64,000 bases of DNA, taken from assembly GCF_013415885.1 (NCBI RefSeq), contig NZ_CP058910.1, forward strand, positions 1,426,001 to 1,490,000. Reading direction: 5' to 3'. Of this stretch, positions 1 to 64,000 are shown piece after piece. The notes under the pieces are model-generated. The model saw nothing but the letters and a program-made list of their open reading frames with translations, was not told the origin of the DNA and made no database searches. The position numbers were made by a program, and so were the translations under genes. Each line of letters begins with the position of its first letter. Positions within the stretch are counted from its first letter, which is position 1. Origin of the DNA: Halosimplex rubrum (GTDB lineage: Archaea > Halobacteriota > Halobacteria > Halobacteriales > Haloarculaceae).

Positions 1-2129
1 TCGTGCTGGCGCTGATCATGTTCATCGCCGCGGTGACGATGGGGTCGGTCAACTTCCTGACGACGATGTACCGCATGCGCGCCGAGGGGCTGCGGATGCG
101 CGACCTGCCGATGTTCTCGATGTCGATTCTCCTGACGGTGTGGATGATGCTCTTTGCCTTCGCGGCGCTGCTGGCGGCGCTGATGATCCTCGCCGCCGAG
201 CACCTCTTCGGCGTGACCTACTTCTCCGCGGAGGGCGGGACGCTGCTGTGGACCCACCTGTTCTGGTTCTTCGGCCACCCCGAGGTGTACATCGTCTTCT
301 TCCCCGCGCTGGGGATCATGGCCGAGTGCTTCCAGACGTTCACCGGCCAGCGCATCGTCGGCCGCAAGTGGTTCGTCCTCGCGATGGTGCTCGTCGCGCT
401 GCAGAGCTTCGTCGTCTGGATGCATCACATGTTCCTGACCGGGATCAACCTGGAGATCAAGACCCTGTTCATGGTCACGACCATCGGCATCTCGCTGCCG
501 TTCGACCTGATGGTCTTCTCGCTGATCTACACGATGATCAAGGGCCGCATCCGCTTCACCACCCCCTTCCTCTTCTCGCTCGGGGCGCTCATCCTGTTCA
601 TCATCGGCGGGATCACCGGCGTCTTCCTCGGCGCGGTCGTGCTCGACTACGAGTTCCGGGGCACCTACTGGGTGGTCGCGCACTTCCACTACGTGATGGT
701 CGGCGGCGCGACCGGCCTGTTCGCCGGCGTCTACTACTGGTTCCCGAAGATGACCGGGCGGATGTACGACGAGACCCTCGGAAAGCTCCACTTCGCGCTG
801 TACTTCGTCGGGTTCAACCTCCTCTATTTCCCGCTGTTCGTCGCCTGGGAGACCCCCCGCCGGGTGTTCGACTACGCGCCCGGCCTGACGAGCTGGCACC
901 AGGTCGCCTCGATCGGCGGGTTCGTCCTCGGGGCTTCGTTCCTCGTCATGTTCTACAACCTCTTCAAGAGCATGGCCGTCGGCGAGGAGGTCGGCGACAA
1001 CCCCTGGGAGTACTCGACCACCGCGGAGTGGGCCGTCTCCTCGCCGCCGCCGCTGGAGAACTTCCCCGGGAAACCCAGCTACGCGAGCGGCGAACTCTCC
1101 TTCCGCGACGAGCCCGAACTGACCGCGGACGGCAGCGGCGACGGCAAGCCCGTCGTCTCGGTATCCCCGCGGTCCGACGGCGGTGTCGCGAGCGGAGCGA
1201 GCGAAACCTCGTCGGGCCCACGGTCCGACGGCGGGAGCGTCCGCACGGAGGGCGCCACCGCCGGCGGCGGGACCGGCCTCGTCGGCGGCACGGGGACCGC
1301 GACGCCGGCCGCGGCGGGCACCGCGACGACCCACGGCGAGGAGCGCCACGCCGACCACGCGAGCTTCTGGCCGTTCGTCGTCTGCTTCGCCGGCTTCCTC
1401 ACCTTCCTCGGGGTCTCGGGGATCCGGAGCGGCGGCGTCTATCCGGGCCTCACGGCCGTCGGCGCCGTCTTGAGCGCGGTCGGCTTCGTCGGCTTCGCTA
1501 ACGAATCGTTCTACGTCCCGGAGCCGACCGTCGCGGAACAGTGGCCGTTCGGCGGGGTCGAGAACATGAAGCTGGGGATGTGGACGTTCCTGGCCTCTGA
1601 CGTGGTCCTGTTCGGCGGGTTCGTCGGTTCGTACCTGTTCCTGCGGGTCGCCAACGGCTGGATGCACTGGCACCACGCGTTCATCCCGGAGGCCCACGTC
1701 ACGTTCCCCGGGCTGGTCAACACGTACCTGCTGCTGGCGAGCAGTTTCGCGGTCGTGCTCTCGCTGGTCGCCGCCCACAGAAACTCCAGCCGGGGCGTCG
1801 TTGCCAGCCTCACCGTGACGTGGCTGCTCGGCGTCGGCTTCCTGATCAACAAGGGCATGGAGTGGCAGCACCTGTTCCACATCTCGACGGAAGCGTTCCC
1901 CAACGGCTGGGCGGTCGGGACGAACGTCGCCTCCTCTACCTTCTACCTCACCACCGGGCTCCACGGCGCCCACGTCATCGTCGGGCTGGTCATGCTGCTG
2001 TACATGATCCCGCGGGCCTGGCGGGGCGCGTACCTCGACGACGACTCCAGCCTGGAGTACTTCGGCCTGTACTGGCACTTCGTCGACATCGTCTGGCTGT
2101 TCCTGTTCCCGCTCTTTTACATCCTGTAA
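1..2129 (+). CDS. coxA: Cytochrome c oxidase, fused subunits I and III (5' truncated)
   Basis: Terminal oxidase of the aerobic respiratory chain in the cytoplasmic membrane. The window starts inside subunit I. Counting from the first visible Met (position 3), the CuB ligands are H92 in HPEVY, with cross-linkable Y96, and H141-H142. HFHYV supplies H227 for heme a3 and H229 for heme a. A low-complexity linker at about residues 350-455 then joins a complete subunit III that ends with the EYFGLYWHFVDIVW signature. Such I-III fusions are common in haloarchaea. The linker carries a palindromic, repeat-like insert at 1165-1240. The subunit IV gene follows after 4 bases. The enzyme class is certain; the exact electron donor cannot be read from the sequence. 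Confidence 0.95.
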   Translation, partial: VLALIMFIAAVTMGSVNFLTTMYRMRAEGLRMRDLPMFSMSILLTVWMMLFAFAALLAALMILAAEHLFGVTYFSAEGGTLLWTHLFWFFGHPEVYIVFFPALGIMAECFQTFTGQRIVGRKWFVLAMVLVALQSFVVWMHHMFLTGINLEIKTLFMVTTIGISLPFDLMVFSLIYTMIKGRIRFTTPFLFSLGALILFIIGGITGVFLGAVVLDYEFRGTYWVVAHFHYVMVGGATGLFAGVYYWFPKMTGRMYDETLGKLHFALYFVGFNLLYFPLFVAWETPRRVFDYAPGLTSWHQVASIGGFVLGASFLVMFYNLFKSMAVGEEVGDNPWEYSTTAEWAVSSPPPLENFPGKPSYASGELSFRDEPELTADGSGDGKPVVSVSPRSDGGVASGASETSSGPRSDGGSVRTEGATAGGGTGLVGGTGTATPAAAGTATTHGEERHADHASFWPFVVCFAGFLTFLGVSGIRSGGVYPGLTAVGAVLSAVGFVGFANESFYVPEPTVAEQWPFGGVENMKLGMWTFLASDVVLFGGFVGSYLFLRVANGWMHWHHAFIPEAHVTFPGLVNTYLLLASSFAVVLSLVAAHRNSSRGVVASLTVTWLLGVGFLINKGMEWQHLFHISTEAFPNGWAVGTNVASSTFYLTTGLHGAHVIVGLVMLLYMIPRAWRGAYLDDDSSLEYFGLYWHFVDIVWLFLFPLFYIL

Positions 2130-2133
2130 AACC

Positions 2134-2415
2134 ATGTCACGATTCAAACTGTACACCGGCATATTCGTGGTACTGATGGCCCTGTCGACGACGCAGGCGC
2201 TCGTCGAGCGGACGGGACTGGTCGACTTCGACGCGCCCGGGACTTACTGGACCGCGTTCGGCGTCATCCTCGCCCTGTCGTTCGTCAAGGCGACGTTCGT
2301 CGCCACCTACTACATGCACCTCCGGTGGGAGCCTCGGTCGGTCACCTACCTGTTCCTCGGCGGGCTGTTCGTCGCGCTCGCGCTGACGACCGCCGCGGCC
2401 TACTCCATCCTCTGA
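2134..2415 (+). CDS. Cytochrome c oxidase subunit IV-like membrane protein
   Basis: Protein of 93 residues with three hydrophobic segments, at about residues 8-25, 40-62 and 68-92. The middle pattern FVKATFVATYYMHLRWE is typical of prokaryotic oxidase subunit IV (COX4_pro / CyoD-like), a small accessory subunit that stabilises the oxidase. It starts 4 bases after the stop of the fused subunit I/III gene, so it is co-transcribed and probably translationally coupled. The identification rests on this motif, the length and the operon position. Confidence 0.85.
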   Translation: MSRFKLYTGIFVVLMALSTTQALVERTGLVDFDAPGTYWTAFGVILALSFVKATFVATYYMHLRWEPRSVTYLFLGGLFVALALTTAAAYSIL

Positions 2416-2450
2416 CCGGGGCCCGGCGCCGACGGGCCGGACCGGTATCG

Positions 2451-2456
2451 TTTATG
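2451..2456 (+). promoter_or_regulatory. TATA box for the LEA14-like gene
   Basis: TTTATG centred about 30 bases before the ATG at 2484 fits the usual spacing of a haloarchaeal TATA box ahead of a leaderless or nearly leaderless mRNA. Confidence 0.5.
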
Positions 2457-2483
2457 CGGTCGACGCGGTGAGTCCTCTCACTC

Positions 2484-3716
2484 ATGTCAGAGGACGGGCC
2501 AGGCGGTGCGGGCGGCGGGGGGTCCGCGGGCGGGACCGACCCCGACGATCTGTCCGACGCGGCGACCGTGACCGACTCGGAGCTGACGACCGTCGCGAGG
2601 ACGCGGGCGCGGCTCGGCGCGCTCGTCAGCACCTGGCCGCGGCGGATCGCGACCGGGCTGGGCGCGCTGGTCGGGCTGTTCGTCCTGCTGTACCTGCTGG
2701 GGATCGTCGGCGCGCCGGCCGCGGGGCTGGTCGACCGCGGCGACTGGGGCGAAGTCACCGACGAGCGCACCGAGGTCGTCACGACGGTCTGGGTCGACAA
2801 CCCCAACCCCGTCGGCGTCTCGCTGGGGGACACCGTCACCGCCGACTACGACATCTCACTCAACGACGTGTTGCTCGCGGCGGGGACGAAGTCGAACATC
2901 ACCGTTCCGAGGGGCAACAGCACCGAGCAGCTACGGACGGACGTGCTGAACGACCACCTCGCCGACTGGTGGGTCAGGTACGTCCGGGCGAACGAGACGG
3001 TCACCGTCGACGCCAACGCGACGCTCCGGGTGAACACGCCGATCCCGGTGACCTACGACGTCCGCCGGAACCGGACGATGCTGACCGAGTCGACGCCGGT
3101 CATCGACTCGCTGTCGGCCTCGGCCAACCGGACCAGCGGCACCTACACGCGCTCGGTCGGCGCGAGCCAGGCGTCCGATTCGATACTGGAGGACGCCGGC
3201 CTGAGCGAGGCCAGCACCCTCACCGTCGGCTACGAGATCGAACGCGGGTGGGCAACGTGGGGGAACGTGACCGCCGACCGGACGACGGTCGTCTTCCACT
3301 TGCGGGTCCACAACCCCGGCGACGTGCCCGTGCCGGGCTCGCCGGAGGGGATCGGCGTCGGCATCGACCTCAACGACATCCCGACGTTCGAGGCCGACGG
3401 CGGGTCGCTCTCGGCGCGCAACACCGAGTCACCGCTGTTGATCCAGCCGAACGAGACGCGGGAGGTCGCCTTCGCGGTGACGATGGACAACGACCGCGTC
3501 GACGAGTGGTTCACCAGCCACGTCCGCAACGGCGAGCGCACGACCGTCGAGTCGCGGGTCCAGCTCGTCCTCGCCAACCCCGTGACCGGCGACGCGCTGC
3601 GGATCCCCCGCGACTCGACCACCGTCTACGACTGCTCGTTCCGGACGGCCATCCTGATCGACGACGCGAACACCACCTCCGACTGCGAACCGCCGAGCGT
3701 TCCCAGCGGGCCCTGA
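2484..3716 (+). CDS. Membrane-anchored LEA14-like (water stress/desiccation) domain protein
   Basis: Protein of 410 residues. An acidic, Gly-rich cytoplasmic tail (1-40) precedes one transmembrane helix (about 54-78), then an extracellular beta-rich region. The region holds two copies of an LEA14-type pattern, marked by VDNPNPVGV near residue 110 and VHNPGDVPV near residue 275, so it looks like tandem WHy/LEA14 domains. Many NxT/NxS sequons suggest an N-glycosylated surface face. Its molecular role is unknown; the family is linked to stress protection. It has its own TATA box and is convergent with the next, minus-strand gene. Confidence 0.75.
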   Translation: MSEDGPGGAGGGGSAGGTDPDDLSDAATVTDSELTTVARTRARLGALVSTWPRRIATGLGALVGLFVLLYLLGIVGAPAAGLVDRGDWGEVTDERTEVVTTVWVDNPNPVGVSLGDTVTADYDISLNDVLLAAGTKSNITVPRGNSTEQLRTDVLNDHLADWWVRYVRANETVTVDANATLRVNTPIPVTYDVRRNRTMLTESTPVIDSLSASANRTSGTYTRSVGASQASDSILEDAGLSEASTLTVGYEIERGWATWGNVTADRTTVVFHLRVHNPGDVPVPGSPEGIGVGIDLNDIPTFEADGGSLSARNTESPLLIQPNETREVAFAVTMDNDRVDEWFTSHVRNGERTTVESRVQLVLANPVTGDALRIPRDSTTVYDCSFRTAILIDDANTTSDCEPPSVPSGP

Positions 3717-3747
3717 GGCACGGCTCCGCGTCCGTCTCTGACTGCTG

Positions 3748-4452
3748 TCACGTCTCCGCCTCGTCGCGTCCACCGGGGAGTGCTGGGAACCCCGGTCGCC
3801 AGTACAGGAGCGCCACCGACGCGAGGAAGGCGACCGTCGAGATGTCGACGGAGTAGGCGATAGCGGTCGACATGAGCGTGACCCAGCCGCCGAGGACGCC
3901 CGTGACCGCGGAGGCGAAGATGGGGAACGAACAGCTGAGACAGGAGACGAACCCGAGCGTCCCCGAGGCGACGACGCCGCTGGCGTCGACGAGCGCGGCG
4001 TAGACGAGGTAGGTGAGCCCCAGATAGCCGATCACGCGGTAGGGGACGACGGAGACGTAGACGGTCTCGGTGATCAGGCGGACCCGTCCCCACCCGGGCG
4101 AGCCGGCGCCGACGCTCACGCCCAGGATCCCCTCGGGGATCGGGTGATGGCCGCCGACGGTCAGCCCTACCAGGCCGGCCCAGTTGGCGAGCAGCAGGAA
4201 GTAGCCGGCGGCGAGCGCGCCCGCGAGGAGGTGCCGGCGCGGCGGCGCCGACGGGAGCGGGGTTCGATAGGCGGCGACGAGGGCGACGTTGATCCAGACG
4301 AACGGATAGAGGACGTAGCGCGGGACGGTGACGGTCCCCGGCGTGGCGAGGAAGTAGCCGACGACGAGGACGCCCTCCAACGCGACGGCCGCGGCCAGCA
4401 GTCCCGCCCCGGTCGGCCAGGATCGTCCTCGGGTGCGCGTGGAGTGGGCCAT
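3748..4452 (-). CDS. Polytopic membrane protein of unknown function next to the oxidase genes
   Basis: Protein of 234 residues with about six hydrophobic segments. A short N-terminal basic stretch precedes the first helix. A CxxC pair lies inside a hydrophobic segment (SCLSCSFPIF, about residues 170-180), which could bind a metal or act as a redox pair. The gene begins 4 bases after the stop of the upstream membrane protein, so the two form an operon. Haloarchaeal relatives are usually found as a conserved hypothetical beside cytochrome oxidase genes. A role in oxidase assembly is only an inference from position. Confidence 0.7.
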   Translation of the reverse strand: MAHSTRTRGRSWPTGAGLLAAAVALEGVLVVGYFLATPGTVTVPRYVLYPFVWINVALVAAYRTPLPSAPPRRHLLAGALAAGYFLLLANWAGLVGLTVGGHHPIPEGILGVSVGAGSPGWGRVRLITETVYVSVVPYRVIGYLGLTYLVYAALVDASGVVASGTLGFVSCLSCSFPIFASAVTGVLGGWVTLMSTAIAYSVDISTVAFLASVALLYWRPGFPALPGGRDEAET

Positions 4453-4456
4453 CCGG

Positions 4457-4888
4457 CTACCCGGTCGTGACGAGGACGACGGTGATCGCGAGGACGGCGA
4501 GCAGGCCGGTCGCGACGGCGCTGCCCGCGGCCGCCTGCGCGCTCGGGCGGCCGTTGTCGCGCATCGCGAAGTAGACGCCGGCGACGAGGAAACTGGCGAC
4601 CAGGGCGACGACCGCGCCGATGACCAGCGGGCCGGTGATCATACCGCCGGCGTAGGCCATCGCGCCGAACATGAACCCGAGCACGAGCGCGACGTAGGCG
4701 ACCGTCCACGTGCCCGTCCGGCCGGCGAGGCCGGCCAGTCCCGAGGTCGGTCGCTCGCCGGCGGCGAGGTCGTAGGCGGTCCGCGGGACGTAGTGGCGCC
4801 ACGGGCGCGACCGCAGGACGAACAGGACGACCCCGACCCCGAGCAGTCCCATCGACACCATGCTCACGAGATAGGTCGTGTTGGCCAT
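4457..4888 (-). CDS. Small four-helix membrane protein of unknown function
   Basis: Protein of 143 residues. A first hydrophobic segment at residues 5-25 is followed by a basic WRHYVPRTAYDL loop, then three further helices. It is the first gene of a two-gene minus-strand operon whose second gene starts 4 bases downstream. It lies back to back with the DUF5806-type gene. No catalytic motif is visible. The conserved position beside the oxidase cluster suggests, but does not prove, a respiratory or assembly function. Confidence 0.7.
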   Translation of the reverse strand: MANTTYLVSMVSMGLLGVGVVLFVLRSRPWRHYVPRTAYDLAAGERPTSGLAGLAGRTGTWTVAYVALVLGFMFGAMAYAGGMITGPLVIGAVVALVASFLVAGVYFAMRDNGRPSAQAAAGSAVATGLLAVLAITVVLVTTG

Positions 4889-4990
4889 GGTACGTTCCTA
4901 CACACCACTTTTCAGCCGTAGTTTATAACTATTCTTTTAACGAAACCGAGGGGAACGTCGGTCCCGCCGGGCGGCGGCGACGCCGACACG

Positions 4991-4997
4991 CTTTTTC
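4991..4997 (+). promoter_or_regulatory. TATA-like box for the DUF5806-type gene
   Basis: The T-run CTTTTTC is centred 27 bases before the ATG at 5021. This supports that ATG over the GTG two codons earlier, and a leaderless transcript. Confidence 0.45.
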
Positions 4998-5020
4998 GGG
5001 CCGCCGACACAGAGGTGAGC

Positions 5021-5758
5021 ATGACCGACGGACCCGAAGCGGGCGAGGGCGACGGGCTCGACGCGGCGTCGACCGAGGGGGACGCCGAGTCGCCGGACGA
5101 GACCACCGACGCACAGTCGACCGACGCCGACACCGACCCGGCCGACGCGTCGGAGTCGACGGACACACCGGAGCCGACCGATCCCGGGCCGGCGGCTCCC
5201 GACCCGGATCTGCCGCCGGACGTGGCCAAGTACGACCGCTTCAAGAAGATCGACGGCGGCACCTACGACCGCGCCAACGACTTCCTGCGCGACCGCACCT
5301 ACATCACGGCCCGCGAGTGGGCCATCGCCCGGCTCTGTGCCGACTTCCGCACCGAGACCGGCGTCGAGATGACGAAGATCGGCGAGAACCTGCCCGAACT
5401 CGTCCCCTTTATGACCGACACGTACACGCCCCAGGCGGTCAATCAAGCGAGAGCGTCCTTCGAGGAGAAGGTCCGCAAGGCCGGCGCGACGTTCCTCTAC
5501 GGGGCGATGTGCGACTTCTTCACCGCCGAGGAACTCGACGACGTGATGTACGAGGCGACCGAGGTCGCGAAGTTCCTGCTGGAGGTCGAGGGCGTCGAAC
5601 TCTCCGTCGAGGAGGAACTGGAAGCCGAAGACGAGATCTCGGAGGTGATGCGCGAGGTCCGCGAGCACTCCGCGGCGCTGCGCCACGACGAGGTGGAGTG
5701 TCCCGACTGCGGCCACCACTTCGAGGCCACCGCCGCCGACGCCGTCGACGACGACTGA
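5021..5758 (+). CDS. Conserved haloarchaeal protein (DUF5806-type) with a C-terminal CxxC motif
   Basis: Protein of 245 residues. An acidic, Asp/Thr-rich disordered N-terminus (about 1-65) precedes a conserved helical core starting near KYDRFKKIDGGTYDRAN. The core continues through a helix-rich region with an EELEAEDEISEVM segment, and the end carries CPDCGHHF, a possible half zinc site. The core matches what I know as the DUF5806 family; its function is unknown. ATG 5021 was chosen over GTG 5015 because of the TATA spacing. The next gene follows after 33 bases on the same strand and has its own promoter-like T-run. Confidence 0.75.
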   Translation: MTDGPEAGEGDGLDAASTEGDAESPDETTDAQSTDADTDPADASESTDTPEPTDPGPAAPDPDLPPDVAKYDRFKKIDGGTYDRANDFLRDRTYITAREWAIARLCADFRTETGVEMTKIGENLPELVPFMTDTYTPQAVNQARASFEEKVRKAGATFLYGAMCDFFTAEELDDVMYEATEVAKFLLEVEGVELSVEEELEAEDEISEVMREVREHSAALRHDEVECPDCGHHFEATAADAVDDD

Positions 5759-5791
5759 ACGTTTTTCACTCGCCCCGACGGATCGCCGAGC

Positions 5792-6175
5792 ATGGACGCC
5801 GCCCGACGCGTGGTCCTCTTCGAAGGCGGCATGGGAGTCGTCTGGATCGCGCTCGGCGCCCTGAACGTCGGCGTCGCGGGCCTGCGCGAGGCGTGGTGGG
5901 TCGCGCTCGCGGCGGCGGTCGCGACGGTCGCCGTCACGTACACCGACGAGCACGACCTGTTCGGCTGGGACGACTGGCAGCGATACGCCGCGGCCGTCGT
6001 CGGCGTCGTCGCCGCCGCGGTCGCGGTCGGTCTCGTCGTCCTCGCGACGAGCCTGGTCGTTCTGACTGTCGTAAGCGCCGGACTCGCGGGGATGGGTGCC
6101 GGCCTGCTGTGCTACCGGTTCGTCTACGGCGTCGTCCGGCCGGTGCCGCAGTCCCGACTCGACGTCCGTGAGTGA
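5792..6175 (+). CDS. Small hypothetical membrane protein
   Basis: Protein of 127 residues with about four hydrophobic segments (near residues 8-28, 32-50, 62-85 and 88-112) separated by short charged loops such as TDEHDLFGWDDW. No catalytic residues are evident. A GTTTTTC element at 5762-5768 lies about 27 bases ahead of the ATG, consistent with a leaderless mRNA. The gene converges on the dihydroorotase gene. I do not recognise a named family. Confidence 0.65.
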   Translation: MDAARRVVLFEGGMGVVWIALGALNVGVAGLREAWWVALAAAVATVAVTYTDEHDLFGWDDWQRYAAAVVGVVAAAVAVGLVVLATSLVVLTVVSAGLAGMGAGLLCYRFVYGVVRPVPQSRLDVRE

Positions 6176-6211
6176 GCGGTCTGAGCGACGGTCGGGAGAG
6201 AAAGGGGGCGG

Positions 6212-7633
6212 TCAGCGACGGTCGTCGTCGGGGCGCTCCTCGACGACCTCGGCGGCGAGGTCGGCGATCGACTCGGTCCCCTCGCCGCGGGCGAGCCGGT
6301 CTTCCGCCGACCCGCGCTCGTCGGAGGCGCCGGTCGCGCTGCGGACGTTCCGCCCGACGGCGTCGCCGAACGACTCGCTCGACCCGCCGGGGCGGTCGTC
6401 GGCGTCTCGTTCGTAGACGACCGAGCCCCGAACCAGCGTGAGTTCGGGGAAGACGGCCTCGCGGCCCTCGAAGGGCGTCCAGTCGCACTTGGTGTGCAGG
6501 CGGTCGGCGCGGATCGGGTGGGTCGTCCCGGGGTCGACCAGTACGAGGTCGGCGTCCATGCCCTCGGCGACCCGGCCCTTCGACGAGAGGTCGAACACGT
6601 CGGCGGGGTTGGCGGCGGTCAGGTCGCGGACGCGCTCGTAGGTCAGGTCGCCGGTGCGGGCGTCGGCGAGCAGCATGGGGAGGACCGTCTCGACGCCGGG
6701 CACTCCTGATGGAGCGTCCCAGATCTCGGCGTCTTTCTCCGCGGCGGTGTGGGGCGCGTGGTCGGTCGCGACCATATCGACGGTGCCGTCGACGACGCGG
6801 TCGTAGACGCGCTGGCGGCGCTTCTCGCGGCGCAGCGGCGGGTTCATCCGGCCGTGGGTGCCCAGCTCGCGCAGGTCGTTGCGCGAGAGGTACATGTGGT
6901 GGGGGGTGACCTCGCAGGTCATCCCCGTCTCGGCGGCGATGTCGATACCCCGCGGCGTCGAGGTGTGGGCGACGTGGATGGTGGTATCGCGCTCGGCGGC
7001 GACCTCGCAGGCTCGCCCGACGGCGGCGGCCTCGGCGCGGGCGGTGCGGTAGGCGCTCCAGGCGTCGGCGTCGTCGCGCTCCCGGGCGGAGACGTTGAAC
7101 AGGCTCGCGTCCTCGGCGTGGACGGTGACGGTCACGTCGCGGGCGTCGGCCTCGGCGAGCGCGTCGAGAAAGAGCGGCTCCTCGACGCCCATGTTGCCCG
7201 TCGAGTCGGCGAGGAAGACCTCGCCCAGCGCGAAGGCGTCGCGGTCGAGCAGGGAGTCGGGGTCCCAGTCGGCGGTGACGCCGCCGTTGAGGCCGAAGTC
7301 GACCAGCGAGTCCGCCGCGAGGGCGGCCTTCTCGTCGAAGGCGTCGCCGTCGACGGTCGGCGGCGAGGTGTTGGGCTGGTCGACGACGGTGGTGACGCCG
7401 CCGGCGGCGGCGCTGGCCGAGCCCGTCGTCCAGTCTTCCTTGTGCGAGTCGCCGGGCTCGCGAAAGTGAACGTGGGCGTCGATCATCCCCGGGAGCAGGC
7501 GTTTCCCGGTCGCGTCGACCGTCCGCTCGTCCTCCCGGACACCCAGATCCTCCCCGACCGCGGCGACCGTCTCGCCCGACACGCGGACGTCCCGCCGCTG
7601 GCCGTCCGCGAGCGTCGCGTTCCGGAACAGCAT
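6212..7633 (-). CDS. pyrC: Dihydroorotase
   Basis: Cyclises N-carbamoyl-aspartate to dihydroorotate in de novo pyrimidine synthesis. The protein has 473 residues. The amidohydrolase metal site begins with DAHVHFREPG near residue 50. The substrate or metal His residues in HAED and HVAHTSTPRG and the late TDHAPH motif are all present. The family's core is about 430 residues; here a disordered, charged tail of about 40 residues extends the C-terminus. It stands alone, with a lipoate-ligase-like gene upstream on the same strand about 80 bases away. Confidence 0.93.
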   Translation of the reverse strand: MLFRNATLADGQRRDVRVSGETVAAVGEDLGVREDERTVDATGKRLLPGMIDAHVHFREPGDSHKEDWTTGSASAAAGGVTTVVDQPNTSPPTVDGDAFDEKAALAADSLVDFGLNGGVTADWDPDSLLDRDAFALGEVFLADSTGNMGVEEPLFLDALAEADARDVTVTVHAEDASLFNVSARERDDADAWSAYRTARAEAAAVGRACEVAAERDTTIHVAHTSTPRGIDIAAETGMTCEVTPHHMYLSRNDLRELGTHGRMNPPLRREKRRQRVYDRVVDGTVDMVATDHAPHTAAEKDAEIWDAPSGVPGVETVLPMLLADARTGDLTYERVRDLTAANPADVFDLSSKGRVAEGMDADLVLVDPGTTHPIRADRLHTKCDWTPFEGREAVFPELTLVRGSVVYERDADDRPGGSSESFGDAVGRNVRSATGASDERGSAEDRLARGEGTESIADLAAEVVEERPDDDRR

Positions 7634-7713
7634 ACCCCACCTCGAACGCCCGGTACCCTAAGTTCCGTGGTTTTCTGCAGGCCGACTGGCACGCATTCGA
7701 CGGTAAGCGGAGC

Positions 7714-8412
7714 TTAGCCCACCCGTTGGACCGACGCGTCCCCCGCCGCGTCGCCGACGAGCGCCCCCGCGACCGCATCGACGACCGCGTCCGGATCGGT
7801 CCGGCCGCCCGCCCGCGCGACACTCCCGACCGTCCCGGGGTCGAACGGTACGTCCAGCGCCGCGTAGACCGGGTCGAGCACCGACGCTATCGCCGCGTGG
7901 TCGCGGACGACCAGCACGCCCGCGACGACGGCCGCGTCGGCGCGCACCCGCTGGGCCAGGCCGGCGAGCTTCCGCGACCGCCCGCCGCAGTCGGCCCGGA
8001 CCGAATGGGTCCCCGGGCAGAACGAGTCGGGGGGTTCGCCCTCGCGAGCGTCGGCGCCCAGCGAACCCAGGGCGTCGAGCAGGTCGGCCGTCGCCGCGTC
8101 GTAGCGAACCCGGAGTCCCGAGCGCGAGTCCGCTACCGGCGTCACGCGCGCGAACGCGACCGTCGCCCCCGTGTAGGCGACGGCGCGGCCGCCGACTTCG
8201 CGCTCGACCGGCGGAAACCCGCGCTCGTCGGCGAGTTCGCGAGCGCGGTCGTACCCCTCGACGCGAGCGTCGCGGCGACCGAACGCGACCTGCGGGTGGG
8301 GCCGCCAGACCCGCACCGCGGGCTCGCGGTCGGCGGCGACGCGCTCGACGACTCGGTCGGAGACCGCGCGGTCGGCTTCGATGGAGTCCCCCCGCCCGCG
8401 GTAGACGCGCAT
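7714..8412 (-). CDS. Lipoate-protein ligase / BPL-LPL family protein
   Basis: Protein of about 232 residues with the biotin/lipoate ligase fold. It shows EREVGGRAVAYTG near residue 65, SFCPGTHSVRA near 135, and a KLAGLAQR motif near 150 matching the K-x-x-G-x-A-Q signature whose Lys contacts the acyl-adenylate. It probably attaches lipoate (or octanoate) to 2-oxoacid dehydrogenase E2 or GcvH. The start is taken as ATG 8412 because MRVYRGRG resembles the family N-terminus; an in-frame ATG at 8439 would add nine residues. Substrate choice cannot be told from the sequence. Confidence 0.8.
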   Translation of the reverse strand: MRVYRGRGDSIEADRAVSDRVVERVAADREPAVRVWRPHPQVAFGRRDARVEGYDRARELADERGFPPVEREVGGRAVAYTGATVAFARVTPVADSRSGLRVRYDAATADLLDALGSLGADAREGEPPDSFCPGTHSVRADCGGRSRKLAGLAQRVRADAAVVAGVLVVRDHAAIASVLDPVYAALDVPFDPGTVGSVARAGGRTDPDAVVDAVAGALVGDAAGDASVQRVG

Positions 8413-8465
8413 ACCTCGACTTCGGGGCAGTATCGGCAAAACGGTCCCGGTCGTCGCTCCCGACT

Positions 8466-8507
8466 CACCGGCGTGGGCGTCCCGTTCACCGGCGTGGGCG
8501 TTCCCTT
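8466..8507. repeat. Two tandem copies of a 21-bp unit
   Basis: Two near-identical 21-bp units (8466-8486 and 8487-8507), each beginning CACCGGCGTGGGCGT, lie between the cofG stop and the lipoate-ligase start. No role is apparent. Confidence 0.7.
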
Positions 8508-8527
8508 CACCGGGCGAGGGGCGGCTT

Positions 8528-9676
8528 TCAGTCCGCGGCCTCGCCCGACAGCACCGACCGATAGCGCCGCCCGGCGTCGTCGTCCGCGCCGATGGCGTCG
8601 GCGATCCGCGCGGAGACCCAGCGGTCGGCCTCGGCGGGCGGGGCGGCCGGCTCGACCCCCGCCGACCGGCGCTCGGCGGGAAGGAATCGCTCGTAGACCG
8701 GGAGCCGCTCGGTGAGCGGGACGCCAGCGTACTCGGCGATGTCTTCGAGTTCGCGCAGTGCGGGCCACTCGTACTCGGGGTTGATGTGGTCGTCGGTGAC
8801 CGGAGAGACGCCGCCGAGGTCGTCGACGCCGCACTCTATCACGTCGCGGACGGGCGCGAGGTTGGGGGGAACCTGTACCGACACCTCCTCCGGGAGGGCG
8901 GAGCGAGCCATCGCGACCGCGCGGCGAAGCGTCTCGACGCCGGGCGAGCCGTCCGTCCAGCGCTCGTTCTCCCGGACGGGCTGGACGATCACCTCCTGGA
9001 CGTGGTCGTAGCGCTCGTGCAACTCCCGGATGGCCAGCAGGCTCTCGGCGCGGTCCGCCCAGTCCTCGCCGATGCCGACGAGGATGCCCGTCGTGAACGG
9101 GACCCCGAGCTCGCCGGCGGTCCGGATGGTGTGCAGGCGCTGGCCCGGCGACTTGGCCCGAGGCCCGCCGTGGGCCTGCACGTCGGCGGTGGTCTCGAGC
9201 ATCACGCCCATGCTGGCGTTGACGTCGGCGACGGTGGCCAACTGCTCGCGCGTCTGGTCGCCGGGGTTGGCGTGGGGGAGCAGCCCCTCCTCTAAGGCGA
9301 TCTCGCAGACCTCCCGGAGGTAGGTGTGGACGGAGTCGTGGCCCCACTCGGCGAGCTGGTCGTGGATAGCGGTGTAGCGGTCGTCGGGGTCGTCGCCGAA
9401 GGTAAAGAGCGCCTCCGTACAGCCGGCGTCGGCGCCGCGGCGGACGACCTCGCGCACGTCCTCGGGGGACATGAGTTCGGCCTGGCCGGGCGGGTCGTAG
9501 TAGGTGCAGTAGGTGCAGGTGTACCGGCAGGCGGTCGTCAGCGGGACGAACACGTTGCGGGCGAAGGTGAGTTCGTCGGCCGCCGTCACGTCGCCGGGGG
9601 CGACCGCGAGCAGGCGCTCGACGGCCGCGGGGTCGGGGTCGACGGCCACGTCGTACTCGTCGGCGCCGGGGATCAC
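8528..9676 (-). CDS. cofG: 7,8-didemethyl-8-hydroxy-5-deazariboflavin synthase, subunit CofG
   Basis: Radical SAM enzyme that acts with CofH to build Fo, the chromophore of coenzyme F420. The protein has about 382 residues. The CRYTCTYC cluster motif (C-x3-C-x2-C) near residue 45 binds the [4Fe-4S]-SAM site. It is followed by the CofG-typical ALFTFGDDPD and GILVGIGE segments. I chose GTG 9676 because homology-like sequence begins at IPGADEYD and the longer upstream reading is low-complexity. cofC lies upstream on the same strand, 365 bases away; cofH is not in the window. Confidence 0.92.
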   Translation of the reverse strand: MIPGADEYDVAVDPDPAAVERLLAVAPGDVTAADELTFARNVFVPLTTACRYTCTYCTYYDPPGQAELMSPEDVREVVRRGADAGCTEALFTFGDDPDDRYTAIHDQLAEWGHDSVHTYLREVCEIALEEGLLPHANPGDQTREQLATVADVNASMGVMLETTADVQAHGGPRAKSPGQRLHTIRTAGELGVPFTTGILVGIGEDWADRAESLLAIRELHERYDHVQEVIVQPVRENERWTDGSPGVETLRRAVAMARSALPEEVSVQVPPNLAPVRDVIECGVDDLGGVSPVTDDHINPEYEWPALRELEDIAEYAGVPLTERLPVYERFLPAERRSAGVEPAAPPAEADRWVSARIADAIGADDDAGRRYRSVLSGEAAD

Positions 9677-10041
9677 ACTCCCCCGTCCACGTCCGACCGG
9701 CAAAGCGTTGACGCTCCCGGAGACGCGCGTGCGGGGCCGCGGTGGACCTCGGCCCGTCGCGACCCGTCGACGCCGGGCGGACCGCCGCCGAACGCGCGGG
9801 CGACGGGGGGCCAGCGGGGGGAAGGGCCCGCCGAACCGCGGTGAACAATGGACGGCCGACGGCGGGCCCGGCGGGCCGCCGGCCGCGAGACGGCCGACCG
9901 TGTCCCAGGCGAGAGTGGGAGCGACACTGGCGACACGGTCCGGGTGCCGGCGCGGGACGTGACCCGTCGGCACGGGATCGGCCCGTGCGTGTGAAACGTT
10001 GTCTCACCGCATGAAAACCGTTGTCCGAATTTCGTTCGGGA
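9677..10041. other. Non-coding spacer between cofG and cofC
   Basis: Very GC-rich 365-base spacer. Near 9980-10034 two short similar stretches (GAAACGTTGTC and GAAAACCGTTGTC) sit beside a CCGAA/TTCGG hairpin. No convincing ORF, TATA box or RNA gene was found here. Confidence 0.6.
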
Positions 10042-10051
10042 TCAGCCCGAA
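10035..10051 (-). terminator. Hairpin overlapping the cofC stop codon
   Basis: TTCGGG/CCCGAA inverted repeat with a short loop across the stop codon of cofC, followed on the minus strand by a weak GTTTTC tract about 20 bases on. It could end the cetZ1 operon transcript; the case is modest. Confidence 0.35.
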
Positions 10052-10683
10052 CTCCGTTCGACATCGACCCGGCCGTCGGCCGCGACGACCGAAACCCCCG
10101 CCTCGGCCAGCCACGCGGGCGCCTCGCCCTCGCCGTGGAGCAACACCTCGACGAGATCGGCCGGCTCGTCGACGTCCGCCGCGAGCCGGAACGAGTCGAC
10201 GTGTGCGAGCGACAGGTCGGCGTCCCGCGCGATCCGTCGGTGGTCCCGAACCGACGCGCCGTGGTAGTCGACGCGGAACGCCGGGTCCCGCACGACGAGG
10301 GCGTTCGTCCCGCCGCCGCGGCCGGGCGCGACCACCACGTCCGCGTCGGGCCCGAACAGCCGCGCGAGCGCCTCGGGCGTGGCGAGCGCCAGGTCCGCCA
10401 TGACGACCGCGACCGGGTCGTCGCCGCCGCTCGCGGGCAGGCGGTCGTTCACGGCGCTGGTGAGCGGCCGGTCGTCGACGGCGACCGAGACCTCGCAGTC
10501 GATCGGTGCCGTCGAGAGGACGAGCGGGTCGACCGAGACGGCGCGCTCACGGTCAAGCGTCGAGAGAACGGAGAGCACGTCGCCCAGCATCGCCCGCGCG
10601 AAGGCGGCCCGCTCGGCCTCGCCGAGGACCGGTGCGAGGCGGGTCTTGGGCCGCTCGGGAGCGAACGGGACGACGACGCGCAT
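10042..10683 (-). CDS. cofC: 2-phospho-L-lactate guanylyltransferase
   Basis: Activates phospholactate with GTP during assembly of the F420 side chain. The protein has 213 residues. It starts with MRVVVPFAPERPKTRLAP, the nucleotidyltransferase nucleotide-binding loop of CofC. VVMADLALA near residue 90 takes the place of the usual metal-binding D-x-D-like strand, and PGRGGGTNAL follows near residue 120. The start codon abuts the stop of the upstream membrane-anchored protein with no gap, so it is the last gene of a cetZ1 / anchored protein / cofC operon. Confidence 0.92.
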   Translation of the reverse strand: MRVVVPFAPERPKTRLAPVLGEAERAAFARAMLGDVLSVLSTLDRERAVSVDPLVLSTAPIDCEVSVAVDDRPLTSAVNDRLPASGGDDPVAVVMADLALATPEALARLFGPDADVVVAPGRGGGTNALVVRDPAFRVDYHGASVRDHRRIARDADLSLAHVDSFRLAADVDEPADLVEVLLHGEGEAPAWLAEAGVSVVAADGRVDVERSSG

Positions 10684-11457
10684 CTACTGCAGCTTCGTCG
10701 GTTCGTCCTGGTTGGAGCGCCAGTAGTAGATCCCGCCGCCGATCAGGGCCAGAACCACGAGCGCACCGACGCCCATCAGGATGGTCTGGTTGCGCTGGGC
10801 GGACTGCTGGGCCTGTTCGGCCTGGGACTGGGCGTCGCCGGCCAGCGACTCGGCGTTGCCGAAGTTCCCGTTCTCGTAGGCGGAGATAGCCCGGTCGCGC
10901 TGCTCCTCGGCCTGGTCGTTCCCGCCGCTCTCGTTGATCGCGGCGTTCGCGTCGTCGATGGCCTCTCGGGCGTCCTTGCTCGCGTTCGTGTAGTGGTGAA
11001 CGGAGGTCTCGTTCAGGTCGCTCGTCGAGCTCCCCTGAACCGTGTCGAAGTCGTAGAGCGTGTACGTCTCGACGGGCTCATACGTGTAGTTCTCTATCGC
11101 GGGGGTGTCACCGGTGAGCTCGATCTCCACGGTGTCTCCGCCGTTACTGGCGTTGAGCGCCTGTTCGAACGACTGTTCACCGTAGCTCGCCTGGTCGACC
11201 TCCTCGCCTTGCTGGAGGACGGTCACCGTCCAGCTGACGTTGGTGAGTTCGGTACTCCCCCGGAGCGCCCACTGGTCGTTCATGTCGACGAACGGGTCCT
11301 CGACGGTCACCGTCGTCGTCACCGTCTCGCCGACCTGCGACTCGTCGGGAACCTCCCCCGGAGAAACCGAGATAGCCCCGGCTGTCCCCACTGCAACGAG
11401 CGAGAGGGCGAGCAATGCGACCAGAGCGGCGCTCTTAGAAGAGCGGATCCAGCTCAT
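10684..11457 (-). CDS. Secreted, C-terminally anchored protein of unknown function
   Basis: Protein of about 257 residues. A Sec-type signal peptide ends near AGAISVSPG. A beta-rich extracellular domain with several N-glycosylation sequons follows to about residue 150, then an Ala/Gln/Glu-rich helical stretch. A single transmembrane helix (ILMGVGALVVLALIGGGIYYW) and a short cytoplasmic tail end the protein. The layout resembles extracellular Ig-like plus stalk plus C-terminal anchor. ATG 11457 or 11466 may start it; both overlap the end of cetZ1, so translation is likely coupled. The surface domain is not one I recognise. It sits in an operon with cetZ1 and cofC. Confidence 0.75.
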   Translation of the reverse strand: MSWIRSSKSAALVALLALSLVAVGTAGAISVSPGEVPDESQVGETVTTTVTVEDPFVDMNDQWALRGSTELTNVSWTVTVLQQGEEVDQASYGEQSFEQALNASNGGDTVEIELTGDTPAIENYTYEPVETYTLYDFDTVQGSSTSDLNETSVHHYTNASKDAREAIDDANAAINESGGNDQAEEQRDRAISAYENGNFGNAESLAGDAQSQAEQAQQSAQRNQTILMGVGALVVLALIGGGIYYWRSNQDEPTKLQ

Positions 11458-12619
11458 CTTCGTCATCTTCCACCAACTCCTCTAAGTTCTCTTCGCTTTG
11501 CTGCCGGATGTCGTCGATGTTGTCCTGAGCCTCGATGGCGACCTGCTGTAGCTCCTTGATCCGCGGGACGTTGTGGACGCCCGACAGCAGGATCGACGCC
11601 GCCACGTTGTTCTCGCGGACGGGGTAGTCCCCGCCGCGGACCTCCATCGAACCGGTCTGCTCCTCGAGCCACTTGCGACCGCGTTCGATGCCTTTCCGGT
11701 TGAGGTGGTTCGACGGACCGCTCATCACGAGCAGCGCCCGCTCGGCGCCGTCGATCTCGCAGGGCAGGGTCAGCCGCCCCAGCGCCGCCTTCCGGACCAG
11801 CGACGTGATCCGGTTGGTGGTGTTGGCGGTGTCCATCCCGCTGTCGTCGAGGCCGTCGTCGTCGCCCTTGAACCGCGAGAGCAACCCGCCCGAATCCTGC
11901 TCCTCGACGGTCTCGGCGGCGTACCCCACGGTGGAGACGCCGCCGCCCGAGAGCGTGTTGATGATCTCCGACGAGTCGACGACCGACTCGGCGACCTCGT
12001 CGCCGGAGCCGACCTCGCCGGCGCCGAACAGCACGCCGAACCGCCGGACGATCTCGTCGTTGATCTGCTCGTAACCGCCCTCCATCGACTCGCCGGACTT
12101 GCGCCAGGCGTCGTTGTCGAACACGAGCAGGTTGTCGACCTCGCGGACGAACGTCTGGAACGACCGCGCGGCGTTGAGCGTGTAGATGCCCCCTTCGTCG
12201 CCGCCGGGCAACACGCCGAGGCCGTACACCGGCTCGGTGTAGATCCGCTTGAGATGCTTCGCGAGGACCGGCGAACCGCCGGAACCGGTTCCGCCACCGA
12301 GCCCCGCCACGATCATGAACGCGTCGATCTCGTGGACGGGGATGTTGTCGATGGCCCCCTGCACCTCGTCGATGTCTTCCTCGGCGATCTCCGCGCCGAG
12401 CTCGTTGTCGGCCCCGACGCCGTGACCTTTCACGCGCGCCTGACCGATCAGTACTCGATTCTCCTCCGGAATCCGTTCTAGCCCGAGCAGGTCCGCTTTC
12501 GCTGTGTTGACCGCGACTGCAGAGCGGACGATCCCGCTCTGCGTTGCCTCGTCGTATTCGAGGAACTTGTCGACGATCTTCCCGCCGGCCTGCCCGAAGC
12601 CGATCATCGCCAGTTTCAT
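11435..12619 (-). CDS. cetZ1: CetZ1-type tubulin/FtsZ-family cytoskeletal GTPase
   Basis: Archaeal cell-shape GTPase that assembles at the membrane and is needed for rod development and motility in Haloferax. The protein has 394 residues. It carries the N-terminal GFGQAGGK loop, the tubulin signature GGGTGSGG near residue 110, and the CetZ-type SFQTFVREVDNLLVFDND and RITSLVRKAALGRLTLPCEI blocks. The C-terminus is acidic (EDDEDELDPLF). The whole sequence reads like the Haloferax CetZ1 sequence I remember. ATG 12619 was chosen because MKLAMIGFGQ is the family start. It is first in an operon with the anchored protein and cofC. Confidence 0.93.
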   Translation of the reverse strand: MKLAMIGFGQAGGKIVDKFLEYDEATQSGIVRSAVAVNTAKADLLGLERIPEENRVLIGQARVKGHGVGADNELGAEIAEEDIDEVQGAIDNIPVHEIDAFMIVAGLGGGTGSGGSPVLAKHLKRIYTEPVYGLGVLPGGDEGGIYTLNAARSFQTFVREVDNLLVFDNDAWRKSGESMEGGYEQINDEIVRRFGVLFGAGEVGSGDEVAESVVDSSEIINTLSGGGVSTVGYAAETVEEQDSGGLLSRFKGDDDGLDDSGMDTANTTNRITSLVRKAALGRLTLPCEIDGAERALLVMSGPSNHLNRKGIERGRKWLEEQTGSMEVRGGDYPVRENNVAASILLSGVHNVPRIKELQQVAIEAQDNIDDIRQQSEENLEELVEDDEDELDPLF

Positions 12620-12637
12620 AGCTGCCGTTACCGTTGA

Positions 12638-12666
12638 GAAATAAACAATCCCAACGCGGATATAAG
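12638..12666 (-). promoter_or_regulatory. Two candidate TATA boxes for the cetZ1 operon
   Basis: On the minus strand GTTTATTT (12645-12638) lies about 23 bases and CTTATATC (12666-12659) about 43 bases before the ATG at 12619. The first would give a nearly leaderless mRNA and the second a leader of about 16 bases. Confidence 0.45.
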
Positions 12667-12886
12667 CTTTTTGTCCGGGTATCGAACCTGAAATTGTCAC
12701 GTGAGTAACTGATCGCGGCGAAACCGCGAGACTGCGCGCTGATAAGCTGTTCTTTCCGCGGTGAGGCGGGTATCGAACGATAGCCGGCCCCGATCCGTGA
12801 TTGAAGTGGACACACGTCACCGGCGGTCGGCAGGAAAGCGGTCGATACTGTCGCGTAGCGCGTCGATACTCGGGCGAACTCGCCTC

Positions 12887-13840
12887 TCAGGCGAGGCCCA
12901 GATACGATCGGAACGTCGTCAGCTCCGACGCGTCGGCGCCGAAGGCGCCCACGTCGTTGCGGTCGGTCGTGTTGTCCAGCCGCAACGACCGGACCTGATC
13001 CCTGCCCATCGGGAACCCGACGCTCCCGAGCACGGTGAGCCCGACGTTCGCCAGCGCCATCGGCAGGGGGACGATGGAGACGGATTTGCCCTCCGAGTCG
13101 TAGACGAGTTCGGTCACCTCACGGAGCGTCAGCACGTCCGGGCCGCCGATCTCGTAGGTCTCGCCGACGTGGTCGTCGCCTTCGACCGCGTCATCGGAAC
13201 TCTCCGAGTTCCGATTGCTCGTCGGACTCGGTCCGACGGCGTCGGCTATCATCGGAACGAACTCTCCGACCCAGATGGGCTGGAAACGCGTCTGTTTCCC
13301 CCCGCCGGGCAGCGGGTACACCGGCACGCCCGGCGCGAACCACGACTTTAGCTTCTTGGTGAACTCGACGAACTCCCCGCCCTCACCGAAGATGATCGAC
13401 GGCCGGAAGATCACCCACTCGCGGTCCGAATCGCGGACGAGTTCCTCCGCTCGCCCCTTCGCCCGCAGGTAGTGGGTCGGCCCGTCGGAATCGGCGCCCA
13501 GCGCGCTCTGGTGGACGAACCGCTCGACGCCGTGTTCCTCCGCGGCGCGCAGGCAGTTCTCCGCCCCGCCGCGGTGGACGCGGTCGTGCATCTCGTCGCC
13601 CCCCTTCGGCTTGAACAGCGGCGACAGCGCCACGAGGTAGACGACCGCGTCTTTCCCCTCGAAGGCGCCCTCGATGCTGTCGTAGTCGGTCACGTCGCCC
13701 GCGTACGTCTCCACGGCCGCCGGCAGCCCCTCGCCGTCGGGACTCCGCGAGAGCACCGTCACGTCGTGTCCCCGCTCGACCAGTTCCTCGCTCAGATGCG
13801 TCCCGACGAATCCGCTCCCGCCGACGACGAGTACGTTCAT
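12887..13840 (-). CDS. NAD(P)-binding SDR protein, complex I NDUFA9-like
   Basis: Atypical short-chain dehydrogenase of about 317 residues. The Rossmann motif GGSGFVGTHL near residue 7 binds the nucleotide. VVYLVAL, FVHQSALGAD and FRPSIIFGEG follow, as in the NDUFA9 / NAD(P)H-binding epimerase-like group. The classic YxxxK appears only as YLRAKGRAEEL. The substrate is unknown. ATG 13840 (MNVLVVGG) is preferred; an earlier ATG at 13861 adds seven residues. An acidic, Ser-rich segment of about 20 residues (gene position 13188-13240) looks like an in-frame insertion built on two DNA palindromes. Confidence 0.8.
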   Translation of the reverse strand: MNVLVVGGSGFVGTHLSEELVERGHDVTVLSRSPDGEGLPAAVETYAGDVTDYDSIEGAFEGKDAVVYLVALSPLFKPKGGDEMHDRVHRGGAENCLRAAEEHGVERFVHQSALGADSDGPTHYLRAKGRAEELVRDSDREWVIFRPSIIFGEGGEFVEFTKKLKSWFAPGVPVYPLPGGGKQTRFQPIWVGEFVPMIADAVGPSPTSNRNSESSDDAVEGDDHVGETYEIGGPDVLTLREVTELVYDSEGKSVSIVPLPMALANVGLTVLGSVGFPMGRDQVRSLRLDNTTDRNDVGAFGADASELTTFRSYLGLA

Positions 13841-13952
13841 GTCAGAACTATTCGAGGCCATCCCCCTAAACGTTCCCGCCCAACTGGTCGTGTACTGCGC
13901 CGGGACGTGCGACGGACGCGGCCGCCGCTCCGGGAGTGAGAGGGTGGAAAAG

Positions 13953-14025
13953 TGGGCCGGCGCGAATTCGAATCGCGGTTACGGCCACCCGAAGGCCGAA
14001 GGATACCAAGCTACCCCACCGGCCC
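13953..14025 (-). tRNA. tRNA-Pro (anticodon CGG)
   Basis: 73-base cloverleaf on the minus strand. The acceptor stem is GGGCCGG/CCGGCCC with discriminator A. A five-base anticodon stem CGGCC/GGCCG encloses loop TTCGGGT. The anticodon CGG lies at 13991-13989. The T arm is CGCGA-TTCGAAT-TCGCG. There is no intron, and CCA is not encoded. It reads codon CCG. It lies directly downstream of trmY on the same strand. Confidence 0.93.
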
Positions 14026-14126
14026 GTGCTGGTAGCACTTGTACGGAGACGCCGGCCGTTTTTAACAGTTCCGAAGCGCGCTCATCCCGGGACGGCGACC
14101 GGGGCCGGTCTCACCCGACGGACGGC

Positions 14127-14723
14127 TCAGTACTCGGTGAAGCCGTCGGTGTCGAGGTAGTTGTGCGCGACGGTGATCGCGTGGTCGGCGTGCAGCGCCT
14201 CGGGACCGAGCCGCACCCGCCGGTCGGCCGTGTCGGCCAGCAGGTCGGCCTCCCGGTCGGTGAAATCGCGGTGGTCCGAGAGGACGAAGACGGGGTCGCT
14301 CGGCGGCTCGGCGTCGACGACGGGGTCGCCGTCCTCGTGGAGCTGGACGACGGTGCCGTCGCGGGCGGCGGCGTCGAGCGTCGGTTCGAAGCCCCGGCGG
14401 GTGAGCGAGACGCCGGGGGAGGTCTCGACGGGCTGGTGGCCGATGGCCTCCTGGCGCTCGTCGAGCGCGCCGCGGACGAGGGCGGCGGTCGAGCGCTCGT
14501 CGGGGTTGAGCCGGCGCAGCTCGCGGCCGTCGAAGGTGACGGTGAGCTCGTCGGCGAGGACGAGGTGGACGCGGACGGCGTCGCGAATGTCGTGCGAGAG
14601 GAAGAAGGCGGCGGTGACGCAGCGACAGAGCACGTCGAGGCGGCCGGCGCCGCCGGCGATGTCGTCGAGCGAGAAGTCGGGGGTCGTCGGCGCGTCGTGG
14701 CCGAGGACGACGAACTGGCGCAT
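14127..14723 (-). CDS. trmY: tRNA (pseudouridine-54 N1)-methyltransferase TrmY
   Basis: SPOUT-class methyltransferase that makes N1-methylpseudouridine at position 54 of archaeal tRNA, replacing ribothymidine. The protein has 198 residues. It starts [21 protein letters not shown], the family's conserved opening. The SAM-binding knot region is near [17 protein letters not shown]. The end, [16 protein letters not shown], is the family C-terminal signature. ATG 14723 is the only start that fits the family; upstream sequence in this frame is not coding. It is transcribed towards tRNA-Pro. Confidence 0.93.
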
Positions 14724-14849
14724 GGGGGAGGTGAGACGCGGTCGCGATATACCTCCGTCGAAGTGCGTCGGCGGTCCCGGAGCGGGTGGTCCCGGGGCGG
14801 CCGGCCTCGCCGCGAAACCGTTTTGGCGTCGGCCTCGCGAGACGGGAGC

Positions 14850-15353
14850 GTGCATCCGCTGGTCCGACTGGTCGGCGTGGTCGCGCTCGTTGGCGTCCTC
14901 GGGGGGCTCTGCGTCCACTACGACGCGGCTTCGCCGGCGCACAGCCCGTACCCCGAGACCGAGGACCTCGCCACCGACTACGGGAGGTACGTGGGCGAGG
15001 ACACGCTGCTGTTCGGGACGGTCCAGCGGGTCGACGCGGCCGCCGACCGGGCGACGATGCGGGTCGACTCTGACGAGGGGAGTTTCGGGCTGACCGTCCA
15101 CGGGTTCGCCGAGCGCGTCCGGCCCGGCGGGGTCGTTCAGGTGTACGGCACCCTCCGCGAGGGGCGAGCCATCGACGCGTCGACCGTCGCGGTCGTCAAT
15201 CCCGCGGGCGGGTCGAAGGGGTACAAGTACGCCGCCTCGGCGGTCGGCGCGCTGCTCGTCCTCGGGGTGTTTTTCCGCCGGTGGCGGGTGGACTGGCGAT
15301 CGATGACCTTCGAGGTGCGATCGGACGAGCGCGAGGTGCGCGCCGATGGCTGA
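14850..15353 (+). CDS. Membrane-anchored OB-fold nucleic-acid-binding-like protein
   Basis: Protein of about 167 residues. An N-terminal hydrophobic helix (residues 4-20) leads to a small beta-barrel-like domain at about 50-115, with the [10 protein letters not shown]...[14 protein letters not shown] pattern typical of bacterial and archaeal OB-fold proteins. A second transmembrane helix (about 128-145) and a charged tail follow. The start is GTG 14850. Its stop overlaps the start of the next gene by 8 bases, so the pair is translationally coupled. The function is unknown. Confidence 0.7.
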
Positions 15354-15849
15354 CCTGCTGACGCACGTCCTCGCGGCCTACGTGGTCCTGACGGTCGCGA
15401 GCTGGCGGGTCGACCGGATCACGCCGCCGCGGGTCGCCGTGGGGATGTGCGGCGGCGCGATCCCGGACCTGGTGAAAGTCGATCTCGTGGTCGACTCGAT
15501 GGCGGTCGAGCGCGCGCTCGGGCTCCCGTTCACCTGGGGCGCGGTGAGCACGCTGGGCGGCGTCGTCCTGATCGCGGGCGCCATCGCGCTGGCGTTCGGT
15601 TCTCGATACAGGCGCCGGGCGTTCGCGTTCCTTCTTGCGGGCGGCTCGCTATCGCTGGTCCTCGACGGACTTCGAGTGTACGCCGACGGGCGCGCGGGAC
15701 CGTGGCTGTTCCCGGTCACGTGGTGGCGGCCGCCGACGCCGAGTCTCTACGTCACCTCGGACCCGCGAGTGCTGGTCGTCGGTATCGCGGTGGCCGCGCT
15801 CGTGTTCGTCGTCGACCGCCGGGTCGAACGCGACGGGAGCGAAAAGTAG
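15346..15849 (+). CDS. Membrane protein, YdjM/metal-dependent hydrolase-like
   Basis: Protein of 167 residues with four to five helices. [11 protein letters not shown] at the start, GGAIPDLVK near residue 40 and a later [11 protein letters not shown] resemble the His/Asp signatures of the YdjM (LexA-binding membrane hydrolase) family. Several expected His residues are missing, so activity is uncertain. It overlaps the OB-fold gene by 8 bases and converges on the UDP-glucose dehydrogenase gene. Confidence 0.65.
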
Positions 15850-15891
15850 CCACCGCGAACGGCGACGGCAAAGCTCGGTGAACGACGGCGC

Positions 15892-17190
15892 TCACCACGT
15901 CAGCCCGACGTACTCGATGCCGTCGCGCCGTTCGACGATGTGGCGCCCGTCGAGGACCAGCGGGGTCGCCATCGCGTCGAACTCCGAATCGAGCGCGGCG
16001 AACTCGTCCCAGTCGGTGACCGCGACCGCGGCGCGGGCGCCGTCCAGCGCTTCCGCAGCGCTGTCGGCGTACTCGACCTCGATATCGGGGTAGTGCTCGG
16101 CGAAGCTCTCGGTCGCCACGGGGTCGTAGGCGACCACCTCCGCACCGCGCTCCTGCAGTCCCTCGATGACCGGCACCGCCCGCGTCTTCCGAACGTCGTC
16201 GGTCCCGGGCTTGAACGAGAGTCCGAGGACGGCGACGCGCTCGCCGGCCACGTCCGCCCGCTCGTCCAGCAGCCCGAGCAGGCGCTCGGGCTGGAGGTCG
16301 TTCACCTCGACCGTGGCTTCGAGCATCGGGGGCTCGTAGCCCGCGTCGCGGGCGGCAGCGATGATCGCGTTTACGTCCTTCGGAAAGCAGCTCCCGCCGT
16401 AACCGATCCCTGACCGCAGGAATCTCCCGCCGATACGGTCGTCCAAGGCGATGGCGTCGGCGACCTCGTAGGCGTCGACGTCGAACTCCTTGCAGATGTT
16501 CCCGATGTCGTTGATCAGCGAGACTTTCGCGGCGAGGAAGCCGTTGTTGGCGTACTTGATCATCTCGGCCTCGCGGAGGCCGGTCTCGACGACGGCGGCG
16601 TCGCTCTCCTCGACGAGCGGCGCGAACACGTCGCCGAGCGTGTCGTAGGCCGCGGGTTCGCGGGCGCCGAAGACGACCTTCTGGGGGTCGAGGAAGTCCT
16701 CGACGGCGGTGCCCATCCGGAGGAACTCGGGGTTCATCGCGACGTGGAACCCCTCGCCGGCGGTCTCGCCCGAGGCCTCCTCGATAGCCGGTGTGACGAC
16801 CTCCTCGGTGGAGCCGGGGACGACGGTGCTCTTGACGACGACGAGGTGGTCGCCCTCTTTCTCGGCCAGCGCCTCGCCGAGCGAGGTCGCGCCGGCCTCC
16901 ATGTAGGCCAGGTCGATGGCGCCGTCGGCCTCGGAGGGGGTCGGCAGCGCGAGGAAGGTCACGTCCGTCTCGCGGACGGCGTCGTAGTCGGTGGTCGCCC
17001 GGAGGGTGTCGCCGGCGTGCTCGGCCACGAGGTCGGCGAGACCGGGCTCGTGGATCGGCGATTCGCCGTCGTTGATCGCGGCGACGATATCCTCGTCGAC
17101 GTCGACGTTCGTCACGTCGTGCCCCAGGTCGGCCAAGCAGGCGGCGACCGTCGTCCCGACGTAGCCGCTGCCCACGATACTGACGTGCAT
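15892..17190 (-). CDS. aglM: UDP-glucose 6-dehydrogenase (AglM type)
   Basis: Oxidises UDP-glucose to UDP-glucuronate, a precursor of the N-glycan in haloarchaea. The protein has 432 residues. The NAD-binding motif [18 protein letters not shown] is at the start. [11 protein letters not shown] and the [11 protein letters not shown] region follow. The catalytic Cys lies in YGGSCFPKD near residue 260, and the C-terminal UDP-binding domain has [17 protein letters not shown] 17190 opens the Rossmann motif directly and is clearly the start. The surrounding genes are not obviously glycosylation genes; the spacer upstream is 675 bases. Confidence 0.92.
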
Positions 17191-17414
17191 TGACCGATGG
17201 GTTGGCCACCCCAGGTCTTCAGGATTCGGATCGGTACGGGACCGCGTTCGGTTCGATGTGCTCGCCGATCGGTGGTTTCTGCGAGGGTCGGTTCGGACGG
17301 AACTCGTACGGGAACGGCCGCAGTCGACGGTGAGCGCTAAACGCCCTCGGCGCGCTCGCTCACGGGTCGCTCCGCTCCCGTTCGCGTTGACGAGGGCTCT
17401 CGCAGACGACCTCG

Positions 17415-17572
17415 TACCTCCCCAGCCTCTTGCGATGTCTGCGGGCGACGCTCGGGTCGCCCGCATGGCCCGAGGGAGCTCCGGTCCCTCGCTGCTCGCA
17501 CGCTGCGCTACTCGTCCCTCGCGCGACTACGTCGCGCCACGAGACCGCGACAGCGCGCGCCGACCGCACCGC
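17415..17572. repeat. Dispersed intergenic repeat, copy 1
   Basis: The end of this stretch (17514-17572, TCCCTCGCGCGACTACGTCG through GCGACAGCGCGCGCC and ACCGCACCGC) matches 37162-37222 with few changes. The CCTCCCCA start is shared as well. It is therefore a dispersed non-coding element with two copies in the window. Confidence 0.7.
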
Positions 17573-17659
17573 TCCCATTCTCAGTTACACTGCGCATTCG
17601 GCGCCTGCGGCGTCGGTTCACCGGCCGCGAGCGAACGCAACGAGCGAGTCGGCCGGCCT

Positions 17660-17745
17660 TTTTCACCCCTGTTTTTGGACTGGGGGGGTCTCCACAGGCG
17701 CGCTCTGCGCGCCGAGAAAACCCCCCGGTGGAAAAAGATGGGGAA
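17660..17745. repeat. Long imperfect inverted repeat
   Basis: The outer arms CTTTTTCACC and GGTGGAAAAA, middle arms GGGGGG and CCCCCC, and inner perfect arms GGCGCGC/GCGCGCC around a TCT loop nest within about 85 bases. It could fold as a large cruciform or RNA hairpin. Confidence 0.65.
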
Positions 17746-17865
17746 CAAACGTTACTTATCTCCGGCCGTAAGGCACGACACCGAACGTCCCGTGGGATGC
17801 TGTCCCACTCCCCCCAGTCGCCGTCGCGTTCCGCGCTCGGCGGCGCGTCGGAGCCGTAGCCACCA

Positions 17866-18834
17866 ATGACAGATACAGACACTCCAGTCTCCGGTCGCCA
17901 GGAGAGCACGGTCGAAGACGTAGACGACGCCCAGACGGTGGTCTCGCGGGTCGTCGACAACGTCGAACAGGTGATCGTCGGCCACCACGGCGAGATCGAG
18001 CACATCCTCACCGCCCTGCTCGGGCGCGGGCACATCCTGCTGGAGGACGTGCCGGGCGTCGGCAAGACGATGCTCGCCAGGGCCGTCTCCCGGTCGTTCG
18101 ACGGCTCGTTCAAGCGCGTCCAGTTCACGCCCGACCTGCTGCCCTCGGACGTGACCGGCGTCAACGTCTACAACCAGCAGACCGAGACCTTCGAGTTCCG
18201 GCCGGGGCCCGTCTTCGCCAACGTCGTCCTCGGCGACGAGATCAACCGCGCGCCGCCCAAGACCCAGTCGGCGCTGCTTGAGGCCATGGAGGAAGACCAG
18301 GTGACCGTCGACGGCGAGACCCACTCGTTGCCCCACCCGTTCACGGTCATCGCGACCCAGAACACCGTCGAGCGCGACCGCACCTACGAGCTGCCGATGG
18401 CCGAACTCGACCGGTTCATGAAGAAGCTACAGCTGGGCTACCCGGGTCGCGACGAGGAGACGGAGATGCTGGACCGGATGGTCGGCCACCATCCCATCGA
18501 CGAACTCACGTCGGTGGCGACGCTGGACGACCTGCGGCGCGCCCGCGAGACGGCCGCGAACGTCACCGTCGAGGAGAGCGTCCGCGCGTACGTGACGCGC
18601 CTGTCGCAGTTCACCCGCCGTCACGCCGAACTCGGCGTGAGTCCGCGGGGCGGCCTCGCCGTGTTGCGCGCGGCCCAGGGACGGGCGATCCTGGAGGGAC
18701 GGGACTACGTCATCCCGGACGACGTCCAGACCGAGGCCGAGGTCGTCTTCCCGCATCGCATCCGGACGAGTACGGACGAGACGACGCCGCGGGCCGTCGT
18801 CGAGAACGCGCTCGAATCCGTCCGCGTCGAGTGA
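17866..18834 (+). CDS. MoxR-family AAA+ ATPase
   Basis: Chaperone-like ATPase of 322 residues. Walker A is DVPGVGKTM near residue 65. Walker B with sensor is VVLGDEINRAPPKTQSALLEAMEE near residue 125, and TVIATQNTVE and the C-terminal lid (SPRGGLAVLRAAQ) are present. MoxR proteins usually act with DUF58 and membrane partners to mature or remodel envelope proteins. The stop codon overlaps the DUF58 start by one base, giving an operon MoxR / DUF58 / transglutaminase. A possible TATA box lies near 17753, implying a leader of about 85 bases. Confidence 0.9.
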   Translation: MTDTDTPVSGRQESTVEDVDDAQTVVSRVVDNVEQVIVGHHGEIEHILTALLGRGHILLEDVPGVGKTMLARAVSRSFDGSFKRVQFTPDLLPSDVTGVNVYNQQTETFEFRPGPVFANVVLGDEINRAPPKTQSALLEAMEEDQVTVDGETHSLPHPFTVIATQNTVERDRTYELPMAELDRFMKKLQLGYPGRDEETEMLDRMVGHHPIDELTSVATLDDLRRARETAANVTVEESVRAYVTRLSQFTRRHAELGVSPRGGLAVLRAAQGRAILEGRDYVIPDDVQTEAEVVFPHRIRTSTDETTPRAVVENALESVRVE

Positions 18835-19853
18835 TGCGGCTGACACGCAGAGGCTACGGCGTCCTGGGCGTGGTCGTCCTCGCGGAGGCGCTGGCGATCA
18901 CCTACGGCGCCCGGGCGCTCAACGCCATCGCCGCGCCCGCCGTCGTGGTCCTGTTGGCCTCGGCGGTCCAGCTGTGGCGCACGCCGGCGCCGACGGCCGA
19001 ACGCGACCGCGTCCCGGCGGGCTTCCCCGGCGACAGCCGCGAGGTGACCGTCGACGTCGACGGCGGCGGCGTCGCCGAGATCGAGGAGACGGTCCCCGAG
19101 GGGCTCGACGCCGACGGCGCCAGCGCCGAGGCGTCGCTGCCGACGACGTTCGCCTACTCGCTGACCTGTGTCGAGCGAGGTCGGCACACGCTGGGTCCCC
19201 TGGAGGTCCGGGTCCGGGACATGCTGGGGCTGGTCGAGCGGGCTACCCAGGCCGGGTCGACGACGCGCGTGCTCGTCTACCCGCCGGTGTACCAGATGGC
19301 CGGCCGTGAGGCCATCCTCCGGCACGTCCTCGAGCGCTCGGAGGTCGAGCGCCAGGAGTTCGACTCCATCCGCGAGTACGCGCCGGGCGACCCGCTGCGG
19401 GACGTCCACTGGAAGTCGACGGCCAAATCGCCCGACGAGATCTACGTCACCGAGTTCGCCGACAACCGCGTCGAGGACGACGACATCACCGTCGCGGCGG
19501 TCGGTGACGCCGGGTCGATCGACGGGATGGCGGCGGCGGTCGCCAGCGTCGCCGTCATGGCGCTGGACGCCGGCCTGGCCGTCGAACTCCGGCTCCCCGA
19601 CGCCCACGTCCGGCTGGGCCGGGGCGACGGCCACCGCCAGCGGCTGCTCGCCGCGCTCGCCGAGACGGACACCGACTTCACCTCGCCGTTCCAGACGTAC
19701 GCCCTCGACGACGACGTGCTCGCCGACGCCGACGTGGTGGTCCGGAGCGACGCCGACGGCGTCACCCTCGCCTTCGGCGCCGACGAGCGCGACTTCGAGG
19801 CGATCACGGCCAGCCGGGAGAACCCGCTGTCCCCTCGGGGGGTCGGGTCGTGA
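18834..19853 (+). CDS. DUF58 domain protein of the MoxR operon
   Basis: Protein of about 339 residues. Two N-terminal helices (about 10-25 and 28-45) anchor it. A beta-rich domain follows, then the DUF58 signature EFDSIREYAPGDPLRDVHWKSTAK near residue 180 and a vWA-like C-terminal region. It is the usual partner of MoxR ATPases. ATG 18834 overlaps the upstream TGA by one base. The next gene's GTG start overlaps this gene's stop, so all three are coupled. Confidence 0.87.
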   Translation: MRLTRRGYGVLGVVVLAEALAITYGARALNAIAAPAVVVLLASAVQLWRTPAPTAERDRVPAGFPGDSREVTVDVDGGGVAEIEETVPEGLDADGASAEASLPTTFAYSLTCVERGRHTLGPLEVRVRDMLGLVERATQAGSTTRVLVYPPVYQMAGREAILRHVLERSEVERQEFDSIREYAPGDPLRDVHWKSTAKSPDEIYVTEFADNRVEDDDITVAAVGDAGSIDGMAAAVASVAVMALDAGLAVELRLPDAHVRLGRGDGHRQRLLAALAETDTDFTSPFQTYALDDDVLADADVVVRSDADGVTLAFGADERDFEAITASRENPLSPRGVGS

Positions 19854-22114
19854 GCACCGAGACGCGCGCGGCCGACGCCGCGTTCGATCTCGACGACGTC
19901 GACCCGGTCAGGGCCGTCGCGCTCGGCGGGATCAGCCTGCTGATCGCGGCGTACGGCTCCGTCTTCTACCGGTTCATCGACGTGACGGGCGAACCCCTGG
20001 TGTTCGTGATCCTCGGGGGGGCGACGCTGGGGGCGGCGACGCTGCTCGCCCGGTCGCTGCGGCTGCGGTGGGCGGCGGTCGTCGCGGTCGGACTGCTGGC
20101 GACCGGACTGACGCTGTACATCGTCAGCCTGCCGCGCCAGCCGCCGCTGGTCCCGCTCGTGACCGACGCGGTCGCGCTGATGACCGGCCGCTCGCTGCTG
20201 CAGGTGACCAACGTCGACCTGTGGGTGCTCGGCGTCGCGCCCGGCCCGCTCTTCCTGACGTGGTATCTCGCCGTGCGCCGGCGCTACGTCGGCGGCGTCG
20301 TCGCCGGCGGGGCGACGCTGGGCTTTCTCGTGTTGACCGGCGACGCCTCGAACGTGACGACGCTCGTCGGCGTCGTCGGCGGCATCGTCGCGGTCGCGGT
20401 CGGCGACATGGACCGCCGTGGCGACTCCCTGCGAGCGGCCGAGCCGCTGGCGGTCCTGCTGGCGGCGCTCATCCTCCTCTCCGCTGTCGCACCGGTCGTG
20501 CCCGCCGGCCCCTCGCGGACCGCCGACACCTGGTCGAGCTTCCAGACCGGCGGCCCGGACGGCGGCACCGTCGAGGCGAACCTCGTCGAGGCCGACAGCC
20601 AGCTGGGCATCGCGGGCAACCTCTCGCTGTCGCCGGAGGTGCGGTTCCGCGTCGAGAGCGACACGGAGTCGTACTGGCAGATCGGCAGCTACGACCGCTA
20701 CACCGGTGACGGCTGGATCCGTACCGGGAGCAGCTACGCCTACAACGGCCGCATTCAGGGGCCGCCGGGCCAGAGTCGGACGGTCGACCAGACCTACACC
20801 GCGATCGACGAGATCAGCGTCCTGCCCGCGGCCTGGAAACCCGTCGAGGTCGGCGCGAGCGTGTCCGACCGAGCGCGCGTGACGGACCTCGACGGCCTCG
20901 AAATCGACGGGTCGCTGGAGCGCGGCGAGCGCTACAGCGTCACCAGCCGCGTCCCCGTCGCGAGCGCGCGCGACCTGCGGTCGGCCGGCACCGACTACCC
21001 CTCGGCCGTCGCCGAGCGGTTCACGCGGCTGCCGTCGAGCACGCCCGACCGCGTCGCCGAGCGGACCGAGCGGATCACCGCTCGCGCCGACAGCCCCTAC
21101 GCGACCGCTCGGGTCGTCGAGCGGTGGCTGGAGAACAACAAGAACTACTCGCTGGACGTGCAGCGACCCCGCGGGAACGTCGCCAACGAGTTCCTCTTCG
21201 AGATGGACGCCGGCTACTGCACCTACTTCGCGACGGCGATGGTAACCATGCTCCGGACCCAGGATATCCCGGCGCGGATGGCCGTCGGCTACACGCCCGG
21301 CGAGCGCGTCGCCGAGGACGAGTGGGTCGTCCGCGGCTACGACGCCCACGCCTGGGTCGAGGTGTACTTCCCCGACGCGGGCTGGGTGCGCTTCGACCCG
21401 ACGCCGGCCGGCCCGAGACAGGCCGCCGAGCAGGGCGAACTCGTCGAGGCCCGCGAGAACAACCGCACCGACGTGGACACGAACGAGACCGGGAGCGGCG
21501 AGTGGACGCCGACGCCGACGGCCACGCCCGCGCCGCTCACCCCGCGAGCGGAACAGCCCGTTCAGGAAGCTCCGGGGCAGGTCACCGTCCCCGACCGGAT
21601 CACCCGTCCCGGCGGCGGCCCAACTGGCAACGTGACCGCCTCGGGTCCCGCGGTCACGCGCCCGCCGACCAACGCGCCCGGGGGCGACGAGGGCGATAGC
21701 GGCGAGGGCGGCGACGACGGCGCGGCCGGGCCGTTCGACGGCCGGCCGCCCACCCGCGCGGAGGCGGCGCTGGCGACTATCGTCCTCGTCGGCGCGGTCG
21801 TCGCGCTCCGGTGGACGGGCGTCACCGGCCGGATCTACCGGGCGGTGTGGCTGCGCTATCAGCCGACGAAAGACCCTGTCACCGACGCCGAACGGGCCTT
21901 CGATCGCCTGGAGTACGTCCTCGGCGAGCGCCATCGCCCGCGCCGCCCCGAGGAGACCCCGCGGCAGTATCTCGCCGCCGTCGGCGCCGACGAACGGGCC
22001 GCACAGGTCGCGGCCGTCCGCGAGCGCGCGAAGTACGCCGGCCGGGTCACCCGCGAGGAGGCCGACGAGGCGGTCGACCTGGTCGACGACATGGTCGGCT
22101 GGCGCGGCGCCTGA
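19850..22114 (+). CDS. Transglutaminase-like membrane protein (TgpA/DUF3488-DUF4129 type)
   Basis: Protein of 754 residues. About six N-terminal helices (to about residue 225) precede an extracellular region with a papain-like transglutaminase core. The catalytic C457 lies in GYCTYFATAM, H500 in YDAHAWVEVYF, and the Asp in FDPTP. A Thr/Pro/Gly-rich stalk, one further helix near residue 635 and a cytoplasmic DUF4129-like tail end the protein. The start is GTG 19850, overlapping the DUF58 stop. With MoxR and DUF58 this is the classical three-gene set for cell-envelope protein processing; the substrate is unknown. Confidence 0.88.
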   Translation: MSTETRAADAAFDLDDVDPVRAVALGGISLLIAAYGSVFYRFIDVTGEPLVFVILGGATLGAATLLARSLRLRWAAVVAVGLLATGLTLYIVSLPRQPPLVPLVTDAVALMTGRSLLQVTNVDLWVLGVAPGPLFLTWYLAVRRRYVGGVVAGGATLGFLVLTGDASNVTTLVGVVGGIVAVAVGDMDRRGDSLRAAEPLAVLLAALILLSAVAPVVPAGPSRTADTWSSFQTGGPDGGTVEANLVEADSQLGIAGNLSLSPEVRFRVESDTESYWQIGSYDRYTGDGWIRTGSSYAYNGRIQGPPGQSRTVDQTYTAIDEISVLPAAWKPVEVGASVSDRARVTDLDGLEIDGSLERGERYSVTSRVPVASARDLRSAGTDYPSAVAERFTRLPSSTPDRVAERTERITARADSPYATARVVERWLENNKNYSLDVQRPRGNVANEFLFEMDAGYCTYFATAMVTMLRTQDIPARMAVGYTPGERVAEDEWVVRGYDAHAWVEVYFPDAGWVRFDPTPAGPRQAAEQGELVEARENNRTDVDTNETGSGEWTPTPTATPAPLTPRAEQPVQEAPGQVTVPDRITRPGGGPTGNVTASGPAVTRPPTNAPGGDEGDSGEGGDDGAAGPFDGRPPTRAEAALATIVLVGAVVALRWTGVTGRIYRAVWLRYQPTKDPVTDAERAFDRLEYVLGERHRPRRPEETPRQYLAAVGADERAAQVAAVRERAKYAGRVTREEADEAVDLVDDMVGWRGA

Positions 22115-22190
22115 GCCCCGATCCGGCCGCGGCCGGATCGGCGGGCGCCTCCGACCGCCGTGGCGGCGACCGTGGGAAGTCCCGACAGTG

Positions 22191-22197
22191 TTTAATA
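22191..22197 (+). promoter_or_regulatory. TATA box ahead of the eIF1 upstream ORF
   Basis: TTTAATA is centred about 29 bases before the ATG at 22223. The expected transcription start is therefore at or just before that ATG, which begins the small upstream ORF rather than eIF1. Confidence 0.55.
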
Positions 22198-22222
22198 GGT
22201 CGATTTCGTAGGCGGATGCGTA

Positions 22223-22607
<385 letters not shown>

Positions 22608-22963
22608 CCACCCTCGTGGCCTCGTGAGCGCGGACGGAACGCTCGTTTTGGCCCGTCTCTCGGGCCCGGTCGTTTCCGACCGGTGAGTCGCCGGTTCGTG
22701 GTACGGGCGACGGTGGTCCTGCTTCGATGACAGCACTCGTCTCACCGATCGGCTCAGAGTGCGTATGCAGCATGGCAACCTACGCGAATTGTATCGGTAG
22801 TGAAACAACGGAGACAGTTGATCCGACCCTCAGGACATTAAGACGGTTGCTCTGGAAGCAGAATATTTTTGTAGCTCGGCTCCTGTATTTCAGATGAATA
22901 CGGGAGCAGGCCAACACCACGGTTCCGTGGTGCGTGGTCTGGGAAGGGAAGTGAGGTAGTGGC
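22608..22963. other. Spacer entering an AT-richer segment
   Basis: 356 bases without a credible gene. From about 22740 the sequence becomes visibly AT-richer than its surroundings. It contains a GCTCCTGTATT/AATACGGGAGC hairpin (22882-22910) that could act as a terminator for the minus-strand gene beyond, a perfect CACCACGG/CCGTGGTG palindrome (22916-22933), and the first copy of a segment repeated at about 23936. Confidence 0.6.
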
Positions 22964-22967
22964 TCAC
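22909..22967 (+). repeat. Diverged direct repeat, left copy
   Basis: This stretch, holding GCCAA, CCACGGT and AGGGAAGTGAG in order with similar spacing, resembles 23935-23994. One reading frame of each copy shares the pattern H-G, then G-(L/F)-G-R-E, suggesting both descend from the same coding end. Confidence 0.45.
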
Positions 22968-23833
22968 ACCTGTTGACTCCCCAGTCGGTTTCTGGTGTCA
23001 ATAACGTACTGAGAGATGTCTTCATCGTCAATACGGTTCTCAACAAGAGTTTCAAATTGTTGTTGTGACAGCTCTCCGAGTGCGTCTTCTGATGGGCGGT
23101 GTCCTGTCAGCCACGCCGCCACCTTCGACTCAAACGTGTTCTTCTGAGCGACGCCTTTCGGAGCCAGTTGATAAATGCGGTCCTCAAAATCAACGGACGG
23201 GACAGACCGTGAGCTATCGAAACGCTGAACCTTTTCTAATTGTTCAACTGCGTTCCCCTGTTCTATTCGATGGCGAAATACGTTGCAAGCGCAATCCGCC
23301 ACAGTGACTTCAGGGTACGTTCTGTCGCCTTTTTCAAGGGTAGCGAAAGCGATGTTGACGTTGTTCTGGTCCTCGAAGTAGTCGTCGAGTATCTCCGATC
23401 GAGAGCGTAGGATGTTCTGTTTTCCCCCGAAGTTTGAGACACGACCATCCAGTATGACGAGACAGTTTGTCGTGTCGCCGTCGTGTGAGACTCCTGCTGG
23501 GACGACTTCTTTTACCGCTTCGACGGCCATGAGTGCCCGCTGGCCGCGATTAGGTGATCCCCAAGCTGCTCGCGCTCGGGACGGTATCTCAGTTTGCTTA
23601 AAGAATCTGTAGATGTCACTGATATCCAAGTCCGTCGATTTTTGTATCCAGGGCTCAGCACCGACATTGAGCAGTTTCTTCACGATCTGGACTGACTGTT
23701 CTCTGTCGATGAATGAGGCGCTTACAACAGTCGGTATTCTGTCTTCGTGTATTCCCGTTTCGTCGATTGCAATTACCGACTCAAACGCCTGTCCTGGATC
23801 TGTCGTCTCGGACAATTTGACAGGCGTGATCAC
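22964..23833 (-). CDS. DUF3800-like / RNase H-fold protein of unknown function, probably acquired
   Basis: Protein of 289 residues. Acidic residues sit at the spots typical of RNase H-like nucleases of the DUF3800 kind: D24 in IAIDETG, D129 in LVILDGRV and D180 in TVADCACNV. This suggests a metal-dependent nuclease or an inactive relative, with no substrate evidence. Codon and base use are AT-richer than every neighbour, a sign of transfer. GTG 23833 is favoured by a TTTATA box 26 bases upstream, giving a leaderless mRNA. Related 55-60-base segments flank the gene. Many DUF3800 proteins occur in mobile or defence contexts, but no partner gene is seen here. Confidence 0.55.
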   Translation of the reverse strand: MITPVKLSETTDPGQAFESVIAIDETGIHEDRIPTVVSASFIDREQSVQIVKKLLNVGAEPWIQKSTDLDISDIYRFFKQTEIPSRARAAWGSPNRGQRALMAVEAVKEVVPAGVSHDGDTTNCLVILDGRVSNFGGKQNILRSRSEILDDYFEDQNNVNIAFATLEKGDRTYPEVTVADCACNVFRHRIEQGNAVEQLEKVQRFDSSRSVPSVDFEDRIYQLAPKGVAQKNTFESKVAAWLTGHRPSEDALGELSQQQFETLVENRIDDEDISQYVIDTRNRLGSQQV

Positions 23834-23856
23834 AGTATATGCCGGTGTGCCCCCAG

Positions 23857-23862
23857 TATAAA
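23857..23862 (-). promoter_or_regulatory. TATA box for the DUF3800-like gene
   Basis: TTTATA on the minus strand is centred about 26 bases before GTG 23833. Confidence 0.6.
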
Positions 23863-23882
23863 CCTTCCACTCTGGAGGTTTT

Positions 23883-24060
23883 GTAGCCGGTCGCTATCTG
23901 GACGGTCAGAGGGCTGCCAAACTATGGCCCGTTAAGCCAAGACGCCACGGTAAAGAAGCGGTGGGGTTCGGCAGGGAAATGAGTTGGTGCTGCCGTTGTG
24001 ATGAACTCAGCCTCTGCACTGAGCATCCGCGCGCCTGCGGGGAACCCGTGTGGCAAAAGA
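23883..24060 (+). other. Possible insertion-sequence end, right side of the acquired gene
   Basis: An open frame runs through this spacer (from GTAGCCGGT near 23883) as a Lys/Arg-then-Cys-rich stretch that includes VGFGREMSWCC and CTEHPRACGEP, with no start or stop of its own. It includes the right copy of the flanking repeat (23935-23994). It looks like the eroded 3' end of an insertion sequence, perhaps of the IS200/IS605 kind, but this identification is weak. Confidence 0.3.
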
Positions 24061-24065
24061 TGGCC

Positions 24066-24683
24066 TCAGAAGAACTGGAAGAGGTCGTCGCGCTCGGCTT
24101 CGTGGAGGTGGTGGCGGACGGCTTCGGTCATGGGTTCGATGGAGCCCCGTTTGGCGGAGATGGGGGCGATGGTATCCTGCCACTGCTTCCAGGGGGGGTA
24201 GAGGCCGAGGCGGTCGCAGAGCTCGTTCAGTCGTTCGTCGCGGTCGTCGACCTTGTCCATCTTGTTGACGGCGACGACGACGGGCACGTCCACGTCGCGG
24301 AGGAAGTGGAACATCTCCACGTCGTAGGGGACCTCGTCGGGGCCCGAGTGGCGGTCGATGATGTCGACGGCGGCCTTGCCGTCGACGACGAGGACGGCGG
24401 CCAGGATCTTCTCGGCGTTGTCCTCGATGTAGCGGACGATGTCGGTCTTGGTCTGCTCGCGCACGTCCTCGGGGACGCCTTCCATGAAGCCGAAACCGGG
24501 GAGGTCGGTGATGACGAAGTCCTCGCCGGCCCAGTCGAAGTGGTTGGGCGAGCGGGTGACGCCCGGTCGCTGGCCGGTGTCGAAGGTGTGGCCGGTGAGC
24601 TCGCGCATGAGCGTCGACTTGCCCACGTTGGACCGACCGACGAGGGCGACCTCGGCGTCTCGGTCCGGGCGTGACTCGAACAT
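24066..24683 (-). CDS. engB: EngB-type GTP-binding protein
   Basis: Small TRAFAC GTPase of 205 residues related to bacterial EngB/YihA, a large-subunit ribosome assembly factor. G1 is [15 protein letters not shown], a G2 Thr lies in PGVTRSP, G3 is DLPGFGF, G4 is NKMDK, and ISAKRG is G5. A minus-strand CTTTTCC element about 26 bases before ATG 24683 suggests a leaderless mRNA. It is divergent from the first LVIVD gene. Confidence 0.92.
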
Positions 24684-24804
24684 GGAAGGTCGTACAGTGC
24701 GGGGGTGGAAAAGGGGCGCGTTCGCGCCCGGCGGGCCGGCCGGCCGTCGCGAAGGGGCGAAAAATCAGCAAGCCTAAACGACAGCCGTCCGGAGAGTGAG
24801 GCGT

Positions 24805-26544
24805 ATGCGCCGCCGTGAATACCTCCGTTCCGCAGTCGGCGCTGCCGGTCTCGCAGGGATCGCAGGGAGCGCCCTGACCGCCGCCGGCAGCGACGACGAC
24901 GCATCGCCCTCCTCTCAGACGACCGCGACGCCGACCGCCACCGCCGAGACGGCCGGGACCGGGACGGCGAGTGGCACCGACGCCGGCGACGGCTACGGCC
25001 CGCTGGCCAGCTTCGACGTGTCCAACGACCAGACCGGGTTCCAGACCACCGAGGCGGTGATGGAGCCCTCCGGTCGGTACGCCTTCGCCTCGCGGGTCGA
25101 CGGCTTCTACGTCGTCGACTGCGCCGACCCCGAAAACCCCGAGGTAGTCGGTACCTACACCGGGATCACCGCGTCGGGCGGCCGCGCAATCACTGGGTTT
25201 TACGACATCAAGTACAACCGGGGCCGGCTGATGCTGGCGACCTCGCGGGCGGCCGGCGGGTTCCGCGGCATCGCCATCTACGACGTGAGCGACCCGACGG
25301 ACCCGCGGCCGATGAAGACCTACGAGACGACCTACACCATCCACAACTCCGACTTCCACGGGGAGTACGCCTACCTGACGACCGGTCGCGAGCTCGACAT
25401 CGTCCACGTGGCTCCCGACGAGCCCGAGTCGGTCGCGCGGTGGTCCCCCGCCGAGTACGACGCGGGCTACGGGGAACTGTCCGGCAACCTGGTGAACCTC
25501 CACGACATGTACGTCCAGGACGGGCGCGCGTACCTGGCGTACTGGGACGCCGGGGCGTGGATCCTCGACGTGAGCGACCCCGCGAACCCGTCGTACGTCG
25601 GTCACGGTGCCGAGTACTCCCTGTCGGAGCTCCAGGAGGTCAGCGGGGCCGAAGCGATCGAGTACGCGCTCGAACCGGAGGGCAACGCACACTACGTTCA
25701 GCCCGACGACGACGGCGACCTGCTCGCCGTCGGCGGGGAGAGCTGGAACGTCGAGGGCGGGGTCGAAGACGACGAACCCGAAGACGAGGACATCGGCGGG
25801 CCGAGCGGGATCATCCTCTACGACATCTCCGACGCCGCCAGCCCCGAACGGCTGACGGAGATCGAGCCACCCCAGCCGCCCGAGGGCGAGACCGCCCGCC
25901 GAAACGGCGGCTACTACACCACCTCGCACAACTTCGAGATCGTCGGCGACTACCTCTACTCGTCGTGGTACCGCGGCGGTGTGAAGGTCCACGATATCTC
26001 CGACCCGGCCAGTCCCGAACAGCTGGCCCACTACGAGAACGGCGACCGGGCGAGCTTCTGGACCGCACGGGTCGGCGTCCCCGGCGACTTCTTCATCGCG
26101 ACGAGCTACGTCCACCCGACCGAGCAGGGCGGCCCGGGCGCGTTCTACACGTTCCCGGACCCTTCCGACAACGCGGCGACGGTGACGCCCTCCGGCGCCG
26201 AAGTCGACCTGCCGACGGCGACGGCCGACCCCGTCGAGACGACGGCGTCGACCGGGACCGCGACGCCGACCGATACGCCCGCGGGCTCGCCGACGGCGAC
26301 CGCGACCCCGACGGATTCGCCGACGCCGACCGACTCGCCGACCGCGACGAGCGGGATGGCCGGCGAGACCGCGACGGCGACGGCCGGCGGGGCCGCGGAC
26401 GCCACCGACACGGCGACGGACGGGTCGACCGGCGGGGCCACCGACACCACCAGCGGCGACGGTCCCGGCCTGGGCGTGCTGTCCGGGCTGGCCGCGCTGG
26501 GCATCGGCGCCTGGCGGCTCGGCGACCGCGACGACGACGCGTGA
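24805..26544 (+). CDS. Secreted LVIVD-repeat beta-propeller protein (paralogue 1)
   Basis: Protein of about 579 residues. A Tat signal peptide opens it (RRREYLRSAVGAAG, then a hydrophobic stretch). Several LVIVD-type propeller blades follow, such as FYVVDCADPENPEVVGTY, GIAIYDVSDPTDPRPMKTY and GVKVHDISDPASPEQLAHY. A Thr/Pro-rich spacer (about 470-545) leads to a C-terminal GPGLGV plus hydrophobic helix resembling the PGF-CTERM archaeosortase signal, though the tail is acidic. ATG 24805 is preferred to GTG 24796 because of a CCTAAAC box about 29 bases upstream. It probably sits on the cell surface; ligand unknown. Confidence 0.82.
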   Translation: MRRREYLRSAVGAAGLAGIAGSALTAAGSDDDASPSSQTTATPTATAETAGTGTASGTDAGDGYGPLASFDVSNDQTGFQTTEAVMEPSGRYAFASRVDGFYVVDCADPENPEVVGTYTGITASGGRAITGFYDIKYNRGRLMLATSRAAGGFRGIAIYDVSDPTDPRPMKTYETTYTIHNSDFHGEYAYLTTGRELDIVHVAPDEPESVARWSPAEYDAGYGELSGNLVNLHDMYVQDGRAYLAYWDAGAWILDVSDPANPSYVGHGAEYSLSELQEVSGAEAIEYALEPEGNAHYVQPDDDGDLLAVGGESWNVEGGVEDDEPEDEDIGGPSGIILYDISDAASPERLTEIEPPQPPEGETARRNGGYYTTSHNFEIVGDYLYSSWYRGGVKVHDISDPASPEQLAHYENGDRASFWTARVGVPGDFFIATSYVHPTEQGGPGAFYTFPDPSDNAATVTPSGAEVDLPTATADPVETTASTGTATPTDTPAGSPTATATPTDSPTPTDSPTATSGMAGETATATAGGAADATDTATDGSTGGATDTTSGDGPGLGVLSGLAALGIGAWRLGDRDDDA

Positions 26545-26603
26545 ACGCGTCGGTCCCGGCACCCACCGGGAAACTGATACCCGTCGACCGCTAGACCGGG
26601 GAC

Positions 26604-28265
26604 GTGCATCGACGCCAGTTCCTCCGGGCGGTCGCGGGGACCGCCGGCCTCTCGACCGTCGCCGCCCTGACGGCCCGCGAGGGCGACGCTCGCCCGTCGT
26701 CGCGAGCGGGCGCCGCCGGGGACGCGACCACCGCGAGCGCCGACCCGACCGCGACGGTGACGCCGTCCGGGACGCCGACGCCCACCCCCACGGAAGCGGT
26801 CGCGACGCCCACCGCCGGCTACGAACCGCTCGGCAGCGTCGCGGTCGAGGGCGCGACGGGGGCGGTCCTGACCCCCGACGGAGGGACGGCGTTCGTCGCG
26901 GTCGGCGACGGGTTCGCCGTCCTCGACCTGCGCGACCCCGCGAACCCGACGGTCGTCGCGAGCGAACGGGAGATCTCGCCGCCGGGGACGACCCAGACGA
27001 TGGGCGGCATCCGGGACGTGAAGTACGACGACGGGCGCCTGCTCGTCGCCGGTCCCGCGGGTTACGACCCCGGCAGCTTCTACGGCGTCGCGCTGTTCGA
27101 CGTGAGCGAGCCCGCCGACCCCGCGTTCCTGCGGGCCTACGAGACGGCCTACCCGGTCCACAACTGCGACCTCGCGGGCGAGTACGCCTACCTCACTCGG
27201 AGCGACCGCGACGCCAACCCGCTGCTCGTCGTGGACGTGGGCCGCGCGGAGCCCCGCGAGGTCGCCCGCTGGTCGGTGCTGGACCACGACCCGGTCTGGG
27301 AGACGGTCCCCGGGCAGTTGCGGACGCTCCACGACGCGTTCGTCCGCGACGGCTTCGCCTTCCTCGCGTACTGGGACGCCGGAACGTGGGTCCTCGACGT
27401 GTCCGACCCCGCCGACCCAGAGTACGTCGCGGACGTGCGCGAGCGCGACCCCGAGACGCTGGCCGAACTCGACGGGCTGGCGGTCGCCCGCGAGCGCTCG
27501 GAACCGCCCGGCAACGACCACTACGCCGCGACCGATCCGGATAGCTCGCTGCTCGCGGTCGGCAAGGAGAGCTGGAACTCCAACTTCGGGAAGGAGGGCA
27601 CCACACCGGGCCCCGACGATCCCGGCGGCCCGAGCGGGGTCGCCATCTACGACATCGACGACCCCCGTTCGCCCGAGCACCTGTCGACCATCGACCCGCC
27701 GCCGACGGCGGATTCCAATATCAACGGCGTCCGGACGACCGCGCACAACTTCGAACTGGCCGCGGGCCACCTGTACTCGTCGTGGTACCGCGGCGGCGTC
27801 GCCGTCCACGACCTGTCGGACCCGGCCGAACCCGAGCGCGTGCGGTACTTCCGGCGGTCGTCGTCGACGAGTTTCTGGACGGCCCGGCTCGCGGCGCCCG
27901 GCGAGGCGGTCGTCGCCACCAGTTTCGAGGACCCGTCCGACCTCGACGCGCCCGCGAGGGTCTACACGTTCCCCGACGTGGCCCGAGCGACGCCGACGCC
28001 CGCTCCCGGGCCGACCGACGCGACTACCGTCCCGACCGAGTCGGGCGGGCGACCGGCGACCGACGCGGGCGACGGGAGCGGGAACGACGGCGGTGACGGG
28101 AGCGGGACCGACGCGACCGAACCGGCGGGCGGGACCGGCGCGACCGAACCGGCGGGCGCGACCGCCGGCGACGGCCCGGGGTTCGGTCCCGCCGCGGCGC
28201 TGGCGGGGCTCGGAATCGGTGCGTGGCGACTGCTGGACGGGAGCGCGGGCGAGAACGAGGAGTAG
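26604..28265 (+). CDS. Secreted LVIVD-repeat beta-propeller protein (paralogue 2)
   Basis: Protein of 553 residues, a diverged copy of the gene just upstream. It has a Tat-like start (HRRQFLRAVAGTAGLS), blades such as FAVLDLRDPANPTVVAS and GVAVHDLSDPAEPERVRY, the shared YSSWYRGGV motif, and a Gly/Thr/Asp-rich stalk. The end GDGPGFGPAAALAGLGIGAW is a good PGF-CTERM-type signal. The start is GTG 26604 (GTG-CAT-CGA-CGC); no better ATG exists near. The tandem arrangement, 59 bases apart, points to local duplication followed by divergence. Confidence 0.82.
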   Translation: MHRRQFLRAVAGTAGLSTVAALTAREGDARPSSRAGAAGDATTASADPTATVTPSGTPTPTPTEAVATPTAGYEPLGSVAVEGATGAVLTPDGGTAFVAVGDGFAVLDLRDPANPTVVASEREISPPGTTQTMGGIRDVKYDDGRLLVAGPAGYDPGSFYGVALFDVSEPADPAFLRAYETAYPVHNCDLAGEYAYLTRSDRDANPLLVVDVGRAEPREVARWSVLDHDPVWETVPGQLRTLHDAFVRDGFAFLAYWDAGTWVLDVSDPADPEYVADVRERDPETLAELDGLAVARERSEPPGNDHYAATDPDSSLLAVGKESWNSNFGKEGTTPGPDDPGGPSGVAIYDIDDPRSPEHLSTIDPPPTADSNINGVRTTAHNFELAAGHLYSSWYRGGVAVHDLSDPAEPERVRYFRRSSSTSFWTARLAAPGEAVVATSFEDPSDLDAPARVYTFPDVARATPTPAPGPTDATTVPTESGGRPATDAGDGSGNDGGDGSGTDATEPAGGTGATEPAGATAGDGPGFGPAAALAGLGIGAWRLLDGSAGENEE

Positions 28266-28269
28266 TCGG

Positions 28270-29760
28270 TCAGAGCGCGTTCTCGACCGCACCGGCGACG
28301 CTGCGGGCCTTCTCCGCGAGGGCCTCGGGGACGTGGCCGGCCGCCACGGCGGCGTCGAGTTCGTCGTCGTCGACCCGCTCGACGCGGCCGTCGGCGTGTT
28401 TGACCACGTCGACGTGCAGGTCGACGTAGCGAACCGCCGACGGGAACACCTCGACCGGCGTGCAGATGTTGACGTAGGTGCCGCGCTTCTCGCCGTCCTC
28501 GCCGCGGTAGACCGTCGGGTACCACCACTTGCCCTCGGTGAGTTTCGTGACGGCCACGTCGCCCGTCTGCTGGTCGACGCCGAGCGCGTCGTAGGTGCCG
28601 CGGCCGGACATCTCCCGCTCGACGACGACGGTGCCGTCGGCGTCCCGACGGGTCACCTCGCCGGTCCCGAGCGAGAACATGCGCCCGTCGGGCTTGCCGT
28701 GGTCGATGCGGACGCCGTCGCCCTCTATCGGGCCGAACTGCCGCGTCACGGCGTCGAACGGGAAGTCCGTCTCGCCGCCGGTCCCGGCGTCGGGACAGAC
28801 CGCCTCGACGAAGTCGACCGCCGCGCTGGCGCCGTTGGTCGCGGCCTTCGTGCGGTGGTGACCGGGCATCGTCGCCGTCACGTCGCGGCGGCGGTCGTCG
28901 AGGCCGAACCGCGACTCGCGGCCGAACCAGAGCCAGGCCGTCGCCTCGCCGGCCCAGTAGCAGTGCGGCGCCGCCTCCTCCGGGGCGGGCGCGTCGTCGA
29001 ACGCCGAATCGAGCGCGGCCGCCCGCTCGACGAGGCCGTCGAGGGCGTCGCCAAGTGCGTCGAGGTCCGCGTCGTCGGCCGCCCGGTCCCAGTCGATCCC
29101 CCAGCCCTCGGGCGGGTCGACCGGGAGCAGATCGGCCAGTTCCGGCCCGTTACCGCCCGGCGACGAGCCGCGGACGAGCGTCGCCAGCCCGGCCTGAACC
29201 CGGACGGTCGTGTCGAGGACCGGTCGACCCGACCCCCACGGCGCCGCGGGTTCGCTCACCTGGACGCGCAGGCGATCCCCTTCCTCGACGTGGGCCGCCG
29301 TCTTCGAGTACGGCAGGAACCCCTCGGGGTCGGTCCCGGCGACGGGCGGTAGTGACGTGGACTCGGGCTCGGACGACGACCGCTCGTCCTCGACGGCACC
29401 ACCGCCGAGTTCGACGACCGCGCCGCTGCCGAGCGTCTCGATCACCTCGCCGGCGTAGACGGCGCCCCGCGGCGTCGGGTCGCGCCAGGCCAGCGCGTCC
29501 GTTCCGACCCCGAGGGCGGCGTCGAGCGCCGCCGCGACCGCTTCGGCGTCGCCGACGATCCCGACCCCCTGTCGGTCGTCGGTCGTCGAGACCGCGGCGC
29601 CGGCGGGCGCGACGGCGAACTCGTCGTCGAAGCGGTCGCGGATCGGCGGCGACGCCTGGACGACCGACAGGCCCCGATCCTCGAACAGCCGCGTCAGCGC
29701 CGTCGTGTAGATGCCGCGGACGCGGACGGTCGAGTCACCGGTTTGCTCGTCGCCGCTCAT
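28270..29760 (-). CDS. FAU-1 type RNA-binding protein (RNase E/G-like S1 plus DUF402)
   Basis: Protein of 496 residues. The N-terminal half resembles the S1-containing RNase E/G-like region (VRGIYTTALTRLFEDRGLSV, then AVYAGEVIETLGSGAVVELG near residue 100). The C-terminal half is a DUF402 domain (GKWWYPTVYRGEDGEKRGTYVNICTPVEV, DLHVDVVKHADG). The Pyrococcus homologue FAU-1 binds AU-rich RNA, and the family has been linked to rRNA processing. Its start overlaps the end of the upstream gene by 4 bases, so the two are coupled. Confidence 0.87.
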   Translation of the reverse strand: MSGDEQTGDSTVRVRGIYTTALTRLFEDRGLSVVQASPPIRDRFDDEFAVAPAGAAVSTTDDRQGVGIVGDAEAVAAALDAALGVGTDALAWRDPTPRGAVYAGEVIETLGSGAVVELGGGAVEDERSSSEPESTSLPPVAGTDPEGFLPYSKTAAHVEEGDRLRVQVSEPAAPWGSGRPVLDTTVRVQAGLATLVRGSSPGGNGPELADLLPVDPPEGWGIDWDRAADDADLDALGDALDGLVERAAALDSAFDDAPAPEEAAPHCYWAGEATAWLWFGRESRFGLDDRRRDVTATMPGHHRTKAATNGASAAVDFVEAVCPDAGTGGETDFPFDAVTRQFGPIEGDGVRIDHGKPDGRMFSLGTGEVTRRDADGTVVVEREMSGRGTYDALGVDQQTGDVAVTKLTEGKWWYPTVYRGEDGEKRGTYVNICTPVEVFPSAVRYVDLHVDVVKHADGRVERVDDDELDAAVAAGHVPEALAEKARSVAGAVENAL

Positions 29761-30131
29761 AGGGCGTCGCGGTCGGCGGCGAAGCGGACCCGGTCGTCCA
29801 CCGTCGGCCCCAGCGACAGTTCGACCACGTCGTCGGAGAGAATCCGACCGCCCTCGACGGGCACGCCCCAGGAGTCGAACCGGAGGTACCCGCGGATGTC
29901 GTCGGCGTGGGTGAAGAGATCGAGGTACTCGACGGTGTGCTCGGGGAACTCCTCGGCCGAGTGGGCCTGGTCCATGTCGGAGTAGACGGTCCCGCTGTCG
30001 GCGAAGAACGCTTCGAGGCCGTCGGCGGCCTCGCGGGTCGCCGCGACGACGCGCTCGGAGGCGTCTTGGATCTCCTCGGTCGAGAGACCGGCCTCGCGGA
30101 GCGCCGCCTGCGTCCGCTGGTCGAAGTGCAT
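29757..30131 (-). CDS. Small conserved haloarchaeal protein of unknown function
   Basis: Soluble, acidic protein of 124 residues, starting MHFDQRTQAALREAGLSTEE. It is predicted helical at the N-terminus (to about 60), then mixed, with a conserved-looking DDIRGYLRFDSWGVPVEGGR block near residue 85. The upstream in-frame extension to 30173 is low-complexity, so ATG 30131 was chosen. It overlaps the FAU-1 gene by 4 bases and is probably the first gene of that pair. Confidence 0.7.
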   Translation of the reverse strand: MHFDQRTQAALREAGLSTEEIQDASERVVAATREAADGLEAFFADSGTVYSDMDQAHSAEEFPEHTVEYLDLFTHADDIRGYLRFDSWGVPVEGGRILSDDVVELSLGPTVDDRVRFAADRDAL

Positions 30132-30239
30132 ACCCGCGGGTTCGCGGCCGGGGCTTGAAAACGTCGCGGTCACGGCTCGCGACGGCGGTTCGCAGCCGTC
30201 GCCACTCTGGTCGTCCGCGGACTCGGAACGCCGCCTCCC

Positions 30240-30398
30240 TCAGAGGGTCGCGCGGAGGACGAGCACGAGGAAGCCGAACATGGCGCCGAAGGCGATGACC
30301 GTCTTCGGGTCGATGCGGATGGCGTTGCGGTCCTCGGCGTCGAAGTACCGGACCAGGCCCGCGCTGGACATCAGTCCGCCGCCGTCGTTGCTGCTCAT
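30240..30398 (-). CDS. Preprotein translocase subunit Sec61 beta
   Basis: Small third subunit of the archaeal SecYE-beta channel. Only 52 residues, hence easily missed: a Gly/Ser-rich start ([19 protein letters not shown]), the [15 protein letters not shown] motif, then one C-terminal transmembrane helix. This layout and the GLxRYFD...I-I-DP pattern are diagnostic of archaeal Sec61 beta. ATG 30398 was chosen; longer readings upstream are low-complexity. Confidence 0.92.
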
Positions 30399-30583
30399 GT
30401 CTCTCCCTCCCGCCCCCGCCCGCCTAAGCCTTTCGTCCTGACCCCGGCGCGCCGGGCCGCTCCCACCGGAAGTGCGCGCCGGCGACGGAGCCGCCGAAGC
30501 TGTCACTCGCGCGACCGTCACGGCGGCCGATCGGCGGTAGTGGAAACCCTTATCTCTCCGGATTCGCAACTTTCGGTGAACCC

Positions 30584-30850
30584 ATGACAGTCACGCTCAA
30601 GGACTTCTACGCCGACTGGTGTGGCCCCTGCAAGACTCAGGACCCCATTCTGGACGACCTCGCGGACGAGTACGGCGAGGTGCAGTTCGAGAAGATCAAC
30701 GTCGACGAGGAGCAGGACGTGGCCAACGAGTACCACGTCCGCTCGCTGCCGACGCTCATCGTCGAGAACGACGACGGCATCGTCGAGCGGTTCGTCGGCG
30801 TCACCCAGGCCGACGACATCGAGGACGCGCTCAACCAGGCCTCCGCCTGA
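30584..30850 (+). CDS. Thioredoxin
   Basis: Dithiol reductant of 88 residues, with the active-site WCGPC at residues 12-16 and the cis-Pro loop SLPTLIVEN near residue 55. It is shorter than typical thioredoxin (about 105-110 residues) because the first strand and helix are reduced. A CTTATC element about 32 bases ahead of the ATG is a plausible TATA box. It lies alone between Sec61 beta (divergent) and ribH. Confidence 0.92.
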
Positions 30851-30976
30851 GCCGCCGCTTTCGCTCTCCGTTTCTCGAACGCCCCGAGCGACAGCGGGAG
30901 CGACGCGGCCATCGTCGTTTCCTGTCTCGTTTCTGGGAACGATAACGGATTTATGGCTCTGTGACGGACCGCGCTC

Positions 30977-31393
30977 ATGGTCTCGCTCGGACTCGTCGTC
31001 GCGGAGTTCTACGAGGGCCTCGCGGCGGAGATGGAGGAACGGGCGCGGACGAACGCCGACCGGCGCGACGCCACGGTCGCCGAACGGGTGGCCGTCCCCG
31101 GCGTCTACGACGCGCCGCTGGCGACCGACCGACTCGCCCGCCGGGAGGCGATCGACGCGGTGGTCGCACTGGGCGTCGTGATCACGGGCGACACGGGCCA
31201 CGACCGGGTCGTCACGCACGCGGCCGCACGGCAACTGAGCGCCGTGAGCGTGGACCGCGACACGCCGGTCACCTTCGGCGTCCAGGGACCGGACATGAGC
31301 GCGGCGGAGGCGCGGGAGCGCATCGAAAAGGGAGCGGCCGCCGTCGACGCGGCGGTCGATCTGGTCGAATCGCTACCGGGAGCGACCGAGTGA
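30977..31393 (+). CDS. ribH: 6,7-dimethyl-8-ribityllumazine synthase
   Basis: Penultimate step of riboflavin synthesis, condensing the pyrimidine amine with dihydroxybutanone phosphate. The protein has 138 residues. VVAEFYEGLAAEM at the start, RVAVPGVYDAPLA near residue 40, ALGVVITGDTGHDRVV near residue 64 and PVTFGVQGPD near residue 100 are the family blocks, with the catalytic His in GHD. A TTTATG box is about 25 bases before the ATG (leaderless). It is convergent with npdG, linking flavin and F420 metabolism only by position. Confidence 0.92.
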   Translation: MVSLGLVVAEFYEGLAAEMEERARTNADRRDATVAERVAVPGVYDAPLATDRLARREAIDAVVALGVVITGDTGHDRVVTHAAARQLSAVSVDRDTPVTFGVQGPDMSAAEARERIEKGAAAVDAAVDLVESLPGATE

Positions 31394-31407
31394 GCTCGAG
31401 TCAGCCG

Positions 31408-32076
31408 CTAGTCGAACTTCACGCCCACGTCGTGCATCCCCTCGTTGTTCATCGCGATGTTGATCAGGAGAGGCGTCAGCCCCTCGACTTCCGCGGCGTT
31501 GGCGATACCGCCGGCGGAGACCGCGCGCAGGCCCTCGATGCCCTCGGCGAGCGCGGAGACGGTGTCGACGGCGTCCTCGTCGTCGCCGACGACGAGCGTG
31601 TCCACGTCCAGTTCGGCGTCGAGGTTCGCGAGGCGGTCGGCGGCGAGGTTGTGGAACGCGCCGACGACGGCCACGTCGTCCGGGGCCGCACCGGCCGCCA
31701 GCGCGGTGACGCTGCCGGCGCCCGGTCTGTTGTAGTGCATCCCGTCCTCGTCGCGTTTCATCCCGACGGCGGGGGAGACGAGCACGTCGCCAGCGTCCAG
31801 TTCGTCGGCGACGGCCTCGATCGTGTCGGTGAGGTGGTAGGCCGGGACCGCGGCGACGACCACGTCGGCGCGGGCGGCGGCCGCGGCGTTCTCGGCGCCG
31901 GCGATGTCGCTGTCGACCCCGCGGCTGTCGAGTTCGGTCGCGTACTCCTCGGCCTTGTTCTCGGCGCGTTCGGCGTCCCGGGAGCCGACGACCACGCTGT
32001 GGGAGGTGTGGTACGCCCACCGCAGCGCCAGTCCCTCGCCGATGTCGCCGGTCCCGCCCAGCAGTGCGATGTCCAT
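31408..32076 (-). CDS. npdG: NADPH-dependent F420 reductase
   Basis: Transfers hydride between NADPH and coenzyme F420. The protein has 222 residues. LLGGTGDIGEGLALRW at the start is the NADP Rossmann loop, followed by VVVGSRDAERAENKA with the phosphate-binding Arg, VVVAAVPAYHL, and GAFHNLAADRL. This pattern is typical of NpdG. A minus-strand CTTAT element about 27 bases ahead of ATG 32076 suggests a leaderless mRNA. The cofG and cofC genes lie elsewhere in the window, so F420 is clearly made and used. Confidence 0.9.
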   Translation of the reverse strand: MDIALLGGTGDIGEGLALRWAYHTSHSVVVGSRDAERAENKAEEYATELDSRGVDSDIAGAENAAAAARADVVVAAVPAYHLTDTIEAVADELDAGDVLVSPAVGMKRDEDGMHYNRPGAGSVTALAAGAAPDDVAVVGAFHNLAADRLANLDAELDVDTLVVGDDEDAVDTVSALAEGIEGLRAVSAGGIANAAEVEGLTPLLINIAMNNEGMHDVGVKFD

Positions 32077-32179
32077 ACCGGAGCGTGGGCCGAGATCAGG
32101 ATAAGGGTTAGCGATTCGGCGAACGGCCGGGTCACGTGTCGTCGGCCCGACGGACTACCCGTCGCCGAACGACGGGCCC

Positions 32180-33055
32180 TCAGTCGTCGCCGTCCAGCCA
32201 CTCGGGCAGGTCGTTGACGGAGTCGATCACTGCGGTCGCGCCCGCCCGCTCGTACTTCCGGCGACCCTCCTCGCCGGTCAGCCCGCCGGTGAGGACGCCG
32301 ACGCCCCGGTAGGTTCGCTCGGGGTCCTCGTCGGCGGCGTTGACCGCTGTCCGGATGTCGTCGAGCGTATCGCCGACGAAGACGACTCGCTCGGCGTCGA
32401 AGCGCTCGGCCAGCGTCACGAGCGCCCGGGGGTGGGGCTTGCCCGCCTCCCAGTCGTCCATCGTGAAGCGGTGCTCGTCGGGCACGTCCAGACCCGCGCG
32501 GTCGAGCGCGATGTCGGCTTCGGGCGCGGGTCGGCCCGTCAGGACGCCCACGTCGTAGCGAGCGTCGAGGGCCTCGATCGTCTCGTCGTCGATGATGACG
32601 GGTTCGTCGTGGATGTAGCCCGGCGTGTCCGCGTCGGGCTCGGCGCCTTCGAGGTCGCGGTAGAGGTCGCTCCCGAGGTACAGCTGCTGGAACACCTGCC
32701 GGAGGCGGTCGGGGTCCCACTCGTTCATGACGCGCTCGCGTTCGGCGGGGCCGAGCGCGTCGAGGACGACCGTCTCGGCCGCGGAGACGCCGCCGCCCGT
32801 GGCGGCTACCCGGTCGGTGAAAGAGGAGAGCGAGAGCGCGAGCCCCTCGTCGCGCGCGAGCACGTACAGCGCGGCCGCGTACGTGAGTTCCCAGTCGTTG
32901 TTGAAGCCGCCAGCGTCCTTGAACTGCTGGATATCGGCTTTCTCGATAGTGTCGCCGTAGACCCGGGACACCGACTCGACGATCGCCCGGCGGTAGGAGT
33001 CGGCCACGTCGACGAGTACGCCGTCGACGTCGAGCACGACCGCGTCCGCGTTCAT
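32180..33055 (-). CDS. HAD-superfamily hydrolase (TIGR01548-like)
   Basis: Phosphatase-like protein of 291 residues with all four HAD motifs: DVDGVLVD (nucleophile Asp) near residue 8, TGRP near 180, GKPHPRAL near 210 and FVGDTLDDI near 230. A helical cap domain of about 120 residues sits between motifs I and II. It resembles the TIGR01548 group; the substrate is unknown. Relatives are often linked with histidine synthesis, with no support for that here. A minus-strand CTTTTGCC at 33083-33090 could be its TATA box. Confidence 0.8.
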
Positions 33056-33123
33056 CGGTGTCTCCGGGAATGCGCTCCTGGCAAAAGTCCGTTCCGACTC
33101 GGGGAAGCGTGTTCGGTCGCGTC

Positions 33124-33194
33124 GGTGCGGTGACGATGCGATGGCGGTGCAGTGACGGTTCGGTGCGGTGGCGGTGCGGTGGCGGTGCAGCGGC
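33124..33194. repeat. 11-bp tandem repeat array
   Basis: Six imperfect copies of GGTGCGGTGGC in register (33124, 33135, 33146, 33162, 33173, 33184), broken once by 5 bases after the third. The unit is close to one helical turn. It lies 70-140 bases upstream of the HAD gene. Confidence 0.75.
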
Positions 33195-33340
33195 GTGGGT
33201 TTTCGCCCACGGACCGCTCCGATTTTCGGAGGCCGCGACCGCGGTCGCGGCGAGGGGTCTCGGCGTTCGCCCGCACCGAGGCCTCGATAGAGCCGAACAC
33301 GGCGTCGTCACTGCGGACGATAAGGATAGGATGGGGGAAC

Positions 33341-33385
33341 GTAGGGGCTGGAGCGTGTGACAGTCGGGGTCTCCAGGGCCCCTAC
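33341..33385 (-). ncRNA. Candidate small structured RNA
   Basis: Minus-strand 45-base hairpin: GTAGGGG-CC-CTGGAG pairs with CTCCAG-CCCCTAC (13 pairs with a CC bulge) around a 17-base loop. A TTTTTAT box at 33413-33407 is spaced so that transcription would start at about 33380-33385, the very base of the stem. A pyrimidine-rich tail (GTTCCCCCATCC) follows. A 21-bp palindrome (33382-33402) covers the predicted start. No coding sequence fits. It does not match tRNA, 5S, SRP, RNase P or box C/D patterns I know. Expression is inferred. Confidence 0.45.
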
Positions 33386-33402
33386 GATTGCCTTGATCGT
33401 AG
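33382..33402. promoter_or_regulatory. Operator-like palindrome at the small RNA start
   Basis: CTACGAT-N7-ATCGTAG, a perfect 7-bp inverted repeat, lies directly downstream of the TATA box (33407-33413) and spans the predicted transcription start, the usual place for a repressor site. Confidence 0.45.
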
Positions 33403-33541
33403 ACGCATAAAAACCCACGGCAACCGGAGTGAAAGTGTAATCGCAGGACTGTACCGGACCGACCCGTGCCAACGGCAGACACACCGACGCGCTCAGGAGG
33501 GGATCGTTTCGGGTCGAACCGCCCGGGGAGCGGTCGGACGG

Positions 33542-34690
33542 CTATCGCGCCAGGGGGAGGGAGTAGCTGCGCTCGCGTTCGACGACGGCCTCCCAGGTGC
33601 GCCGGCAGTCGCAGGAGACCTGGTCGAAGACGGCGGGGTCCTGGCGCTGGTCGAAGTCCTTGACGGCGCGCTGAAGGCGGTCGTCGCAGTCGCCGCAGTT
33701 GTGCGGGCCGCGCTCGGAGCCGTGGCCGACGGGGTCGGAGACGACGATGCCGTCGACGTCCGCCGTCGCCTCCAGCACCTCGGCGACCGACCAGAGCCAC
33801 GGCGGACGGTAGCCGCCCTCGTGGTAGAGGTCTTCGACCATCGTGTAGCGCTGGACGTTACAGGGGTTCATCGAGACGGTGTGACACCCCGCCACGTCGA
33901 GACAGCGCCGGACCGACCGCTTCATGTCCGCGACGGCCTCGCCCTCCGAGAGGAAGGGCGGTTTCATCAGGAGGTAGGCCTTGACGCCGCCGCGTCCCTG
34001 CTCGCGGCTCTCGTCGGTCGCCGCTCGCTCGTCCGGCGGTGGTCGCTCCGCTCCCACCGCCCGCGCCTCCTCGCAGGCGTCCTCGAAGTCGGAGAAGTCG
34101 AAGTACTTGTTGACGCAGTCCCGGCGGACGCGGTCAGTGGCGGTCTCCAGCCCGATGGCCACGTCGCAGTCGAGCCCGTGTTCGGTGAACTCCCGTATCT
34201 TCTCGCGGTCGACGAAATCGGGCAGGGACTCGACGACGATGCGGTCCCGATCCGCGAAGGTGTCGGCGATGGCCTGGCGGGTCTCGGCGGGCACCTCGCG
34301 CTCGTCGAGGAAGGACCCGGAGGTGTAGATCTTGATCAGATCGGCCTGCTCGCCGCGGAGGTCCTCGGCGTTCTCCTGCTCGTGTTCGAGGCAGGCGTCG
34401 ATCTGGGCCATCAGGTCCTCGTGGGGGACGCTGCCGCCGTCGACGGACTCGGCGACGTAGCCGCACATGGTGCAGCCGCCGGCGCGGGCCCAGCGGCAGC
34501 CGCCGGTGTTGAGGATGATGGTGAGCGAGTTGACGAAGCCGTCGGGGGTGTTGTCCTCGTCGAGCCAGACCCGCGTGGGCTCGCGCGGGTCGTAGCTGGC
34601 GTCGTTGCGCGAGCGCACCTCGCGCATCACCTTGTTGTGGGCGTCCATCCCCTTGCCCTGCTCGTAGACGTCGGGGCTCGGCTGGCTCAT
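33542..34690 (-). CDS. Archaeosine biosynthesis radical SAM protein RaSEA
   Basis: Partner of ArcS: uses radical SAM chemistry to convert the lysine-modified preQ0 at tRNA G15 to archaeosine. The protein has 382 residues. The cluster motif has the family's unusual C-x7-C-x2-C spacing (C65, C73, C76). Later blocks include KIYTSGSFLD, GLETATDRVR, YLLMKPPFLSEGEA and NPCNVQRYTMVE, plus C-terminal Cys residues (NCGDCD, CDCRRTW) that may bind zinc. A polar segment of about 20 residues before VKAYLLMKPP looks like an in-frame palindromic insertion (34005-34062). ArcS is 2.5 kb away. Confidence 0.9.
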   Translation of the reverse strand: MSQPSPDVYEQGKGMDAHNKVMREVRSRNDASYDPREPTRVWLDEDNTPDGFVNSLTIILNTGGCRWARAGGCTMCGYVAESVDGGSVPHEDLMAQIDACLEHEQENAEDLRGEQADLIKIYTSGSFLDEREVPAETRQAIADTFADRDRIVVESLPDFVDREKIREFTEHGLDCDVAIGLETATDRVRRDCVNKYFDFSDFEDACEEARAVGAERPPPDERAATDESREQGRGGVKAYLLMKPPFLSEGEAVADMKRSVRRCLDVAGCHTVSMNPCNVQRYTMVEDLYHEGGYRPPWLWSVAEVLEATADVDGIVVSDPVGHGSERGPHNCGDCDDRLQRAVKDFDQRQDPAVFDQVSCDCRRTWEAVVERERSYSLPLAR

Positions 34691-34771
34691 TGCCCCGTCC
34701 TATCCGGTCGGGCGATAAAACCTCCGCGGTCGCGGGCTTGCCTCGCGGAGCGCGAGCGGGGTGGTCGCGGG

Positions 34772-36781
34772 TCAGCCGTTCGTCAGCGCGAGCCAGCGGA
34801 ACTCGCCGCTGAGCGCGTCGACGGCCGGCAGCGCCGAGGGGCCGTAGTGGAAGAGGACGAACGACGTGAGCAGGAGGTAGACGGTCGCCATCGCGGTCGC
34901 GACGCCGAAGGCGCCCGCGGCGACCCCTCTGGCGCGGTCGTCGCGGCGACCGGCCAGCAGCGCGACCGCCAGGACCGCGGCGGCGGCCAGCGACGCCAGC
35001 CCGAACGGCTGGACGACCTCGCCCTTCGACGCGTCGAAAAACAGGAGCGCGCCGAAGGCGACGGGCGCCCCCAGCAGGATGCCCGCCTCGTAGCCGAGGG
35101 CGGCCGCCCGGGTTCGTTCGGTGAGCAGCGACCGGACCTCCGGGATCCGGAAGATCCCGTAGACAGCGAGCGGATAGATCGGGTGGAGATAGCGGACGGT
35201 CGCCTGGACCTGTACCGGGAGGTTGCCGACGTACAGCGAGAGGAACAGCGCCGCGAACACGAGGACGAGGAGGTCCACGGGGTCGACGGCCTCGCGGAGG
35301 CGCCGCTCGCCGGCGCGGACGCGGCCGCTCCACCGGCCGAGTACCGGCGGCAGCGCGACCAGCGCCGCGAGCACGGGCGCCGATTCCAGCACCGAGAGGT
35401 TCGTCTTCCCGTCGAAGAAGAGGTTCGAGACGTTCTTGTCGGCCTCGCCCCAGCGGACGAACGTCCGGAAGACCCCCTCCGGCTCGGTGAGCAGCGCGAC
35501 GAACCCGCCGACGTACATGTCCAGCGCTCGCCGCGCCAGCGGGCGGACCGCCTCGAACCCGGCGACGACCGTCCCCGCGACCGCGGCGACGGTCCCGACG
35601 ATAGCGGCGAGGGCGCCGCCGGACGCCGATCCCGCGCTCCCGCCGGTCCCGCCTGCGGCGTCGCCACCGCCGGCCGACGCGGCTCCGCCGCTCCCACCGT
35701 TCCCGCCGCCCGCCGCCCCACCGTCGGTGAGTTCGGCCAGCGACTCGCCGTGGTAGGAGTCGAGGAAGTGCGGCGGGAGCAGCGGGTTGCCCGAGACGAC
35801 GGCGTTGGTCGCGAGGTACGGGACGAGCGAGAGGCCGGCCAGCCCGGCGACGACGGCCAGCGTCCGTCGGTCGTTTCTCGGGGCGGTCGGCAGGTCGACG
35901 GCGGCCAGCGCACCCAGCAGCGTGATCCCCTCGGGGGCGTGGACCCACGCGAGCAGGCCGCCGCAGGCGTAGGCACCGCCACGGAGCGCCGCGGCCTCCA
36001 GCGGCGCACGGTCGCGCTCGCGGCTCGCCGCGAACGCGTAGACGGCGAGTACGACGAACATCGCCGAGAGCGTGTGGCGCTTGGGCGTGCTCGCCCAGAA
36101 GGCGACGGGCGTCCCCAGCAGGACGGTCGCGCCAGCGAGCAGCCCGACGGTCGTCCCGTGACGCGACGCCAGCAACCGGTAGACGGCCGCGACGAGTACC
36201 GCGCCCGCGAGCATCGTCGCGATCTGAAGCGCGAACATCGACAGCTCCCCGATGTAGGACTTGTAGAACCAGGCGTTGCCAGCCAGTGCGAGCGTCCCCA
36301 GCCCGACGCCGGCCGCGAGACCGCGTCGGCGGTGGCCGACCAGGTCGCCGACGAGCAGCGCCGTCGCGAGCGTCAGCCCGCTGAACCCGACCACGACCAG
36401 CCAGCGCAGGTCGACCAGCGGGTCGAGGACTTCGACCGCCCAGTAGACCGGCAGCGCGAGCGCGACGAGCCCGTAGCCGCGACCCCACACCCGCCCGTCC
36501 CGATAGTGTATCCCGGGGTACCCCTGGTCGAGCTCGCCCGGGACGCCCAGCGACAGGTGGCCGTCGGCCAGCCGTTCGAGCATCCACGGGTACAGCCCGA
36601 TGTCGTTGAAGAAGACGCCCATCCGCCAGGTCAACACGTACAGGGCGAGCGCCCCGCAGAACAGCGCCAGACCGGGACGGCCGCCGAACACCACGCGCGT
36701 CAACGTCGCGGCGACGCGGGCGACCCGCTCGCTCCGGGCCGATTCCGGGAGCCACGCGTACCGCACCGAGTCGCCGCTCAT
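34772..36781 (-). CDS. Large polytopic membrane protein, glycosyltransferase-like (unknown function)
   Basis: Protein of 669 residues with about twelve hydrophobic segments and a soluble N-terminal tail of about 35 residues. The first loop has a GVFFNDIGLYPWMLERL stretch, and later ELDQGYPGIHY. The layout resembles the membrane part of GT-C type glycosyltransferases or mannosyltransferase-like proteins, but no full catalytic motif is certain. A Gly/Ala/Ser low-complexity loop occupies about residues 355-395. It separates the two archaeosine synthase genes, on the same strand as both. Confidence 0.65.
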   Translation of the reverse strand: MSGDSVRYAWLPESARSERVARVAATLTRVVFGGRPGLALFCGALALYVLTWRMGVFFNDIGLYPWMLERLADGHLSLGVPGELDQGYPGIHYRDGRVWGRGYGLVALALPVYWAVEVLDPLVDLRWLVVVGFSGLTLATALLVGDLVGHRRRGLAAGVGLGTLALAGNAWFYKSYIGELSMFALQIATMLAGAVLVAAVYRLLASRHGTTVGLLAGATVLLGTPVAFWASTPKRHTLSAMFVVLAVYAFAASRERDRAPLEAAALRGGAYACGGLLAWVHAPEGITLLGALAAVDLPTAPRNDRRTLAVVAGLAGLSLVPYLATNAVVSGNPLLPPHFLDSYHGESLAELTDGGAAGGGNGGSGGAASAGGGDAAGGTGGSAGSASGGALAAIVGTVAAVAGTVVAGFEAVRPLARRALDMYVGGFVALLTEPEGVFRTFVRWGEADKNVSNLFFDGKTNLSVLESAPVLAALVALPPVLGRWSGRVRAGERRLREAVDPVDLLVLVFAALFLSLYVGNLPVQVQATVRYLHPIYPLAVYGIFRIPEVRSLLTERTRAAALGYEAGILLGAPVAFGALLFFDASKGEVVQPFGLASLAAAAVLAVALLAGRRDDRARGVAAGAFGVATAMATVYLLLTSFVLFHYGPSALPAVDALSGEFRWLALTNG

Positions 36782-36889
36782 CGGCGTCCCCCGCTCGCGC
36801 GTCCGCGACCCGCGCCACCCCGTCGGTCGGTCCGTCCCGTCACGTTGGCTCCACGTTCCCCGCTCCCCGAGATAACTATTTGGGGGCGA

Positions 36890-36905
36890 TTATCGCACGC
36901 GATAA
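36890..36905. promoter_or_regulatory. Perfect 16-bp palindrome
   Basis: TTATCGC-AC-GCGATAA lies just upstream of an AT-rich, TATA-like patch (36870-36880) for the minus-strand membrane protein gene; a candidate operator. Confidence 0.35.
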
Positions 36906-36996
36906 GCGTCATCGGGTGTCTCGCGAGTTCGTTCGATTCGTGTCTCAGTTGTAACGGCTGTTTCTGTTTGTGTCGGTCTGGAACAAACAGTGACGA

Positions 36997-37059
36997 CCGC
37001 GAGCGATAGCACGCGATGAACGCCCGCGAGCGATAGCACGCGATGAACGCCCGCGAGCG
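36997..37059. repeat. 27-bp tandem repeat
   Basis: Two identical 27-bp units (36997-37023 and 37024-37050) beginning CCGCGAGCGATAGCACGCG, followed by a 9-bp partial third copy. Confidence 0.85.
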
Positions 37060-37118
37060 CGTCTCGCCCTTTCAATCCACCAGAATCGAAACCGCGACAG
37101 CGACCGTAGACGGCCACA

Positions 37119-37222
37119 CACCTCCCCAACCGATTCGCTCGTTCGCTCCGCTCACTCACTCATCCCTCGCACGGCTACGCCGCGCGCATGAAAGCGCGCG
37201 ACAGCGCGCGCCACCGCACCGC
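37119..37222. repeat. Dispersed intergenic repeat, copy 2
   Basis: Shares the CCTCCCCA start and the TCCCTCGC...GCGACAGCGCGCGCC...ACCGCACCGC end with 17415-17572, with a shorter middle. It ends three bases before the arcS stop. Confidence 0.7.
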
Positions 37223-37225
37223 CGA

Positions 37226-39019
37226 CTACAGTTCGTCGACGTGGCGGACCTGCGCGGCGATCCCGCGGGTCGAGCGGGCCATCTCCGGGCCGGACATCTC
37301 CGCGCGACCGACGGCGAAGGCGCTCGGTCCCTCGAAGACCACCTCGTCGCCGACGCGGATCGATTCGTCGGCGTCGACGATCCCCGGCGCGAGGACGCTC
37401 CCGTGGGGGACGAAGTCGTCGATCTCGACGCGCTTGGTCGGCGCGTCGCTCTCGGCCCAGTGGCGGGCGCCGGCGAGCGTGAACGCCAGCGTGCCGTAGG
37501 GGCGGACGACCACCGCGAGCTGCTCGCCGTCGCCGTCGTGGGCCTGCAGGCCGGGGTGGCTGCCGCGGATCGTCAGGTCGTCGAACAGCTCGTCGCCGGC
37601 ACCGGCGCCGAACTGGTAGTCGGCGATGGCGCGGACGGTGTTGTGCTGGCGCTCGCGCTTGCCGTATTTCAGCTCGCCCGAGAGCTCGCTGGCGAGGTTC
37701 CCGAGCGACTCCGTGGTGGTGGGGTGGTCCTCGACGGTGTAGGTGAACTCGGTGCCGAGCGACCGCTCGACGCGCTCGCAGATCGGGCGGTAGTCCTCGG
37801 GGACGTGCGCGATGACGCGGGGATAGTCGGTGTGCTCCAGGTAGCGTTCCAGCACGCTCGCGACGAACTCGATCTCGTTCGCGCTCCAGCGGCCGGTCAC
37901 GACGGAGTCGTAGTGCTGGGCGGGGTAGGTGAGTTCGAGTTCCTGCGGGACGCACCCGATGGGCGAGGTCATCGACACCTTGTGGGCGCGCCACTGGACG
38001 GCGTCGTGGTACTGGCCGTGACTCTGGGAGTCGCTGTAGGGTTTCCGCGCCGAGCAGGGCACCAGCACGAGCGGGTTGTCGAAGCGGTTGCGATAGCGCG
38101 AGGTGACTCGCTCGGCGAAGCGCTGGATCTCGACTCGCCGGACGGTGTCCTCGGTCGCGGCGGTGATCTCGGCCTGGCGCAGAATGGGGGTGCGCTCCTC
38201 CAGATAGCCGTACTGCTGGTCGAGCCGCCGGAAGACGGCGGTGAGCCACTGCTCGTGGCGGGCCTGGCCCTCGATGTAGTCGCGCAGGCGGCCGTCGCGG
38301 ATCCGTCGGCGGACGGTCTTGAGCGCCGCTTCGAGGGCGTTGACGTTGTGGCGGGCGCAGTCCATCCGGTCGAACGCCTCGCGGGGCTGCTGGCAGGCCG
38401 GACAGGCGCAGGGGAGTTCGTCGAGGTCTTCGAGGAACTGGTGGCCGTCGACGGTGAGATAGCGGCCCTGCGTGCCGCGGACGACGGCGCGGTCGGCGTC
38501 GACCAGATCGACGCCAGCGTAGACCAGCGTCGCGACGTTCGCGGGCGTGGCGACGCCCGGCAGGTAGAGCGCGGCGTCGTAGGGGATCGCCTCGCGGACC
38601 CGAACCATCGAGTCGACGAACTTCTCGGCGTGGCCGGCGATACCGGGTGCTCCGGAGAGGACGTAGGCGTCGGTGCCCAGGTCCGCGGCGGTGTCGGCGG
38701 AGATCACGGCGGCGCTCGGATAGTCGGTCTCGGGGACCTCGGGCGCGAACGCCTCCTGCACCTCGTCGGGGGTCCCCGAGGGGAACCCGCGGGCGGGCAG
38801 GACGGTGAGTCGCGCGTCGTCGCCGTCGGGGGCGTCGGGTTCGGTCGCCCAGCCGGTCCCGGGGTCGGCCAGGACCGGCGCCGCGACCCCCGCTTCGGGC
38901 GCGTCGTCGTCGCGGTCGGCGTCGGTGACTAAGGCGGGCGTCGTCACCGGCGAGTCGAGGCGCACCTCGGCGAGACGGGCCGCCCCGTCGCGCTCGTGGA
39001 CCTCGAAGTGGTCGGTCAT
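37226..39019 (-). CDS. arcS: Archaeosine synthase alpha subunit ArcS
   Basis: Acts with RaSEA on preQ0 in tRNA position 15 (archaeosine pathway). About 597 residues. The N-terminal half is a TGT-like barrel with a zinc site of the C-x-C-x2-C...H type (CACPAC near residue 205, H near 226) but without a complete TGT active site. The ArcS-specific motif PCSARKPYSDSQSH lies near residue 323. The C-terminus is a PUA domain (KRVEIDDFVPHGSVLAPGI, VGDEVVFEGPSAFAVGRA). ATG 39019 or 39025 may start it. RaSEA is further downstream, beyond a membrane protein gene. Confidence 0.92.
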   Translation of the reverse strand: MTDHFEVHERDGAARLAEVRLDSPVTTPALVTDADRDDDAPEAGVAAPVLADPGTGWATEPDAPDGDDARLTVLPARGFPSGTPDEVQEAFAPEVPETDYPSAAVISADTAADLGTDAYVLSGAPGIAGHAEKFVDSMVRVREAIPYDAALYLPGVATPANVATLVYAGVDLVDADRAVVRGTQGRYLTVDGHQFLEDLDELPCACPACQQPREAFDRMDCARHNVNALEAALKTVRRRIRDGRLRDYIEGQARHEQWLTAVFRRLDQQYGYLEERTPILRQAEITAATEDTVRRVEIQRFAERVTSRYRNRFDNPLVLVPCSARKPYSDSQSHGQYHDAVQWRAHKVSMTSPIGCVPQELELTYPAQHYDSVVTGRWSANEIEFVASVLERYLEHTDYPRVIAHVPEDYRPICERVERSLGTEFTYTVEDHPTTTESLGNLASELSGELKYGKRERQHNTVRAIADYQFGAGAGDELFDDLTIRGSHPGLQAHDGDGEQLAVVVRPYGTLAFTLAGARHWAESDAPTKRVEIDDFVPHGSVLAPGIVDADESIRVGDEVVFEGPSAFAVGRAEMSGPEMARSTRGIAAQVRHVDEL

Positions 39020-39158
39020 ATCCACCTCGTCGGTGTCGGCCGGGATGAGGCTATCGTCTCGGGCCGTTCGGCGCCGTCTCGGTGACTCGGCCGCGATCGT
39101 TCGTCTCGCCTCGTCGCGCTACCGAGTCGTTTAGGTGGGGCCACCGAGACGGGCAGGT

Positions 39159-39764
39159 ATGCTCGTGACGCTGGAGGGGCTCGACGGCAGCGGGAAGTCC
39201 TCTGCGGCCGCCCACCTCGCCGAGAGCGACGCCCTGCCCGCCGACGCGGTGTTCACCCGCGAGCCCACCGACTCGTGGTACGGCGAGGCGGTCGCCCGTT
39301 CGATCGGCGACCCCGACGCCGACTCGCTGGCCGAGCTGTTCCTCTACACCGCCGACCACGCCGACCACCTCGACCGGGTGGTCCGGCCGGCGCTCTCGGA
39401 GGGCCGGCTCGTCGTCTCCGACCGCTACTCCGACTCCCGGTACGCCTACCAGGGCGCGACGCTCGACGCCCACCCGCACCTCGACGTTTCCGATCCGCTC
39501 GACTACGTCCGCGACGTACACGCTCCCTTCACTCGCCGCCCGGACGCGACGGTCTACCTCGACGTCGACCCCGAGACCGGCGCCCGCCGGGCGGGGTCGA
39601 CCAACAAGATGGAGCAGGTGGGGTTCCTCGAATCGGTCCGCGAGAACTACGAGCGACTGATCGACGACGACCCCGAGCGGTTCGTCCGGATCGACGCGAC
39701 CCGCCCCCAGGAAGCGGTGCTCTCGGACGTGGAGTCGGCCGTGCTGGACGTGCTGGGGGAGTGA
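39159..39764 (+). CDS. tmk: Thymidylate kinase
   Basis: Phosphorylates dTMP to dTDP. The protein has 201 residues. The P-loop is [11 protein letters not shown], the DRX motif lies in [14 protein letters not shown] near residue 90, and a lid-like region [11 protein letters not shown] follows near 145. ATG 39159 is chosen because TTTAGG lies about 27 bases upstream and the P-loop starts six residues in; the longer reading from 39135 is not family-like. It is divergent from arcS. Confidence 0.92.
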
Positions 39765-39812
39765 GCTCGCGGTGCGGTCCGCGCCGGCGGGCTCCGGCGT
39801 CGCGGCGACCGG

Positions 39813-40166
39813 TCAGCGGTTCTCGTAGCGGCTGGGTCGCTCGTCCCTGTCCCAGCGCTCGGGCAGGTCCACCTCGTCGGGGGAGGGCATCCAGAAGTAA
39901 TCGAAGGTGATGCCCGCCACCGTCGGCAGGAGGATGATCAGCGTCACGACGGCGCCGGCCGACCCCAGGTTCGGTCCCAGCGGCAGGATGCCGCTGAAAA
40001 ACAGCGTCGACAGCAGTAACGCGAAGGGCACGAGGACGCCGGCGTAGAGGAACCCACCCCACCGGGTCGACAGGCGCACGCGGAAAAAGCGCGTCATCAG
40101 GGCGGCGACCGCGCTGTGGACGACGATCAGGAAGACCAGTTCGACCGCGTCGACGGCGGTGACCAT
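39813..40166 (-). CDS. Small membrane protein of unknown function
   Basis: Protein of 117 residues with three helices (about 5-25, 38-60 and 68-90), followed by a short cytoplasmic tail rich in acidic residues and Arg (DYFWMPSPDEVDLPERWDRDE). ATG 40166 was chosen; the upstream extension is polar, low-complexity and overlaps nothing useful. It is convergent with tmk and divergent from the E1 alpha gene. No family is recognised. Confidence 0.65.
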   Translation of the reverse strand: MVTAVDAVELVFLIVVHSAVAALMTRFFRVRLSTRWGGFLYAGVLVPFALLLSTLFFSGILPLGPNLGSAGAVVTLIILLPTVAGITFDYFWMPSPDEVDLPERWDRDERPSRYENR

Positions 40167-40284
40167 ACCGGCCGTTGGCGCCGCGCGCTCTTTGAGGTGT
40201 CGACTGCGAGCGGGCGCCGTCTCGGCCGGGTCGCCGTCCGGACCGACGCAATCGCTTTCCCGCCGCCGCTCCACAGTCTACGGC

Positions 40285-41382
40285 ATGCACCGCGTCATCG
40301 GCGAGCGGTCGCTGAGCGAGACGAGCGTCGACCCGGACCTGGCGCGCGCGCTGCTTCGGGACATCGTCCGCGCTCGCGTCTTCGACGAGCGGGCGGTCGC
40401 GCTCCAGCGCCGCGGGTGGATGAGCGGCTATCCCCCCTTCGTGGGCCAGGAGGGGTCCCAGGTCGGCGCCGCCCGCGCCCTGACCGACGACGACTGGCTC
40501 TTCCCGACCTACCGCTCGAACGCCATGCAGCTCGCCCGCGGTCGCTCGCCCGCCGATATCCTCCGGTTTCGCCGCGGGTTCTCCGAGTACGAACCCGCGG
40601 ACGGGTCGGAGACCCACGCCGGCCGGCGGCCGGTCACGTTCACGCAGGCGACGCCGATCGCGACCCAGCTCCCCCACGCGGTCGGCGCGGGGATGGCCGC
40701 CGCACACCGCGGCGACGAGCGCGTCGCGTGCGCCTGTCTCGGCGACGGCGCCACGAGCGAGGGGGACTTCCACGAGGCCCTCAATTTCGCGGGCGTGTTC
40801 TCGGCGCCGGTCGTCTTCTTCTGCGAGAACAACGGCTGGGCGATCAGCGTGCCGACCGACCGCCAGACCGCGAGCGAGACCGTCGCCGGGAAGGCCCGCG
40901 CCTACGGGTTCGAGGGCGTGCGAGTCGACGGCAACGACCCGGTCGCGGTCTACGAGACCGTCGCCGAGGCCCGGGAGTCGGCGCTGTCGGGCGACCCGGT
41001 CCTCGTCGAGAGCCTGACCTACCGGCAGGGGGCGCACACCACCAGCGACGACCCCGACCGCTACCGCGACGCCGCGGCCGAGGACCTGCCCGACTGGCGG
41101 ACCGCCGACCCGCTGGAGCGGTACGGCGACTACCTGCGCGAGGCGGGCGTCGTCGACGATGGGTTCGTCGAGGCGGCGCGCGAGGCGGCCGAAGGCGAGA
41201 TCGACGAGGCCGTGGCGGCCGCGGAGAGGAGCGAGCGCGACCCCGGCGACGTGTTCGACCACGCCTACGCGGCGCTCCCGCCTCGGGTCCGCGACCAGCG
41301 CCGGGCGGTCGCCGAGCGAGCCGCCGGCGACCGGCCCGCCGCCGGGAGCGAGGGGCTCCCGGGCGACGAGTCGCGGGAGTGA
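40285..41382 (+). CDS. 2-oxoacid dehydrogenase E1 component, alpha subunit (orphan)
   Basis: Thiamine-diphosphate-dependent E1 alpha subunit of 365 residues. The TPP motif GDGATSEGDFHEALNFAGVF...CENNGWAIS near residue 155 is intact. The phosphorylation-loop-like TYRQGAHTTSDDPDRYR near residue 250 is present, and FPTYRSNAMQLARG near 75 fits the family. The protein needs a beta subunit, E2 and E3, but none lies within the window; the next gene is a RAM-domain protein on the other strand. The in vivo partner and the exact oxoacid are unknown. Confidence 0.88.
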   Translation: MHRVIGERSLSETSVDPDLARALLRDIVRARVFDERAVALQRRGWMSGYPPFVGQEGSQVGAARALTDDDWLFPTYRSNAMQLARGRSPADILRFRRGFSEYEPADGSETHAGRRPVTFTQATPIATQLPHAVGAGMAAAHRGDERVACACLGDGATSEGDFHEALNFAGVFSAPVVFFCENNGWAISVPTDRQTASETVAGKARAYGFEGVRVDGNDPVAVYETVAEARESALSGDPVLVESLTYRQGAHTTSDDPDRYRDAAAEDLPDWRTADPLERYGDYLREAGVVDDGFVEAAREAAEGEIDEAVAAAERSERDPGDVFDHAYAALPPRVRDQRRAVAERAAGDRPAAGSEGLPGDESRE

Positions 41383-41445
41383 CCGAAATCGGTGCCGAAC
41401 GGCGGGCGGCGAGCGGAGGGCGACGGGGTCCGACCGCGGGAGCGG

Positions 41446-41676
41446 TCAGTCCAGACAGATGTAGGTCTTCGTGTCGGCGATACCGTCGAGGTCGCGGAGC
41501 CTGGTCGCGACGCCGTGCATCAGGTCGTACACCTCCTCGCCGGTCGCCTCGACGATGATGTCGTACTGGCCGGCGACGATGTGCGCCTCCTCGACCCCGT
41601 CGATCCCCCGGATCGAGTCGAGCAGCTGTTCGGACTTCCCGGCCGCCGTCTTCACCATGATAAAGGCCCGCACCAT
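41446..41676 (-). CDS. Stand-alone Lrp/AsnC ligand-binding (RAM) domain protein 1
   Basis: Protein of 76 residues consisting only of the RAM domain of the Lrp/AsnC family: MVRAFIMVKTAAGKSEQLLD, GVEEAHIVAGQYDIIVE, and ATRLRDLDGIADTKTYICLD. There is no DNA-binding HTH. Such proteins bind small effectors, often amino acids, and may act on partner regulators. ATG 41676 was chosen by similarity to the paralogue at 42541. It is transcribed away from trkA, with a close relative on trkA's other side. Confidence 0.85.
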   Translation of the reverse strand: MVRAFIMVKTAAGKSEQLLDSIRGIDGVEEAHIVAGQYDIIVEATGEEVYDLMHGVATRLRDLDGIADTKTYICLD

Positions 41677-41828
41677 CGTAGGACGATCTTCTCTCGGTGA
41701 CTCCAAAAACCTTCCCCCGTCCCTCGAAGCCGGCAGTAATTGGCTAGGGTGAGACTGACACGCACACAAGCGGCTGGGGGATCGATCGGGGGTTCGGAGC
41801 CACAGATCGGGGTGCGATCGGAGGTAGC

Positions 41829-41834
41829 TTTATT
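41829..41834 (+). promoter_or_regulatory. TATA box for trkA
   Basis: TTTATT centred about 27 bases before ATG 41859; indicates a leaderless trkA/RAM transcript. Confidence 0.6.
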
Positions 41835-41858
41835 CCCCGTCTGGTCGTACGCGTTACC

Positions 41859-42539
41859 ATGCGATTCGTTATCGTGGGTGCCGGCCGCGTCGGGCTGCGA
41901 ACGGCACGCGCACTCGAAGACAGCGGACACGAGGTGGTCCTCATCGAGCGCAACCCGACGAAGGTCGACCGCGCGACGGCGGAGGGCTACGAGGTCATCG
42001 AGGGCGACGCCAGCGACGAGCAGGTGTTGCTCGCCGTCGACCTGGCAGCGGCCGACGCCGTCGGCGCGCTGACGGGCGACCTCTCGACGAACTTCGTCGC
42101 GTGCATGGTCGCGAAACACCACGGCTGTCGCACCGTCCTCCGGATCGACGAGGAGTACCGCGAGGACATCTACCGCAAGTACGCCTCCGACGTGGACGAG
42201 GTCATCTACCCCGAGCGGCTGGGCGCCATCGTCGCCAAGAACGCCCTCCTCGGCGGGAACATCCGCGCCGTCGCCGACATCGCGCAGAACCTCCAGCTCG
42301 TCGAGCTCACCGTCTCGCCGGAGTCGCCGATGCGCGGCTACACCCTGAGCGAACTCGAACTGCCCGCCGACACGGAACTGCTCGCCTTCGGCAAGCAGGG
42401 CGACCCGCTCATCATCCCCGACGAGGACGTGTCGCTCGAAGTTGGCGACACGCTCGCCATCCTCGCGGACTTCGAGAAACTGGACGACGTGCGCCAGATA
42501 GTCGTCGGCGAGGCAGTCGCCGCGACGGGGGGCGCCTGA
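41859..42539 (+). CDS. trkA: TrkA-family potassium channel/transporter regulatory subunit
   Basis: Cytoplasmic RCK protein of 226 residues: an N-terminal Rossmann domain (VIVGAGRVGLRTARAL, with the ribose-binding acidic residue in LIERN) and a C-terminal TrkA-C domain (about 135-215; LVELTVSPESPMRGYTLSELELP). It binds NAD(H) or ATP and gates a TrkH/KtrB-type pore, not present in the window. Its stop is followed 1 base later by the RAM protein 2 start, forming an operon. Confidence 0.9.
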   Translation: MRFVIVGAGRVGLRTARALEDSGHEVVLIERNPTKVDRATAEGYEVIEGDASDEQVLLAVDLAAADAVGALTGDLSTNFVACMVAKHHGCRTVLRIDEEYREDIYRKYASDVDEVIYPERLGAIVAKNALLGGNIRAVADIAQNLQLVELTVSPESPMRGYTLSELELPADTELLAFGKQGDPLIIPDEDVSLEVGDTLAILADFEKLDDVRQIVVGEAVAATGGA

Positions 42540-42540
42540 G

Positions 42541-42771
42541 ATGGTCCGCGCCTACGTCATGGTCAAGGCCCACTCCGGCGACGCGGAGCGGCTCAAATCC
42601 GAGATACTCGACGTGGAGGGGGTCGACGACGCCTACATCGTCGCCGGCGACGTGGACTTCATCGCCACCGTCACCGTCGACGAGACCGCCGACGTGAAGG
42701 CCGTCGCCGCCACCCACATCCAGAATTTGGAGGGCATCGAGGACACCCAGACCTACGTCGCGATGGACTGA
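42541..42771 (+). CDS. Stand-alone Lrp/AsnC ligand-binding (RAM) domain protein 2
   Basis: Protein of 76 residues, a paralogue of the 41446-41676 product: MVRAYVMVKAHSGDAERLK, DDAYIVAGDVDFIATV, and the ending THIQNLEGIEDTQTYVAMD. It starts one base after the trkA stop, so expression is tied to TrkA. It may report amino-acid or other ligand status to potassium uptake, an inference from linkage only. Confidence 0.87.
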   Translation: MVRAYVMVKAHSGDAERLKSEILDVEGVDDAYIVAGDVDFIATVTVDETADVKAVAATHIQNLEGIEDTQTYVAMD

Positions 42772-42792
42772 CCGACGCCGCGCCGCCGTCTC

Positions 42793-43473
42793 CTACTCCG
42801 TCGTCCGGAACGCCCGGTCGCCGGCGTCGCCGAGTCCGGGCACGATGTAGCCGTCCTCGTCGAGTTCGTCGTCGATCGCGACGGTGAGCAGTTCGGCCTC
42901 CGGGACGGCCTCGCTCACTTGCAACAGCCCCTCCGGGGCGCTCACCGCCGAGAGGACGAACAGGTTCTCGGGCTCGGGTTGGCCCTCCAGTACCCGCTCC
43001 AGCACGGCGCACATCGTCGACCCCGTCGCCAGCATCGGGTCGGCGACGATGACGGTGTCCTCGGGCTCGATGTCCGGGAGCTTCACGTAGTCGACGGAGA
43101 TGGGGAACCGCCCGGACTCGTCCATGCCGGCGGCCTCGTCGCGACTGGCGGAGATGACGCCCTGGCGGGCGCGGGGGAACGCCTTCAGCAGCCCCTCGAC
43201 GAACGGCGTCGCCGCGCGGAGCACGTTGACGATGACCACGTCGTCGAGGCCCTTGACGCGCTGGCCCATCGTCTCGGTCAGCGGCGTCTCGACGGCGACG
43301 TACTCCGTCTCCATCGCGCCGTCGATGATCTCGTAGCCGCAGATCCGGCCGAGCTTGACGAGTCCCTTCCGGAACTCCACCTGTTCGGTCTTCACGTCGC
43401 GCAACCGGGTCAACACGTCCGTCGCGAGCGCGTGAGTGATCAGGCTCGCGTCGCCGCGGTCTTCGATCGCCAT
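42793..43473 (-). CDS. upp: Uracil phosphoribosyltransferase
   Basis: Salvages uracil to UMP. The protein has 226 residues. The PRPP-binding loop is [17 protein letters not shown] near residue 135, [17 protein letters not shown] near 85 is the family's flexible loop, and the uracil-binding [15 protein letters not shown] is at the end. ATG 43473 is chosen: a GGATATTTG box lies about 29 bases upstream. It is convergent with RAM protein 2 and divergent from uvrB. Confidence 0.92.
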
Positions 43474-43616
43474 ACCCGCGAGTGGGTTCGGCCCCGTCAA
43501 ATATCCACCGCGCGAGGCGTCGTCGGTCTCGTCGCCGGTGAACGCGGGACGAGAGCGGAGGGCGCCTCGCCGGTCGGACCGCGCTCCTCAAGTTCGTCCG
43601 ACCCTACCTCCGGGTA

Positions 43617-45680
43617 ATGAGCGACACCGAGGGGCCCCTGTCGCCGGACAGGCCGGACGCCGAAAGCGACTTCCGCGTCGACGCGCCGTTCGACCCGGCG
43701 GGCGACCAGCCCGAGGCGATCGAAGGGCTCGCCGCGGGCTTTCGCCGGGGCATGGACGAACAGACCCTGCTCGGCGTGACCGGGTCGGGCAAGACCAACA
43801 CCGTCTCCTGGGTCGTCGAGGAGACCCAGATGCCGACGCTCGTCATCGCCCACAACAAGACGCTGGCCGCCCAGCTCTACGAGGAGTTCCGCGAGCTGTT
43901 CCCCGACAACGCCGTCGAGTACTTCGTCTCGTACTACGACTACTACCAGCCCGAGGCCTACGTCGAACAGACCGACAAGTACATCGAGAAAGACGCCTCC
44001 ATCAACGACGAGATTGACCGCCTGCGCCACTCCGCGACCCGCTCGCTCCTCACCCGCGACGACGTGATCGTCGTCGCCTCGGTGTCGGCCATCTACGGCC
44101 TGGGCGACCCGCAGAACTACGTCGACATGAGCCTCGAACTGGAGGTCGGCCAGGAGATCGACCGCGACGAGGTGCTCAAACGGCTCGTCGACCTCAACTA
44201 CGAGCGCAACGACGTGGACTTCACGCAGGGCACCTTCCGGGTGCGGGGCGACACTCTGGAGATCTACCCGATGTACGGCCGCTACGCCGTCCGCGTCGAG
44301 TTCTGGGGCGACGAGATCGACCGGATGTTGAAGGTCGACCCGCTGGAGGGCGAGGTGGAATCGAGCGAGCCCGCCGTCCTCGTCCACCCGGCCGAACACT
44401 ACTCGATCCCCGAACAGCGCCTCCAGCGCGCGATCGCCGAGATCGAGGAATTGAAGGAGGAGCGAGTCAGGTACTTCGAGCGCAACGGCGACGCCGTCGC
44501 CGCCCAGCGCATCGACGAGCGCACCACCTTCGACCTGGAGATGATGCGCGAGACGGGCTACTGCTCGGGCATCGAGAACTACTCCGTCCACCTCTCCGAA
44601 CGGGAGTCGGGCGACGCGCCGTACACCTTGCTGGACTACTTCCCCGAGGACTTCCTCACCGTCATCGACGAGTCCCACCAGACGATCCCCCAGATCAAGG
44701 GCCAGTTCGCGGGCGACCGCTCCCGCAAGGAGTCGCTGATCGACAACGGGTTCCGGCTCCCGACGGCCTACGACAACCGCCCGCTCACCTTCGAGGAGTT
44801 CCAGGACAAGACCGACAAGACCCTCTACGTCTCCGCGACGCCCGCCGACTACGAACGCGAACACAGCGAGCAGGTCGTCGAGCAGATCGTCCGTCCCACC
44901 CACCTCGTCGACCCCGCGGTCGAGGTCTCGCCCGCCGAGGGGCAGATCGACGACCTCATGGACCGGATCGACGGTCGCGTCGACCGCGACGAGCGCGTGC
45001 TCGTCACCACCCTGACCAAGCGGATGGCCGAAGACCTGACCGAGTATCTGGAGGAAGCGGGCGTCGCCGTCGAGTATATGCACGACGAGACGGACACGCT
45101 CGAACGCCACGAACTCATCCGGTCGCTCCGGCTGGGAGAGATCGACGTGCTCGTCGGGATCAACCTCCTCCGGGAGGGCCTGGACATCCCCGAGGTCTCG
45201 CTGGTCGCCATCCTCGACGCCGACCAGGAGGGGTTCCTGCGCTCGGAGACGACGCTCGTCCAGACGATGGGCCGCGCCGCGCGCAACGTCAACGGCGAGG
45301 TCGTCCTCTACGCCGACGACCCCAGCGACGCCATGGAGTCGGCCATCGCCGAGACCAACCGCCGCCGGGAGATCCAGGAGGCGTACAACGAGGAACACGG
45401 CTTCACGCCCACGACCATCGACAAGGAGATCGGCGAATCGTCGCTGCCCGGGAGCAAGACTGACACCGGCGACGCCGCCTCGCTGGCGCCCGACGACGAC
45501 GAGGAGGCCGCCCGCGCCATCGAACGACTCCAGGAGCGCATGGAGGACGCCGCCGACAACCTGGAGTTCGAACTCGCCGCCGACATCCGCGACCGCATCC
45601 ACGAGCTCCGCGAGGAGTACGACCTCGCCGGCGGCGACGACGAGGAGGGCGTCGTCCCCGAACCCGTCGACGAGTTCTGA
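43617..45680 (+). CDS. uvrB: Excinuclease ABC subunit B
   Basis: Damage-verification helicase of nucleotide excision repair (bacterial type, widespread in haloarchaea). The protein has 687 residues. Walker A is [10 protein letters not shown] near residue 57. The beta-hairpin region is [21 protein letters not shown], and the DEAD-like box is VIDESHQ near 350. The helicase motif VI lies in [12 protein letters not shown] near 545. The C-terminal UVR domain ([28 protein letters not shown]) binds UvrA/UvrC. All domains are intact; uvrA and uvrC are not in the window. Confidence 0.95.
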
Positions 45681-45884
45681 GGACCACCGGTCCCGGCACG
45701 CGAAGGCGTGTGACACGCCGCCGTGATCCTGGACGTGGGTGTCCCGTACGAACGACTCGGCCGGACCCGCCTGTTTTCAGAGAAGATACTCGCGCTCCGT
45801 CGTCGGGTGCCGTATCGATCGATCCGATCTACGGCCCCCACAGCCGACGGTCCTGTGGTGTGTGGGTGGATACCATTCCGACGG

Positions 45885-45905
45885 TTATTTATCATAATTT
45901 GATAA
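45885..45905 (+). promoter_or_regulatory. TATA box and overlapping operator-like palindrome of the kinase gene
   Basis: A TTATTTATC box (45885-45893) is centred about 28 bases before ATG 45916. The inverted repeat TTATCA-TAATT-TGATAA (45889-45905) overlaps it. The arrangement suggests a repressor site, perhaps under control of the kinase pathway itself. Confidence 0.45.
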
Positions 45906-45915
45906 ACGAACACGT

Positions 45916-47169
45916 ATGACAGGGGACGCGTCCGCGGAGGCCGGGGGCTTCCCGCGACAGGTGGTCGGTTCGGCCGCACTACTGACGGTCACGATGGTCG
46001 CAGAGGCGATCGCCCGTGCGAGCGGATGGGGGCAGTGGACAGGCGGTGGGGCGCTGGTGTTCACGGGGGAGTTCCTGGTCGGTGTCGTCACGACGATCCC
46101 GTTCCTCGTCGGGATCGGGTACGTCGGGTACCGACTCCCGGAGGGCGACCTGGACCCCGAGCGATACCCGCGGGTCCGGCGGTGGTTCGTCGGGTCGGCC
46201 GTCGCGTCCGCGGTCTTCAATCTCGTGCTCATCGCCGTGATCGGGACCACCTCGGTCGGGATGTTCGTCGCGTGGGTGCGCTGGAGCGCGGCCGTGGGCG
46301 CCGGGATAGGGTTGGCCGTCGGCCTCTCCGAGGCGAAGGCCATCCAGCGGTCGGTCGACGCGGCCCGCGCCGAGTTCCGCGCCGAGCATGCCGCCAGTCA
46401 GCGGGACTTCCTCGACTATCTCAACGGGCTACTCAGACACGAGATCCTGAACGCGACGCAGGTCATCTCCGGGAACGCGGAGGTGTTGCGCAACGACCAC
46501 GACCCCGGGACAGCCGCGCACGACCGCGGCACGACGATCTACCGCCAGAGCCAGGACGTGACGGAGGTGATCCAGAACGTCCGGGAGCTCCTGCACGCCA
46601 CGTGGACCGAGAAACCCCTCGAATCGGTCGACGCGGCGTCGGTCCTGCGCGCCCAGATCGAGACGGCCGACTCCCGGTACGACGAGGCGACGTTCGAGGC
46701 GGACGTGCCCGAACGCGCACTCGTCGAGGCGAACCCGTTGCTGGGACGCGTGTTCGGCAACCTGCTGGCGAACGCCGTCGAACACAGCGACGGTCCCGTG
46801 TCGGTGTCGGTGACGATGGCCGTCGCCGACGACGAGGTATCCGTTCGCGTCGCCGACGACGGCCCGGGCGTCCCGCAGGGCGAGGTCTCCGACCTGTTCG
46901 ACCGCCCGGACACGCTCGCCGTCGACCACGGCATCGGTCTGTACCTCTCCGCGAAACTCGTCGAGCAGTACCGCGGCACGATCGACCTCGCCGAAAACGG
47001 CGGGGACGGCGCCGTCTTCCGCGTCCGCCTCCCCAGAGCCACCGACGACACCGCCGTGGACCCCGCCGAACCACGTGACCCCGATATCACACCCGCGACG
47101 CCCCTCGGATCGGTCGACCGCAGCGGCTCACCGACCGCCCCTTCGGACGGCCACCGCCGGACCGACTGA
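45916..47169 (+). CDS. Membrane sensor histidine kinase
   Basis: Protein of 417 residues. About four N-terminal helices (15-140) form the sensing module; no PAS domain is visible. The DHp helix has the phospho-acceptor H175 in LLRHEILNATQVI. The catalytic domain has the N-box NLLANAVEHSDG, G1 DDGPGVP and the G2-type HGIGLYLSAKLVEQY. The tail of about 35 residues is Pro/Asp-rich. No response regulator gene is adjacent, so it is an orphan kinase. It carries an operator-like palindrome at its promoter. Confidence 0.9.
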   Translation: MTGDASAEAGGFPRQVVGSAALLTVTMVAEAIARASGWGQWTGGGALVFTGEFLVGVVTTIPFLVGIGYVGYRLPEGDLDPERYPRVRRWFVGSAVASAVFNLVLIAVIGTTSVGMFVAWVRWSAAVGAGIGLAVGLSEAKAIQRSVDAARAEFRAEHAASQRDFLDYLNGLLRHEILNATQVISGNAEVLRNDHDPGTAAHDRGTTIYRQSQDVTEVIQNVRELLHATWTEKPLESVDAASVLRAQIETADSRYDEATFEADVPERALVEANPLLGRVFGNLLANAVEHSDGPVSVSVTMAVADDEVSVRVADDGPGVPQGEVSDLFDRPDTLAVDHGIGLYLSAKLVEQYRGTIDLAENGGDGAVFRVRLPRATDDTAVDPAEPRDPDITPATPLGSVDRSGSPTAPSDGHRRTD

Positions 47170-47215
47170 GCGACCACCCCGCCGACCGCCGGATCCAACG
47201 CTACCGGGGCGTAAT

Positions 47216-47229
47216 ACAATCTAAATTGT
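47216..47229. promoter_or_regulatory. Palindrome upstream of the ribonucleotide reductase promoter
   Basis: ACAAT-CTAA-ATTGT, about 30 bases before the CTTTATT box of the reductase gene, in a position suited to an activator or a distal repressor. Confidence 0.4.
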
Positions 47230-47253
47230 CTTAGTGCAAGCGGTGTTGGAAAG

Positions 47254-47260
47254 CTTTATT
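47254..47260 (+). promoter_or_regulatory. TATA box of the ribonucleotide reductase operon
   Basis: CTTTATT centred at 47257 predicts transcription from about 47283-47287, leaving an unusually long leader of about 100 bases for a haloarchaeal gene. Confidence 0.5.
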
Positions 47261-47284
47261 CGGGCGGGGCCGGTCAGGAACGAA

Positions 47285-47384
47285 CGCACCGCGAGCGGCC
47301 GTATTCGGCGGTTTCGGGCGGGATCGCCCGGGTAGCCGAGCGGCCGCGTGTGCCGCTTTGCCACCGAACAGTGGCGACACTACC
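47285..47384 (+). promoter_or_regulatory. Hairpin-rich 5' leader of ribonucleotide reductase
   Basis: About 100 bases of predicted leader hold successive hairpins: ACCGC/GCGGT or CCGC-GA-GCGG (47288-47312), GCCG-TATT-CGGC (47298-47309), CGGGCG-GGAT-CGCCCG (47315-47330), AGCGGC-N7-GCCGCT (47339-47357) and GCCAC-N6-GTGGC (47360-47375), the last ending 9 bases before the ATG. Some are alternatives. It resembles a regulatory leader, but no known riboswitch consensus was recognised. Confidence 0.4.
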
Positions 47385-49943
47385 ATGAGTACGCTGACAG
47401 CGCAGTCGACGATCCGCTCCGTCCTGGAGCGCGCACGCACAGGCCACGAAGACATCATCGACGACGAGACCCTCGACGAGCTCGTCGAATCGGTCGAACG
47501 CTCGCTGTACGACGGCGTCGACGCCGACGACCGCGACGAGGGCATCGTGGGGGAGCTGACCGCCCGCATCGAGCGCCACCCGGCCTACGACGACGCGGCC
47601 GCCCGCGTCGCCCGCCGCAAGCACTTCCGCGCCGTCACCGGCGAGGACCCGCCCGGCGACGGCTGGGCGCTCCCCGCCGACGAGGACGGCCGAGTCACCG
47701 ACGACGCCGACCTCGACGACGACTACGCCGACGCCTACCGCGAGGCGTTCGTCGAGGGGATCGAGCAGGGGGTCCGCGCCGACATCGTCGACGAGCGACT
47801 CCTGACCTACGACCTGGCGGAGATGGCGGCGGCGATCCGGCCCGAGCGCGACGAGCGCTTCGACCACATCGCCGTCGACACGCTCGCCCAGCGGTACTTC
47901 CTCGACGACGACGGCGACCCGCTGGAACTCCCACAGGCGTTCTGGATGCGCGTCGCGATGGGCATCGCCCTGCGCGAACCCGTCGACGACCGCGCCGACC
48001 GCGCACGCGAGTTCTACGAACTGCTCTCGACGCTGCGGTTCGTCCACTCCTCGCCCACGCTCTTCCACGCGGGCACCACGCACCCCCAGCTCGCCTCCTG
48101 TTACGTCACGACCGTCCCCGACGACCTGGAGGGCATCTTCGACGCCTACAAGTCCCACGCCAAGCTCTCGAAGTGGTCCGGCGGCCTCGGAACCGACTGG
48201 ACCCCCGTCCGGGCGTCGGGCTCGCTCATCGAGTCGACCGGCGTCGAGTCGACGGGGACCGTGCCCTTCCTCAAGATCTCCAACGACGTGACCGCCGCGA
48301 TCAACCGCTCGGGCAAGCGCCGCGGCGCCGCCTGCGCCTACATGGAGCCGTGGCACCTGGACTACCCCGACTTCCTCGACCTGAAGCGCAACACCGGCGA
48401 CGAGCGCCGGCGCACCCACGACATGAACACCGCCGCGTGGGTGCCCGACCTGTTCATGAAACGGGTCGCGGCGGACGAACAGTGGACCCTCTTCTCGCCC
48501 GACGAGGTCCCGGACCTCCACGAGGCTCACGGCGAGGAGTTCGAGGAGCTGTACCGCGAGTACGAACGGAAGGCCGACGCGGGCGAACTGCGCCAGTACG
48601 AGCGCGTCGACGCCGCCGACCTCTGGCGCGACACCCTCACTCGCCTCTTCGAGACCGGCCACCCCTGGATCACGTTCAAAGACGCCTGCAACGTCCGATC
48701 GCCCCAGGACCACGCCGGCACGATCCGCTCGTCGAACCTCTGTACCGAGATCACGCTCAACACCTCCACCGAGGAGACCGCCGTCTGTAACCTCGGCTCG
48801 GTGAACCTCTCGGAGCACGTGACTGGCGCGGCGCGAAGCGCCGCGGAAAACGCGAGCGGTGAAACCGCGAGCGACGGCATCCAGCGCGAGAAGCTCGAAG
48901 ACACGGTCGAGACGGCGATGCGGATGCTCGACAACGTCGTCGACCTGAACTTCTACCCGACCGACCGCTCGGCGGACTCGAACATGACCCATCGACCCAT
49001 CGGGCTGGGGATGATGGGCTTCCACGAGGCGCTGATCGAACAGCGCGTCCCGATGAACTCCGAGCGGGCGGTCGCGTTCGCCGACGAGGTCACCGAGTTC
49101 GTCGCCTACAACGCCATCCTGGCCTCCTCGAAGCTCGCCGCCGAGCGCGGCACCTACGACAGCTACGAGGGGTCGAAGTGGGACCGCGGCCTGCTCCCGC
49201 AGGACACCGTCGACCTGCTGGAAGCGGAGCGCGGCCGCGAGGTCGACGTCGACGTCGAGGAGCGACTCGACTGGGACCGGGTCCGCGAACACGTCGCCGA
49301 GCACGGCATGCGCAACTCGAACACGATGGCCGTCGCGCCCACGGCGACCATCTCGACCATCGCCGGCACCTCCGCCTCGATCGAGCCGCTCTACTCCAAT
49401 CTCTACGTCAAGTCGAACATGAGCGGCGACTTCACCGTCGTCAACGACGACCTGGTCGCCGACCTCGAAGGTCGGGGCCTGTGGACCGACGAGATCCGCG
49501 ACCGGATCAAGTTCCACGACGGCTCGGTCCAGGAGATCGCGGAGATACCCGACGACCTGCGGGAGCTCTATCGCACCGCCTTCGAGGTCGACCCGCGCCA
49601 CCAGCTCCGCCTCTCGGCGGCCCGCGGCGTCTGGATCGACCAGAGCCAGAGCCACAACGTCTTCTTCCCCGAGACCGACGGGAGCCTCCTCGCCGACGTG
49701 TACGAGACCGCCTGGGATCTCGGCCTGAAGACGACCTACTACCTGCGGACGCTGGGCGCCAGCCAGTTCGAGAAGTCCACGCTCGACATGGGCGAGTACG
49801 GCCGCACCCAGACGAAAGAGCGCGGCGGCGACGTGGCCGACGGCGACGGGAGCGCGAGCGACGAGTCGGCAGGCGCCGACGGGGACCGCGCCGACGGCGA
49901 CCTGCCGAGCGTCGAGGACCCGACCTGCGACGCCTGCCAGTGA
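47385..49943 (+). CDS. nrdA: Ribonucleoside-diphosphate reductase, large (alpha) subunit, class I
   Basis: Catalytic subunit making deoxyribonucleotides. The protein has 852 residues. The N-terminal helical region (about 1-90) is followed by the ten-stranded barrel, with the redox Cys in LASCYVTT near residue 240. The catalytic NLCTE motif has N451, C453 and E455, followed by CNLGSVNLS with the second redox-pair Cys. The end CDACQ is the C-terminal thiol pair. A segment of about 18 residues near residue 480-497 looks like an in-frame insert. The start is ATG 47385. The small subunit follows 25 bases downstream. Confidence 0.93.
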   Translation: MSTLTAQSTIRSVLERARTGHEDIIDDETLDELVESVERSLYDGVDADDRDEGIVGELTARIERHPAYDDAAARVARRKHFRAVTGEDPPGDGWALPADEDGRVTDDADLDDDYADAYREAFVEGIEQGVRADIVDERLLTYDLAEMAAAIRPERDERFDHIAVDTLAQRYFLDDDGDPLELPQAFWMRVAMGIALREPVDDRADRAREFYELLSTLRFVHSSPTLFHAGTTHPQLASCYVTTVPDDLEGIFDAYKSHAKLSKWSGGLGTDWTPVRASGSLIESTGVESTGTVPFLKISNDVTAAINRSGKRRGAACAYMEPWHLDYPDFLDLKRNTGDERRRTHDMNTAAWVPDLFMKRVAADEQWTLFSPDEVPDLHEAHGEEFEELYREYERKADAGELRQYERVDAADLWRDTLTRLFETGHPWITFKDACNVRSPQDHAGTIRSSNLCTEITLNTSTEETAVCNLGSVNLSEHVTGAARSAAENASGETASDGIQREKLEDTVETAMRMLDNVVDLNFYPTDRSADSNMTHRPIGLGMMGFHEALIEQRVPMNSERAVAFADEVTEFVAYNAILASSKLAAERGTYDSYEGSKWDRGLLPQDTVDLLEAERGREVDVDVEERLDWDRVREHVAEHGMRNSNTMAVAPTATISTIAGTSASIEPLYSNLYVKSNMSGDFTVVNDDLVADLEGRGLWTDEIRDRIKFHDGSVQEIAEIPDDLRELYRTAFEVDPRHQLRLSAARGVWIDQSQSHNVFFPETDGSLLADVYETAWDLGLKTTYYLRTLGASQFEKSTLDMGEYGRTQTKERGGDVADGDGSASDESAGADGDRADGDLPSVEDPTCDACQ

Positions 49944-49968
49944 GACCGAACTCAGGGAGATATCCACG

Positions 49969-50964
49969 ATGCCGATAACCTACACGACGGACAACGACAC
50001 GCACGACCCGAACAAGATCCTGCCGATGGACTACGAGTGGGCCCGCGAGTACTACCAGTCGGGCGTCGCCAACAACTGGACGCCCGAGGAGATCCCCATG
50101 GGCGAGGACGCCAGACAGTACGAGGACGGCACGCTCACGGAAGCCGAGAAGGACCTCGTCGAGTGGAACCTCGGCTTCTTCTCGACCGCGGAGTCGCTGA
50201 CGGCCAACAACATCGTCCTCGCGGTCTACGATTACGTCACCGCCCCGGAGTGTCGCCAGTACCTGCTCCGGCAGGCCTACGAGGAGGCCGTCCACACGGA
50301 CACGTTCATCTACTGCTGTGACTCGCTGGGGTTCGACCCCGAGTACCTCTACGGCATGTACGACCGCATCCCCGCCATCGAGGCGAAAGACGACTTCGTC
50401 GTCGACCTCACCCGCGTCGTCGACGACCCCGACTTCACCATCGACGACGACGAGGACGTGCGAGCCTTTCTCCGGGACCTGATCGGCTTCTACGTCGTCA
50501 TGGAGGGCATCTTCTTCTACGCCGGGTTCGCGATGATGCTCGGGCTCAAACGCCAGAACAAGCTGACCGGTATCGGCCAGCAGTTCGAGTACATCATGCG
50601 CGACGAGTCGCTGCACCTGGGGTTCGGCGTCGACCTGATCGACCAGATCCGGACCGAGACCGACGCCTGGACCGACGACTTCGAGGCCGAGGTGATCGAA
50701 CTGGTCCGCGAGGCCGTCGAGCTGGAGGCCCGCTACGCCCGCGAGGCCTGCCCCGACGAGATTCTCGGGATGGGCCCGGAGCAGTTCGCCGAGTACGTCG
50801 AGTACGTCGCGGACCGGCGGTGTTCGCAGCTCGACCTCCCCGAGCAGTACGGGACGGACAATCCCTTCGACTGGATGTCCGAGGCCGCGGACCTCAACAA
50901 GGAGAAGAACTTCTTCGAGACGCAGGTGACCGAGTACCAGAGCGGCGGGCAACTGGAGTGGTGA
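49969..50964 (+). CDS. nrdB: Ribonucleoside-diphosphate reductase, small (beta) subunit, with Phe at the radical site
   Basis: Ferritin-like radical-generating subunit of 331 residues. The metal ligands are E75 in STAES, E106 and H109 in EEAVHTDTF, E179 in VMEGIF, and E213 and H216 in DESLHLGF. Four residues after H109, where class Ia/Ib proteins carry the radical Tyr (E. coli Y122), this protein has F113. The first ligand is Glu rather than the Asp found in E. coli. Both features match class Ic (Chlamydia type), which uses a Mn/Fe cluster instead of a tyrosyl radical. It is directly downstream of nrdA. Confidence 0.93.
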   Translation: MPITYTTDNDTHDPNKILPMDYEWAREYYQSGVANNWTPEEIPMGEDARQYEDGTLTEAEKDLVEWNLGFFSTAESLTANNIVLAVYDYVTAPECRQYLLRQAYEEAVHTDTFIYCCDSLGFDPEYLYGMYDRIPAIEAKDDFVVDLTRVVDDPDFTIDDDEDVRAFLRDLIGFYVVMEGIFFYAGFAMMLGLKRQNKLTGIGQQFEYIMRDESLHLGFGVDLIDQIRTETDAWTDDFEAEVIELVREAVELEARYAREACPDEILGMGPEQFAEYVEYVADRRCSQLDLPEQYGTDNPFDWMSEAADLNKEKNFFETQVTEYQSGGQLEW

Positions 50965-51125
50965 CGGCCGTCGACGGCTGACTGGCGGGTGCGCCCGGCC
51001 GTCCACGACGGCCGCGGGGCGAGGCGAAGACGCCCGACCGGGGCCGTTCGGTCGCCTGCGCTCGCAAGCGGCGTGCGACAAGATATTTGACGGGCCCGGA
51101 CGACTCCCCTGCAGAGGTCCGCTGG

Positions 51126-53939
51126 ATGGACGATACGACCCCGCACTCAGACACGACACGCCCCGCACCGACGCGGCGGCGCTTCCTCGCCGGCCTGACC
51201 GCGGCCGGCGTCGCTGGTTCGACCCTCTCTGCCGTCGCCGGCGAACAGGTCCCGGCCGACCGCGCTCCCGCCGACCGCGCGGCGGACGCGGCCGCCTCCC
51301 GCAGGTGGCCGATGTTCGCTTTCGACGACGGCAACACCGGATACAGCGGCGCGAACGGACCGAACGACGGTATCGCTGTCCGGTGGGACCGGGCGATCGG
51401 CGCGACCGGCGAGCCGACGTTCGACGACGTCCGCGCGTACGTCCGGAGCGCCGACGGCAGTCTCTACGCGCTCGACCGCGCCTCCGGGGAGACGCAGTGG
51501 CGGTACGGGACCGACGGCGACGGCGGGTCCCCGGCGGCGGCCGCCGTCTCCGACGGGACCGCGTTCATGGACGACGGCGCCGCGGTGCTGGCGGTCCGGA
51601 CCGCCTCTCAGGAGCGATACTGGCGCACCGAGGTCGACGGCGCCGTCTCGGCGCCGGTCACCGTCACCGACTCGCGCGTCCTCGCGGGGACCGAGGCGGG
51701 TACCTGCTACTCGCTCGGTCGCGACGGCGGCGCCCGCAGGTGGACGTTCGATGCGGGCGACCCGATCGCGGCGGCGCCAGCACGCGGCCCGAAGCGCGCC
51801 TTCTTCGCGACGGAGACGGGCACCGTCGTCGCCCGCGAGTCCCAGGCGGGGAGCCCCCGCTGGGAGTTCGAGGCCGACGATCCGACGGAGGACGTGCCGC
51901 CCGTCGTCAGCGGCGACCAGGTGTACATCGGTGACACCGGCGGGACGGTGTACGCCATCGACAGGGTCGACGGCGAGGCCCGATGGCGAGCGGACGTGGG
52001 GGGCGCGGTCGTCGGCGGCGCGACCGTCGCGCGCGACACCGTGTTCGTGGCGACGGCCGACGGGACGCTCCACGCCCTGAACGCGATCGGCGGGGACGAG
52101 CGCTGGTCGGTCGACCTCGGCTCGCCGGCGAGTCGCAAGCCGATCGCCACGGACGAGACCATCTACGTCGCGACCGCCGAGGACACCGTCTACGCGTACC
52201 TGTGGGGCGGCCGCAACGAGGGCACCGAGGCCTGGCGGGCCGACCTGCCGGTCGACGACCCGTCCCTCTCCGTGGTCAACGACATGGTCGCGGTCGTCGG
52301 CGGCCTCTACGTGGCCGTCGAGAGCGGCTCGCAGACCGTCATCGACCGCGCGTCGTTCGACGCGGTGACGACCCGGTGGACGTACGCGACCGACGGCACC
52401 GCGACCGGGTCGCCGGCGCTCACCGACGACGCGCTCTACACCGCCGACGACACGCAGGTCTGTTACGCGCTGGACCCGGCGGAGGGCGGCGAGCAGTGGC
52501 GGTACGAGGCCGACGCCGACCTGACGGGGCCGGTCACCGACGCCGACGGCGTCTACCTCGGCGCCGCCGACGGCACCGTCCGCGCTCTGGAAACCGGCGA
52601 CGGGACCGAACGGTGGACCTTCCCGCCCGACGAGGGCGAAGTCGGCCCGATCCCGGCGCCACCGGTCCAGTGGTCGGACCTGATCGTCGCCCTGGACTCC
52701 GGCGGACGACTCTACGGGATCGACCGCGCGGAGGGAACCGAACGGTGGACCGGCCGCGTCGACAAGGGCGGAACCAGTCCGGCGGTGGGCGGCGACCGCA
52801 TCTACGCGAGTTCGCCCAGCGGCGTCGTCTCGGCGTTCGACGCCGCGAGCGGCGAGGAGCTGTGGGGCTTCCGAGCGGGAGGGACTGCCGCGGCCCCCGC
52901 GGCCACCGCCGACACCGTCTACGTCGGCAACAGCAACGGCCGCTTCTACGCGGTGAACGTCGAGAGCGACGACGGGGCGACGGAACGCTGGTCGAGGGAT
53001 CTCGACGCGGCGGTCAGGGCGGCGCCGACCGTCGCCGGCGACACCGTCTACGTCGGGACGGTCGCCGGGACGCTCTACGCCTTCGATACGAAAGGGAACC
53101 GCCGATGGCGAGCCGAGGCCCGCGGGGCGATCCGCGCCAAACCCGGCGTCGCCGGCGACCTCGTGACGGTCGGCAGCGAGAACGAGAGCATCTACGCGTT
53201 CGACGCGGCCGACGGGAGCGAGCGGTGGGCCTACGACACCGCCGCGCCGCTGCGGACGACCGCCGCCTTCGGCAACGACACCGTCTACCTCGCCAGCGCC
53301 GAGATCGCCGCGCTCGATCCGCCAAACACCGTCCAGACGCCGACTCCCTCGGCGACCCCGAGCGACACCGCGACCCCCACGGCGACGCCGACCGACACCC
53401 CGACGGCGACACCGACGGACACACCGGGCACCACGCCGACGCCCACCGACACGCCCGCGGGGACGACGCCGACCGACACCCCGACGGCGACACCGACGGA
53501 CACACCGGGCACCACGCCGACGCCCACCGACACGCCCGCGGGGACGACGCCGACCGACACCCCGACGGCGACGCCAACCGAGGCGCCGACCCCGACCGAC
53601 GCGCCGAGCGGGAGCACCGTGACCCCGACTGGGACGGCGACGCCCACGACGACGTCCGGCGGTGCGACCGGACCGACGGTGACGCCGACCGAGGCCCCGA
53701 CACCAACGGCGACGACCGGCGGCGGTGGCGGCGCCAGCGGCGGCGGCCCGCTGGACGGCTTCGACGTGGAACCCGACTGGCTCCCGTACGCAGGTGCGGG
53801 AGCCGTCGCCGCGGTCGCCGCGCTCGGCGCCGCAGTCAAGCGCTTCGGCGGCGGCGGCAACGGCGGCACCGGCGGTACCGGCGGCAAGCAGGCCGACGCC
53901 CTGAACTGGGGCGGCGGCCTCGACGACGACGACAACTGA
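51126..53939 (+). CDS. Secreted PQQ-like (BamB-type) beta-propeller protein with repeat stalk and C-terminal anchor
   Basis: Protein of about 937 residues. A Tat signal peptide (TRRRFLAGLTAAGVAG) is followed by propeller blades of the PQQ/quinoprotein type with the G-x-L/V-Y-A-L/I/F-D signature (for example TVYAIDRVDGEARW, SLYALDRASGETQW and TLYAFDTKGNRRW). A Thr/Pro stalk contains 27-residue repeats. A Gly-rich linker, a transmembrane helix (about residue 880) and a Gly/Asp-rich tail end the protein. The start is ATG 51126; a GATATTTG element lies about 40 bases upstream. Lack of typical PQQ ligands makes a scaffold or binding role as likely as catalysis. Confidence 0.82.
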   Translation: MDDTTPHSDTTRPAPTRRRFLAGLTAAGVAGSTLSAVAGEQVPADRAPADRAADAAASRRWPMFAFDDGNTGYSGANGPNDGIAVRWDRAIGATGEPTFDDVRAYVRSADGSLYALDRASGETQWRYGTDGDGGSPAAAAVSDGTAFMDDGAAVLAVRTASQERYWRTEVDGAVSAPVTVTDSRVLAGTEAGTCYSLGRDGGARRWTFDAGDPIAAAPARGPKRAFFATETGTVVARESQAGSPRWEFEADDPTEDVPPVVSGDQVYIGDTGGTVYAIDRVDGEARWRADVGGAVVGGATVARDTVFVATADGTLHALNAIGGDERWSVDLGSPASRKPIATDETIYVATAEDTVYAYLWGGRNEGTEAWRADLPVDDPSLSVVNDMVAVVGGLYVAVESGSQTVIDRASFDAVTTRWTYATDGTATGSPALTDDALYTADDTQVCYALDPAEGGEQWRYEADADLTGPVTDADGVYLGAADGTVRALETGDGTERWTFPPDEGEVGPIPAPPVQWSDLIVALDSGGRLYGIDRAEGTERWTGRVDKGGTSPAVGGDRIYASSPSGVVSAFDAASGEELWGFRAGGTAAAPAATADTVYVGNSNGRFYAVNVESDDGATERWSRDLDAAVRAAPTVAGDTVYVGTVAGTLYAFDTKGNRRWRAEARGAIRAKPGVAGDLVTVGSENESIYAFDAADGSERWAYDTAAPLRTTAAFGNDTVYLASAEIAALDPPNTVQTPTPSATPSDTATPTATPTDTPTATPTDTPGTTPTPTDTPAGTTPTDTPTATPTDTPGTTPTPTDTPAGTTPTDTPTATPTEAPTPTDAPSGSTVTPTGTATPTTTSGGATGPTVTPTEAPTPTATTGGGGGASGGGPLDGFDVEPDWLPYAGAGAVAAVAALGAAVKRFGGGGNGGTGGTGGKQADALNWGGGLDDDDN
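53391..53572. repeat. 81-bp coding tandem repeat
   Basis: Two exact 81-bp units (53391-53471 and 53472-53552) plus a partial third, each beginning ACCGACACCCCGACGGCGAC and encoding a 27-residue Thr/Pro stalk unit. Expected to vary in copy number. Confidence 0.9.
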
Positions 53940-54083
53940 CCGGTCCGCCGTCTCTCCGAGCCCGCTCTCGCCCCGGGAGCCGTCGCGCCGTCCGACGGGG
54001 TCGCCGACCGGGGAGGACCACCGGCACCGACCCGTCACGGACCCGAAAGCTTATTCGCGAACGAGGCGGAGAAACGTGCCACG

Positions 54084-55595
54084 ATGGACGTATCGCGCGG
54101 CAGCGCTCTGGTCTTGCTCGGCGTCGGCCTCTTCGTCGCGACGATGGTCGTCGGCGCCGCGACCGCTCCCTCCGGGTCCGCCGGCGGCGTCGACGCCCCG
54201 GCGACCCCCACGCCCTCCTCGGACGACACCGCGGCCCCGTCGGACCCCGACGCCACGGCCGCTCCGTCCGGCACGCCCTCGTCCGACGAGCCCCAGACGC
54301 TCGTCGGCAACCAGGGCGGCTGGGTGACCCACGGCAGCGTCGTCGCCTTCGACGGCCGGTCGGTGGCCTGGCGCAACACGCAGGCCGACGGCTACTTCGA
54401 GGTGAGCAGGCTCGACAACGGGAGCGTCCTCGCCGCCTTCGCCAACGAGAGCTCCGAGGACTGTGGCGACCGCTCGGCCCCGTGCGCTCGGACGGGCTAC
54501 CGGGTCATCGAGCCCGGGAGCGGCGAGATCCTCTCGGAGTACAGCTTCCCGGTCGGCTCGATCACCAACAGCGAGGTCCACGCCGCCGACGCCACCGGGT
54601 CGGGCGGCATCGTCTACACCGACATGGACGCCGAACGGGTCGTCGTGGTCGAGAACGGCACCGAGGTCTGGGAGTGGCGCGCCAGCGAGCGCTACGAGGC
54701 GCCCGACGACCCGACGAGCCGCGACTGGCTGCACATCAACGACGTGGACTCCATCGGCGACGGGCGCTTCCTCGTCTCGGTACGCAACGCCAACCAGCTC
54801 CTGATCGTCGAGCGCGGCGACGGCGTCGTCGAGGTGATCAACGAGGACGACGGGACGAGCGACGCCAACTGTCTCAAGAGCGGGCGGCTCACCGACGCCG
54901 ACGGCGACGGCGACGTGCGCTGTGGCGACCCGAGCGTCATCAAGGAGCAGCACAACCCGCAGTGGCTGGGCGACGGCGCGGTGCTGGTGGCCGACAGCGA
55001 GAACGACCGCGTCGTCGAGCTCCACCGCACCGACGACGGCGACTGGGAGCCCGTCTGGGCGGTCGACCGGGCCGGCGGTATCGCCCTCACCTGGCCCCGC
55101 GACGCCGACCGCCTCCCCAACGGCAACACGCTGATCGCCGACTCGCGCAACCGGCGCGTGATCGAGGTCAACCCCCAGGGCGAGATGGTCTGGAACGTCT
55201 CGGTCGGCGCCGCCGCCCGGAGCGGCCCCGGCATCGTCTACGAGGCCGACCGGCTCCCCTACGGCGAGTACGCGGGCAGCTACGACGGCGGTTCGACGCC
55301 GACCGACGGCACCGCCACCGCTACCGCCACCGAGGGCGGGACCGCGACGCCGACGAAGACGCCCCTACCGCGGATGACCGCCGCGAACGGCTCCGCGGCC
55401 CTGACCGCCCCGGACGACAAGATCCCGCTGCTCTCCGAAGCGGTCGCCGGTCTCCAGGGCACCTTCGCCTGGGTCCCCATCTGGTTCGGCGAACTCCACC
55501 TCGCCGCGACGGCGCTCGGACTCGTGTTCGTCCTCGTCGGCGGCGTCGACCACCTGCTCTCGGCCCGCGGCGTCTCACTGCCCGGCCGGGAGTAG
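54084..55595 (+). CDS. Arylsulfotransferase (ASST)-like membrane-anchored propeller protein
   Basis: Protein of 503 residues. An N-terminal helix (8-28) is followed by a Ser/Pro/Asp-rich linker. A propeller then carries NHL/ASST-like motifs such as DWLHINDVDSI, HNPQWLGDGAVLVADSENDRV and TWPRDADRLPNGNTLIADSRNRR. Another linker and a C-terminal helix (about 465-490) close it. It resembles the haloarchaeal arylsulfotransferase family. Active-site His and Arg could be those in the HIND, HNPQ and SRNRR motifs. The true activity is unknown. It lies 144 bases after the PQQ-type gene, on the same strand. Confidence 0.75.
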   Translation: MDVSRGSALVLLGVGLFVATMVVGAATAPSGSAGGVDAPATPTPSSDDTAAPSDPDATAAPSGTPSSDEPQTLVGNQGGWVTHGSVVAFDGRSVAWRNTQADGYFEVSRLDNGSVLAAFANESSEDCGDRSAPCARTGYRVIEPGSGEILSEYSFPVGSITNSEVHAADATGSGGIVYTDMDAERVVVVENGTEVWEWRASERYEAPDDPTSRDWLHINDVDSIGDGRFLVSVRNANQLLIVERGDGVVEVINEDDGTSDANCLKSGRLTDADGDGDVRCGDPSVIKEQHNPQWLGDGAVLVADSENDRVVELHRTDDGDWEPVWAVDRAGGIALTWPRDADRLPNGNTLIADSRNRRVIEVNPQGEMVWNVSVGAAARSGPGIVYEADRLPYGEYAGSYDGGSTPTDGTATATATEGGTATPTKTPLPRMTAANGSAALTAPDDKIPLLSEAVAGLQGTFAWVPIWFGELHLAATALGLVFVLVGGVDHLLSARGVSLPGRE

Positions 55596-55640
55596 CGAGC
55601 GGACCCCCACTCCCCGAGCCGCACTTTCGAACTCGCGGAC

Positions 55641-56705
55641 CTATTCACCCACCGTCAGCGACAGCTCGTCGAACGACAGGAACGCGGTCTCGTAGCCCTC
55701 GTGGCGGGCGATCTGCGGGACGGCGTCGACCGAGAGCGTCAGGTCGTCGCCGGACTCCACGTCCGCGACGGCGCCGTAGTGATACCCCAGGTCGGGGTCG
55801 ACGGTGGGGGTGAGCGACCCGTCGTAGCGGGTCGTCCCGTCGCGCGTGACCGTCGCCGACAGCGACGCCTGCGGGATCGGATTACCGTTGTACGGCGTCC
55901 GCATCGAGACTGCGAGATACGACCCCTCGCCGTCCACGCCGGCCGGCGGCGACTCCAGTCGCGCGACGACGAACCGGGCGTCGCCGCTGGAGCCCTCGCC
56001 GACGACGGTCCCCGGCATCTCCCCGGGTGCGGGCGTCGCGGAGACGGGCATCATGTCCATCGACATGGGGTCGAGCGCGTCGCGCTCGCCCTGCCGGTCG
56101 GGCAGCGTCTCGTAGGAAATCTCCTCCAGCGCCGACTGGGAGAACTCCAGGGAGAACGAGGCGTTGCCCAGTTCATCGAAGCGGCCGTCGAAGGCGCCCG
56201 CGCGACGGGTCGGGAGCGGCGGGACCGTCACGTCGACGTCGTAGGTGCCCGCGCCGTCGAGTTCGAGGTTGTCGCCGGCGTGGACGCCCATGTTCTGGGA
56301 GAGCATCGGCCACAGCGACTTGCCGCTGGTGAGCGTCTCGCCGTCGAGCGTGATCGTCGCCGTGACCGAGCCGTGCGGGAGGACGGTCTCCGTCTCAGGG
56401 TCCCAGACGGTCGTCATGAGGTGCAGCGAGTCCGACCCCTCGATCTCGACCTTCTCGGTGCTGTCACCGCTGACGAGCCAGAACCGATGGGGGTAGCTGT
56501 AGGTCAGTGCGACTCGGAAGTCGCCGGCGGATCCCATCCCGACCATCTCCATCCCCTCGACGTGGCTGGGGACGTAGACGGCGTCGGGCCGGTCTTCGAC
56601 CAGCGGCGGCGACCGCGCCGAGCGGGTCTGAAAGAGCGACCGACACCCTGCGAGCCCCACCGACGCCGCGGCGGCGCCCGCGGCGAGGAAGCGTCGTCTG
56701 TGCAT
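55641..56705 (-). CDS. Lipoprotein with an iron-transport (P19-like) character
   Basis: Protein of 354 residues. A Tat-type signal with lipobox LAGC (C21) anchors it. Met/His-rich strands follow (EGMEMVGMGSAGDF, MLSQNMGVHAG and MSMDMMPVSATP). Two beta-sandwich repeats of about 120 residues seem present. It resembles haloarchaeal proteins annotated as iron transporters, related to P19/Tpd metal-binding lipoproteins. Its upstream neighbour is a DyP/EfeB-like protein, supporting an iron uptake or heme-iron role. Confidence 0.65.
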   Translation of the reverse strand: MHRRRFLAAGAAAASVGLAGCRSLFQTRSARSPPLVEDRPDAVYVPSHVEGMEMVGMGSAGDFRVALTYSYPHRFWLVSGDSTEKVEIEGSDSLHLMTTVWDPETETVLPHGSVTATITLDGETLTSGKSLWPMLSQNMGVHAGDNLELDGAGTYDVDVTVPPLPTRRAGAFDGRFDELGNASFSLEFSQSALEEISYETLPDRQGERDALDPMSMDMMPVSATPAPGEMPGTVVGEGSSGDARFVVARLESPPAGVDGEGSYLAVSMRTPYNGNPIPQASLSATVTRDGTTRYDGSLTPTVDPDLGYHYGAVADVESGDDLTLSVDAVPQIARHEGYETAFLSFDELSLTVGE

Positions 56706-56816
56706 GTCCGGCCCTAATCGCTATGCGCAAAAGCGGCTTCTGGTTGGGTTCTCGAAAGCGCCGACGCGTCGGAGCGCGCCGGCGGTCGCTGCTAGGACTG
56801 CGGCCGACGTGGCCCG

Positions 56817-58127
56817 TCACTCGCCGGGGCGGGGCGTCGGGAGCGCCCGCGACTCCCGTGGCGGGAGGAGGTAGTTGCCCCGCCGGCGGACGTTGATGTA
56901 CTGGAGGATGCCGTTGTTGGCGCGCTGGCCGACGGCGCCCTCGGCGGCGGCGTCGGTGCCGTTCATCGCCTCGCGGGTGCCGACGAAGTCGGCGATCGAC
57001 TCCTGCAACGCGAGGAAGTGCAGGCCCGCGCGGTCGCCGTCGGTCGAGTCGAAGTCCCGGCGGAGCATGACCGGGCGGCCGTCCTCCCGGGCGCGGGCGT
57101 TCTTCTGGGCGTGGCCGACGACCCCCTCGCGGGCGTCCTCTTCGACCGTCTCGGCGCAGCCGCCGACGCCGCTGGAGTTCCCGAGGTTCTCGCCGGTCCC
57201 CTCGATCGCGCCGTTCTCGGCGTGGGCCGGACAGAACATCGACGCCTCGCGGTGCTCGCGGCTGTCCTGCTCGTACCACTGGGTGAGGTTGAGGTCCATC
57301 GAGGAGACGTGCTGGGTGGTGCCACCGGCGAAGGGGCCATCGGCGATGGTGACCCGGTCCTCGGTGGCCTGGGTCTTCTCGAAGCCCGACTCGAACCCCA
57401 TGTACAGCGGCGACTCCTCGGGGACTGGCTCCGAATCGGGGATCCCCGCCACGTCCTGGTTGTCGGCGGGGAGGCCGTCGCCGATGAACCCGGTCCGGCG
57501 CGCGCGGCCGTCCTCGGCGAGGGCGGCCCGCTCGAAGACGCCGTCGAAGGTGGCGTCCATCTCGCGACCGTTGACGGACGAGCGCTCGCCGAGCAACCCT
57601 TCCTCGGCGGCGAGGACGACCGAGCCGTAGTCGCTGGCGAGGTGGACGACGGCGTCGGGTTCGTCCGGGACGGGGTCCTCGAAGGGCGCGAGCGCCTCGG
57701 GCGCCGGCAGGTCGACGCTCTCGGGCAGTCCCCCCTCGAAGCGCTCGAAGTAGGCGGGGGCGTAGCCGATCGTCGAGAGGAGGCCGATGTCGCCGTCGTC
57801 GGTATTGGGCGGGTAGGCGCGTTCGAGCGACCGGAGGGCGGTCTCGACGGTCTCGCGATCGGTCCCGGTGGGCGTCCCGTCGCCGGCGTAGTCGAGATAG
57901 ACCAGGAGGTGGTGTTTCGGCGGGACGTGGTTGCCGTGGTCGTCGGTGCGGAGGGCGTCGTTCCAGGCGTGCTGGCGGCGGGGTAGTCCCGAGAGGTCGT
58001 CGGGTCCCTGCGGGAGGTCGGGGCTCTCCCGACCGAGACAGGCCGACAGCGCCGCGGACCCGCCGATGGCGACGGCGGCCTTGACGAACTCCCGGCGCGA
58101 GACCCCGCGCTGGCGACTGGGTGGCAT
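56817..58127 (-). CDS. Tat-secreted DyP/EfeB-like peroxidase family protein
   Basis: Protein of about 436 residues. A Tat signal (SRREFVKAAVAIGGSA) ends near a Cys (SACLG), so it may be a lipoprotein. Family-like blocks include MDLNLTQWYEQDSREHREASMFCP near residue 265, RRDFDST and LHFLALQESIADFVGTREAMNGTD near 355-390, and RGNYLLPPRESRALP at the end, as in DyP/EfeB proteins. The proximal heme His may be among the HV/HR residues, but I could not pin it. It pairs with the adjacent metal lipoprotein, a likely iron-acquisition unit. ATG 58127 was preferred over 58154. Confidence 0.7.
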   Translation of the reverse strand: MPPSRQRGVSRREFVKAAVAIGGSAALSACLGRESPDLPQGPDDLSGLPRRQHAWNDALRTDDHGNHVPPKHHLLVYLDYAGDGTPTGTDRETVETALRSLERAYPPNTDDGDIGLLSTIGYAPAYFERFEGGLPESVDLPAPEALAPFEDPVPDEPDAVVHLASDYGSVVLAAEEGLLGERSSVNGREMDATFDGVFERAALAEDGRARRTGFIGDGLPADNQDVAGIPDSEPVPEESPLYMGFESGFEKTQATEDRVTIADGPFAGGTTQHVSSMDLNLTQWYEQDSREHREASMFCPAHAENGAIEGTGENLGNSSGVGGCAETVEEDAREGVVGHAQKNARAREDGRPVMLRRDFDSTDGDRAGLHFLALQESIADFVGTREAMNGTDAAAEGAVGQRANNGILQYINVRRRGNYLLPPRESRALPTPRPGE

Positions 58128-58257
58128 CGGCGACACTAGCGACCGGTCGGACAAGGGGGTTCTGGTCGGGCAGTCGAAAGCGGCCGGGGTCGACGGGCGC
58201 GGGTCCGAGCCCCGCCCGGTCGCCCGACCGTCCGCGCCACTCGGCTGTCCCGTCGGC

Positions 58258-58770
58258 CTACTCGGCGAGCAGGCGGTCGACCAGACGGGTGAACCGGTCG
58301 ACCAGTCGCGCCGGCAGCGACGGCTCGACGGTGCGAAGCAGTCGGGCGGTCTCCTCGGGCGCTTCGAGCACGAGGGTCACGCGGCCGCGCTCGTCGCGGC
58401 GCTTGGCGACGAGGTCGAGGTCGGTCAGCCGTTCGAGGTGCCACTCCAGCGTGCTCCGGGCGACGCCGACGCCGTCGGCGGCCTCGGCGGCGGGCGTCGG
58501 CCCGTTCCGGAGAAGGAAGACGACGATGTCGGCGGCGGTCTCGCGGTGGAGGACCGCGAGCGCGCGCCGCTCGAAGGCGTCGCAGTCGGGCGGGTAGTAG
58601 TGGGTGCGGCCGTAGAGGTCGGCGGCGACGACGCGGTCGTCGAGCTTCCGCAGGTGGTACTGGACCTGTCCGGGCGCCAGGTCGAGCCGGCGGACGAGTT
58701 CGCTGAAGTAGACGCCCGGGTTGTCCGCGACGTGGGCGGCCACACGGGCGCGAGTGTCGGTGTCGGTCAT
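58258..58770 (-). CDS. Winged-helix transcriptional regulator (two HTH domains)
   Basis: Protein of 170 residues. The first winged helix (5-60: FSELVRRLDLAPGQVQYHLRKLDD) and a second (70-130: ETAADIVVFLLRNGPTPAAEAAD...RSTLEWHLERLTDLDLV) are typical of haloarchaeal double-wHTH regulators. A Leu/Arg-rich C-terminus may dimerise. It lies 19 bases downstream of a membrane protein gene and faces the DyP/iron genes across a short spacer, so it is a candidate regulator of either, unproven. Confidence 0.82.
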   Translation of the reverse strand: MTDTDTRARVAAHVADNPGVYFSELVRRLDLAPGQVQYHLRKLDDRVVAADLYGRTHYYPPDCDAFERRALAVLHRETAADIVVFLLRNGPTPAAEAADGVGVARSTLEWHLERLTDLDLVAKRRDERGRVTLVLEAPEETARLLRTVEPSLPARLVDRFTRLVDRLLAE

Positions 58771-58789
58771 TGTGAGCGGTCTGTCGTCG

Positions 58790-59152
58790 TCACTGCGGCT
58801 CCTCGGGGGCGCTCGGGCCGGCCGAACGCGCGTAGTAGATGGCGCCGAGCAGGAACGTCGCGAGCATGGCGTCGAGGGCGTGCTCGGCGAAGTGGTGCAT
58901 GCCGGCGTCGAGCGGGCCGAACATCGCGAGCGCGGAGACGAGCGTACGGGCGAGCAGGGCGGCCAGCGCGAGGACGACCAGGAGATACGACCGGGAGCCC
59001 CGCTGGCCGAGCGCCGCGACCGCCAGCGCGAGCAGGAGCCCCGATCCGACGCCCGCCAGCAGGTGGACGCCGAGCAGGCCGGGGTCCGGCGAGGGCGCGG
59101 CGTGGGCGACCGGGCGCAGCGGTGTCACAGCCTCCGTAGTCGCCGCGCGCAC
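58790..59152 (-). CDS. Small membrane protein of unknown function
   Basis: Protein of 120 residues with three hydrophobic segments (about 28-48, 54-74 and 85-105). The polar loop GMHHFAEHALD before the third carries adjacent His residues that could bind metal. It is 19 bases upstream of the regulator gene on the same strand and 63 bases from the ZIP transporter, suggesting a metal-linked cluster. No family name is certain. Confidence 0.65.
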   Translation of the reverse strand: MRAATTEAVTPLRPVAHAAPSPDPGLLGVHLLAGVGSGLLLALAVAALGQRGSRSYLLVVLALAALLARTLVSALAMFGPLDAGMHHFAEHALDAMLATFLLGAIYYARSAGPSAPEEPQ

Positions 59153-59215
59153 CTAAGTCGGTCGCTTCCGGGCGATCGAACGCCGCGGACGACCCCGTCG
59201 ACCGGCCGGCGGGCG

Positions 59216-60067
59216 CTACCCGAGCGACACGTCGAGATACAGCATGACGACGACGCCGGCCATCGTCCCGAGCGTCGCGACTCGCTCGTTGCCCCGGAGG
59301 TGGGTCTCGGGGACGATCTCGTCGCTGATGACGAACAGCATCGCGCCGGCGGCGAAGCCCATCGCGTAGGGCAGGATCGGCGCCGCGAGCGTCACCGCCA
59401 GCGCGCCCAGCAGGACCAGCGGTATCTCGACGAGTCCCGAACGGATCCCGGTGACGGCGGCGTAGAAGCGGCGGTCGAGGCCCGCGTTGACCGCGGCGAC
59501 CGAGACGGCCAGTCCCTCGGGGATGTTCTGGATGCCGATGGCGAGCATGAGCGCGACGGCGCTCCCGATGGAGGCGTCGCCGGCCGCCGCCGAGCCGAAG
59601 CCGACCCCCACGGCGAGCCCCTCGGGCATGTTGTGCAGGGTAATAGCGAGAATGAACAGGACGACGGAGGCGAGGCGGTCGTCGTCGATGGGCAGGCCGT
59701 CGCCGGGGTCGGCCGCGTCCGCCCGGCGCTTCCCGGTCAGCAGGTAGTGTGCGTGCGGGACGAGCACGTCCGCTCGGTCCAGGGCGAGCGCGCCGAGGAG
59801 GACGCCGCCGAGCACCGGCAGGGGGTTGCCGCCGGGCGTCGCTTCGATCCCCGGGAGGATCAGGCTGGTGAAACTCGCCGAGAGCATGACGCCGGCGGCG
59901 AAGCCAAGCGCGCCGTCCAGCGCGCGCTCGGAGGGGTCGCGCCAGACGAACACCAGCGACGCGCCCAGGAGGTTGAGCCCGGCGATGACGAGTCCGCCGA
60001 CCAGCGCCTGGACCACGAGCCGCTGGGACCCGAGCGTCTCGACGAGCATCTCGACCGGTCCGGACAT
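59216..60067 (-). CDS. ZIP family divalent metal transporter
   Basis: Zinc/iron permease of 283 residues with eight helices. The paired signature motifs HNMPEGLAVG and QNIPEGLAVS sit in two central helices, about residues 145 and 180, carrying the metal-site His/Asn/Glu. A His- and Asp-containing cytoplasmic loop lies between (about 105-130). The expected conserved SxxS and the GAMLFVISDEIVPE block are present. Direction and metal cannot be read from the sequence; Zn or Fe uptake is most likely. Confidence 0.88.
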   Translation of the reverse strand: MSGPVEMLVETLGSQRLVVQALVGGLVIAGLNLLGASLVFVWRDPSERALDGALGFAAGVMLSASFTSLILPGIEATPGGNPLPVLGGVLLGALALDRADVLVPHAHYLLTGKRRADAADPGDGLPIDDDRLASVVLFILAITLHNMPEGLAVGVGFGSAAAGDASIGSAVALMLAIGIQNIPEGLAVSVAAVNAGLDRRFYAAVTGIRSGLVEIPLVLLGALAVTLAAPILPYAMGFAAGAMLFVISDEIVPETHLRGNERVATLGTMAGVVVMLYLDVSLG

Positions 60068-60186
60068 CGCGTGGCGGGACGACGCGGGCCCCCGATATAA
60101 AGGTCGCCGACGCGTCGACCCGCTGTCGGCCGGACGCGACCGCGCCGACCGCAGGTATACCCGTCCGGCCGCCCAACGGACGGGAT

Positions 60187-60843
60187 ATGAACGGTCAGGA
60201 ACTCCTCGAAGCGGTCCGCGAGGCGCGGGCGACGGAACTCGACCGGCTGGGGTCGGACAAGTACCTCATCGCCGCGACCGGCGCCGACCTGGAGCGGGCG
60301 CCGGTCCTGCGCTCGGTCGCCGAATCGGCCGCCAGCGGTCGCGATACCTTCTCGGAGTGGGCCGAGGAGGCCACCGGCGACGCGGCCTCGGCCTTCGGGA
60401 CGACCGCAGCGGCCGAGACCGAACAGTTCGACCGCGTCGTCGCCTCGTTGGCCGAGTTACCGAACGACGACGCCGACGCCGCGGCGACCATCGACGGGAC
60501 GGACGCGCCGCTACACGCCGCGCTGGCCGACACCGACGGGACCGTCGAGCGGCTGGCGGCGGGGTTCGTCGGCCGTCCGCTGGTCGCCGACCGGACGCTG
60601 CTGCAGGTGATCAACTTCTTCGTCAACGAAGCCGACGAGGGCCGGGCGGACCTGGCGCGGGAGCTGCGGAGCGACGCACAGGAACGGCTCGAGGAAGGTG
60701 TCGACCTGCTCGAGTCGGGCTGCGAGACGGACGCCGACTGGGAACGCGCCCGGGGGGCCGCCGAGAGCGTGGTCGCGGCCGCCTACGAGGGGTACGCGAG
60801 CGCGCTCGAAGCGATGGGCGTCGACCCGAAGCCGGTCTGCTAA
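60187..60843 (+). CDS. Helical protein of unknown function (relatives annotated rubrerythrin-like)
   Basis: Soluble, acidic, Ala-rich, almost entirely helical protein of 218 residues. No clear E...ExxH iron-binding pair of ferritin-like proteins was found, so any rubrerythrin label seems doubtful. It begins MNGQELLEAVREARATELDRLGS and ends GVDPKPVC, with a C-terminal Cys. It lies between the divergent ZIP gene and the dCTP deaminase-like gene, on the latter's strand. Confidence 0.6.
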   Translation: MNGQELLEAVREARATELDRLGSDKYLIAATGADLERAPVLRSVAESAASGRDTFSEWAEEATGDAASAFGTTAAAETEQFDRVVASLAELPNDDADAAATIDGTDAPLHAALADTDGTVERLAAGFVGRPLVADRTLLQVINFFVNEADEGRADLARELRSDAQERLEEGVDLLESGCETDADWERARGAAESVVAAAYEGYASALEAMGVDPKPVC

Positions 60844-60929
60844 CTACAACCGTCCCTTCTGTCGTCGGGTGTCCTCGCTCGCTTCGCTCGCGCGAACGCC
60901 ACTGCTCGACCCGCACTCGAACCGAACAC

Positions 60930-60960
60930 CGACCCCACCCTTTTGCCCGGAGGGGTCGGA
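60930..60960 (+). promoter_or_regulatory. Stable hairpin ahead of the dCTP deaminase-like gene
   Basis: CCGACCCC/GGGGTCGG, 8 perfect pairs with a loop of about 15 bases, ends 10 bases before GTG 60970. It could be an upstream terminator or a translation control element. Confidence 0.35.
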
Positions 60961-60969
60961 GACACGGCC

Positions 60970-61401
60970 GTGACAGACTTGACGGCGTTCGTCGACGGGA
61001 TCGTCCACGAGCCGACCCAGACGGAGGGGCGCGGCCTCGACCTGACGGTGGCGGAGGTCTACGAGGTCGCCGAGCCGGGCCGCGTGGACTTCGGCGGGGG
61101 CGAACTCGAAGCGGCGGATCTCGACCCACACGACCGGCAGTACCGGGACGAGGACGACGATTACGAGTGGTGGCACCTCGACGCGGGCCAGTACCTGATC
61201 GAGTACAACGAGTCGCTTTCGGTCCCCGAGGATTCGGTCGCACGAGTACAGACGCGCGATGCCGTGGTCGCTCGCGGCGCGTTCCACCCGACGCTGGCGC
61301 TGTCGTCACTCGCGCACGTGCCACTGTCGGTCGGCGGCGCGGGACTACGGCTGAAAGAGAACGCCCGCGTCTCGACCGTGGTGGGGGTCGAACGGGACTG
61401 A
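60970..61401 (+). CDS. dCTP deaminase/dUTPase-family protein
   Basis: Protein of about 143 residues with the trimeric beta-barrel fold: GQYLIEYNESLSVPEDSVARVQTRDAVVARGAFHPTLAL matches the dUTPase/Dcd core (strand, then S/T-R...arG...P). A Dcd-like lysine or Arg and the glycine-rich GGAGLRLKENARV loop come near the end. It likely acts on dCTP or dUTP, but the family includes inactive members. The start is GTG 60970. A stable hairpin sits directly upstream. Confidence 0.72.
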   Translation: MTDLTAFVDGIVHEPTQTEGRGLDLTVAEVYEVAEPGRVDFGGGELEAADLDPHDRQYRDEDDDYEWWHLDAGQYLIEYNESLSVPEDSVARVQTRDAVVARGAFHPTLALSSLAHVPLSVGGAGLRLKENARVSTVVGVERD

Positions 61402-61420
61402 GCGCCTCGAAGTGACGGCG

Positions 61421-61597
61421 CTACGCGGGGACGGCCCGGCGGGACAGTCCGTAGGCGACGGCGACGACGACCAGCGGGGCGACGGCGAGCAGCAGCGACC
61501 CCTTGATCACGACCGCGTACCAGCACAGGACGGCGTAGGCGAGCGCAGCGACGACGAGCCACGGACGGGGAACCAGCCGTGTGGACGCCTCGGCCAT
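61421..61597 (-). CDS. Small two-helix membrane protein
   Basis: Protein of 58 residues with two helices (about 12-32 and 34-52) and a short basic tail. A TTTATC box about 25 bases before ATG 61597 supports a leaderless mRNA, and the start and size are typical of a real small gene. Function unknown. A similar but different two-helix protein follows upstream at 61652. Confidence 0.55.
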   Translation of the reverse strand: MAEASTRLVPRPWLVVAALAYAVLCWYAVVIKGSLLLAVAPLVVVAVAYGLSRRAVPA

Positions 61598-61651
61598 AGT
61601 GGGTCTGTGCACGGACTCGATAAATTATTTCCGGCCGACAGGACTGTCCGG

Positions 61652-61879
61652 TTACTCCCGTTCCATCTGTTCGGCGATCCGCTGGACGCCGTCGGCAATC
61701 GCCTCGACGGCGGCGACGACTCGCCAGACGAGGTAGCCGAACCCGATGAGTAACACCGGAAGGAGTCCCAGTAGGAGCGCGCCCTGGATCAGCAGCGCGT
61801 ACGCCAGTATCAGGGCCGAGGCGAGCCCGAACCCGGCGACGATACCGCGCGACAGTTTCGGAGGGGACCAGCCGGACAT
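61652..61879 (-). CDS. Small two-helix membrane protein with amphipathic C-terminus
   Basis: Protein of 75 residues. Two helices (about 12-32 and 33-52) are followed by an amphipathic helix (VEAIADGVQRIAEQMERE) that may bind membrane or protein partners. A CAAATAC box about 30 bases before ATG 61879 fits transcription. It lies 54 bases upstream of the 61421 gene; both are of unknown function and may form a transcription unit. Confidence 0.55.
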   Translation of the reverse strand: MSGWSPPKLSRGIVAGFGLASALILAYALLIQGALLLGLLPVLLIGFGYLVWRVVAAVEAIADGVQRIAEQMERE

Positions 61880-61982
61880 GGGCGAGCGTTCGGCCCATCG
61901 TGTCAAAGTATTTGGGATAGAAGCGGGTCGCATCCGGTACGACCACGGGATTGACGGAGCGACCCTCCGGAGAGCGAGACGA

Positions 61983-62432
61983 ATGTCGACGGCCACGGTT
62001 AGATCCGTTCGTCGGGACGAACTGGACGACCTGCTCGAACTGTACCGGCAGCTCAACCCCGCCGACCCGGAACTGGCTCCCGAGGAGGTAGCGGGCCAGT
62101 GGGACGAGATGATCGCCGACGCGGATCTCGACATCGTGGTCGTCGAGCACGACGGGCGGCTCGTCGCCACCTGCCTGCTGTCGGTGACGAAGAACCTGAC
62201 GCGGGGCGCGCGACCGTTCGCGCTAGTCGAGAACGTGGTGACCCGCGAGGAGTATCGTGGGGAGGGATTCGGCACCCAGTGCGTCGAAGGGGCGGTCGAG
62301 CGGGCGCGCGAACGCGGCTGCTACAAGGTGATGCTGCTGACCGGGTCCGACGAGGCGTGGACACACGAGTTCTACGAGTCCTGCGGGTTCGACTCGGAGG
62401 CGAAGACGGGGTTCACGCTGGATCTACGGTGA
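61983..62432 (+). CDS. GNAT family N-acetyltransferase
   Basis: Protein of 149 residues with the GNAT fold. [26 protein letters not shown] near residue 80 contains the acetyl-CoA-binding (R/Q)-x-x-G-x-G/A pattern, and [20 protein letters not shown] near 118 is the family's beta-bulge region. The substrate (amine, antibiotic or protein N-terminus) is unknown. It starts after the AT-rich spacer at 61900-61982, which also serves the divergent small membrane protein. Confidence 0.85.
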
Positions 62433-62562
62433 CGACGGGGAGGGGCAACGTGCGGTGGTGAGACGAGGTGCCGCCGAGCCGTTCGAGCGGGTGGCTCGGC
62501 GTGGACAGCGACGGACGGGGCGTTCCGACGGGCTTTTGAACGCGCGCCGAGTTCGACCGGGT

Positions 62563-62949
62563 ATGGCAGATTTCACGGTCGCCGTCTCCGACCCGGAGGA
62601 CGGCCACACCTACCAGGTCGAGATCGACGGACAGGACGCCAACCGGTTCATCGGCCGCGAGATCGGTGAGGAAGTCGACGGCGGGAGCGTCGGGCTCTCG
62701 GGCTACACCGTCGAGATCACCGGCGGCTCCGACGAGACCGGTCGCCCGATGCGCGACGACGTGCGCGGCACGGAACTCAAGCAGATCATGCTCGAAGGCG
62801 GCACGGGCTACGAGCCGGGCCGCGACGGCGAGCGCAAGCGCGTCACCGTCCGCGGCCGCGAGGTCGGCGAGGCGACCCGCCAGATCAACGCCCGGATCGC
62901 CGAGCGCGGCGGCGAGGACCCCGCCGAGCTGCTCGGCGACGACGAGTAA
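62563..62949 (+). CDS. rps6e: 30S ribosomal protein S6e
   Basis: Small-subunit ribosomal protein of 128 residues: [53 protein letters not shown] and [18 protein letters not shown] are the archaeal S6e blocks, with no eukaryotic C-terminal extension. A TTTTGA box is centred about 27 bases before ATG 62563 (leaderless). No other ribosomal genes are adjacent. Confidence 0.93.
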
Positions 62950-63074
62950 GTTCGCGACCGGCCTCCGGTCGAGGCGACGCTGCGTTCTTTTTCGGCTCGC
63001 CGCGTGGTGCGTGTTGACTCGCGTCGCGAGACGCGTCCCCAACGACTTTCCTCGCCCCGCCGCTCCACCCGACG

Positions 63075-63287
63075 ATGGACTCGCTCGCGGGTCGACCGCT
63101 TCGGACGCTCGCGGATCGGCGGCTCCGGACGCTCGCGGTCGGTGACTCTCGGGCGCGACGGCGCCTGGTCCTGACGGTCGTCGGGCTGCTGGGAGCGGGA
63201 TCGGTCGCGTTCCTGCTCGAACTCCACGAGGGGCATCGACGCCGAGGAACTCACAGCACGATGTCGACGGCGACGAACGCCCCGTAA
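63075..63287 (+). CDS. Possible small single-helix protein overlapping the phosphate permease end
   Basis: Reading frame of 70 residues, Arg-rich at the start, with a hydrophobic helix (about 32-50: LVLTVVGLLGAGSVAFLLEL) and a basic tail. It overlaps the 3' end of the minus-strand phosphate permease gene by 37 bases and has no clear TATA box. It may be real or a chance frame; I lean slightly towards real because of the start-adjacent helix pattern. Confidence 0.3.
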   Translation: MDSLAGRPLRTLADRRLRTLAVGDSRARRRLVLTVVGLLGAGSVAFLLELHEGHRRRGTHSTMSTATNAP

Positions 63288-64000
63288 CTGACCCCCAGCG
63301 CCAGCGCCAACGACCCCACCCAGGCGGCGACGGTCTTGGCCATCTTCTCGCGGCTGACGGCGTTGTTACCGGCGGCGTAGCCGCTCCCGATGATCGCGGA
63401 GACGATGATCTCGTTGAACGAGACGGGGATCCCGAAGAAGACGGCGGTCTGGGCGATGGCGAACGAGGGGATGAGCGCGGCGATCGACCGCCGGGGGCCC
63501 AGCGAGGAGTAGTCCTGCGAGATAGCCTTGATCATCCGCGGCGCGCCGGTCCAGGAGCCGATCAGGAGGCCGAGGCCACCGCCCAGCAGGACGGCGACGA
63601 TGGGGAGGTCGAACGGGTCCAGCAGGGGGACCAGCGGCCCGATCGCGAGGCCGACCTGGCTCCCCCCAGCGGAGAAGGCGACGAGGCCGCCGAGGACCAG
63701 CAGGAAGTGCCGCTGGCCGCGTTGGCTGTCCTCGCGCACGTCCCACCAGAGGGCGAAGGCGGTACAGGCGGCGACCAGCAGCGAGACGGTCGCGCCGACG
63801 GCGAGCGAGGGGCCGCCGATCGCGGCGACCGCAGAGGAGACGACGGAGGCCTGCTCGCCGGGCGGCCCGAGGAAGACGAACTCGACGTTGGCGAGGATGA
63901 TGCCGACGACGCCGGCGAGCGCGGGGACCGCCAGCCGCTCGGGGACGCCCTCGCTCCTGAGCAGGCGGGCGGTGGCGTAGGCGATGCCGCCGCCCACGAA
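63251..64000 (-). CDS. Phosphate permease of the PiT family (5' truncated)
   Basis: The visible C-terminal 248 residues of an inorganic phosphate symporter, the rest lying beyond the window edge. About seven helices are present. The conserved AAGNNAVSREKMAKT segment resembles the second PiT signature (GxNDxxN-type), and GSWTGAPRMIKAISQDYSSLGPRRSIAALIPS is typical of haloarchaeal PiT proteins. Transport is driven by Na+ or H+. No PhoU-like partner is visible. Confidence 0.87.
   Translation of the reverse strand, partial: FVGGGIAYATARLLRSEGVPERLAVPALAGVVGIILANVEFVFLGPPGEQASVVSSAVAAIGGPSLAVGATVSLLVAACTAFALWWDVREDSQRGQRHFLLVLGGLVAFSAGGSQVGLAIGPLVPLLDPFDLPIVAVLLGGGLGLLIGSWTGAPRMIKAISQDYSSLGPRRSIAALIPSFAIAQTAVFFGIPVSFNEIIVSAIIGSGYAAGNNAVSREKMAKTVAAWVGSLALALGVSYGAFVAVDIVL

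Follow-up and report, generated by a model that had tools for sequence, protein, structure and literature searches.

A predicted trans-acting antisense RNA against the start of the cdrS-ftsZ2 mRNA in Halosimplex rubrum and its relatives in Halobacteria

The minus-strand element described here is very likely the gene for a trans-acting antisense RNA of ~65 nt that probably blocks translation of cdrS and, with it, of ftsZ2. It is located in a 64,000-nt stretch of Halosimplex rubrum DNA (contig NZ_CP058910.1, positions 1,426,001 to 1,490,000; the whole stretch is called the window), ~103 kb from cdrS, the first gene of the cdrS-ftsZ2 cell-division operon. According to the proposed mechanism, the hairpin of this RNA would present GUCACACG in its loop as a seed, together with a C-rich 3' tail. 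The loop would bind the start-codon region of the cdrS mRNA and the tail its leader, so that neither would be accessible to the ribosome. Blocked initiation would result in less CdrS, and since the FtsZ gene ftsZ2 starts 3-4 nt after cdrS, FtsZ2 would presumably be lowered too by coupling. The RNA is probably made upon DNA damage, because its promoter carries the motif of haloarchaeal UV-induced genes, and could delay division until repair. How the state of the DNA is coupled to cell division in archaea is poorly understood, and targets are known for few of their trans-acting sRNAs.

Promoter, hairpin and conservation of the window element

On the minus strand between 33441 and 33324, the upstream activating element (UAS), the TATA box and the hairpin follow each other in this order, and the hairpin begins ~24 nt downstream of the TATA-like sequence (Table 1). 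The fold has an energy of -23.4 kcal/mol, which none of 200 shuffled sequences equals. A preceding sequence-only reading of this DNA had located the TATA box correctly to within one base. Its 13-pair hairpin (33385-33341) is real as well, but comprises 14 pairs and is one nucleotide longer at each end. That reading had overlooked the conserved UAS and the fact that loop and tail are complementary to cdrS.

Table 1. Features of the window element and its neighbourhood (window coordinates).
Feature	Sequence	Position	Strand	Remarks
Upstream activating element (UAS)	ATTACACTTTCACTCCGG	33424..33441	-	Haloarchaeal UV/DNA-damage motif type; kept in 8/8 congeners
TATA box	TTTTTATG	33406..33413	-	Assigned from sequence; kept in 8 congeners with one variant
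Predicted small RNA, ~65 nt		33324..33388	-	Putative 5' end from TATA spacing, putative 3' end from conservation edge
Hairpin, 14 pairs in two helices	Apical loop ACCCCGACUGUCACACG	33340..33386	-	Fold z = -4.0
Anti-start segment	UGUCACACGCUCCA	33349..33362	-	Complement of cdrS UGGAGCGUGUGACA (U and G of AUG, codons 2-5)
Anti-leader segment	GUUCCCC	33334..33340	-	Complement of cdrS leader GGGGAAC
7-7-7 inverted repeat over predicted start		33382..33402	-	Not conserved; probably incidental
Upstream neighbour RaSEA, archaeosine biosynthesis radical SAM protein		33542..34690	-	TIGR01210, E 7.5e-129; synteny
Downstream neighbour, HAD hydrolase TIGR01548		32180..33055	-	Outside the element

An alignment of eight congeners reveals a conservation island at 33442-33324, near-complete except for the spacer between TATA box and hairpin. 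RaSEA marks the conserved locus of the window copy by synteny. As had been stated before, no convincing ORF starts at leaderless distance. The predicted RNA is devoid of an ORF, and a small coding ORF is ruled out by indels inside the conserved block among the congeners. The earlier proposal, a small non-coding RNA that stands free and has a promoter of its own, is therefore strongly supported by the conservation block with its sharp 3' edge and, beyond the genus, by a class-wide fixed UAS-TATA-hairpin architecture with a common loop in variable stems.

The sharp edge also bears on the downstream gene. The element lies on the same strand as the HAD gene, 285 nt upstream of its start at 33055, and might be read as its 5' leader or attenuator. 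This is highly improbable, since conservation stops at 33323 and is absent from the 270 nt that lead to the gene. Within the set checked, only the own-genome loci gave a HAD match, with several loci not extending far enough on that side for a judgement; RaSEA is retained on the opposite side.

The supposed "perfect 21-bp palindrome" at 33382-33402 turned out to consist of two 7-nt arms (CTACGAT/ATCGTAG) around a non-palindromic 7-nt centre (CAAGGCA). The repressor operator that had been suggested over the start fails because this inverted repeat decays in the congeners: it is intact in three of the eight (L001, L002 and L004) and broken in L003 and L005-L008.

Other assignments were rejected as well. 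Rfam covariance models gave no match in the window at the gathering threshold and none at E <= 1 for 33280-33470, which speaks against a known Rfam family, including archaeal C/D and H/ACA guides, SRP RNA and RNase P RNA. No direct repeats flank the RNA, as would be expected for a CRISPR or a degenerate crRNA of the CreA type.

Two further observations concern the surroundings. Directly behind RaSEA, at 33504-33516 and ~65 nt upstream of the UAS, a GTTCGACCCGAAACG block is invariant in the eight congeners, perhaps a terminator or a protein site. Upstream of the HAD gene, positions 33122-33195 contain imperfect 11-bp tandem repeats, GGTGCGGTGGC.

Related elements at several loci in Halobacteria

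Orthologues were found in all congeners by a DNA search of 59 relatives, together with weaker matches in other genera and families. Outside the genus these matches retain only the UAS, the TATA box, GTCACACGCTCC and TTCCCC. The pattern ACTTTCAC-N48-78-GTCACACG is present in 174 of 292 Halobacteria genomes and 56 of 77 genera, counts that are not independent events as the genomes are related; the reversed control pattern gave one match. Within a sample of the phylum, the promoter-plus-loop pattern occurs in 25/43 Halobacteria vs 1/204 other genomes. The first contig scan yielded many chance matches in bacteria, and the haloarchaeal matches alone were used. Pattern matches L074, L268, L276 and L278 resemble chance matches in coding sequence. 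None of 109 pattern matches in viral contigs shows the features of the element, which speaks against a viral or mobile origin.

The copies occur at distinct loci. Locus A, behind RaSEA, is the window type and is found in several genera of the window genome's family. Locus B lies ahead of the threonine ammonia-lyase gene (ilvA) in most families, and the window genome has a weak copy there (L340). Locus C is the 5' UTR of genes for DUF7837 CPxCG zinc-finger micro-proteins (copy L290 in the window genome), and locus D is a further RNA in this genus (L052). Named examples of the family come from Haloferax gibbonsii (L178), Halorubrum (L103, L159), Haloarchaeobius (L140), Natrialba aegyptia (L139) and Halosimplex salinum (L143). 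Thus, the window RNA is one of several RNAs in its genome carrying the same anti-cdrS parts. A literature search for a description of this RNA family found no paper; preprints and most subscription papers were outside its reach.

The loop GUCACACGC does not vary among locus-B copies; their stems differ yet still pair (GCAC/GUGC, GCGC/GCGC, GGUGC/GCACC). Counted in a fixed register, these stems have a mean of 3.93 contiguous pairs vs 1.90 (sd 0.15) with a shuffled 5' arm. This count is the reliable one, since some minimum-energy stems are alternative folds. Across the family the invariant loop sits in many distinct stems; copies of genus g6 are without the hairpin, and those of family f14 and L229 are without the C-tail. 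With regard to the stem covariation that had been put forward as a check, the widespread sister elements do keep their pairing through sequence change, but the two basal pairs of the window element itself break in some congeners, where the core holds.

The locus-C arrangement, an anti-cdrS hairpin inside the 5' UTR of a DUF7837 gene, is seen for L290, L355, L363, L123, L139 and L224-L229. Such an mRNA may itself act as an antisense RNA. L052 (G000:C1:3104432-3104466, minus strand) is the second anti-cdrS RNA of the genome, with a TATA-like TACTCTTTTAATC upstream, and is conserved in the congeners and in genome G009 (L067).

Two more sites were observed. L070 (G003:C1, about 1425074) is an intergenic stretch in which GTCACACGCTCCACC/GTGC is repeated several times; it might be an anti-cdrS RNA with multiple sites. 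L294 (G000:C1:2277291-2277301) combines another GTCACACGCTCCCGTTCCCC element with a TATA-like CCTTTATGCC and ends in CCCATCCTATCC, as the window RNA does.

Complementarity to the start of cdrS and co-variation with it

On the opposite strand, the same pattern search hit, in nearly all genomes, the beginning of a single gene, GGGGAAC...ATG GAG CGT GTG ACA CTA CGG. This gene encodes CdrS, as identified by the NCBIfam equivalog NF058555 (106.2 bits vs a cut-off of 100) and by ftsZ2, which follows within a few nt. The window RNA is complementary to it in two parts that stand in antiparallel order: 14 contiguous nt of the anti-start segment, from the start-codon U into codon 5, and the 7 nt of the anti-leader segment. 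For comparison, complementary runs reach 10 nt at most among 96 control ORF starts in the window. By RNA duplex energy cdrS ranks 3/56 among GC-rich start regions, energy alone being too unspecific to single it out. The locus-D RNA L052 has 17 + 11 nt complementary to cdrS in the arrangement CCGUAGUGUCACACGCU-hairpin-GUUCCCCUUUG, i.e. with a GC hairpin between the parts. For Haloferax-type genomes, the loop GUCACACGC pairs with GCGUGUGAC and the tail UGCAUUCCCCC with leaders of the form GGGGGAAUGCA. Own promoter, lack of coding capacity and conserved complementarity to a distant mRNA are, as far as sequence can tell, the attributes of a trans-encoded antisense sRNA. Consequently, a target and a putative mechanism can be named in place of the "unknown class" of the sequence-only reading, namely antisense pairing in trans with the cdrS-ftsZ2 mRNA. 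cdrS is the single strongly supported target of this family, whose members are not repressor-controlled orphans.

The first codons of cdrS are virtually frozen. Among 30 genes, codons 2-6 are GAG (30/30), CGT (30/30), GTG (30/30), ACA (29/30) and CTA (25/30), while codons 7-8 and later ones vary freely. The adjacent ftsZ2 genes use CGT for 8.9% of Arg, ACA for 1.8% of Thr and CTA for 0.5% of Leu codons. Antisense pairing would explain why the same rare synonyms are found in the first cdrS codons across a class.

Tails of the RNAs vary together with the leaders of their targets. The mean longest complementary run of a tail is 8.4 against its own leader and 6.8 against leaders of other genomes, vs 5.0 (sd 0.13, maximum 5.5) for shuffled tails. 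Leaders GGGGAAUACA occur with tails UGUAUUCCC in family f7, GGGGGAAUGCA with UGCAUUCCCCC in family f4 and CAAAGGGGA with UCCCCUUUG in genus g4. Family f17 is the exception, its tails fitting f4 leaders better.

Matching changes are also found in the loop. Genus g54 has cdrS with GTC in place of GTG. For its RNA, GUGACACG was predicted before searching and was found, as GUGACACGCUCCA followed by UUCCCC, in genomes G112 and G127, where the compensated elements stand in 5' UTRs of DUF7837 genes. The search for a compensated element gave no match in 4/6 g54 genomes, and the g54 copy L354 keeps the old loop. A GAG -> GAA exchange has its counterpart in G301 (cdrS GGAACG, loop ACGUUU) and in G092 (GGAACGUGUGAC with GUCACACGUUCC), the locus-B copy of G092 being uncompensated. 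Family f14 and genome G146 have GGAACG in cdrS without a matching RNA change at the copies seen.

Such compensations alone would also fit a protein that binds double-stranded GTCACACGCTCC both at the cdrS start and downstream of these promoters, with the hairpin being incidental. Two complementary RNAs always have a DNA word in common, and a protein of altered specificity would change both sites together. Nevertheless, we consider a DNA word unlikely. The word lies in the loop of a hairpin, the arms of which vary from lineage to lineage without losing their complementarity, and the orientation of the word to UAS and TATA box is always antisense. Moreover, the second match (leader/C-tail) is spaced from the first by 1-22 nt in the RNAs (one outlier, 46) vs 11-17 nt in cdrS, which bulges in an RNA duplex allow but a DNA site does not, and in L052 a whole hairpin separates the two parts.

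If pairing between RNAs is assumed, its direction could still be the reverse: an abundant cdrS mRNA might regulate or sponge the hairpin RNAs and zinc-finger mRNAs, or pairing might stabilise or activate cdrS. Several elements in DUF7837 5' UTRs directly precede the start codon, so that pairing would cover the partner's start too. The free-standing copies of the window type and upstream of ilvA, however, have no ORF to control, and the paired region includes both the AUG and the leader of cdrS, a classical position for repression. We therefore assign this reverse direction a low probability and favour repression of cdrS. The cdrS-ftsZ2 operon of H. salinarum appears to be controlled post-transcriptionally, its mRNA increasing in the course of growth but its ribosome occupancy not (PMC8303175); the antisense family offers an explanation for this control.

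Promoter motif, CdrS and known systems

The UV motif is present in the window as one repeat unit, ACTTTCACTCCGG, at 33436-33424, and as the full TTTCACTTTCA in many relatives. Other family members and the radA, top6B and RPA promoters of the window genome share the UAS. In Halobacterium, TTTCACTTTCA was reported before UV-induced radA1, top6B and others (PMC2556686). The motif and its place upstream of the TATA box are the same in this UV-B regulon, but the published list holds protein genes only. The UAS was also considered as a CdrS site and rejected, since it precedes radA, top6B and RPA and fits the published UV motif; a different conserved site exists at the ilvA locus. The UAS is additionally found before a conserved 53-aa orphan protein (MLSEIACRCEAANCSRKLTDGDCMLVFRT...; L344 in the window genome, L018, L019) with no Pfam or NCBIfam match.

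For Haloferax volcanii a CdrS ChIP site was published 95 nt upstream of a TSS that precedes the threonine ammonia-lyase gene HVO_0464 (PMC8406309, Table 1 therein), i.e. at the place of a sister RNA gene of locus B. HVO_1885s, an RNA without an assigned function, is also part of the CdrS regulon of this species and is activated (PMC8406309). Upstream of the UAS, CGTC[TA][GT]AC occurs in 49/72 locus-B elements vs a shuffled mean of 0.2, and in 37 locus-B copies it stands exactly 98 nt before GTCACACG. The locus-B RNA is predicted to begin a few nt ahead of GTCACACG, so that the published TSS may belong to the RNA itself; the TSS/ChIP geometry is no more than consistent with this RNA being made. 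Judging from promoter motifs and ChIP-seq geometry, CdrS may control its own antagonist in a feedback loop. In contrast to locus B, the window copy has no site of the CGTC[TA][GT]AC type upstream, and the paper is silent on antisense control of cdrS. A genome pattern search with ATGACGNNCGTCAT for identifying the CdrS regulon was too unspecific. The cdrS promoter (L051) is flanked by GTAAGAC/GTCTTAC inverted repeats similar to the CGTCTGAC site that precedes locus-B RNAs; CdrL and CdrS, the two RHH regulators, might bind there.

A more tentative reading, which we regard as possible though not quite probable, is a class-wide RNA-based division checkpoint. Damage-induced sibling antisense RNAs, some free-standing and some built into zinc-finger micro-protein mRNAs, would shut off cdrS-ftsZ2 translation, and CdrS binding ahead of one RNA gene would close a feedback loop. 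The analysis provides a concrete RNA family, its target and predictions at base-pair level that can be tested in Haloferax volcanii.

In E. coli, division is inhibited during the SOS response by SulA, a protein acting on FtsZ. The present family would likewise cause a damage-induced block of FtsZ-based division, but as RNA acting on mRNA and with no LexA/SOS box. If true, the checkpoint would be an archaeal RNA counterpart of SulA. The DicF sRNA of E. coli, directed against ftsZ (PMC5069750), and the cis-antisense RNA StfZ (PMC9628754) are similar in being short RNAs acting on a division-gene mRNA, with a predicted block of the translation start. DicF, however, is prophage-encoded and bacterial, whereas this family is chromosomal, class-wide in Halobacteria and multi-locus, aims at the regulator gene heading the operon and has no sequence relation to DicF. 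Membership in the DicF family is not indicated either, with no Rfam match at gathering or E <= 1 and complementarity to cdrS instead of ftsZ. sRNA162 and other trans-acting archaeal sRNAs of Methanosarcina mazei (PMC3510493) are comparable, sRNA162 being trans-encoded and pairing near the start of a bicistronic transcription-factor mRNA. The family described here differs from it in lineage, sequence, target and promoter: it is directed at a cell-division operon and has copies at several loci, some of them in 5' UTRs.
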